Assembly (NCBI GenBank): GCA_903894755.1
Contig: CAITRH010000611.1
Coordinates: 1 to 34,870, forward strand
Source: an uncultured delta proteobacterium
GTDB lineage: Bacteria > Myxococcota_A > Polyangia > Polyangiales > Polyangiaceae
DNA: 34,870 nucleotides
Direction: 5' to 3'
A program made the position numbers and the translations under genes. This document shows positions 1 through 34,870 of the stretch, piece after piece. Position 1 is the first letter of the stretch; every line of letters begins with the position of its first letter. Below the pieces are notes generated by a model. That model was not told the DNA's origin. It searched no databases and was given only the letters and a program-made list of their open reading frames with translations.

Positions 1-107
1 GGGCAAGGAGGATGTCGAGGGAGAGGGGGTTGGGGGTGAGGTCTGCGCGAAATTGGGGCGCGGAAGCAGTGGATCGGACCTGCGGTTCTCAAGATGGGTT
101 TGGTTTA
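1..107. repeat. Half of a long palindromic repeat at the left edge
   Basis: These 107 bases match the reverse complement of 34754-34860 with five mismatches, at positions 45, 51, 68, 71 and 88. The outer end reads TGGTTTA at 101-107. The inner end starts GGGCAAGG at base 1. The right-hand copy continues through TTGCCC-ATGC-GGGCAA, itself a palindrome, so base 1 appears to lie just past the centre of a palindrome of roughly 220 bp whose other arm is missing. The kup remnant abuts the outer end. The element shares its TGGTTTA terminus with the 29199-29347 palindrome. A 38-codon frame runs through it, but I see no sign that it encodes a protein. Confidence 0.85.
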
Positions 108-110
108 GGC

Positions 111-561
111 TGTGAGAATTGCGGAAAAGCGCAACGAGCACGATGCACAAGAGCAGGTATCCCCAGTTGATCCCGGGGACATAAATCTGTCCCTCCATCT
201 GCGGATTGGTGTGCACCACCTCAAGCCGCGGGAACAGACCCAGTTGGATCGCTTGACTGACCAGAGAAAACGCTCCCGAGATGAGTGCTTGGCTCACAAT
301 CACCGTCTCAAGCCAGCTGATCGCGACAAGCGGGTAGACAAAGGCCGCACTGGACGGAACCAGTGCATAAAACACGTTCCCGTCGACAATCGGCGCTGGG
401 TCCAACATGCCCACCCTCGCGGTCCCAAGGCGCTGGATCGAGAAGAGCGCAACAAGGGTCGCTATGGATAGCCAAGGGATGTACGGCGACCAACGGTGTG
501 TTACCACCTCCAGCCCCTCCCAAGCCGACATGATGGAAAGGGACGGCGTAATGACCCCGTC
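111..561 (-). pseudogene. kup: kup potassium uptake protein remnant, internally deleted
   Basis: Read on the minus strand from 561, one frame gives clear Kup/HAK/KUP K+ transporter sequence. It starts with the family motif DGVITPSLSIMSAWEGLEVV, goes on to SIQRLGTARVG, then jumps to NVFYALVPSSAAFVYPLVA, ISGAFSLVSQAIQLG and GQIYVPGINW. In intact Kup proteins about 100 residues separate the GTARVG-like segment from the NPFF/FYALVP-like segment; here they are almost joined. The N-terminal part before DGVITP is absent or scrambled. The C-terminal half is cut off within one codon of the palindromic repeat at 1-107. About 150 codons remain of a family usually over 600 residues. I consider it a dead fragment. 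The opposite-strand and other-frame ORFs over this region are not supported. Confidence 0.8.
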
Positions 562-1093
562 CCACGAGCTTGAACTTGCCTCTGCGCTGCTCCGCGACCT
601 CGCCTATCGTCACGTATGGCTCTATGACTGTGGAGTTCAGGCTGTCGCCGTGGGTACTTGGTTTCAAAGTGATTGATGAGAAGGTGCACACCTCGGTTGC
701 GAGAAGCTTGAGCCCCGTCCCTACGGAGGCGCGCTGGCCAAGGCGTCGCCTGGACAGAGGTTCCCGGAAAGTCTTCGATATCATATAGGCCATAAATGCC
801 TTCCGGTGACCAGAGTGGCCGGACTGCGCGCATCCAAAATTCAAGTGCAACGCAATTCCTTTTGATGTTACCGGCCGCATGAATCCCGAGTGCCCGATCG
901 CCCGCTAAGCTTTTCGACCTCTCGGGACAAAAGCCACGCCAGAAGCCGCGACGGGAGCGCATCGCACGGCGAGGCCTTCCGCAGGAGAAGCCGCGGCGGC
1001 ACCCGCCGGGACAACTTCTGTCGTCGAAGTCGCTGCGTAAGGCCGCGACACGAGATGGGCCGTTCAGGAAACCGCTGCATCAGGGGATGACAC
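562..1093. other. No recognisable gene
   Basis: This stretch lies upstream of the kup remnant and beside the 42-bp array. Several frames are open because of high GC, but none gives a protein I recognise and none has a convincing start with a ribosome-binding site. The last 150 bases resemble the array in composition and may be decayed units. It may also hold scrambled sequence once belonging to the 5' part of kup, but I could not identify any. Confidence 0.5.
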
Positions 1094-1344
1094 GGCGACT
1101 TCCGCGGCCGCCGTCGTCGCGCAAGCGTTTGCGTGGCGACTTCCGAGGTCGATTTTGCCCGCGCAAGCGATCCCGCGGCGACTTCCGCGGCAGATGTCGC
1201 AGTTGCAAGCGATCCCGCGGCGACTTCCGCGGCAGATCTCGTGGTTGCGGGCCGTTGCGCGGCGACTTCCGCGGCAGATGTCGCAGTTGCAAGCGATCCC
1301 GCGGCGACTTCCGCGGCAGATCTCGTGGTTGCGGCTTCCCCGAT
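1094..1344. repeat. 42-bp tandem repeat array (left array)
   Basis: The motif GGCGACTTCC recurs at 1094, 1135, 1177, 1219, 1261 and 1303, a spacing of 42 bp (41 for the first, decayed unit), giving about six units. Alternate units differ in their middle (GCAGATGTCGCAG versus GCAGATCTCGTGG), so the array also has an 84-bp higher-order period. As 42 is a multiple of 3, all frames stay open and give artefactual 14-residue periodic peptides such as DPAATSAADVAVAS. Period and core are shared with the arrays at 17849-18058 and 22509-22718. It lies directly after the 3' end of the cupredoxin gene, so it could affect transcript ends. Confidence 0.85.
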
Positions 1345-1393
1345 GCCCAAGCGTGTAGTGACGGGGGTGGTTGTGTCGTGCGAAGTTTGAGGT

Positions 1394-1738
1394 TTACTGC
1401 ACGACGACGCTACTTTTGAACATGCCCATGCCGCACTGAAAGGTGAGGGTCCGCGCCGTATCGGTGGGCATGGCCACGGCTACGGGCTTATTGAGAGGGA
1501 GGGGTTCTTTGATGCTGAGGTCGGGGAATACGACGTCCCGAGCGCAGGTGTCGTCGGAGGTCCGGGTGAAGGTGAGCGTTTGCTTGGAGCCTGGAGCGCC
1601 TTTGTTGAGGGTGATTTTGTTTGGGACAAACCCTTGTTCGTTGACGGTGATGCAGGTGGGGCAGGAAGCGGCGGTGCCTTTGCTGCAGGCGAGAGTGGCG
1701 AAGGTTACGAGGGCGACCAGTCCGAGGGGATGACGCAT
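1394..1738 (-). CDS. Cupredoxin-like lipoprotein
   Basis: A 114-residue exported protein. The N-terminus is a short signal peptide ending in a lipobox-like TLAC with Cys18, so it is probably lipid-anchored. The mature part has the small cupredoxin layout of EfeO/plastocyanin-like domains: FVPNKITLNKG near the start, TCARDVVFPDL in the middle (a Cys in place of the usual His region) and FQCGMGMFKSSVVV at the end, where Cys and Met are typical copper-site residues. It probably binds copper in the cell envelope; its redox partner or chaperone role is unknown. Downstream of the zinc-ribbon gene on the same strand, with a gap of about 70 bp, it could be co-transcribed with it. The copper link to the nos cluster is only thematic, as they lie 21 kb apart. 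Confidence 0.72.
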   Translation of the reverse strand: MRHPLGLVALVTFATLACSKGTAASCPTCITVNEQGFVPNKITLNKGAPGSKQTLTFTRTSDDTCARDVVFPDLSIKEPLPLNKPVAVAMPTDTARTLTFQCGMGMFKSSVVVQ

Positions 1739-1808
1739 GGCAAAGGGGTAGCGTGGGTAGGGGGGGCTGGCAACCTCGGAGCCGCGGGCTCCTTACTGCC
1801 GGCCGCCC

Positions 1809-2999
1809 TTACTGTTGCCGGGCGATGTCGTTGAGATCGGAGGCGAAGGCGTACAGGGAGAGGAACAAGTACACGACGAGGCCACGGGCGGGCTGGGCGA
1901 CGCCGAGCGCCTGTTTGGCTCGCGCCATTTCCTGCGGCACCACGATGGCGAGCCAGTAGAGACCGTAGACGGGCACAAGAATAGGCCACCACGCGAAGGC
2001 GGGGTTTTGCGTGACCGCCTTCAGCTCGTTGGCCATCTTGATGATGGAGACGAGGGCGAGGATGCTGCCCGCGAAGGCGATGAGGGAGCCGATGAGGGAG
2101 CCGACTAAGGCGAGGGCAGGTGGGATCACGGCGCCGAGAATGACGCCTAGGATCTGGCCCCCAAAGATGATGACGAGCGGTAACGCGAGGGTCATCACTG
2201 CGTTGCGTTCTTTCGGACGGGTTCCAGTCGGGGCCGCGGCGCCGTAGCCGTCGTATGCCGGCTGCTGCATGGCTTGCGGTTGCGCACCGTACGGCGCGAT
2301 GCCTCCGTAGGGTTGGGAGGCGTTCTGACCGTAGTTTTGTCCTGCGCCAAAACTGCCAAAGCCCTGGGCAGGACCGCCGAAATCTTGGGGCAGGGGCTGG
2401 GCAGCTGGCTGGGGCGGTCCCCATCCAAAGCCTTGCTGGGGATTCTGGGGAGGAGGGGGACCACGATCAGGCGTCTGTGCGGGCGGCATGCCTTGATGCG
2501 CTTGATGTGGCGGTGGGGGCGTGAATCCCGCGAAGGGGTTGACCTGATCGATGGCCATCGTTCCCGCGAGGGGGCTCACCGGACTGGGGGGAGGGGCGAA
2601 TGCCGGCGGCGCGAATGCCGCGGGAGCGGGCGACGGCAACTTCGCTGGCATTGGAGGGGCGTACGCGGGTGGGGCGTACGCGGGAGGGGGCGGAGGGACA
2701 TACGCGGGAGCGGCCATCGGTGGGGCCGCGGGCCCAGCGACCGGCGGTGCGACGCCGACCATGGTGCCTTTGAGTTTGCTCGACCCCGCTCCAAACGCCG
2801 GTCCTGGACGAGGCGGAGTCGGTGCCTCCACAGGAGCGGGCGGCGCAGGCGGTGCGGGCGGCGCAACTAGCGGGGGCTGATTCATCATCAGCATGGTCCC
2901 CTTGAACTTCGGCGTCGCCGCCCCTTTCAGGTTGAAGCCGCACTTCGAGCAGCTCTGCGATGTTTCCGGATTCTGGGTCCCACAGTTCGGGCAGAACAC
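1809..2999 (-). CDS. Zinc-ribbon, proline-rich membrane protein
   Basis: 396 residues from a GTG start at 2999, chosen because GGGAGG sits seven bases upstream and the zinc ribbon then begins at residue 3; an upstream in-frame extension of 39 residues is less likely. The N-terminus holds a two-knuckle zinc ribbon, CPNCG and CSKCG. A Pro/Ala/Gln-rich low-complexity linker of about 220 residues follows, with three spaced GTM motifs (FKGTMLM, LKGTMVG, LAGTMAI). The C-terminal 130 residues hold several hydrophobic helices and the segment PVYGLYWLAIVVPQEMARAK. This architecture recurs in Myxococcota, but I know no established function. The GTM motifs could be phospho-threonine sites for kinase/FHA signalling (inference). 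It is transcribed divergently from the nuo operon. Confidence 0.7.
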   Translation of the reverse strand: MFCPNCGTQNPETSQSCSKCGFNLKGAATPKFKGTMLMMNQPPLVAPPAPPAPPAPVEAPTPPRPGPAFGAGSSKLKGTMVGVAPPVAGPAAPPMAAPAYVPPPPPAYAPPAYAPPMPAKLPSPAPAAFAPPAFAPPPSPVSPLAGTMAIDQVNPFAGFTPPPPHQAHQGMPPAQTPDRGPPPPQNPQQGFGWGPPQPAAQPLPQDFGGPAQGFGSFGAGQNYGQNASQPYGGIAPYGAQPQAMQQPAYDGYGAAAPTGTRPKERNAVMTLALPLVIIFGGQILGVILGAVIPPALALVGSLIGSLIAFAGSILALVSIIKMANELKAVTQNPAFAWWPILVPVYGLYWLAIVVPQEMARAKQALGVAQPARGLVVYLFLSLYAFASDLNDIARQQ

Positions 3000-3102
3000 T
3001 CCAGCACCTCCCAAGGTGACCCGCCCCGACGGCGGGATAAAAAACCGTTCTGCGGCGACGCCCCCGACGATCATCGTCGCGGTCACGCCACAGCACGGGC
3101 CG

Positions 3103-3132
3103 AGCATAGCGCCCAAGCCACAAAAACCTCAA
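3103..3132 (-). promoter_or_regulatory. Candidate sigma-70 promoter for the zinc-ribbon gene
   Basis: On the minus strand, TTGAGG (3127-3132) is followed after 18 bases by TATGCT (3103-3108), about 100 bases upstream of the GTG start at 2999. Both hexamers are partial matches to the consensus. No transcript evidence is available. Confidence 0.4.
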
Positions 3133-3156
3133 GCATATTCCATCCGGATCCATCGC

Positions 3157-3186
3157 TTGACACAGCGCCCTGGTCCCCACTAGGTT
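3157..3186 (+). promoter_or_regulatory. Candidate sigma-70 promoter for the nuo operon
   Basis: A perfect -35 hexamer TTGACA (3157-3162) is followed after 18 bases by TAGGTT (3181-3186), about 115 bases before nuoE. It is the best promoter-like match in the divergent intergenic region 3000-3302, which holds no other gene I can see. Confidence 0.45.
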
Positions 3187-3302
3187 CGCGCCGATTTCGG
3201 GCCCGCCCGCCACGTTGGCGTGCGTGCTACCGAAGGGCTCCGCGACGCGGCGCCCGGTGTCGCCTCTGGCGCCCGTCGTTGACCCCGGAATGCCTACGCA
3301 CG

Positions 3303-3782
3303 ATGCCCTTCGCCCTCACCCCGGAACGGGAGCGCACTTTCCAAGAGCTCTTGACCCGGTACCCGACCAAAATGGCGCTCACGATCCCGCTCCTCCAGCT
3401 TTGCCAGGAGCAGCACGGATGGATCAGCGAGGAGGTCATGCTGTTCGTCGCCGAGCGCCTCGATCTCTCCGCCGCCCATGTCAAGGGCGTCGTCACGTTC
3501 TATACCCTCTTCAACCAGCACCCCGTGGGCAAGCACCAGGTCTGGGTCTGTAAGACCCTCCCGTGCGCCCTTCGCGGCGCGTACGACGTGCTCCACCAGT
3601 GCGAAAAGAAACTTGGGATCAAGGCCGGCGAAACAACGTCGAACGGTCAGATCACCCTCCGCACCGCCGAATGCCTCGCGAGCTGCGCCACCGCTCCCAT
3701 GATGCAAGTCGACAAAGAGTATTTCGAAGACCTGACCCCAGAACGCGTCGACGAGATCCTTCGCCGCCTTCAAGAGTCGTGA
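3303..3782 (+). CDS. nuoE: NADH-quinone oxidoreductase subunit E
   Basis: 159 residues from ATG 3303; a TTG at 3279 would add eight residues but matches the family less well. NuoE is the 24-kDa subunit of the NADH-oxidising arm of complex I and carries the N1a [2Fe-2S] cluster in a thioredoxin-like fold. The four ligands are visible: Cys83 and Cys88 (CKTLPC), Cys124 and Cys128 (CLASC). The N-terminal helical part with YPTKMALTIPLLQLCQEQHGW is typical. It is the first gene of the operon, four bases before nuoF. Length is normal for the family. Confidence 0.95.
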   Translation: MPFALTPERERTFQELLTRYPTKMALTIPLLQLCQEQHGWISEEVMLFVAERLDLSAAHVKGVVTFYTLFNQHPVGKHQVWVCKTLPCALRGAYDVLHQCEKKLGIKAGETTSNGQITLRTAECLASCATAPMMQVDKEYFEDLTPERVDEILRRLQES

Positions 3783-3786
3783 GCCC

Positions 3787-5145
3787 ATGTTAAAGCCCAC
3801 CGAATATCTAACCTGCGTCTACGGCCTACCGAGCGGCCACACGCTTCCGGTCTACGAGAAACACGCCTACGGCTACGAGACCGCTCGACGTGTTCTAACC
3901 ACCATGACCGCCGAGCAGGTCGTCGCCGAGGCCAAAAAAGCCAATATCCGCGGGCGTGGCGGCGCCGGCTTCCCAATGGGGATCAAGTGGAGCTTCATGC
4001 GTCCACACCCCACCAAACCCGCCTATCTCATCGTCAACGCCGACGAGGGCGAGCCCGGTACGCACAAAGACCGCACCATCATGGAGCGCAACCCCCATTC
4101 GATCGTCGAGGGCTGCATCATCGGCGCCTACGCCATCGGCGCTCATGTCGGCTACATCTACGTTCGCGACGAGCTCCATCTGTCCAAGGCCCGTCTCAAT
4201 GAGGCCATCGCCGAGGCTCGCGCAAAAGGCTACCTAGGTCCCAAGCCGTTCGGGAGCTCCTGGTCCATCGAGCTCTACGTGCACAGTGGCGCAGGCGCCT
4301 ACATCTGCGGAGAAGAGACGTCCCTCCTCAACTCTCTCGAGGGCAAGCGAGGAGAGCCTCGCCTCAAGCCGCCGTTTCCCGCGCAGGTCGGGGCCTTTGG
4401 ATGTCCCAGCACGGTCAACAACCTCGAGACCATGGCCATTGTCCCGACGGCGTTTCGCCTCGGCTGCGAGGAGTTCTCCAAGCTCTCGGCACTGCACAAC
4501 CTCGACGACGGCGGGGTGCGTCTTTATGGACTCAACGGTCATGTCAAGAAGCCAGGAGTCCACGAGCTTGCGGTGGGTCCTACGCTGCGCGAGCTCATTT
4601 ACGACCTTGGCGGAGGGGTGCTAGGCGACCGCGAGCTTTTCGCGATTATTCCCGGCGGCTCCTCGACTCCCGTGCTTCGTCCCACCGACACGCTGAGCGC
4701 TCCCGACCCTGGCTCCAAGCTTCACGCGTGGCACGGCAAATGTGTCCTCGATGTCCCCCTTGGCGTCGACACCATGCGAGCGTCCGGAACCATGCTCGGC
4801 ACGTGCTGCGTGACGGTACTTGCACAAGGAACCGATCCGGTCATGGCGATGCTCAATCTGATGCAGTTTTACCACCACGAGTCTTGCGGTCAGTGCACCC
4901 CATGCCGCGAGGGCTCGGGATGGCTCGATCGGACGGTACAGAAGATTTTCGACGGTCGCGGCACGATGCAGGACATCGACGCGCTCCATGAAATTGCCGG
5001 CAACGTCATGGGCAACACCATCTGCGCGTTTGGCGACGGGATGGCCATGCCGGCCCTCGGGTTCGTCAAGAAGTTTCGCAAGGAGCTCGAGGCCTACGTG
5101 CGAGGCGACACCAAAAAAGAGAACGCCAGGCTTACGGTCACCTGA
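3787..5145 (+). CDS. nuoF: NADH-quinone oxidoreductase subunit F
   Basis: 452 residues. NuoF (51-kDa) oxidises NADH using FMN and passes electrons through the N3 [4Fe-4S] cluster. Seen here: the glycine-rich nucleotide-binding motif GRGGAGFPMG near residues 56-65, the FMN/NADH segment GAYICGEETSLLNSLEGKRG, and cluster ligands Cys367, Cys370 and Cys373 (SCGQCTPC) with Cys413 (TICAFGDG). ATG 3787 follows the nuoE stop by four bases, suggesting translational coupling. In many nuo operons nuoG follows nuoF; here nuoJ does, 19 bases downstream. Length and motifs are those of a functional protein. Confidence 0.96.
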   Translation: MLKPTEYLTCVYGLPSGHTLPVYEKHAYGYETARRVLTTMTAEQVVAEAKKANIRGRGGAGFPMGIKWSFMRPHPTKPAYLIVNADEGEPGTHKDRTIMERNPHSIVEGCIIGAYAIGAHVGYIYVRDELHLSKARLNEAIAEARAKGYLGPKPFGSSWSIELYVHSGAGAYICGEETSLLNSLEGKRGEPRLKPPFPAQVGAFGCPSTVNNLETMAIVPTAFRLGCEEFSKLSALHNLDDGGVRLYGLNGHVKKPGVHELAVGPTLRELIYDLGGGVLGDRELFAIIPGGSSTPVLRPTDTLSAPDPGSKLHAWHGKCVLDVPLGVDTMRASGTMLGTCCVTVLAQGTDPVMAMLNLMQFYHHESCGQCTPCREGSGWLDRTVQKIFDGRGTMQDIDALHEIAGNVMGNTICAFGDGMAMPALGFVKKFRKELEAYVRGDTKKENARLTVT

Positions 5146-5164
5146 GAGGCTGGAAAGGCACCCT

Positions 5165-5722
5165 ATGGTCACTCTCGGTACGGTCTACTTTTATATCTGC
5201 GCCGCCCTTGCACTCGGCGGAGCGTTGGCTGCGGTGAGCGCGCGCAATCCTATCCGGGGGGCCATGGGGCTCCTCGTGCTTATCCTTGCGATGGCGGGAC
5301 TCTTCCTAGCCTTGCATGCGCAGTTTCTCGCCGCGATCCAGCTCATTGTTTACGCTGGCGCCATCGTGGTGCTGTTTCTGTTCGTGATCATGCTCCTCGG
5401 ACCAAGCGCCACAAGTCAGCGCGATCTGCGAGGCCTGTACCCACGGGTGTTTTCCGGGGTGCTGTTTGTGCTCGCCGCCCTGGCCACCATGGTGCTCGTG
5501 GTACGAGGCGCCAAGTACGTGGTGCTTCCTGGGACACCGCGGGCGTTTGGAAGCATCGATTCTTTTGGAAAGGACCTCTTTAATAGCGGCCTTGTCCCCT
5601 TCGAGCTGTCAGCAGCCTTGCTCATGGTTGCCGTGCTCGGAGCCGTCGCTGTCGCCAAAGGCAAACAGGGGGAGTCCAAGGCTCTGCCTGCAGAGCCGGT
5701 CGAACCGCAGGAGAAACACTGA
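5165..5722 (+). CDS. nuoJ: NADH-quinone oxidoreductase subunit J
   Basis: 185 residues from ATG 5165; the frame is open further upstream but overlaps nuoF, so the extension is rejected. NuoJ is a small membrane subunit linking the quinone site to the antiporter-like subunits. Five hydrophobic segments are visible, including the conserved stretch around QFLAAIQLIVYAGAIVVLF that carries the pi-bulge helix of the family. The C-terminal tail GKQGESKALPAEPVEPQEKH is hydrophilic and proline-rich. The stop is one base before the nuoK start. Confidence 0.94.
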   Translation: MVTLGTVYFYICAALALGGALAAVSARNPIRGAMGLLVLILAMAGLFLALHAQFLAAIQLIVYAGAIVVLFLFVIMLLGPSATSQRDLRGLYPRVFSGVLFVLAALATMVLVVRGAKYVVLPGTPRAFGSIDSFGKDLFNSGLVPFELSAALLMVAVLGAVAVAKGKQGESKALPAEPVEPQEKH

Positions 5723-5723
5723 G

Positions 5724-6029
5724 ATGGTTCCCTTCGAGCACTATATCCTGTTGAGCGCGGTGCTGTTCACCGTCGGCTCCGTGGGATTCTTGGTCCGACG
5801 CAATGTACTCATGACCCTGCTCAGCATCGAGGTGATGTTGAACGCGGTCAATCTGGCGCTCGTTGCGTTCAACCGGGCCCGTCCCGAAAACCATACGGGC
5901 CAGATGTTCGCGTTCTTCTTGATCGCTGCCGAGGCTGCGGAAGTAGCCGTGGGGCTTGCCATCGTGCTCTCTCTCTATCGGCTCAAGCGCACGGTGCGTT
6001 CCGATGAAGCCGACTTGCTGAAAAACTGA
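5724..6029 (+). CDS. nuoK: NADH-quinone oxidoreductase subunit K
   Basis: 101 residues with three transmembrane helices. NuoK carries two buried glutamates essential for proton transfer in the membrane arm; candidates here are in LLSIEVMLNAVNLALVAF and AAEAAEVAVGLAIVLSLYR. ATG 5724 was chosen because it immediately follows nuoJ and gives the normal length. A longer in-frame ORF runs back into nuoJ and is not used. nuoL starts 11 bases downstream. Confidence 0.95.
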   Translation: MVPFEHYILLSAVLFTVGSVGFLVRRNVLMTLLSIEVMLNAVNLALVAFNRARPENHTGQMFAFFLIAAEAAEVAVGLAIVLSLYRLKRTVRSDEADLLKN

Positions 6030-6040
6030 CGGACGGTGCC

Positions 6041-8602
6041 ATGACCAACGCCTTGATGACACTGTTTCCGCCCGACGCGTTCACCCTCGTGGCGGTAATT
6101 CTGGGGATGCCACTCCTCGGTGCGCTGATAAACGGGATCTGGGGAAAGCGACTTGGGAACAATGCTGTACGTCTGATGGCCCTCACAGCCATCGGTGTCA
6201 GCTTCGTAGCGGCACTCCTGTCGTTTCTTGCCCTCGACACGTTGTCCCACGCCCGCAAAGACGAGCACGTGCGCCTGGTTTGGACCGCATGGGAATGGAT
6301 GACCACCAGCGGCAAGGACTCCGCTCCCATTGGGATCGATGTCCGCTTCAGTATCGACGCCCTCAGTGGCGTCATGATGCTGGTCGTGACAGGGGTTGGA
6401 TTCCTGATCCACCTTTATGCGACCTCGTACATGGAGCACGACGAGGGGTTTGCCAGGTTCTTTGCGTACCTGAACCTCTTTGTCTTCTCCATGCTGGTGC
6501 TCATTCTGGGAGACAACCTTCCGCTCCTCTTCGTGGGGTGGGAAGGGGTCGGACTCTGTTCGTACCTGCTGATCGGCTTCTGGTACCAAAAGGCAGAAAA
6601 CGCCGCCGCCGGTAAGAAAGCGTTCCTTGCGAACCGCATCGGCGACTTCGGCCTCATCTGCGCGATGTTCCTGATCGCCTACTACTGCGGCTCGCTCGAC
6701 TGGAAAGGGATTGCCGACCACGCCAGCAACTTGGTCAGCTCGCACGAGGCGGCCCAGGTGCACGTCTGGCCTCTCGGAGGAGGTCAATACACCGGCGTAC
6801 TCAGTTTCCTTCAGCCCAAGAGCCCCTTTACTATCACTGCAGCGACAGCAGTAGGACTCGCGCTGCTTCTTGGATGTACCGGCAAGAGCGCGCAGATCCC
6901 CCTTTACGTATGGCTCCCTGACGCCATGGCGGGTCCCACGCCGGTGTCCGCGCTGATCCACGCTGCAACCATGGTGACAGCGGGCATTTACCTGGTGTGT
7001 CGGATGTCGTTCGTGTTTGTCCTGTCGCCCTTTGTCATGACCATGGTGGCATGCATTGGAGCCGCGACCGCGCTCTTTGCGGCGACCATTGCGTTGGTGC
7101 AGAACGACATCAAGAAGGTGCTGGCCTATTCCACCGTGAGCCAGCTCGGGTTCATGTTTCTTGGGGTTGGCGTTGGGGCGTTTACCGCTGGCTTCTTCCA
7201 TGTGTTCACCCACGCCTTCTTCAAGGCCTGCTTGTTCCTTGGTGCAGGAAGTGTGATCCACGCGATGCATGCGAGGATCCACGATGGCGACCTATCCCAA
7301 GACCTTCGCAAGATGGGCGGTCTGCGCAAGTACATGCCGCTCACCCACTGGACTTTCTTGGGGGCCACCGCGGCGATCATAGGATTGCCCGGGACCAGCG
7401 GCTTCTTCTCGAAGGATGAAATCCTTTTCAAGGCGTTCATCAACCGCTCCGAGTACCACCCTGCGCTCAAGGGGACTCTTGAACGGCTCCACGCGTTCCA
7501 GCCTCCGACCTGGCTAGGGCCGGTCCTTTATGGAGTGGGCGTGGCAGCGGCGACCATGACGGCGTTCTACATGTGCCGTCTGTACTTTCGTACCTTCTGG
7601 GGCGAGTTCAACGGGTGGAAAGTGGGAACTCCATCCGAGGTTGCTGCGCAAGAACACGGCGAGCATGGCCACAAGGACCATGGGAACGACCACCTGCAGA
7701 TCGTAGCGGGGCCCGCCCCCAAAGAGTCGCCTTGGCCGATGACCGTGCCATTGGTCATCCTCGCTGCGTTCTCCGTGTTTGCTGGGTTTCTGAACCCTGG
7801 GTTCCATATCTTTGCGTTGCCTCCTATGGAACACTGGCTCGAGCCTGTGTTCAAAGATGTCATGGAAAGCGGAACGATTGCGGTCCGCGCAGGGGGCGAG
7901 CACCTCGAGTTTCCCCTTGCTGCTGGAGGGGTCGGGGCGTTCCTAGTAGGAACCTCCGTGGCGTATTGGATGTACATTGCCCAAAAGCGCAAGCCGGCCG
8001 ATGCCATTGCGGCGGCATTCCCAAGGCTGCACAGGTTGATGCTGGAAAAGTGGCGCATCGACGAGCTCTACGAGGCGACCGTACTGGCAGCCGTGGACTC
8101 GCTTGCGGAGACCGCTGCAGCGTTTGACCAGTGGATTGTGGATGGCATCCTAGCCAAAGTGTCATCTGCTGTGGTTGTTGCTCTCGGTGCAGCGCTTCGA
8201 GTCCTGCAAAACGGTGTGGTTCATGTTTATGCCGCCATGATGGTGGTGGGGCTAACCTCGATAGGATGGTTCTTCGTGGTGCCGCATCCTGAAGCTGTAG
8301 TGACAGAAACGGCGGGCGACTACGTGATCGTGGCGGGGCCTGGAATGGGGTATGGGTACCGGTGGGATGCTGATGGGAATGGACGTCCCGACACAGAGAC
8401 GTTTTCCGATCAGGCTACAGTCCGCGTGCATCTCGATCTGGGGAAGTCGCAAGTTGTACGCCTCGAGGTAAAGAATGCGTTTGGATTTACAGCGGGGCGA
8501 GAGATCTCGTTGAGCCGCCCCAAGCCTGAACCGACGTTGGAGCTTGGAAGTCTTGGTGGTCAGATAGCTCCTATGGGGCGGCAGAACGGGGGACAGAACT
8601 AA
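6041..8602 (+). CDS. nuoL: NADH-quinone oxidoreductase subunit L with a C-terminal PKD-like extension
   Basis: 853 residues, against about 610-700 in most bacteria. NuoL is the distal antiporter-like proton-pumping subunit with the long lateral helix. Family motifs are intact: LFVGWEGVGLCSYLLIGFWY with the key glutamate, and GKSAQIPLYVWLPDAMAGPT followed by SALIHAATMVTAGIYL with its lysine and histidine. Beyond the last hydrophobic helix (about residues 727-748) lies an extra soluble domain of about 105 residues. It contains YRWDADGNGRPDTE (from about residue 773) and VVRLEVKNAFGFTAG, a pattern like a PKD beta-sandwich. It is probably periplasmic, since the C-terminus of known NuoL faces that side and PKD domains are usually extracytoplasmic (inference). 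The last base of its stop codon overlaps the nuoM start. Confidence 0.93.
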   Translation: MTNALMTLFPPDAFTLVAVILGMPLLGALINGIWGKRLGNNAVRLMALTAIGVSFVAALLSFLALDTLSHARKDEHVRLVWTAWEWMTTSGKDSAPIGIDVRFSIDALSGVMMLVVTGVGFLIHLYATSYMEHDEGFARFFAYLNLFVFSMLVLILGDNLPLLFVGWEGVGLCSYLLIGFWYQKAENAAAGKKAFLANRIGDFGLICAMFLIAYYCGSLDWKGIADHASNLVSSHEAAQVHVWPLGGGQYTGVLSFLQPKSPFTITAATAVGLALLLGCTGKSAQIPLYVWLPDAMAGPTPVSALIHAATMVTAGIYLVCRMSFVFVLSPFVMTMVACIGAATALFAATIALVQNDIKKVLAYSTVSQLGFMFLGVGVGAFTAGFFHVFTHAFFKACLFLGAGSVIHAMHARIHDGDLSQDLRKMGGLRKYMPLTHWTFLGATAAIIGLPGTSGFFSKDEILFKAFINRSEYHPALKGTLERLHAFQPPTWLGPVLYGVGVAAATMTAFYMCRLYFRTFWGEFNGWKVGTPSEVAAQEHGEHGHKDHGNDHLQIVAGPAPKESPWPMTVPLVILAAFSVFAGFLNPGFHIFALPPMEHWLEPVFKDVMESGTIAVRAGGEHLEFPLAAGGVGAFLVGTSVAYWMYIAQKRKPADAIAAAFPRLHRLMLEKWRIDELYEATVLAAVDSLAETAAAFDQWIVDGILAKVSSAVVVALGAALRVLQNGVVHVYAAMMVVGLTSIGWFFVVPHPEAVVTETAGDYVIVAGPGMGYGYRWDADGNGRPDTETFSDQATVRVHLDLGKSQVVRLEVKNAFGFTAGREISLSRPKPEPTLELGSLGGQIAPMGRQNGGQN

Positions 8603-10479
8603 TGTCCGTTGTCGATACTCTCCACGCGTCCCAGCCCGAGGTCCCGTCCAAACTGGGCACTGGGCAGCTCGTGGGTCTTGGAATTCTAGCGGTTCTTGGC
8701 GTGCTGGCCACGCGTTATGTCTCCGGAGCCCTTCCCATAGTGCTCGCCGTTGGGGTGGCAGCGCTCGTGCCGCGTCGTCATGGCGCTGGCGTGCGGATCC
8801 CTCTTGCGGTGATGTCTGGGCTGTTTGCGCTGTTTGTGGTGCGCTTGTGGCCTGGGACAGAGGTGCAAGAAGCGCCTGTCGAAGAGGGGTCGAAGCTGCT
8901 CTCGTGGCTCCTGGGGCTTCCTATCGCAGGCGCACTGGCGGTGCTGTTCTTGCCGCGTCAGTCTGTTAAGACACTGAAGGCCACCACACTCGGGATCATG
9001 CTCGTGACGTTGGCGGCCACCGTGCCTTTGCTGTCGGTTCCGATGGGACGGGCCTTTCACTTCAACCAGGATTTCCTCTGGATCGAGCGCTTTGGGATCC
9101 ATTACCATGTGGCCCTCGATGGGATCTCGCTCTGGCTCGTGGTGCTGACGGCGTTCGTGGTCCCCATTGCCACGTACGCATCTTTTGGCTCCATCGACAC
9201 GCGGATCAAGGACTGGTGCTTCTCGCTGCTGCTCCTCGAGGGGGCGATGATCGGCGCCTTTGTCGCCATGGACCTCTTTCTGTTCTACATATTTTGGGAG
9301 CTGATGTTGATCCCAATGTACGTCATGATCGGGGTTTGGGGCGGGTCAAACCGGATCATGGCGGCAGTGAAGTTCTTCCTCTACACCATGTTCGGGTCTG
9401 TGCTCATGCTGGTGGCCATTCTGTACCTGGCCTTCAGCTACCAGAAGCTCTCCGGGGAGCTGAGCTTCGATTACTTCGATCTGCAGCGGGTGCTGCTTCC
9501 GCGTGAAACGCAGCTTTGGTTGTGGGCGGCCTTTACCTTGTCGTTTGCGATCAAGGTTCCCATGTTCCCGCTACACACGTGGCTTCCCGACGCACACACG
9601 GAGGCGCCTACAGGAGGCTCGGTGATCCTGGCGGCGGTCATGCTGAAGCTGGGGACCTATGGGTACCTTCGGTTTTCCCTGGGTCTGTTCCCTGAGGCGA
9701 GTGCGGAGCTTGCGGCCAACCTTGCAGGGGTGGCGGTACTTGGTGGGATCCTTTACGGAGCGCTGTGCGCGTGGAAACAGGACGATGTAAAGCGTCTAGT
9801 GGCCTACTCGTCGGTGGCGCACCTTGGCTATGTGATGCTGGGGATCTTTGCTGCTACGCCGTCCTCCCTCGAGGGCTCGGTGCTCCAGATGGTCAACCAT
9901 GGAGTGTCGACCGGCGCGCTCTTTCTTTTGGTGGGCGTGGTGTACGACCGCCGGCACACGCGGATGGTGGACGAGTTCGGAGGCTTGGCCAAACCGATGC
10001 CTGTCTACGCCGCGTTGTTCGTGGTGGCAACGCTCGCGAGCGTTGGGCTTCCTGGAACCAACGGCTTCGTAGGGGAGTTCTTGGTCATTACCGGGACTTT
10101 TATGAGCAACAAGCTGGGGCACTTCAGTGGAGTGCAGGCGGTGGGAGCGGCCATCGGGGTGATCCTTGGCGCTCTTTACATGCTGGGAGTGGTACAAAAG
10201 ATGTTCTTTGGTCCCATCACCAACCCGGTGAACGAGCACCTGCCCGACGTGAACGGGCGCGAGATTGTGGCGCTGGCACCGTTTGTGTTGGCGATCTTTG
10301 TGATTGGCCTGTTTCCCAAGATCTTCCTTGATCCGATCCATGGTGCGGTGTCGCGGGTGCGCGACGACCTGCAGGCGCGCATCGAGGCAAGTCCGCCGCC
10401 TAGGTTCTACCAGGGGGCGGGGAAACTGTTGGCCCGTAGGCCTGAGGCACCGGTCGCCCTTGCGGTGCAAGGAAAGTAG
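8602..10479 (+). CDS. nuoM: NADH-quinone oxidoreductase subunit M, N-terminally extended
   Basis: 625 residues; typical NuoM is about 500-510. NuoM is the middle antiporter-like proton channel. The normal start corresponds to SWLLGLPIAGALAVLFLPRQ near residue 98, so about 95 residues are extra at the N-terminus and include two or three hydrophobic helices (GLGILAVLGVLATRYV, LPIVLAVGVAALVP, IPLAVMSGLFALFVV). The core has FYIFWELMLIPMYVMIG with the conserved glutamate, and KVPMFPLHTWLPDAHTEAPT with its lysine. ATG 8602 overlaps the nuoL stop by one base, which supports this start. nuoN follows after nine bases. Confidence 0.94.
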   Translation: MSVVDTLHASQPEVPSKLGTGQLVGLGILAVLGVLATRYVSGALPIVLAVGVAALVPRRHGAGVRIPLAVMSGLFALFVVRLWPGTEVQEAPVEEGSKLLSWLLGLPIAGALAVLFLPRQSVKTLKATTLGIMLVTLAATVPLLSVPMGRAFHFNQDFLWIERFGIHYHVALDGISLWLVVLTAFVVPIATYASFGSIDTRIKDWCFSLLLLEGAMIGAFVAMDLFLFYIFWELMLIPMYVMIGVWGGSNRIMAAVKFFLYTMFGSVLMLVAILYLAFSYQKLSGELSFDYFDLQRVLLPRETQLWLWAAFTLSFAIKVPMFPLHTWLPDAHTEAPTGGSVILAAVMLKLGTYGYLRFSLGLFPEASAELAANLAGVAVLGGILYGALCAWKQDDVKRLVAYSSVAHLGYVMLGIFAATPSSLEGSVLQMVNHGVSTGALFLLVGVVYDRRHTRMVDEFGGLAKPMPVYAALFVVATLASVGLPGTNGFVGEFLVITGTFMSNKLGHFSGVQAVGAAIGVILGALYMLGVVQKMFFGPITNPVNEHLPDVNGREIVALAPFVLAIFVIGLFPKIFLDPIHGAVSRVRDDLQARIEASPPPRFYQGAGKLLARRPEAPVALAVQGK

Positions 10480-10488
10480 GAATCGAAT

Positions 10489-11964
10489 ATGCCGCTCGCC
10501 CTCGCGCTGTCCCCGTTCTTGGTACTTGGCTTCGGTGCTCTCCTGATCATGTTGGCGGAGGCGTTTGGGTCCCGCCGAGGGGGAATGGCCCTCGGTTCGA
10601 CCATCGTGCTGTTCGCCACCGGGCTGACCGCAGCGGGGCTATGGATGTACGGTCTCGAGAACCTCAAGGGACTCGAAGCCGTTGCACCGTGGCTCCTGCT
10701 CGATCGCTTTACGCTGTTTTTCCAGATGCTCTTGTGCCTGGGGAGCGCTCTCGCAGCGCTGACTGCAGGAGGATACCTTCCCGAGCACGAGCTGGATCGC
10801 GGCGAGTTTTACGCGCTCCTCCTGTTTGCCACCTTCGGCGCCATGATGGTGTCGGCATCGGGAGATCTGCTGACGTTGTTTCTTGGGCTTGAGACCATGT
10901 CGCTCGGGGCCTATGCGATGACTGCGTTTCGGAAAGCGTCGCCAAGGGCTACAGAGGGAGCACTCAAGTACTTCCTGCTGGGGTCCTTTGCTGCCGCGAT
11001 TCTGCTGTACGGCTTTGCGCTGCTGTATGGTGCAACCGGGCACACGGACCTCGCTGGAATCAGCAAGGTGCTGCGTGCAGGGGCCGTCAAAGACCCCATG
11101 GTTGTCACGTCGCTCGTGCTCATTCTGGTGGGCCTGGTCTTCAAGGTGAGCGCAGTGCCATTCCACGCATGGACACCGGACGCCTACGAAGGAGCGCCGA
11201 CCCCTGCGACCACCTATATGGCCGTTGTCGTGAAGGCGGGAGCCTTTGCCATGATGCTGCGTATCCTGCTCACGGCGTTTGGGGATGCGCAATCGATGTC
11301 CTGGTCTGCGGGGTGGCCTCCTGTGCTGGCAGGGATTGCGGTGCTGACCATGACCGTAGCCAATCTGGTGGCGGGACGGCAGGAGTCAGTCAAGCGCATG
11401 CTCGCCTATTCGAGCATTGCGCACGCGGGCTACCTTCTGGTGGGTGTGGTGGCGACCATGCGGGCGCCGCAGCAGGCTGGGGCGAGCGTGCTGTTCTACC
11501 TGCTTGGGTACACGGTTTCGACGGCAGGTGCGTTCGCCGCGCTCGTACTCTGTGGAAGCCGCGGGCGTGAAACGGTCAGTTACGAGGATCTCGCCGGTAT
11601 CGGACGTCGTCACCCGGCCGTGGCGTTGCCCCTTGCGTTTTTCGCGCTGTCGCTTGCCGGGATCCCGCCAACAGTGGGGTTCTTTGCCAAGTGGTTCGTG
11701 TTCCGCGCGGCGGTCGAGAGCGGGTTTTATGTCCTGACCATTGTTGCGTTCCTCAACAGCGTTCTGGGCGCCTATTACTATATCCGTGTGCTGGTGTACA
11801 TGTACATGCGGGAACCTGCCGTTGGGGCTCCCGTGGCGGTTCCCATGCGTTCTGGATACGTGGTGGCCGCAGTGATCCTGTCGGCCGTGATGGTGATCGT
11901 GTTGGGGGTGGCGCCGTCCGACACGCTCGATGTCGCTGTCGCTGCCGCGCTGTCGCCGGGCTAA
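10489..11964 (+). CDS. nuoN: NADH-quinone oxidoreductase subunit N
   Basis: 491 residues, the normal length. NuoN is the proximal antiporter-like subunit of the complex I membrane arm. Typical motifs include FLGLETMSLGAYAMTAFRK with the conserved glutamate, FKVSAVPFHAWTPDAYEGAP, and KRMLAYSSIAHAGYLLVG. It ends the nuo run. A lipoprotein gene begins 15 bases after its stop and may be co-transcribed. No nuoA-D, nuoG, nuoH or nuoI lies in this window, so the rest of complex I must be encoded elsewhere if the enzyme is complete. Confidence 0.95.
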   Translation: MPLALALSPFLVLGFGALLIMLAEAFGSRRGGMALGSTIVLFATGLTAAGLWMYGLENLKGLEAVAPWLLLDRFTLFFQMLLCLGSALAALTAGGYLPEHELDRGEFYALLLFATFGAMMVSASGDLLTLFLGLETMSLGAYAMTAFRKASPRATEGALKYFLLGSFAAAILLYGFALLYGATGHTDLAGISKVLRAGAVKDPMVVTSLVLILVGLVFKVSAVPFHAWTPDAYEGAPTPATTYMAVVVKAGAFAMMLRILLTAFGDAQSMSWSAGWPPVLAGIAVLTMTVANLVAGRQESVKRMLAYSSIAHAGYLLVGVVATMRAPQQAGASVLFYLLGYTVSTAGAFAALVLCGSRGRETVSYEDLAGIGRRHPAVALPLAFFALSLAGIPPTVGFFAKWFVFRAAVESGFYVLTIVAFLNSVLGAYYYIRVLVYMYMREPAVGAPVAVPMRSGYVVAAVILSAVMVIVLGVAPSDTLDVAVAAALSPG

Positions 11965-11979
11965 CGGGGTAACCTGGCA

Positions 11980-12876
11980 GTGGAGGGAAGGTTTCTGCTT
12001 CTGCTGCCAGCACTGTTGGCTGGCTGTCGCACCCAAGAGCCACCGGAGAGGACCTCTCCGGTGTCCCCAGCTCACGCTGTCGAATCGGCGCTTTCTCCTA
12101 CAAACGGGATTGGCATTCCAGAGGCAAAGCTCCTAGCGGTGCTGAACCCCGGAGGTCTACCTGTGTACACGGGGCCTACGGGGACTATCGAAGGGCGGGT
12201 GCGGGTCGAGGGACCGCGGGCTCCTCAAATGCAGGGGAAGGGGTATTCGCGTTGTCCTGAGGCGGAGGCAATGTATGGCTCGTTGTTTCGGGAGGGGGCG
12301 GTAGGGGAGGGGAGGGGACTGGCCGACGTGGTGGTGGCAGTCACTGGCTACAAGGGGTTTGTCCCTGAGCTTCGCGAGGCGCGGCGCATTGTGTTCGAGC
12401 GGTGCTCGTTTGGGAGCCGGACGGTGACCATGACCTTTGGGCAGCGTCTCGAGGTAGTGAACCGATCCCGTCTGATGGTGGGGCCGTCGCTGCTGCAGGC
12501 ACCGTCCCCTGCGCTGCTCATTGCGCCTCCTGAAGAGCATGGGGACCCGGTGAAACTGTACCCGCCGCATCCTGGGTACTTCACGCTGGCCGACAGGATG
12601 GGAAGTGACTTTCTGCGGGTTGACGTCTATGCGTTGTTGCATCCGCTTCACACGGTGAGCGACGAGGCGGGGCGGTTTCGCATTTCGGGCGTGCCTGTTG
12701 GACGGGTGCAAGTGCATGGTCGTCTGGCTGCGCTGGAGACGGAAGCGACTGAGGAAGTGAATGTGACGGAGGGGGCAATGTCCGAGGTGGCATTGACCCT
12801 GGTGTATCGGCCGCTCGACGCCGGGCTGTTTGACGCGGGGCAGGCGCGACGGGACGGGCCACGTCCCATACCGTAG
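11980..12876 (+). CDS. Lipoprotein, cupredoxin-like plus carboxypeptidase-regulatory-like domains
   Basis: 298 residues from GTG 11980. The signal peptide ends in a strong lipobox, LLAGC (Cys16). The middle part (VVVAVTGYKGFVPELREA, then FERCSFGSRTVTMTFGQRLEVVNRS) resembles the cupredoxin-like fold of methylamine-utilisation-type proteins. The segment from HPLHTVSDEAGRFRISGVP looks like a carboxypeptidase-regulatory (Ig-like) domain. The usual copper ligands are not convincingly present, so metal binding is doubtful. It sits directly after nuoN and is likely transcribed with the nuo genes, but no role in complex I is known. Function is not assigned. Confidence 0.7.
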   Translation: MEGRFLLLLPALLAGCRTQEPPERTSPVSPAHAVESALSPTNGIGIPEAKLLAVLNPGGLPVYTGPTGTIEGRVRVEGPRAPQMQGKGYSRCPEAEAMYGSLFREGAVGEGRGLADVVVAVTGYKGFVPELREARRIVFERCSFGSRTVTMTFGQRLEVVNRSRLMVGPSLLQAPSPALLIAPPEEHGDPVKLYPPHPGYFTLADRMGSDFLRVDVYALLHPLHTVSDEAGRFRISGVPVGRVQVHGRLAALETEATEEVNVTEGAMSEVALTLVYRPLDAGLFDAGQARRDGPRPIP

Positions 12877-13007
12877 CAATCGGCGGCGTGACGCGGCGCA
12901 ACATCACGCGGGAGCCTTGCCACTCCCCAATGAAAGATCGTGTCGCCTCTTCAAGGTCGTTGCATAGCGTGGCGAACCACGTACCGTAGAGGTATCGGAG
13001 GTGTAGC

Positions 13008-16000
13008 ATGCGTTGGCCCGTCGGATTTGGCGCCGTTCTGTGCGCGTTTGTAGTGGCATCGTGCGGTGGCAATGGGAGTAGTAATTCGACCTTTACGGAC
13101 GAGAGCACGGACGACGGAGGGGGCGTCGACGTATCCATACGGCCCGGCGATGCGGCCGTACGCTATCCCGACGGAAGCATCTTTGGTGAAGTAGACGACG
13201 CGTCCGTCGGCGACGTGTCCGTGGGCGACGCGTGCGTGGGGGACACCTGCACGACGACGTCCTCGAACGTCTGCGGGGACGGGAAAGTCGATTCCGCCGA
13301 GCAGTGCGACGACGGCAACAGCAAGCCAGGCGATGGCTGCTCCGGGGTCTGCCAGATCGAGCCCGGGTACACGTGCCCAACGCCTGCGCAACCTTGCATC
13401 TTTACTGTGCAGCAGACGTGCGGGGACGGGAAGATCGACGGGAGCGAGGCCTGCGACGACGCCAATACGCTCGACGGGGACGGCTGCTCGTCGACTTGCC
13501 AGGTCGAGTCGGGTTACGCATGCAGTGTCCCCGCGCAGCCATGCACCAAGAACCCCACGCCCGTGTGCGGCGACGGGACCGTCAACAATGTCGAGCAGTG
13601 CGACGACGGCAATGTGGTGGCGGGCGACGGATGCAGCGTCACCTGCCAGATCGAGACAGGCTGGACCTGCCCTACGCCTGGCAAGCCGTGCGTGACGCTC
13701 GAGTACTGCGGCGACGGCGTGGTGCAGCAAGCGAAGGGGGAGGAGTGCGACGACGGCAATGCCATTCCGGGGGACGGCTGCTCCGGGGTCTGCAAGTTGG
13801 AGCCGGGCTATGCGTGCCCCTCGCCAGGCAGGACCTGCGTGAAGACTTGGATCTGCGGCAATGGGCGCATCGACCCCGGCGAGGCGTGCGACGACGGCAA
13901 CACTGTGGCGAGCGACGGTTGCAGCGCAGACTGCACGTTCGTAGAGCCGGGTTACACCTGCCCACTGGCCGCCAATGGAACGGGGGGACCGTGCACCAAA
14001 GCGCCGGCCAACGTCTGCGGCGACGCGATCCTGTCCGGCGTCGAGCAGTGCGACGACGGCAATACGACCCCAGGCGACGGCTGCAGCGTCACTTGCACTG
14101 TCGAGACCGGCTGGACTTGCCCCACGGCGGGCAACGCCTGCACCCGCATCGCTTACTGCGGTGACAGAAAAGTCGACCTCGTGCTCGTCGAGCAGTGCGA
14201 CGACGGCAATACGACCTCCGGTGACGGCTGCAGCGCGCTCTGCAAACTCGAACTGAACTTTGTCTGCCTCACGCCCGGCCTGCCTTGTACGTCCACTGTC
14301 CGATGCGGCGACGGGAAGATCTCTGGGAACGAGACGTGTGACGACGGCAATGCCTTTCCAGGCGATGGCTGCTCATCGTCCTGCCTGGTCGAAACGGGAT
14401 GGCAGTGTCCGACCTCGAACGCTCGCTGCGTTGCGCGGCGGTGCGGGGACGGGATCGTCGCGGGAAGCGAGCAGTGCGACGACGGGAACACCACTGACCT
14501 GGATGGTTGCAGCTCAAACTGCCGCCTGCAGTCGCGTACCGACGTCGTCAACCCGACCACCGCCTCGACCACGCAACCGCACACGACCGTACACCACTAC
14601 AACTGTTCGTATACCACCACCGTGCCGCTCCACCAAGTCTGCCGGGAGACGGTCTGCGGCAACGGCTTCGTCGAGGGGACCGAGCAGTGCGACGACGGCA
14701 ACAACGTCTCGCTCGATGGTTGCACCCCAGACTGTCTGCTCGAGCCACAGTGTCCGGGAGGCTCCTGCGTCGCACGCTGCGGAGACGGCATCCTCTTCGA
14801 CTTCGCCAACGAGCAGTGCGACGACGGCAACGTCAATGACGGCGACGGCTGCTCGAAGACGTGCACAATCGAGGATGGGTTCACTTGCACCAAGCAGGTC
14901 GCTGCCCCGCCCGATCACATTGATATCCCGGTCGTCCTGCGCGACTTCAAGTACTGGAACAACGGCGCTGCTTCTACCAACCACCCCGACTATGAACGCT
15001 ACGGATGCGACCGGATCACGGCGGGACTGGTGCAGTCGAGCCTGGTCAACCGGGTCCCCGTGTTCCAGTGGAGCGGCTTGACTTCCACGTGTGGCCGTCA
15101 ACTGACGAGCGCAACGGACTTCACCGACTGGTATAGCGACATCGACATCAGCGTCAATACTGTCCCCGTTCGACGGTCTCAACGTATCGACAACGTACAG
15201 CTGCGCCTCACGCGCCTGGGGACGGCCGGCAACTACTCGTATGTGTTCGACAGTGCCACGAACGAGCCTTACAGCAGCACCGGCGGCTTTTATCCGATCG
15301 ACGGGCGCGGCTGGGGCAACCAGGCGGCCTCGCACAACTTCGCCTTCGCCACCGAGCTCCGCTACTGGTTTACCTACGACGCCACGCAGTCGCCCACGTT
15401 GGACTTCAGCGGCGATGACGATGTCTGGGTGTTCATCAACAACAAGCTTGCTTTGGACATCGGCGGCCTTCACCCGCCGCAGACCGGGTCATTCACGCTC
15501 GACGCGACCAAGGCGACGGCGCTCGGCATGGTCGACAAGCACGTCTACGAGATCGCCCTCTTCCACGCAGAGCGGCACACGGACGCGTCCAACTTCAAGC
15601 TCACGCTGCGAGGTTTCGTCAAGGCGAGCTCCCTCTGCCTGCCCGTCTGTGGTGACGGGAAGGTGGTGGGCAGCGAGGTCTGCGACGACAGCAAGAACGA
15701 CGGCAGCTATGGAGGGTGCATGCCAGGTTGTATGACGCGCGGCCCCTTCTGCGGCAATGCCATCGAAGAGAAGCCCCCGGAGGCGTGTGACAACGGCGTC
15801 AATGCCATGACCTATGGCGGCTCGTCCCGCGTCTGCGGCCCAGGATGCGTCTTCGCCCCGTATTGCGGCGACGCGGTCGTCTCCAACGGCGAGCAGTGCG
15901 ACGAGGGGGCGACCAACGGTGCAGGCTATGGACACTGTACCATCGGCTGCACTCTGGGTCCGCGCTGCGGCGACAGTCTCATCGACACCGGGGAGCAATG

Positions 16001-16901
16001 CGACAACGGCGTGGCGAACGGCTCCACTGGGGACAAGTGCCGCGCGGACTGCAAACTCAAGTGCGGTGACGCCGTGAAGGACCCCGGCGAGCAGTGCGAC
16101 AACGGGACAGCGGCGAACACGGGGGGCTACGCCAAGTGCAACACGAACTGCACCCTCGGCCCCTGGTGCGGGGACGGCGTGAAGAACGGCGCCGAGCAGT
16201 GCGACGACGGTAGGAACGACGGCAGCTACGGCACGTGCAAGGCTGACTGCACGGCCGCCCCCTACTGTGGGGACAAGACGGTCACGACCCCCCCGGAGAT
16301 GTGCGACCTCGGTACGAGCAACAGCGCGACCGCATACGGCGCGGCGCTCTGCACCAACCGTTGCACGCCGGCCGCTTATTGCGGCGACAAGGCTGTGGAC
16401 GGCGCGTACGGCGAGCAGTGTGACGACGGCATCAACAGCGGACAGCCGGGCTCGTGCACGCTAGATTGCAAGGCCTTTGTCCCGTTGGTGTCGTGCGGCA
16501 ACGGCACGCTGGACACTCCCGAGCAGTGCGACAACGGTACGAGCAACGGCACGGCGACGAGTACCTGCGATATCCACTGCCGTCTGAAGTGCGGCAACGG
16601 ATACAAGGACTCTGGCGAGGAGTGCGACAACGGGGCGAACGACGGAACCTACGGCACGTGCAATCCGAACTGCACGCTGGCCGGATACTGCGGCGACGCG
16701 ATCAAGAACGGCCCCGAGCAGTGCGACAGTGGGAAGAATAACGCGGCGGCGTCCACCGCATACGGGACCGGCATCTGCACCACGGCGTGTATCTTTGCTC
16801 CCTACTGCGGAGACGGTCGCGTACAGTCGAAGTTCGGGGAAGAGTGCGACGGGTCCGCCTACTGCGATCCGACGTGCAAACTGCCGCCGCCGCCGAAGTA
16901 G
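13008..16901 (+). CDS. Giant cysteine-rich lipoprotein: DUF4215 repeats around a fibro-slime domain
   Basis: 1297 residues. The start is supported by GGAGGTG just upstream of ATG 13008. The N-terminus is a signal peptide with lipobox VASC (Cys19), then an acidic linker. I count about 11 DUF4215-type repeats (pattern CGDG...EQCDDGN...GDGCS..C) up to residue 640, then a fibro-slime domain at about 640-870 with its hallmark [18 protein letters not shown]. About 12 further repeats follow, mostly the shorter 'Myxococcus cysteine-rich' form ([12 protein letters not shown]). The domains are known from surface and fruiting-body/slime-related proteins of myxobacteria. A role in the outer-surface matrix, adhesion or predation is inference. 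The Asp/Asn-rich DDGN loops suggest calcium binding. It is monocistronic as far as I can see. Confidence 0.88.
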
Positions 16902-17028
16902 GAAATCCTGGCCCATTCGATAGTAGAGCAAAATCGTGGGCGCAAACTCTCGATCGAGCCGTTTCATCTTCCCTTGAGCGACGTTCCGCCCTAACCTCGC
17001 GCCTGGACAACAACGAGGCACGTCTAAC

Positions 17029-17808
17029 ATGGCCAAGCAGGTAACCGACAGATTGGGCGCAATCGAACTGGTGGTGGCGGCAGCAGAAATCGAGGCTGCG
17101 CAGGTGCAGAATGCGTTCTCAGAGACCTACACTCCCTACCTCAAACCGCAGGAAACGCTCCCCGATCTCGGGCTGGCGGCGCATCTGATCGCACGGGCGA
17201 TGCAGGCGCGCGCGCAAACCATGAAGGCGGCCAGCGACGCTCACGATCGAGAGCTCTCTGACGACGCGGCCCCACGGGAGACTCGGGATGCGGCAGCAGC
17301 AGCCCTCACTGCCGAGGTGGTGGCCATGCGCGCTACGGTCGAGAGCACGTTTGGAAGTGCCCAATTGAAGGTGCTCGGTATCGAGGGGCGGGCTGATGAC
17401 GAGCCAAAGGCTATCCTGTCCAAGGCCCAAAAGCTCGTTGTCGCTCTAAAGGACCCATCGGTCGAGTGGCCGAAACCTATACGCAAGGGGGTCAAGGTCG
17501 ATCCGACAGCCTGGGTCGATGATCTCGAGACCCATATCGCTACACTGCAGGCCGCATTGAAAGACGTAGCCCGAGAGGTGCGCGAGGCCCAGCAGACCCT
17601 CGACGCCAAAACCAGCGCCCTTGCGGAAAGCGACGCGATGTTCGCTCGCGGAGCCGGTTGGCTGTCGGCGACGTTCCGGCTGATCGGCAACGAGAGCGCA
17701 GCGAGCAAGGTCCGTCCGTCAAACCGCCGTCCAGGCCGAGCCTCCGAACCCGATGAGCCGCACCCGACGGCGCCCGCACCGCTACCTATCGAGCCAGCGA
17801 AGGTGTAA
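17029..17808 (+). CDS. Alanine-rich helical hypothetical protein
   Basis: 259 residues, not recognised. It is nearly all helical by composition, rich in Ala, Glu and Lys, with probable coiled-coil stretches around residues 60-110 and 170-205, and a Pro-rich tail (PHPTAPAPLPIEPAKV). There is no signal peptide, no membrane helix and no cysteine. The gene stands alone between the giant lipoprotein and the DUF29/kinase pair. Its 3' end and following sequence are duplicated in decayed form at 22388-22512, beyond the kinase gene. That suggests this gene was part of a segmental duplication. Confidence 0.65.
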   Translation: MAKQVTDRLGAIELVVAAAEIEAAQVQNAFSETYTPYLKPQETLPDLGLAAHLIARAMQARAQTMKAASDAHDRELSDDAAPRETRDAAAAALTAEVVAMRATVESTFGSAQLKVLGIEGRADDEPKAILSKAQKLVVALKDPSVEWPKPIRKGVKVDPTAWVDDLETHIATLQAALKDVAREVREAQQTLDAKTSALAESDAMFARGAGWLSATFRLIGNESAASKVRPSNRRPGRASEPDEPHPTAPAPLPIEPAKV

Positions 17809-17848
17809 GTGCCTTGAACTCCCAGTCCTATCGCGTGTTTTGCGCGCC

Positions 17849-18058
17849 AAGGACCCTTCCGACGCGGTGGGCAAGCGACGTGGCGGCTGCAACTACCCTT
17901 CCGACGCGGTGGGCAAGCGAGGTAGCGGCCGCAAGGACCCTTGGAACGTGGTGGGCAAGCGAGGTAGCGGTCGCAACGACCCTTGGAACGCGTTAGGCAA
18001 GCGAGGTAGCGGTCGCAACGACCCTTGGAACGCGTTGGGCAAACGATGTGCGCGTTCC
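17849..18058. repeat. 42-bp tandem repeat array (middle array)
   Basis: Five units of 42 bp, starting with AAGGACCCTTCCGACG at 17849 and sharing the core GTGGGCAAGCGAGGT. In one frame they encode the 14-residue unit DPSDAVGKRGGGRN with variants (PWNALGKRGSG). The array is preceded by about 70 bases (17776-17848) almost identical to those before the array at 22509. It lies between the hypothetical gene and DUF29 and is in frame with DUF29, but an N-terminal extension built of such repeats is unlikely. The stretch 17809-18145 holds no other gene. Confidence 0.88.
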
Positions 18059-18145
18059 ACTGGCCGATCTTTGCACTTGAGATCGAACCGATTTCGCGTT
18101 ACCTGCAAAGTGGATCGAAGCCCCGCCCATTTGGAGTCTCACGCC

Positions 18146-18589
18146 ATGCAGTCCGTATCTGAACTTTACCATCGGGACTATCACGCATGGCTTGACCGCC
18201 ACGCCCAACTTCTCCGTGAAGGCAGATTTGGAGAAGTGGATCAGCAACATCTCGTGGAGGAGCTTGAGTCCATGGGGAGGCGCGAGCGCAATGAAATTGT
18301 CAGCCGCCTGAACATCCTGATCGCCCATCTTTTGAAGTGGCAGTATCAACCGGAACGACGTACCCATAGCTGGCGAGGTTCCATCGTCGAGCAGCGCGTT
18401 CAAGTACGGCGTGAGCTTCGACTGAGCCCCAGTCTCAAGCCTTTCCTTGCCAGTGCGATCGTCGAGGCCTATCCCGATGCGGTCCACATTGCGGTGCAAG
18501 AAACCGAGCTCAACGAGCCTATCTTTCCAAAGGAATGTCCATACACCGACCAGATGCTCTTGGATGAGGAGCATTGGCCGGTGCGATGA
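18146..18589 (+). CDS. DUF29 family protein
   Basis: 147 residues from ATG 18146, preceded by a TTTGGAG ribosome-binding site. It matches the DUF29 pattern: SELYHRDYHAWLDRHAQLLREGRF, then DQQHLVEELESMGRRERNE, HLLKWQYQPERR and SWRGSIVEQR. DUF29 proteins are small helical proteins widespread in cyanobacteria and some proteobacteria; no biochemical role is established. It lies 45 bases upstream of a kinase gene on the same strand, so the two are probably co-transcribed. The open frame extends upstream through the 42-bp array, but the family homology begins at this methionine. Confidence 0.9.
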   Translation: MQSVSELYHRDYHAWLDRHAQLLREGRFGEVDQQHLVEELESMGRRERNEIVSRLNILIAHLLKWQYQPERRTHSWRGSIVEQRVQVRRELRLSPSLKPFLASAIVEAYPDAVHIAVQETELNEPIFPKECPYTDQMLLDEEHWPVR

Positions 18590-18634
18590 GACTCCCCTCA
18601 CTCGCCGCGGGGCCTTAAAGATAAGGAAAGACCT

Positions 18635-21600
18635 ATGTCATCACTTCAACCGATTACCGGTGACTTCACGGGGACGAACCGCTTCAAGGTGCTCCGCCGC
18701 CTTGGGGCGGGTGGCATGGGCGTGGTGTACGAAGCCCACGATAAAGTACGAGATATGCCCGTGGCCCTCAAGACCATGCAGCGCATGGACCCCACGGCAC
18801 TCTACCGCTTCAAAAACGAGTTCCGCGCTTTGGCCGACGTCTCCCACCCCAACTTGGCAGCCCTCTATGACTTCGTCACCGACCACGGTCAGGTGTTCTT
18901 CACCATGGAGCTCGTCGAAGGAAACGACTTCCTCAGCTATGTCCGCAGCGTCCGCGGTGACAGCGGGATGGCCTTCGCAGCCACCGTCGATGCCTCCTAC
19001 CGCTTTTCAAAAATGCTCCCCGTGGCACCTGCCACCTCCACGGGATGCTGCGATGTGGACAAGTTGCGCCTAGCGCTGCGTCAACTGGTGGCAGGCGTCT
19101 CTGCCCTCCATGTCGCAGGCAAACTGCACCGGGACATCAAGCCCTCCAATGTGCTGGTAACGCCCGAAGGACGGGTGGTGTTGCTCGACTTTGGTCTGGT
19201 CACCAACGTGGAACAGCAGGAAGCGGTCAGTCGCGCTGTGGTCGGCACGGCCGAATACATGTCGCCCGAACAGGCGTCTGGCGGGGAGCTCAGTGAGGCC
19301 ACGGACTGGTACAGTGTCGGAAGCATGCTGTACGAGGCTCTCACGGGAATACTGCCTTTCCAAGGGAACTTTCTGCAAATCCTCCTAGACAAGCAGCGTT
19401 TCGACGTCAAGCCTCCGAGCTCACTGGCCGTCGTGCCGCCCGATCTCGATGCTCTCTGTGTCGAGTTGCTCCGTCACGACCCGAAGCAACGACCGGGTGG
19501 TCCGGAACTGCTGCAACGTCTGGGAGGGCCTCAGGAGCGGACCCAGCAGGTCACGCAGACCGGCGGCACGGCGGAGGTCCTCTTGGTAGGACGGGACCCA
19601 CACATGGAGCGCTTGCGCGTGGCATTTCGCCACACGGAACAGAACCAGACGGCGGTGGTCTGGGTGCATGGCAGCACCGGGATGGGCAAGAGTGCTCTCT
19701 TGCAGCGCTTTGTGGACTCACTGGCTTGCGATGCACGCACCGTGGTGTTCGCCGGGCGCTGCTACGAGCGGGAGAATGTCGCGTTCAAAGCGTTCGACAG
19801 TCTGGTGGACGGCCTGTCGGGCTACCTTCGGGGGTTGCCACAAGAAGAAGCGTCGGCCCTCTTGCCCGTCGAAATACTGTCGTTGACCCGGGTGTTTCCC
19901 GTGCTTGAACGGGTTCCTGCGGTGGCTGCGGTGCCGCGACGGGTCATCCCCATTGCCGATCCACAGGAGCGCCGTCGTCGTGCGCTTCGTGCATTCCGGG
20001 AGCTTCTCCATCGTTTGGCGATGAGCAATCCAGTGGTGTTGTGGCTCGACGACCTGCAGTGGGGAGACACGGACAGTGCGCAAATGCTTGCGGAGGTGCT
20101 CCGTCCGCCCGATCCCCCGGTGCTGCTGGTGCTTCTGAGCTTTCGCACGGAGGAGGCCGAGGCCAGTCCGTTTCTCACGATGCTGCGGGACCCGCGCGTG
20201 GGAGACTTGACCGCAGTGCGCCAAGAAACGATCGGAGTTGGGCCTCTCGAGGCGGAGGATGCAGAGCGGCTTGCCGTCCAACTGTTGCGGGAGTCCAATG
20301 ACACTCTTGCCAAGCGCATTGCGCAGGAGTCGCAAGGGAGCCCGTACTTTGTCGACGAGCTGGTTCGCTTTGCCGAGACAGGCGGGGCTGTGGAGGGGTT
20401 GCCCCTTCGCTTGGATGATGCCCTGTATCAGCGCATTTCGGCGCTTCCCGACGAGCCTGTGGAACTGCTTCGTGTGGTGGCGGTTGCGGGGGGGCTGGTG
20501 AGTGAAGACGTGGCTCTTTATGTGGCGGGACTCAAGGGAGATGCCGCGCGAAGGGGGGTGGCGCTACTTCGGGCGCAGCATCTGATTCGCACGAGGCTCG
20601 GTGGCTCTGCGCTCGATACGTTCCATGACCGGGTACGGGAGACAGTCCTGGGTCGTCTCGAACCCGAAGCGACGAGGGGGCTGCACGCACGGTTGGCTGT
20701 GGCGCTGCTGGCAGCGGGTCAAGACGACCCCGATGTGCTTACGGAGCACTTCTTTGCTGCAGGCAACAAGGAGCGGGAAATCGAGTTTGCACTGCTTGCG
20801 GCGAGCAAGGCCGAAGGGGCTCTCGCCTTCGACCGGGCCGTGAAGCTTTACGAGAGATTGCTGGAGGTCGCGGGGCCCGAGGCTCCTGAGGCAAAGGAAT
20901 GGGGACAGAAGCTGGCGGACGCTTTGCATAATGCGGGTCGGTACCCCCTCGCGGCGGAGCAGCGACTGCGGTTGGCCGCAGTGGATCTGGACAGAAGGAA
21001 TGCGCTGGTTCTCAGGAGGCGGGCTGCCGAGGAGTTCCTGTGCAGCGGGCACTTCGAAAGGGGCAACGCACTGCTCGAGGAGGTGCTTCGGTCCCTTGGC
21101 TACTTCGTGCCAAAGTCGCCCTGGGTCGCGCTTCTGGCTCTTCTCATGGCGCGGCTGGTCCTGCGCGTGCGAGGCATGCGAGTAGACACTGTAAACCAAG
21201 GGACGGAGCGCTTGTCGGGCGAAGCCCTTCGCACCGAAGCGCTGACTGCAGCAGGAGCGGGGCTGTCCATGACCGACAACGTTCGTGGAAGCTATTTCCA
21301 GGTGCGTGCATTGCTCCGTTCCCTCGACGAAGGCCACCTGTTGCCGCTCATTCGCGCGTTCGCGCTCGAAACGTGCTTTTCGGCGTCGTTGGGGCGAAAG
21401 ACGCAAGTTCGGACGTTTCAACTTCTCTCCCAAACGGAGCGTCTGGTAGAGCGGTGTTCCCTTCCCGATGCCCAGGGCTGGTTGGCTGCGGCCAGAGGCT
21501 TTGCCTACTATTGGCTTGGGGACTGGCCCCTTGGGCGAAAGCATCTTCTCGAAGCGGCCCAGATATTCTTCGAGCAGTGCACCGGGGAGACATGGGCGCG

Positions 21601-22366
21601 GGCAACGGTATACACAGTTGCTTTTCGAGGGCTCTTGAACCTGGGAGAGCTGCGTGAGCTCTCCGAGCGCGTCCTGCCCACCCTTCGCGAAATGGAAGCT
21701 GTCGGCGATGTTTTTGGTATCTGTAACTTGCGCACCTCCCCACTTCTCGGGATCCGTCTGGCTCAGGACGATCTAGATGTTGCCGACAGCGAACTCGAAC
21801 AGGTAGCCAAGGTCTTACCATCGCGCTTCACTTTGCAGCGTTACTTTCATATGATAGGTCGGGCGCAGCTCGAATTGTACCGCGGGGATCGAAAGGCAGC
21901 CGTCGCGTGGATGGAGGGGCACTGGACAGCCCTTCGTCGTTCCCTGTTGCTGCGTATGAGTATCATTCGCTTGATAGCATGGGACCTCCGCGGGCGTGCA
22001 TCTCTTGCCTATGCCTCCCAGTTGCAAGGCACCGAGCGAACGCAACTGCTCTTAGCTGCGGAGGCCATCGCAAAGCGCCTCGCTTGCGAAGGGTATGGAG
22101 TCTCGGACGGCTTCGCAGCGCAGTTGCGCGCCGGGGTCCTGGCGCAACGAGGCCATCGCGAGGAGGCAATGCGCTCCGCGGAACTGGCCCAGCGGGCCTT
22201 CGAAGGGGCGTCCATGAAGCTCCATGCAGCGGCAAGTCGCTGGTGCCAAGGGGTGCTTTTGGGCGATGCCGCGCGCGTTGCCGAGGCCCGAAAAGTGTTC
22301 GAGAGCGAGGGGGTGCGTCGCCCGGACCGCTTTGCGGCGATGTTGGCGCCGGGACTGCTGGAGTAA
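18635..22366 (+). CDS. PknK-like serine/threonine kinase with AAA ATPase and TPR-like domain (copy 1)
   Basis: 1243 residues. The N-terminal Hanks-type kinase (about residues 15-290) has the Gly loop GAGGMGVVYE, VALK, LHRDIKPSNVL (near 166), DFGLV (near 186) and GTAEYMSPEQA. An AAA_16/STAND-like ATPase follows, with Walker A GSTGMGKSALL (near 345) and Walker B VVLWLDDLQWGD (near 468). The C-terminal 600 residues are helical, TPR-like, probably for ligand or partner binding. The architecture matches PknK-type signalling kinases abundant in myxobacteria. Catalytic residues look intact. ATG 18635 follows AAGGAAAG. It is clearly paralogous to the protein at 30084-33791 (shared RFKVLRRLG, TMELVEG, FLSYV). 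It lies upstream of the nos operon on the same strand, separated by about 500 bases of repeats. Confidence 0.92.
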   Translation: MSSLQPITGDFTGTNRFKVLRRLGAGGMGVVYEAHDKVRDMPVALKTMQRMDPTALYRFKNEFRALADVSHPNLAALYDFVTDHGQVFFTMELVEGNDFLSYVRSVRGDSGMAFAATVDASYRFSKMLPVAPATSTGCCDVDKLRLALRQLVAGVSALHVAGKLHRDIKPSNVLVTPEGRVVLLDFGLVTNVEQQEAVSRAVVGTAEYMSPEQASGGELSEATDWYSVGSMLYEALTGILPFQGNFLQILLDKQRFDVKPPSSLAVVPPDLDALCVELLRHDPKQRPGGPELLQRLGGPQERTQQVTQTGGTAEVLLVGRDPHMERLRVAFRHTEQNQTAVVWVHGSTGMGKSALLQRFVDSLACDARTVVFAGRCYERENVAFKAFDSLVDGLSGYLRGLPQEEASALLPVEILSLTRVFPVLERVPAVAAVPRRVIPIADPQERRRRALRAFRELLHRLAMSNPVVLWLDDLQWGDTDSAQMLAEVLRPPDPPVLLVLLSFRTEEAEASPFLTMLRDPRVGDLTAVRQETIGVGPLEAEDAERLAVQLLRESNDTLAKRIAQESQGSPYFVDELVRFAETGGAVEGLPLRLDDALYQRISALPDEPVELLRVVAVAGGLVSEDVALYVAGLKGDAARRGVALLRAQHLIRTRLGGSALDTFHDRVRETVLGRLEPEATRGLHARLAVALLAAGQDDPDVLTEHFFAAGNKEREIEFALLAASKAEGALAFDRAVKLYERLLEVAGPEAPEAKEWGQKLADALHNAGRYPLAAEQRLRLAAVDLDRRNALVLRRRAAEEFLCSGHFERGNALLEEVLRSLGYFVPKSPWVALLALLMARLVLRVRGMRVDTVNQGTERLSGEALRTEALTAAGAGLSMTDNVRGSYFQVRALLRSLDEGHLLPLIRAFALETCFSASLGRKTQVRTFQLLSQTERLVERCSLPDAQGWLAAARGFAYYWLGDWPLGRKHLLEAAQIFFEQCTGETWARATVYTVAFRGLLNLGELRELSERVLPTLREMEAVGDVFGICNLRTSPLLGIRLAQDDLDVADSELEQVAKVLPSRFTLQRYFHMIGRAQLELYRGDRKAAVAWMEGHWTALRRSLLLRMSIIRLIAWDLRGRASLAYASQLQGTERTQLLLAAEAIAKRLACEGYGVSDGFAAQLRAGVLAQRGHREEAMRSAELAQRAFEGASMKLHAAASRWCQGVLLGDAARVAEARKVFESEGVRRPDRFAAMLAPGLLE

Positions 22367-22387
22367 GCGTCAGGTTCATGCGGTCTA

Positions 22388-22470
22388 GCCAAAGGGTATT
22401 CTGTCCAAGGCCCAAAGCCCAAGCCAACAGCCATCGCACCACTACCTGCCGCCCCAGCGAGGGCGTAAGT
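22388..22470 (+). pseudogene. Decayed copy of the 17029-17808 gene's 3' end
   Basis: GCCAAAGGGTATTCTGTCC at 22388 matches 17403-17421 with two differences. After a deletion of about 320 bases relative to that gene, the sequence rejoins the copy near its end (GCACC-CTACCT...CCAGCGA) and continues with near identity past the stop codon into the spacer that precedes the 42-bp array. The reading frame is shifted. It is a truncated segmental duplicate, in the same orientation as the original. Confidence 0.75.
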
Positions 22471-22508
22471 GCCTGGAACTCCCAGTCCTATCGCGTGTTT
22501 TGCGCGCC

Positions 22509-22718
22509 AAGGACCCTTCCGACGCCGTGGGCAAGCGAGGTGGCGGCTGCAAGGACCCCGCCTACGCCGTGGGCAAGCGAGGTGAAGGTCGCAACGACCC
22601 TTCGGACGCGGTGGGCAAGCGAGGTGGCGGTCGCAACGACCCTTCCGACGTGGTGGGCAAGCGAGGTGACGCGCGCAACGACCCTTCCTACGCGGTAAGC
22701 AAGCGAGGTGACGCGCGC
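22509..22718. repeat. 42-bp tandem repeat array (right array)
   Basis: Five 42-bp units from AAGGACCCTTCCGACG at 22509, with the same core GTGGGCAAGCGAGGT as the middle array. Units 4 and 5 share a variant end, GACGCGCGC. The preceding 70 bases match 17776-17848. It occupies the gap between the kinase gene and nosZ; the stretch 22367-22871 holds no intact gene. Confidence 0.88.
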
Positions 22719-22728
22719 ATGCGTCTAG

Positions 22729-22777
22729 GGTTGCTGTCAACCAAGCGTGAGAGCGCGATATGACAAAAATCATGGTC
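22729..22777 (+). promoter_or_regulatory. Candidate operator region upstream of nosZ
   Basis: Two inverted repeats lie here: GGTTG-N4-CAACC (22729-22742), the same size as a Crp/Fnr 5-4-5 site but with a different half-site from TTGAT-N4-ATCAA, and TGAC-N10-GTCA (22761-22777). They lie 95-145 bases before the nosZ start, directly after the 42-bp array. They could bind the Crp/Fnr protein encoded at 29369-30067, but nothing in the sequence proves it. Confidence 0.3.
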
Positions 22778-22822
22778 ACGCAGCCAAGCGGCATTAAACC
22801 ACTCTCAAGCTGGAACCAGGCG

Positions 22823-22840
22823 TCGAAGGGGGTCCTTCGA
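22823..22840 (+). promoter_or_regulatory. Small hairpin in the nosZ leader
   Basis: TCGAAGG-GGGT-CCTTCGA forms a seven-pair stem with a four-base loop, 31 bases before the nosZ start and about 18 before its ribosome-binding site (GAGGGAGAGG). No T-run follows, so it is not an ordinary terminator. It may stabilise the mRNA or be the 3' part of a decayed repeat, as TTAAACCA lies just upstream at 22793. Confidence 0.3.
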
Positions 22841-22871
22841 GAAATGCCTTGTGCAGCGAGGGAGAGGTTTT

Positions 22872-24845
22872 ATGAAGGTCAAGCTGATAAGCGCACTCAT
22901 CGGGGGAGCAGCCATCGTCGTGGCGGCGGTGTACGGATGTAGCAAGGCGGGTCCAACCCCGCCCGCGTCGGTGGGCGCCTCCACCTCAGTCAAGGACCTT
23001 ATGGCCAAGCGTGGGTTGAGCGAGGCTGACGTAGAGGCAGCCCTTCGCACCTACATGCCCACGGGGAAACTCGATGACTACATGATTTTCGCATCGGGTG
23101 GCCAATCCGGACAGGTGCTTGCTATTGGAGTCCCCTCAATGCGCCTGCTCAAGGTCATTGGTGTGTTCACTCCCGAGCCATGGCAGGGATATGGCTACGG
23201 TGGCAACGATGGAAACGAGGTGCTGGCGCAGGGAAAACAGGGGACTCACGCCCTCACGTGGGCGGACGTGCACCACCCCAACCTCTCCGAGACCAAGGGG
23301 GACTACGATGGCAAGTTCTTGTTTGTAAACGACAAGGCAAACGCAAGGGTGGCAGTCATCGACCTCGAAGACTTCATGACCAAGCAAATTGTCGCCAATC
23401 CGCTCGTTGCCAGCGACCATGGAGGCGCCTTTGTCACCCCCAACACCGACTATGTGATCGAAACCAGCCAATACCCGGCTCCACTTGGACGTGAATACGC
23501 TCCACTGAGCGAGTACAAAGACAAGTACCGCGGGTTGGCGATGTTCTGGAAATTCGACCGTACCAAGGGACGTATCGACAAGGACGCCAGTTGGGCTGTG
23601 GAGCTTCCACCGTACACCCAAGACCTTGCCGATGCGGGCAAGCTTGTGAGCGATGGTTATGTCTTTATCAACTCGTTCAACACGGAAATGGCCATTGGAG
23701 GAACGCTGGACGGAAAGCCTCCCATCGAGTCCGGAGCGTCGCAGAACGACATGGACTACCTCCATGTGATCGACTGGAAGAAAGCGGAAGCCCTGATTGC
23801 AGCAGGCAAAGGGACCGTCATCAAAGGCATTCGCGTTCTGCCTCTGGCAGTGGCCGGGTCCGAGGGGGTCCTTCATCTCATTGGCGAGTCCAAGAGTCCG
23901 CACGGTGTCGATGTTACCCCCGATGGCACGGAGATCGTTGTTGGTGGCAAGCTCGATACGCATGCGACAGTGTTCAGCTTTGCAAAGATCAAGGCACTGA
24001 TCGATGAGAAGCGGTACGAATCAAGGGACGCCTACGGGATTCCTGTGCTCCCCTTCAAGGATTCGATTCGAGGCCAGGCGGAAATAGGACTTGGGCCGCT
24101 CCATACGGTGTTCGACGACAAGGGGTTTGCGTACACGTCGGTGTTTATCGATAGCGTTGTTGCCAAGTGGTCGCTCAAGGACCTCAAGGTCGTCGACAAA
24201 ACTCCGGCCCATTACAACATTGGACATATCCTAGCTGCCGAAGGCGACACGGTGAGCCCTGATGGCCACTACGTGGTGGCGATGAACAAGATGTCCCTCG
24301 ACCGGTTTGCCAACGTGGGACCGCTGTTTCCACAGAATTTCCAGCTGATCGACATCGACGGGGAGCGCATGCGCCTCCTGGCCGACATGCCCATTGGCAT
24401 CGGCGAGCCACATTACTCCCAGATGATCAAGATGGACAAGCTCAAACCCATCAAGATCTACAAAGTCGGGACAAATCCGTACACTGGCAAGAGAGATCCC
24501 TTTGCAACGGTGGGTGGAAAAGAGCGCATCGAGCGTAAGGGGGATGTGGTCGACGTGTACATGACCGCTATCCGAAGCCACTTTACCCCGGACCAGATCG
24601 TGGTGGAAGAAGGGGACACGGTAAACCTCCACATTACGAGCCTGGAGCAATCGGAGGATCAAACCCACGGCTTCACCATCAACATGTACAACATCGATTT
24701 GAGCTTGGAGCCCGGAAAACACGAGAACGTCACGTTCAAGGCCGACATGCCAGGGGTTTACCCCATGTACTGCACCGAGTTCTGCTCGGCCCTTCACTTG
24801 GAGATGGCAGGATACTTCCTGGTCCGTCCCAAGGGAACGAAGTAG
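22872..24845 (+). CDS. nosZ: Nitrous oxide reductase, clade II type
   Basis: 657 residues from ATG 22872, preceded by GAGGGAGAGG. It reduces N2O to N2 in the periplasm using the CuZ and CuA centres. The N-terminus is a Sec-type signal, not the twin-arginine signal of clade I, and ends in a lipobox-like VYGC (Cys23), so the enzyme may be lipid-anchored. The beta-propeller carries DVHHP (His134, His135) and the region GDYDGKFLFVNDKANARV; further histidines lie in SPHGVDV, GPLHTVF, NIGHIL and EPHYSQM. The C-terminal cupredoxin domain has the CuA ligands: His599, Cys634, Cys638, His642 and Met645 (motif CTEFCSALHLEM). All key residues are present. It heads an operon with an electron donor and assembly genes. 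Confidence 0.96.
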   Translation: MKVKLISALIGGAAIVVAAVYGCSKAGPTPPASVGASTSVKDLMAKRGLSEADVEAALRTYMPTGKLDDYMIFASGGQSGQVLAIGVPSMRLLKVIGVFTPEPWQGYGYGGNDGNEVLAQGKQGTHALTWADVHHPNLSETKGDYDGKFLFVNDKANARVAVIDLEDFMTKQIVANPLVASDHGGAFVTPNTDYVIETSQYPAPLGREYAPLSEYKDKYRGLAMFWKFDRTKGRIDKDASWAVELPPYTQDLADAGKLVSDGYVFINSFNTEMAIGGTLDGKPPIESGASQNDMDYLHVIDWKKAEALIAAGKGTVIKGIRVLPLAVAGSEGVLHLIGESKSPHGVDVTPDGTEIVVGGKLDTHATVFSFAKIKALIDEKRYESRDAYGIPVLPFKDSIRGQAEIGLGPLHTVFDDKGFAYTSVFIDSVVAKWSLKDLKVVDKTPAHYNIGHILAAEGDTVSPDGHYVVAMNKMSLDRFANVGPLFPQNFQLIDIDGERMRLLADMPIGIGEPHYSQMIKMDKLKPIKIYKVGTNPYTGKRDPFATVGGKERIERKGDVVDVYMTAIRSHFTPDQIVVEEGDTVNLHITSLEQSEDQTHGFTINMYNIDLSLEPGKHENVTFKADMPGVYPMYCTEFCSALHLEMAGYFLVRPKGTK

Positions 24846-24849
24846 GAAC

Positions 24850-25293
24850 ATGAGGTATGCGATTCTTTGTGTGGTCGCGGTCTCGCTGTCCGGGGGCTGC
24901 AAGAAGGACGAGGCATCCCCGGCTGGGGCTGCGGCATCTGGCGCCCCAAGTGTTTCCGGAGGTATTGCGCAAATTGTGATCCCTGATGTCAAGTACAGCA
25001 GCGCTGCAGCTGACACGGCCAAAGGGAAAGAGATGTTTGCGGAAAAAGGGTGTGTTGCCTGTCACAAAATTGGCGGAGGAAAGCTTGTGGGACCCGATCT
25101 CAAAGGGGTCACTGCAAGACGGGACATTCGCTGGCTGTCCCGCATGATCCTACGTCCAGATGTGATGGTCAAAGAGGATGAAACGGCACGAGAGCTCCTG
25201 AAGACGCACTTTACCCCCATGCCCAATCAAGGGGTCAATCCGGAGACAGAGTTGCCGTACCTGCTTAGTTTTCTGAAAGCCAACGAGACCTGA
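24850..25293 (+). CDS. Monohaem c-type cytochrome lipoprotein of the nos cluster
   Basis: 147 residues. The signal peptide ends in SGGC (Cys17), a likely lipid-anchor site, followed by an Ala/Gly/Ser linker. The haem motif CVACH gives Cys68, Cys71 and His72; Met124 in FTPMPNQG is the probable sixth ligand. Small cytochromes c of this kind are common in clade II nos clusters (often called nosC) and are thought to deliver electrons to the CuA site of NosZ. ATG 24850 is four bases after the nosZ stop, so the two are translationally linked. Exact assignment to NosC1 or NosC2 is not possible by eye. Confidence 0.9.
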   Translation: MRYAILCVVAVSLSGGCKKDEASPAGAAASGAPSVSGGIAQIVIPDVKYSSAAADTAKGKEMFAEKGCVACHKIGGGKLVGPDLKGVTARRDIRWLSRMILRPDVMVKEDETARELLKTHFTPMPNQGVNPETELPYLLSFLKANET

Positions 25294-25303
25294 GGACAGC
25301 ACC

Positions 25304-26014
25304 ATGGATAAGGTCAGCGAGGACAAGCCGCACAGGTCACTCCCCCTGGTTTCTGTGGAACGCAGGATAAAAGAGCGCTGGATTGTGGTGCTTCTCGCCG
25401 TTGCCGCAGCGGCGCTCTATGCGTTCTCGTTGACCGTTCCGTGGTGGCACTTCACCCTTTTTGCTCCGCAGTATCCGAAGGGGCTGAACCTGGTCATCTC
25501 GCTTACAGGGATTTCCGGGGATGTCCACGAGGTCAACATGCTCAATCACTACATTGGCATGGGTCACATCGACGACGCAGCCATCTTCGAGCGCCAGATG
25601 GCCGCGTACGGTGTCGGAGCCCTTGGAGTCGGAGCCATTTTGGTCGCACTGGCAGTCGGAAAAAAGCTATCTCCGCTGATGGTGCTCCTTGGGCTTTCGT
25701 TCCCCGTCGGGTTTCTTGCAGACAGTGTCTACTGGCTGTACCGATTTGGCCACGACCTCGATCCCAAAGCACCACTGCGCATGAAGGTTTTTACTCCACA
25801 GATGTTCGGGGAGGGGGTGATAGGGCAGTTCCGAACCATTGCGACGCCGGAGCTTGGATTCTTTCTGGCGCTCGCTGGGGTCGTATGTCTTGGAGTTGCG
25901 CTGGTGTTGCGTCGCCGCATCTGCGGCTCGTGTGGACGAGCGCCGCAGTGCAGGGCGGTCTGTACGAGTCTGCTTATTGGGCCACGTGCAGGGTTGCCCA
26001 AGGCAGCACCGTGA
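25304..26014 (+). CDS. nosB: NosB-like membrane protein
   Basis: 236 residues with about four hydrophobic helices (near 27-46, 100-120, 125-145 and 182-202). It resembles the NosB family found beside clade II nosZ, with a conserved-looking periplasmic segment after helix 1 (PWWHFTLFAPQYPKGLNL) and LNHYIGM. Its role is not settled; it may take part in quinol-linked electron transfer. After the last helix and an RRR stretch, the C-terminal tail has four cysteines, Cys207, Cys210, Cys216 and Cys220 (CGSCGRAPQCRAVC), which looks like a cytoplasmic metal site and is unexpected. The stop overlaps the nosD GTG start by four bases. Confidence 0.78.
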   Translation: MDKVSEDKPHRSLPLVSVERRIKERWIVVLLAVAAAALYAFSLTVPWWHFTLFAPQYPKGLNLVISLTGISGDVHEVNMLNHYIGMGHIDDAAIFERQMAAYGVGALGVGAILVALAVGKKLSPLMVLLGLSFPVGFLADSVYWLYRFGHDLDPKAPLRMKVFTPQMFGEGVIGQFRTIATPELGFFLALAGVVCLGVALVLRRRICGSCGRAPQCRAVCTSLLIGPRAGLPKAAP

Positions 26015-27291
26015 AGCGTTTTGCTGCGCTCTGGACGAGCGTTGCTGTCGTGAGCGTTGGATTGCTGGTGCGGGCAGACGCGGAGAACAGAGAGTTGGCG
26101 CCTGCTGACGAGCCTGCGGATGGAGAGGCTCTGCGCCGTCTGGTGGAGGATCCAAGCGGTCCTCGGGAAATACGGCTCCTGAACCGAACCTACCGCACCA
26201 CACTCCGTATCACCCGTCCTCTTGTGCTGCGTGGTCAACCTGGCACTACGATTTTGGGTTCCAACGTGGGGACGGTGATCGACGTGAACGCCGACGACGT
26301 CACACTGGAACACCTTGAAGTTCGAGGCTCTGGAGGTCGCAATACCACCGAAGACGCGGGGATCAAGGCTCGTGGGCATCGCGTGACGGTCAAGCACGCC
26401 TTTGTCGACTCCAATTTGTTTGGCATTGCGTTCGAGGAATGCAAGAGTTGTCTCCTCGAGGACTCCCATGTTCGCGGGATCGATACGGATCTATCGCTGC
26501 GAGGAGACGGTATCAAGTTGTGGGAGTCGGACGGGTCGACGGTGCGACGATGCCATATGGAGCGCTCCCGCGACATGGTGGTTTGGTACTCGCGACATGT
26601 GCTGCTCGAAGACAACGTGGTTTCCGATTCTAGGTATGGGACACATCTCATGTATGCCCACGACAGCACGGTACGCAACACGCGCATGGTCGGCAATATC
26701 GTAGGGATCTTCGTGATGTACAGCGGGAGGGTTCGTGTAGAGGGGACCCTTCTTGCCGGCGCGCATGGCGCCGCGGGGATGGGCATTGGATTCAAGGAGA
26801 GCGACGCAATCCGGCTTGAGCGCAACGTGATCCTATCGAATACCGCTGGAGTCTATTTGGACCGCACCCCTCGTTCCGCGGCCGAGCCCGTGGTGTTCGA
26901 GAGAAACACGCTGGCCCGCAACGACGTGGGGATACGGTTCCATAGTTCTGGAAAGGGGATAGTGTTCTCAGGCAATGCGTTCCGCGACAACATCACCCTG
27001 GTTGCCGTAGACGGGGGGGGCGATGCGCTCTCGTTGGACATCCGAGGGAATTATTGGTCCGAGTACGAGGGCTACGATCTCGACGGCAATGGTGTGGGAG
27101 ACGTACCGTTTGTTTACAGTCAGCTTTCTACCGAGCTGACCGATCGTCATCCATCGCTTGCATTCTTCAGGGGGACGTTGGCGTTGGGTCTTGTGGATGC
27201 AGTCGCGCGGGCCTTTCCGCTTGTTGGGGCTCGAAAGCTCCTGGTGGATCCGGCACCGCTGCACAAGGTCCCTGAGATAAGCCTGCAATGA
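26011..27291 (+). CDS. nosD: NosD copper-site assembly protein
   Basis: 426 residues from GTG 26011, which overlaps the nosB stop (GTGA). The open frame extends 190 codons upstream, but that part lies over nosB and is rejected. A signal peptide (FAALWTSVAVVSVGLLVRADA) is followed by a right-handed beta-helix of CASH/parallel repeat type, with many N-x-V/G-I turns such as NLFGIAFEECKSCLLEDSHV and NDVGIRFHSSGKGIVFSGNA. NosD is a periplasmic protein needed with the NosFY transporter to deliver sulfur or copper for the CuZ cluster. The nosF ATG overlaps its stop. Confidence 0.93.
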   Translation: MKRFAALWTSVAVVSVGLLVRADAENRELAPADEPADGEALRRLVEDPSGPREIRLLNRTYRTTLRITRPLVLRGQPGTTILGSNVGTVIDVNADDVTLEHLEVRGSGGRNTTEDAGIKARGHRVTVKHAFVDSNLFGIAFEECKSCLLEDSHVRGIDTDLSLRGDGIKLWESDGSTVRRCHMERSRDMVVWYSRHVLLEDNVVSDSRYGTHLMYAHDSTVRNTRMVGNIVGIFVMYSGRVRVEGTLLAGAHGAAGMGIGFKESDAIRLERNVILSNTAGVYLDRTPRSAAEPVVFERNTLARNDVGIRFHSSGKGIVFSGNAFRDNITLVAVDGGGDALSLDIRGNYWSEYEGYDLDGNGVGDVPFVYSQLSTELTDRHPSLAFFRGTLALGLVDAVARAFPLVGARKLLVDPAPLHKVPEISLQ

Positions 27292-27947
27292 TTCGCCTAA
27301 GCCAGGTCTGCAAGCGTTTTGGAGCCGTAACTGCGGTCGACGGGGTCTCTTTGACCATTGACCCTGGAGAGCGAGTTGCGCTTGTTGGCACCAATGGCTC
27401 TGGAAAAACTACGCTCCTTCGCGCCATGGCGGGACTGGTTCGCACGGAGGGGACTGTGCTGATCAACGGCATCGATGTGGCCAAGGAGCCCGAAAAGGCG
27501 CTTCGCTGCGTTGCCTATGTACCGCAACTAGCGCCTCCGATCGATGCACCGGTGGGAGAGGTACTGCGGACCTGGTCCGCGCTTCGTGGCAGACCGGTGA
27601 AGGTTGTCCTAGATTATGCGGCAAGGCTTGGACTTGCATCTGTGGATGGCGTTCGATTTCGCGACCTATCGGGGGGCATGAAGCAAAAGCTGATGGCGGC
27701 AATGGCGCTAGCCTCGGAGGCGGAGGTGCTGTTGTGTGACGAGCCGACGGCCAATTTAGATACTGTGTCCCGAAGGGCTTTTTTCGAGGCGGTGGATGAA
27801 AGGCGGTCTACAGGGGTATTGATCCTGTGCTCACACCGAGCGGACGATGCTTGGCATCTAGTAAACCGAGTGGTGCAACTGTCCGAGGGAAAGGTAGTGG
27901 GGGATGCTCCGGTGGTGGAGGCGACGGCGTGTCGGAGTGTGGCCTGA
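27288..27947 (+). CDS. nosF: NosF ABC transporter ATP-binding protein
   Basis: 219 residues. All ABC ATPase motifs are present: Walker A GTNGSGKTT (34-42), signature LSGGMKQKL (127-135), Walker B VLLCDEPTANLD (147-158) and the H-loop histidine in LCSHRADD. NosF powers the NosFY transporter that works with NosD in CuZ assembly. The sequence is short for an ABC protein (about 300 in many NosF), ending soon after the H-loop region. The start overlaps nosD by four bases (ATGA); nosL begins one base after the stop. Confidence 0.93.
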   Translation: MIRLSQVCKRFGAVTAVDGVSLTIDPGERVALVGTNGSGKTTLLRAMAGLVRTEGTVLINGIDVAKEPEKALRCVAYVPQLAPPIDAPVGEVLRTWSALRGRPVKVVLDYAARLGLASVDGVRFRDLSGGMKQKLMAAMALASEAEVLLCDEPTANLDTVSRRAFFEAVDERRSTGVLILCSHRADDAWHLVNRVVQLSEGKVVGDAPVVEATACRSVA

Positions 27948-27948
27948 C

Positions 27949-28368
27949 ATGGTGCGCTCTTGGCGTTTCTGCGGGGTGGTCGCAGTTCTTTTGATGCTGG
28001 GGTGTGCGAAGGAGCGACCGCGTCCGCTTGATCCGGTGTGGGGGAAACAGCCGTGTGCACATTGCTCCATGCTTGTATCCGAGCGAGCGACGGCTGCGCA
28101 ACTGACTACGGTCGCTGGGGAGCGTTTGTTTTTCGACGATCTTGGTTGTTTGATTGGGGCGACACACGAGCGCGGTCTGCACGTTTCTGGGAGCTGGACC
28201 CGGGACATGGACGGAAAAGAGTGGATCGAGGTTTCCTCCACACGGTACATGGAAGGGGCACGGACTCCGATGGACTTTGGCTTCATGGCAGCGGGTGGGG
28301 ATGCTGGGCTGTTGTACGATGAAGTGGAGACGCGGGTGTTGGCGCGCCTTCGAGCGGGGGGCCGATGA
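27949..28368 (+). CDS. nosL: NosL copper chaperone lipoprotein
   Basis: 139 residues from ATG 27949. The signal peptide ends in a lipobox-like LMLGC (Cys19). NosL is an outer- or inner-membrane-anchored Cu(I) chaperone for NosZ. The expected motif is present as CAHCSM (Cys36, Cys39, Met41), followed by the family pattern FFDDLGCLI and MDFGFMAAG. It sits between nosF and nosY; the nosY start overlaps its stop (ATGA). Length is usual. Confidence 0.92.
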   Translation: MVRSWRFCGVVAVLLMLGCAKERPRPLDPVWGKQPCAHCSMLVSERATAAQLTTVAGERLFFDDLGCLIGATHERGLHVSGSWTRDMDGKEWIEVSSTRYMEGARTPMDFGFMAAGGDAGLLYDEVETRVLARLRAGGR

Positions 28369-29201
28369 ACCGTGCGATGCTGGCGTTTGGTCGCTTAGAG
28401 CTGGCGGAGTCCCTGCGGTCGAAGTGGCTAGCGTTTACGTCGGCGCTTTATGCGGTGCTGTTCCTAGCGTTTGTCTGGTTTGGACTGAGGGAGTCTTCTG
28501 TACTGGGCTTTAGCGGTCTTTCGCGCGTAGTGCTCAGTGTGTCGCATGCGCTGGTTCTGGCGATTCCACTGCTGGTGCTTTTTGCCTCGAGCACGGTGAT
28601 CGTGCGGGCGAGGACCAGCGGACTGTTCGAGCTGCTCTTGGTGCAACCATGTCGTAGGTTCGACTGGTTTGTGGGAGTCCTGGCGGCTCGGATGGTGGTG
28701 TTGATAGGACCGCTGCTGTTGCTGTTTCTGGTGTCGGGTTTAGCGAGCCTCGTGATGGGGGGAGAAGCTGGTCTTTTTGCTATTGCGACGCGGTGTTTAG
28801 TGATCTCTGTTGGGCTCATATGGGCATTTGCAGGCATCGGGTTCTACATTTCGGCGACTGCGAAGACTGCCGAGCGTGCGACGGTACTTGCACTGGTGGC
28901 GTGGGCGGGGGCCTCGGCGCTGCACGACTTTGCGCTGATGGGGATTTTGCTGAAAACGAGCCTTCCGCCATCGCTGGTGTTTGCGTTAGCTGCAGTGAAT
29001 CCGTCAGAGGCGGCGCGTGTTGGGATTCTCGCGGGGGTGGATCCGGAGGTATCCATATTGGGTCCGGTGGGATTTTGGATCGCCAATTCGCTGGGGGCGC
29101 GCCTGACCTATGCGTTCGCAGTGGGGTGGCCTTTGAGTTTGGGGTCCATCGCCTTGTGGAGAGCGGCAGATCGGCTGCAAAAGGCGGATCTGGTGGGATA
29201 A
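28365..29201 (+). CDS. nosY: NosY ABC transporter permease
   Basis: 278 residues with six hydrophobic helices and the ABC-2 permease pattern. The segment STVIVRARTSGLFELLLVQP (residues 71-90) contains the coupling region typical of NosY. It forms the membrane part of the NosFY exporter involved in CuZ maturation. It starts inside the nosL stop codon (ATGA). Its own stop codon TAA (29199-29201) is the first three bases of the long palindrome that follows, so the gene ends exactly at the repeat boundary. The order F-L-Y rather than F-Y-L or D-F-Y-L is a small rearrangement of the usual set. Confidence 0.93.
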   Translation: MNRAMLAFGRLELAESLRSKWLAFTSALYAVLFLAFVWFGLRESSVLGFSGLSRVVLSVSHALVLAIPLLVLFASSTVIVRARTSGLFELLLVQPCRRFDWFVGVLAARMVVLIGPLLLLFLVSGLASLVMGGEAGLFAIATRCLVISVGLIWAFAGIGFYISATAKTAERATVLALVAWAGASALHDFALMGILLKTSLPPSLVFALAAVNPSEAARVGILAGVDPEVSILGPVGFWIANSLGARLTYAFAVGWPLSLGSIALWRAADRLQKADLVG

Positions 29202-29347
29202 ACCACGCCGATCTCGAAACCCGCCGTTCCCGCCAACCTCCGTTTTGGCCGGCGGTGCCTGCTCTCGTACTTTGAGTACGCTGCGTGGGCTCCTCGGCCA
29301 AAGCCTCGTCTGGCAGAAACGGCTGGTCTCGATCTGGACGTGGTTTA
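29199..29347. repeat. 149-bp palindromic element and probable bidirectional terminator
   Basis: The sequence from TAAACCACG (29199) to CGTGGTTTA (29347) is an imperfect inverted repeat over its whole length, centred on GTAC-TTTGA-GTAC at about 29273. Matching blocks of the arms include CCGCCGTT/AACGGCTGG, GTTTTGGCC/GGCCAAAGC and CTCTCGTAC/GTACGCTGCG. It fills nearly all of the gap between convergent nosY and the Crp/Fnr gene and could end transcription from both sides as one long hairpin. It shares the TAAACCA/TGGTTTA ends with the half-palindromes at the window edges, so it is probably a second subtype of one mobile, non-coding repeat family. It has no transposase. Confidence 0.85.
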
Positions 29348-29368
29348 GGCGAACAGTGGAGGGGGAGC

Positions 29369-30067
29369 TCACTTTGCCTTTTGTACCTCGGTCACGAGAG
29401 CTTGCCGACTGGGGAACCGAAAGCCGTCGGGGAGCGTCTCTAGAAGGCCACGTTTTTCCCATGAGCGAATGGCGCGGATGGTGGTTTCGACTCGAGCACC
29501 AATGAGCGCAGCAAGCTCGGCGCGGGACACGGCGACGGGAAGAGTCCAGGTGTTGTCGTCGAGTTCGTCTCCGAAGCGATCGAGGAGGCCGAGCAGCAGG
29601 GTGGCGAGGCGACGGTGGACCGAGCCAGCGCTCATGACGCTGATTTTTTCCTGGAGTGCGCGAGTATGGTCGAGGAGGGCCCGGTTGATGGCCTCGGCTA
29701 CCTTCGGGTCCGTTTTGATCCGCGAGAGCAGCAGTTCTGCGGGCACCCGAAGGACTTCGACCTCGGGGCTTGCCGCCACTGCGTCGGCCGGAAACGCCCC
29801 GCGTTCGACGGCTGCGACGTCCCCCACGGTTTCGTGCGGGCCAAACAGGGACACGATGATGTCGTCGCCATCGGTCCTGCGAACGATCTTGACGATGCCG
29901 GTGCGGATGGACGAAAAGCTAGAGGCTACTTCTCCTGTGCGCCAAAGGAGCTCACCTCTCACTAGGCGTTTGACCACGACGGTTTCGGCAAGTTCTTCGA
30001 GCATTGCGTGGTCTAGGCCGCCGAAAAGCCGTGAGCTTGCCAGCACCGGAACGAGTCGATTGCCCAT
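29369..30067 (-). CDS. Crp/Fnr family transcriptional regulator
   Basis: 232 residues from ATG 30067; an in-frame upstream extension of 23 residues overlaps the kinase gene and is rejected. It has an N-terminal cyclic-nucleotide-binding-like beta-roll (RLVRGELLWRTGEVASSFSS, IVSLFGPHETVGDVAAVE), a dimer helix and a C-terminal winged helix (VSRAELAALIGARVETTIRAIRSWEKRGLL). The recognition helix keeps the E-x3-R pattern (ETTIR) of Fnr/Crp. There are no cysteines like the N-terminal cluster of Fnr, so it is not an oxygen-sensing Fe-S Fnr. A DNR-like NO/haem sensor or another ligand is possible. It is encoded 16 bases downstream of the kinase gene and converges on nosY, so it is a candidate nos regulator. 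Confidence 0.88.
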   Translation of the reverse strand: MGNRLVPVLASSRLFGGLDHAMLEELAETVVVKRLVRGELLWRTGEVASSFSSIRTGIVKIVRRTDGDDIIVSLFGPHETVGDVAAVERGAFPADAVAASPEVEVLRVPAELLLSRIKTDPKVAEAINRALLDHTRALQEKISVMSAGSVHRRLATLLLGLLDRFGDELDDNTWTLPVAVSRAELAALIGARVETTIRAIRSWEKRGLLETLPDGFRFPSRQALVTEVQKAK

Positions 30068-30083
30068 GGCTGCCTCTTCGCCC

Positions 30084-33000
30084 TCAGCAGGGCCACCCCG
30101 GAAAATGCATGGCAACCATCCGGGCGGGATTGGCAATGGTCTGACCGCGCATCCACGCCTCTGCCTCCTCTAGGAGCGCGGTCCCCTCTTGCCCGCCGTC
30201 TTGTCCGCAAAGCGTCTGGCCTAGGCGCCACTGCACCACCGCCATGAGCAGTCTTGAGTCGTGTTTTTCAAACAGAACAATCGCCTCGCGCAACGCCTCG
30301 ATCGCCCCCTGCCGGTCTCCCAGAAGGTGGGCGCGACCAGCCTCGATCATGAGCGCGAGGGGTTTTCCGATGGGAACGCTCCCCGCAAGACTCGACACGA
30401 GCTTCTTGGCCCGTCGAAGCGCGTTCTTTCGCGCAGTCCCCTCGCGCCGTTGCGCCAAAGCAAGCGCAATGCGCCCCTCGAGGAAATCAATCTCGAGCCG
30501 CACCATCGTGATTGTGAGCAATAGCGACCAAAACAGCGGACCACGATGCCGTTCGAGATCCTCGTGGGCTCGCTCCGGATCTCCGTCGTACAGCGCGAGC
30601 TCGCAGCGTGAGTGCAGCGCATAGAACTCCTGCGGAGAGAACCGCCCCGTGGAAGGCCAAATGGCCATCGCCCCGTCTACATCTCGCTTCGCAGCCGCGG
30701 AGTCGTCGGACGCCAGGTGCACCATGATGAAGCGCGATCGAAAGCTCACTTCGGTGCAACGATCGGCGCGTCGCTGGGCCTCTCGGACAATCTGTGGCAC
30801 CAGTCGTCCAAGCTCCGCCACCTCGCCAAGGTAAAGCCGAGACCAACCGGCCATCATGCGGCACGTGTCAACCTCGAACCCGGCACCGCCCCGCGCGGCA
30901 CGAAACTCCGCCTCGCCGACGTTCATTGAGGTGACCGTCTGACGCCATTGGTTCGTCACGTAGTACGCGATGCTCCCCTGCGCCAAGTGGCCCATGATGG
31001 TGGCCAGGGCGTCGCCGGTGCGCTCGGCCAGGGGACGAAATAGGTCGCAGGCACGTCGTGCCCGCACCGCGTCGTTGGCCCGCGCGAGGTAGCTCCCCTC
31101 CATGGCGAGGACTCGAGCCACACGACGCGGTTCGCCGAGGCGAAGGGCTGCGAGAAGGCTCCGAGTCTGGAATTCAGCCCCCACAAGTGTATCGATGGTC
31201 ACAATGCCGAAGGCGACGCTCCACAGCGTGTCGAAGCGCACCAGATCGGCGACCGCAATGGCTTCCACGGGACGCTCGCGAAAGCCAAAGCCTCGAAGAA
31301 ACAGAAGGGCCCGAAAGAAGAGCACGCGAAAAACCGTGACAAAGGTCGAACGCGATAGCGACAGCCCCTGCTCCGCAAGGACTTCTTGCATCGCAGTCCA
31401 CCCCTCCGTCATGTAACCGCCGTGGAGGTACTCTTCAGCGGCGCGTCGCCGAAGCTCAAAGGCGAGCACCGGATCGGCCCCCACAGCGGCGTCGCCAAAG
31501 GCCCGGGCCGCGTCAGCGGGACGTCCCGCGTAGGAAAGCGCTTCGGCGCGCAACGTGCCCAAGGCCTGTCGCTCGTCGCCTGTGAAGCTCCCCACACGAA
31601 GCGCAAACTCGTACAGACGCGCCGCTCGATCGAAGTCGAAGGCCTTCGCGGCTTGCTCGGCGGCCTGACGCGCGTGGACCCCCGCACGCGCCGGATCCCC
31701 CGCACCAAGCAAGTGACGCGCAAGCCTCTCGTCGTTCGCTTCCCCCCACCGCTGCAGCGCCGACACCAGCGCACGATGAACGCGGCGCCGTCGATCGTCC
31801 GAAAGACGTACCGTGATCGCACTTCGAAGACGCTCCTGACCCAGCTCCAGCCGGTCGGTCGCCCCCTCTCCGGTGGCTTGCACGATGCGCTCGGCTCGCA
31901 ACGTGTCCACCTGCTCGTGAACCAGCACCTGCTCGAGAGTCGTCGCCGTCGTCGCCGCCCGTCGGCTGATCGGCTCGCCCGCTACCACTAACACTTCAAG
32001 GAGCCGCTGGGCCCGCTCCGGAAGACGCGCGAAACGCTCTCCAAGCACGTCGTCGAGATGAAGTCCTCGAACGTCGCTCACCCCCCCCACGTTCACGTAC
32101 TCGGCCAACTCCGCCACAAAGAAAGGATTGCCCCCCGCCTCCACCGCGATCTGCGTCGCGACTTCAGGGGACGGCGCTGAAAGAAGTCTCGAGGCCAACT
32201 GGGTCGCGTCCTCTCGACCAAGCGGACCAAGCTCGATGTGCGCCGACCGGACCGCCATCTGGGCGATGAGACCACGGAGCCGCTCAGTCCCCTCGGGACG
32301 GCACGAAAGAACAAGGAGCAGCGCAGGGGGATCGGGCGGTCGCATCAAGTCGCTAAGGAGAAGAAGCGTGTTGTCGTCCACCCACTGCAGGTCGTCGAGG
32401 ACCAGCACCAGCGGCTGGCGGGCCGCGAAGTGGCGGAAGACGTCCCGAAGCGCCGCAAAGGCGCGCGTGCGAAGGAGCTGCGGGTCCTCGACGACTTCCA
32501 TGGCTGGCGCTTTGGCCACCCAAGGCACGCGCGCGAGCACGGGGAAAAGACGTGGCAAAAGAGCCGCTTCGTCGGGCAGCAGGTTCTCGCCCTCGTCGCC
32601 AAGGTCCATCCATCGCGTCGACAGGTGGTCGATGAGGCTATCCATCGCCTTGAACGGAACCGCCTCGCGTGCGTAGCAACGTCCCTCGAGAACGACGGCA
32701 TGCCCAGAGCGCTCGCGCACCTTTGCGAGGAACGCTCGCACAAGGGCCGTCTTGCCAAGGCCCGACTCGCCCGTAAGGGTCGCCGCCGCCGGACCGCCCG
32801 CGAGCACATGGGACAAGAGCGTGTCGAGTATCGCCATCTCCCGTCCCCGTCCCGCCATCTCGGTGCCCACGGCGAAGGAGCGCGAAAGACGCGACGACGA
32901 CGCAGAGACGCCGACCCGACGCATGATTTCGTCGTCCGACGGCCGGTCTTGGGGCTCCATGGCGAGCAGTGCGGCGCAAAGGTCGACGAGGTCCTGCGGG

Positions 33001-33791
33001 GCGTCGGGGGCGAGACTGGACACGCGAGGCGAGTCCACGGTCAGCTTCTCGGTGAGCACCTGCGTGATCGAACCGGAAAAAGGGACCTGTCCGGTCAACG
33101 CTTGAAAGAGCATCACGCCGAGCGCGTAGGCGTCCGAGGCCGCCGTGACGACGGTGTCTTCGAGCCCCTGCTCGGGGGCCATGTACTCGACTGTGCCCAT
33201 CACCTCGGCATGCGACACCTCGGTGGAGTCCAGGTCGGCCACCAGGCCAAAGTCGAGCAGAATGACCCGTCCCTCGCGAGTGACCAGAACGTTGTCGGGC
33301 TTGACGTCGCGATGAACCCGTCCTGCCGCATGGAGCACGCTCAACCCCACGGCAAGCTGACGCAGAGCGCTACGAAGCCGCTCTGCATCGAGCTGGGGCG
33401 ACGCGCGGAGAGGACGTGACGGCTGCATGCGTACGCCGGGAATCACGCTCGAGACGAACTTGAGCGTCCCGGTCATCGACACGGTCTCTGCGGTCGTGTG
33501 CCAGACGTACGAAAGGAAATCGATCCCCTCGACGAGCTCCATGGTCAGGAAGCACGCGTCGCCTTCGACCACGAGGTCACCGAGGGCGAGCAGGTTTTTG
33601 TGTCGGAGCTCCGCCATCGCTCGAAACTCGTGTTTCAGGCGGTACATGGTTTCGGGGTCGGGCCTCTTGAGGGTCTTCAGAGCAACGCGCTCACCTCGTT
33701 CCAGGTCATCGACCTCGTAGACGACGCCCATGCCTCCCTCGCCGAGGCGACGAAGGACCTTGAAGCGCGTCGACTGCTCAAGCTCAATCAC
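30084..33791 (-). CDS. PknK-like serine/threonine kinase with AAA ATPase and TPR-like domain (copy 2)
   Basis: 1235 residues from GTG 33791, chosen because GGGGTGG lies seven bases upstream and because the sequence before it belongs to an older kinase-gene tail; a GTG at 33821 would add ten residues. The kinase domain has RFKVLRRLGEGGMGVVYE, VALK, VHRDVKPDNVL, DFGLV and GTVEYMAPEQG. The ATPase has Walker A GESGLGKTAL and Walker B LVLVLDDLQWVDD. A long helical TPR-like region follows and ends ...NPARMVAMHFPGWPC. It parallels copy 1 over its whole length but diverges strongly in the C-terminal third. With the Crp/Fnr gene 16 bases downstream it forms a likely two-gene operon, which suggests that the kinase controls that regulator (inference). 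Confidence 0.9.
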   Translation of the reverse strand: MIELEQSTRFKVLRRLGEGGMGVVYEVDDLERGERVALKTLKRPDPETMYRLKHEFRAMAELRHKNLLALGDLVVEGDACFLTMELVEGIDFLSYVWHTTAETVSMTGTLKFVSSVIPGVRMQPSRPLRASPQLDAERLRSALRQLAVGLSVLHAAGRVHRDVKPDNVLVTREGRVILLDFGLVADLDSTEVSHAEVMGTVEYMAPEQGLEDTVVTAASDAYALGVMLFQALTGQVPFSGSITQVLTEKLTVDSPRVSSLAPDAPQDLVDLCAALLAMEPQDRPSDDEIMRRVGVSASSSRLSRSFAVGTEMAGRGREMAILDTLLSHVLAGGPAAATLTGESGLGKTALVRAFLAKVRERSGHAVVLEGRCYAREAVPFKAMDSLIDHLSTRWMDLGDEGENLLPDEAALLPRLFPVLARVPWVAKAPAMEVVEDPQLLRTRAFAALRDVFRHFAARQPLVLVLDDLQWVDDNTLLLLSDLMRPPDPPALLLVLSCRPEGTERLRGLIAQMAVRSAHIELGPLGREDATQLASRLLSAPSPEVATQIAVEAGGNPFFVAELAEYVNVGGVSDVRGLHLDDVLGERFARLPERAQRLLEVLVVAGEPISRRAATTATTLEQVLVHEQVDTLRAERIVQATGEGATDRLELGQERLRSAITVRLSDDRRRRVHRALVSALQRWGEANDERLARHLLGAGDPARAGVHARQAAEQAAKAFDFDRAARLYEFALRVGSFTGDERQALGTLRAEALSYAGRPADAARAFGDAAVGADPVLAFELRRRAAEEYLHGGYMTEGWTAMQEVLAEQGLSLSRSTFVTVFRVLFFRALLFLRGFGFRERPVEAIAVADLVRFDTLWSVAFGIVTIDTLVGAEFQTRSLLAALRLGEPRRVARVLAMEGSYLARANDAVRARRACDLFRPLAERTGDALATIMGHLAQGSIAYYVTNQWRQTVTSMNVGEAEFRAARGGAGFEVDTCRMMAGWSRLYLGEVAELGRLVPQIVREAQRRADRCTEVSFRSRFIMVHLASDDSAAAKRDVDGAMAIWPSTGRFSPQEFYALHSRCELALYDGDPERAHEDLERHRGPLFWSLLLTITMVRLEIDFLEGRIALALAQRREGTARKNALRRAKKLVSSLAGSVPIGKPLALMIEAGRAHLLGDRQGAIEALREAIVLFEKHDSRLLMAVVQWRLGQTLCGQDGGQEGTALLEEAEAWMRGQTIANPARMVAMHFPGWPC

Positions 33792-33797
33792 GTGTGG

Positions 33798-33980
33798 GCC
33801 ACCCCGGAAGATGCACGGCACCCACTCGGGCCGGATTGGTCATGTTCTGGGTTCGCATCCACGCCTCCGCCTCCTCTATAAGCAAGCTCCGGTTGTCGCC
33901 ACCAAGGGGCTGGTCGAGACGTTACCGCACTACCGCCATGAGAAGCATCGAGTCGAATTTCTTGAGGAGGACAAGCCTGC
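33798..33980 (-). pseudogene. Tail remnant of a third kinase paralogue
   Basis: Read on the minus strand, 33980 to 33798 aligns to the 3' end of the kinase gene at 30091-30285. It gives KKFDSMLLMAVVR, an in-frame stop, then LIEEAEAWMRTQNMTNPARV and HLPGWP, against EKHDSRLLMAVVQ, LLEEAEAWMRGQTIANPARM and HFPGWP in the intact gene. The two DNA stretches share GGCCACCCCGGAA and long runs of identity, with a short deletion of about 12 bases in the middle. Only the last 60 codons remain. It sits immediately upstream of the intact kinase gene and under the start of the gene on the other strand, so it marks an old tandem array of kinase genes that lost one member. Confidence 0.82.
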
Positions 33981-34750
33981 TGTCGCCTTCCGACCCACCG
34001 GCCTATCGCACGGCAAACGAAGGGGGGACGTCGCCTCTCCTTCTTCTTTGCGACCACGCGGCCAATGCGGTCCCCGAGGCGCTGGGCTCGCTTGGCCTTT
34101 GCGACGCCGACCTAGGTCGTCACATTGCCTGGGACCTTGGCGCCGAAGCGTTGACCCGACAGCTAGCGGAGCGTCTAGGGGCGACGGCGGTTCTGAGCTC
34201 GTTCTCGCGGCTGGTCATCGACTGCAATCGCGCGCTAGGCGATCGGACCTGCATGGCCGAGCAGAGTGACGGGACGCTGGTACCAGGAAACAAGGGGCTT
34301 GACGCGACCCAACGCAGCGAGCGGGCGGAGGCGCTGTATTGGCCGTATCACCGCTACGTGGCGACGGTGCTCGACGCGTTTGCGGCGCGTGGGGTGACGC
34401 CTGCGGTGATCTCGGTGCACAGCTTTACGCCACATATGAACGGCGTGGCACGTCCATGGCAGATTGGAGTCCTTTGGGATCGGGACGCACGCATTTCCCG
34501 ACCGCTTCTCGAGACGCTTTCACGCGACCAAAGCATTACGGTGGGAGACAACGAGCCCTACTCGCTTCGCGGTCCTGTCGATTTCACGCTGCCGCACCAC
34601 GCCGTTGCGCGCGGTTTGCCGCATGTTTTGATCGAGAGTCGGCAGGACGAGCTCGACGAGCCCGAGGGGGTAGCGCGTGTTGCGGGACTCCTTCACGGTG
34701 CGCTCGCGCCGATTCTGTCCGATCCCTCGCTGTTCCGAGCCATCTTGTGA
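33938..34750 (+). CDS. N-formylglutamate amidohydrolase family protein
   Basis: About 270 residues from ATG 33938. The family hydrolyses N-formylglutamate (histidine degradation) or related N-acyl amino acids. Matching segments are LLLLCDHAANAVPEALGSLGL, GRHIAWDLGAEALTRQLAERL, LVIDCNRAL, VISVHSFTPHMNGVARPW and HVLIESRQDEL, which include the Asp, His, Glu and Arg of the conserved core. The start is uncertain: ATG 33938 lies within the kinase-tail remnant on the opposite strand, and family homology begins around SDPPAYRTANEGGTSP, so a later TTG at 33962 or a codon after GAGGAGG (33963-33969) could be used. The stop is three bases before the right-hand palindrome. No other histidine-catabolism gene is nearby. 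Confidence 0.85.
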   Translation: MRSIESNFLRRTSLLSPSDPPAYRTANEGGTSPLLLLCDHAANAVPEALGSLGLCDADLGRHIAWDLGAEALTRQLAERLGATAVLSSFSRLVIDCNRALGDRTCMAEQSDGTLVPGNKGLDATQRSERAEALYWPYHRYVATVLDAFAARGVTPAVISVHSFTPHMNGVARPWQIGVLWDRDARISRPLLETLSRDQSITVGDNEPYSLRGPVDFTLPHHAVARGLPHVLIESRQDELDEPEGVARVAGLLHGALAPILSDPSLFRAIL

Positions 34751-34753
34751 CCT

Positions 34754-34870
34754 TAAACCAAACCCATCTTGAAAACCGCAGGTCCGATCTACCGCTTCCG
34801 CGCCCCAATGTCGCGTAGACCTCACCCCCAACCCCCTCTCCCTCGACATCCTCCTTGCCCATGCGGGCAA
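34754..34870. repeat. Half of a long palindromic repeat at the right edge
   Basis: 34754-34860 is the reverse complement of 1-107 with five mismatches. It starts TAAACCAAACC three bases after the stop codon of the amidohydrolase gene. It ends in TTGCCC-ATGC-GGGCAA (34855-34870), an inverted repeat that looks like the centre of a palindrome of about 220 bp, with the second arm just beginning when the window stops. Confidence 0.87.

Follow-up and report, generated by a model that had tools for sequence, protein, structure and literature searches.

A probable IS630/Tc1-mariner-type MITE with a near-palindromic, modular interior bounds a contig of an uncultured delta proteobacterium

Results

Partial copies of one repeat lie at both ends of the window

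The window, by which we mean the whole stretch of 34,870 nucleotides analysed here, is an entire contig (G000:C611:1-34870) from an assembly of 778 contigs and 6,777,678 bp. Both ends are occupied by partial copies of one repeat. On the left, the repeat meets a fragment of kup. On the right, it follows an N-formylglutamate amidohydrolase gene. Note that we refer to the outer part of the repeat as a shell and to its interior as a core; the window copies have shell 1 and core A. The relevant features are as follows.

1-107, minus strand: left partial copy (shell 1, core A), reading off the contig, with its interior at base 1 and its outer TA at 106-107; the end GGTTTGGTTTA is at 97-107; 95% inverted repeat of 34754-34860
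16-43, minus strand: core A motif of the left copy (pattern match, 0 mismatches)
81-107, minus strand: terminal inverted repeat of the left copy (shell 1), TGCGGTTCTCAAGATGGGTTTGGTTTA when read directly; belongs to a family of 418 ends
94-573, minus strand: fragment of kup (K+ transporter), interrupted by the left copy; PF02705, E=4.5e-44, best stretch at profile positions 264-355 of 454; the last 14 bases of the frame are inside the element
33794-34750, plus strand: N-formylglutamate amidohydrolase gene; PF05013, E=1.1e-44; TGA at 34748-34750, 3 bp before the right copy
34754-34870, plus strand: right partial copy (shell 1, core A), stopping at the contig end; belongs to a 94-copy family with 40 near-full-arm matches of 94-100%
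34754-34780, plus strand: terminal inverted repeat of the right copy (shell 1) with its outer TA, an exact consensus (0 mismatches to TAAACCAAACCCATCTTGAAAACCGCA)
34817-34870, plus strand: first part of core A in the right copy, from AGACCTCACCCCC through the local hairpin TTGCCC-ATGC-GGGCAA (34855-34870); core pattern at 34818-34845

A preliminary description of this DNA had noted that bases 1-107 and 34754-34860 are inverted repeats. We find the same (107 nt, 95% complementary). The terminal sequences that it gave, TTGCCC-ATGC-GGGCAA on the right and GGGCAAGG at the left start, are also as described. Each end is half of a shell-1 element, a probable miniature inverted-repeat element (MITE), and the two most likely derive from separate insertions.

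Other repeats are found elsewhere in the window. Positions 1081-1332 hold an array of 42-bp direct repeats (CCCGCGGCGACTTCCGCGGCAGAT). A 95-nt direct repeat (80%), at 30090-30184 and 33796-33890, is near the two ends of a 1245-codon minus-strand ORF (30084-33821). The segment 13008-16901 encodes a protein of 1297 residues in which cysteine-rich DUF4215 repeats occur 12 times; a PA14 match in it is below threshold. DUF4215 repeats, together with relatives that reach 16 Mb, would fit a member of Myxococcota.

Complete copies are near-palindromes of almost 300 bp

Each window end had been taken for one arm of a palindrome of about 220 bp, centred on ATGC. This does not hold. Contigs that read further, beyond TTGCCCATGCGGGCAA, continue with GGACGATCGTCTTCGAGAGAGGGGGCTCGGAAC rather than with a mirrored 107-bp arm. 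An approximate complement of the same stretch then follows, and one such contig (L030) reaches a second ATGC-type hairpin. TTGCCC-ATGC-GGGCAA is a small local sub-hairpin, found once in each half of the element, and the true centre lies about 50 bp further in. From the outside inwards, the layout is TA, the terminal inverted repeat AACCAAACCCATCTTGAAAACCGCA, a variable spacer, AGACCTCACCCCCAACCCCCTCTCCCTCGACATCC, the local ATGC hairpin, GGACGATCGTCTTCGAGAGAGGGGG and an unpaired centre, followed by an imperfect mirror image. Complete core-A copies (at C84, C544, C616 and C528) are near-palindromes of 273-293 bp, and each folds as a single hairpin across nearly the whole element. If its arm is mirrored around the centre seen in L030, the variant in the window would measure about 314 bp. 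Among the matches listed there are 18 complete shell-1 copies; 16 measure 270-349 bp, and the other two are short forms of 155 bp. Shell 1 thus has the hallmarks of a MITE: it is non-coding and multicopy, has ~27-bp terminal inverted repeats, and its ends are paired in the complete copies.

The CCTCACCCCC hairpins of core A might instead be REPs, arranged as BIMEs or REPINs and moved by a RAYT (Y1_Tnp) transposase. Indeed, this inner motif is more widespread than the shell. Stretches of 23-26 bp recur in relatives without shell 1, sometimes as an inverted pair of GC-rich hairpins in a REPIN-like layout, and RAYT genes are present in seven of eight genomes checked. A RAYT gene normally has its own REPs on either side. 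However, none of 15 RAYT loci, in 8 genomes, has core A within about 1.5 kb, and copies in the window genome are TA-bounded inverted repeats. We consider it very unlikely that the element is of this kind, though a REP/RAYT origin could still apply to core A itself.

Shell 1 is bordered by TA, usually preceded by C

We next consider the borders of the MITE. In a sample of ends that is not random, TA starts 119 of 130 distinct shell-1 ends with flanking sequence. A C precedes the TA in 85 of these 119, and 29% of ends are without C at position -1. Where two elements abut, they have a single TA in common (GGTT-TA-AACC and GCTAC-TA-AACC). This is consistent with TA duplication but is no proof of it. 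We also looked for target duplication within the genome, starting from a 21-bp tandem array that is split (L015), but its other half was not found. A scan of genome contigs with the amidohydrolase turned up no near relative, the homologues being at most 54% identical. Short tandem arrays, for instance of a 21-bp acgtcagctaaattccatcta unit or a GTAGGTCCGACCAAGGCGCCGG-type unit, are directly beside some copies (L015 in C228, L215 in C146 and L217 in C147).

No complete transposase gene with shell-1 ends (AACCAAACCCATCTTGA) was found, only a short fragment. This truncated DDE_3 (IS630-type) sequence, in C742 (L143, 1461-1617), is directly inside a shell-1 end and is a possible remnant of an autonomous parent. 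Since it is the sole DDE_3 trace, and occurs at one end, we infer the shell-1 parent rather than observe it. A second shell, GTAGCTCGCGGCGGAAGTCCTTGGACACT, has 120 ends, mostly in a C-TA-G context. Shell-2 ends directly follow DDE_3 (IS630-type) genes at C640, C549 and C155. Because neither an empty site nor an active shell-1 transposase was found, transposition itself is also something that we infer. Even so, given the TA flanks, the CTAG-like target and the transposase fragment beside one end, it is highly likely that shell 1 is a non-autonomous MITE of the IS630/Tc1-mariner type that spread in a lineage-specific burst; it is 270-320 bp long, and TA-flanked inverted repeats of some 27 bp enclose its near-palindromic, modular interior.

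Copies are enriched at the 3' ends of genes

Both arms had been described as starting directly at the end of a coding sequence. This is correct for the right copy, 3 bp past the amidohydrolase stop codon. At the left end, by contrast, the copy disrupts kup, whose reading frame continues into it. Hence, the two examples differ in kind. The kup fragment (94-900, minus strand) also contains stop codons and a frame break further upstream, and its decay may predate or postdate the insertion.

It had further been suggested that the element targets gene 3' ends, and that copies be mapped relative to stop codons. In our mapping, which relied on ORFs called by a crude codon score and a non-random sample of ends, 57 shell-1 ends face the 3' end of a gene and 32 face a 5' end; within 20 bp the numbers are 28 and 7. 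Copies are enriched at 3' ends in this sample, but recognition of 3' ends is not the likely cause. More likely, the pattern arises from a CTAG target, a preference compatible with TAG stop codons, together with selection against gene disruption. Of 41 ends with an upstream frame of at least 100 codons, 26 have that frame in phase with the TAA that the element supplies (p=8e-5). Such a bias would be expected of insertion at the TA of a C-TAG stop. The TAG would become the element's TAA and, hence, the protein would stay intact.

The same shell carries two unrelated interiors

The interiors of the 18 complete shell-1 copies, among the matches listed, are of two types. Five have core A, the CCTCACCCCC palindrome present in the window. 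The other 13 have core B, which is unrelated to core A and consists of two inverted units of Acido-Lenti-1 RNA (Rfam RF01687), as illustrated by two 47-bit hits in L092. At the Rfam gathering threshold, the window and two core-A loci yielded no match; only the core-B sister element and a tRNA were detected. The window copy is not, then, a member of the Acido-Lenti-1 family.

Cores are not confined to shell 1. Core B also occurs in shell 2, in a third shell (AACGGCCCGCTAAGTCACGGGGCCTCG, 21 ends) and without any recognised shell. Core A is found in shell 2 at C492, with 98.6% identity over 73 bp to the window arm. Note that this copy is at a contig tip and, hence, is possibly an assembly chimera. 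That explanation is harder to apply to hybrids, with ends from two different shells, inside contigs C322, C593 and C14. Because the same shell holds either core, and the same cores occur in at least two other shells, we conclude that cores and shells have been reshuffled. In a distant genome from another family of the phylum (G215; L255, L269 and L280), Acido-Lenti-1 is present in at least 16 copies with identical scores, adjoining a CCCTCACCCCC-type hairpin. Both cores meet there in one repeat.

The Rfam assignment raises the possibility that these sequences are functional RNAs or transcription terminators, namely the Acido-Lenti-1 sRNA and a core-A counterpart, located at gene 3' ends and not mobile. 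Core B does exceed the Rfam gathering score (112 hits in the genome, most above it, the best at 50.9 bits against a cut-off of 37), and copies both favour gene 3' ends and fold strongly. However, a palindromic DNA repeat mimics structured RNA. Among the matches listed, the 18 pairs of adjacent Acido-Lenti-1 units are without exception inverted within one palindrome, the plus unit coming before the minus unit, so both strands read as Acido-Lenti-1 RNA. Furthermore, the ends are of the transposon type, some copies interrupt genes such as kup, and in 38 relatives no hit exceeds the family cut-off. We consider it very unlikely that these repeats are RNA genes or terminators instead of mobile DNA.

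The element coincides with many breaks in the assembly

The preliminary description supposed that the window is a whole contig bounded by a dispersed palindromic element. It is, and the same dispersed inverted-repeat element is present at both ends as partial copies. A search of the source assembly, which had also been proposed, found 94 matches to a 28-nt arm core with up to 3 mismatches (none for the reversed control), and contig ends are a frequent location. On the minus strand, 45 of 49 matches are within the first 300 bp of a contig (p ~3e-61, assuming uniform placement). Just two plus-strand copies are so placed (C34 and C67), and both are parts of nearly whole elements. These numbers identify the repeat as the boundary of the contig.

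The shell-1 terminal repeat with its TA is more abundant, with 418 ends in the window genome. It has no match in 183 other genomes of the order, or in viral contigs; similarly, complete elements with core A or core B have no match in plasmids. Among the shell-1 repeats listed, 49 of 59 on the minus strand, and none on the plus strand, are within the first 300 bp of a contig. If this share held for all 418, we estimate that shell 1 would be at roughly a fifth of the 1556 contig ends. Contigs break inside the element because copies are numerous, nearly identical and self-complementary. Hence, one lineage-specific MITE burst accounts for a considerable share of assembly breakpoints. It is very unlikely that the copies are metagenome assembly artefacts, arising from false extension of repeat tips or from the binning of foreign contigs: most copies are at the ends of 778 contigs, the likeliest place for chimeric extension, but complete copies and hybrids are well inside contigs (C34, C117, C275, C322 and C593), flanks differ between copies, and the genome is 99.84% complete and 0.74% contaminated.

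Discussion

We conclude that the window is bounded by copies from a real MITE burst, ordinary in kind, with interior palindromes common to several transposon shells. Copy number, the TA/CTAG signature and the presence of two cores in one shell are our strongest claims. We are least sure of which transposase served shell 1 and of how the cores moved. A possible sequence of events is as follows. An IS630-type transposase, acting in trans, would recognise the inverted repeats, and the element would insert at TA, preferably within CTAG. A lineage-specific burst could then leave about 200 or more copies. Since C-TAG ends many genes, and gene disruption is costly, surviving copies would cluster at stop codons. 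Reshuffling of cores and shells might occur most simply via recombination between copies with a common palindromic core.

A broader interpretation, which we offer tentatively, is that the genome hosts MITEs that are put together combinatorially. Three or more transposon-like shells, of which two are IS630-type, may share and exchange a few long palindromic interiors, one being the Rfam 'sRNA' Acido-Lenti-1. If so, Acido-Lenti-1 would be, at least here, a spreading DNA palindrome and not an RNA gene. The core may be retained by promoting recombination or hairpin formation. Should cores and shells exchange freely, the terminal repeats and interior of a MITE would evolve as separate units. The insertions at stop codons illustrate how such an element could multiply without much cost, the TAG that ends a gene being replaced by the TAA of the element. 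Our literature search covered nested IS630 MITEs, myxobacterial MITEs and MITE insertion at stop codons, with most subscription journals outside its coverage, and returned no earlier description of this arrangement.

Several known systems have features in common with the shell-1 MITE. RUP of Streptococcus pneumoniae, a MITE attributed to IS630-Spn1, is likewise short, high-copy and non-coding, with TA sites, and has IS630-type ends, as our element probably does; it is often in or beside IS elements (PMC2229807). However, RUP is a single family of 107 bp, whereas the element here is 270-320 bp, nearly fully palindromic and has an interior that is swapped between shells. IS630 of Shigella sonnei, described as preferring TA within CTAG (Tenzen and Ohtsubo 1991, as cited in PMC2170065), and ISY100, which inserts at TA with TA duplication (PMC2170065), resemble our element in their TA target and, for IS630, the CTAG preference; shell 2 is also directly beside DDE_3 genes. 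Those two are autonomous transposons, whereas the element in the window is non-coding, and we found no transposase of its own. The mosaic repeats BIME and REPIN (PMC2817692) similarly assemble palindromic modules in high-copy mosaics. In our case, transposon shells bordered by TA enclose the modules, and none of the 15 RAYT loci has core A nearby. Finally, Acido-Lenti-1 RNA (RF01687; Weinberg et al. 2010, PMC2864571) matches core B of the sister elements at up to 50.9 bits. It was published as a probable non-coding RNA, and units of Acido-Lenti-1 close to protease genes are still interpreted as possible regulators in a paper from 2026 (PMC13298647). Here, in contrast, an inverted pair of units forms the interior of a mobile-type element. 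It would appear, for the window genome at least, that mobile palindromes have an uncharacterised RNA family of Rfam as their interior.
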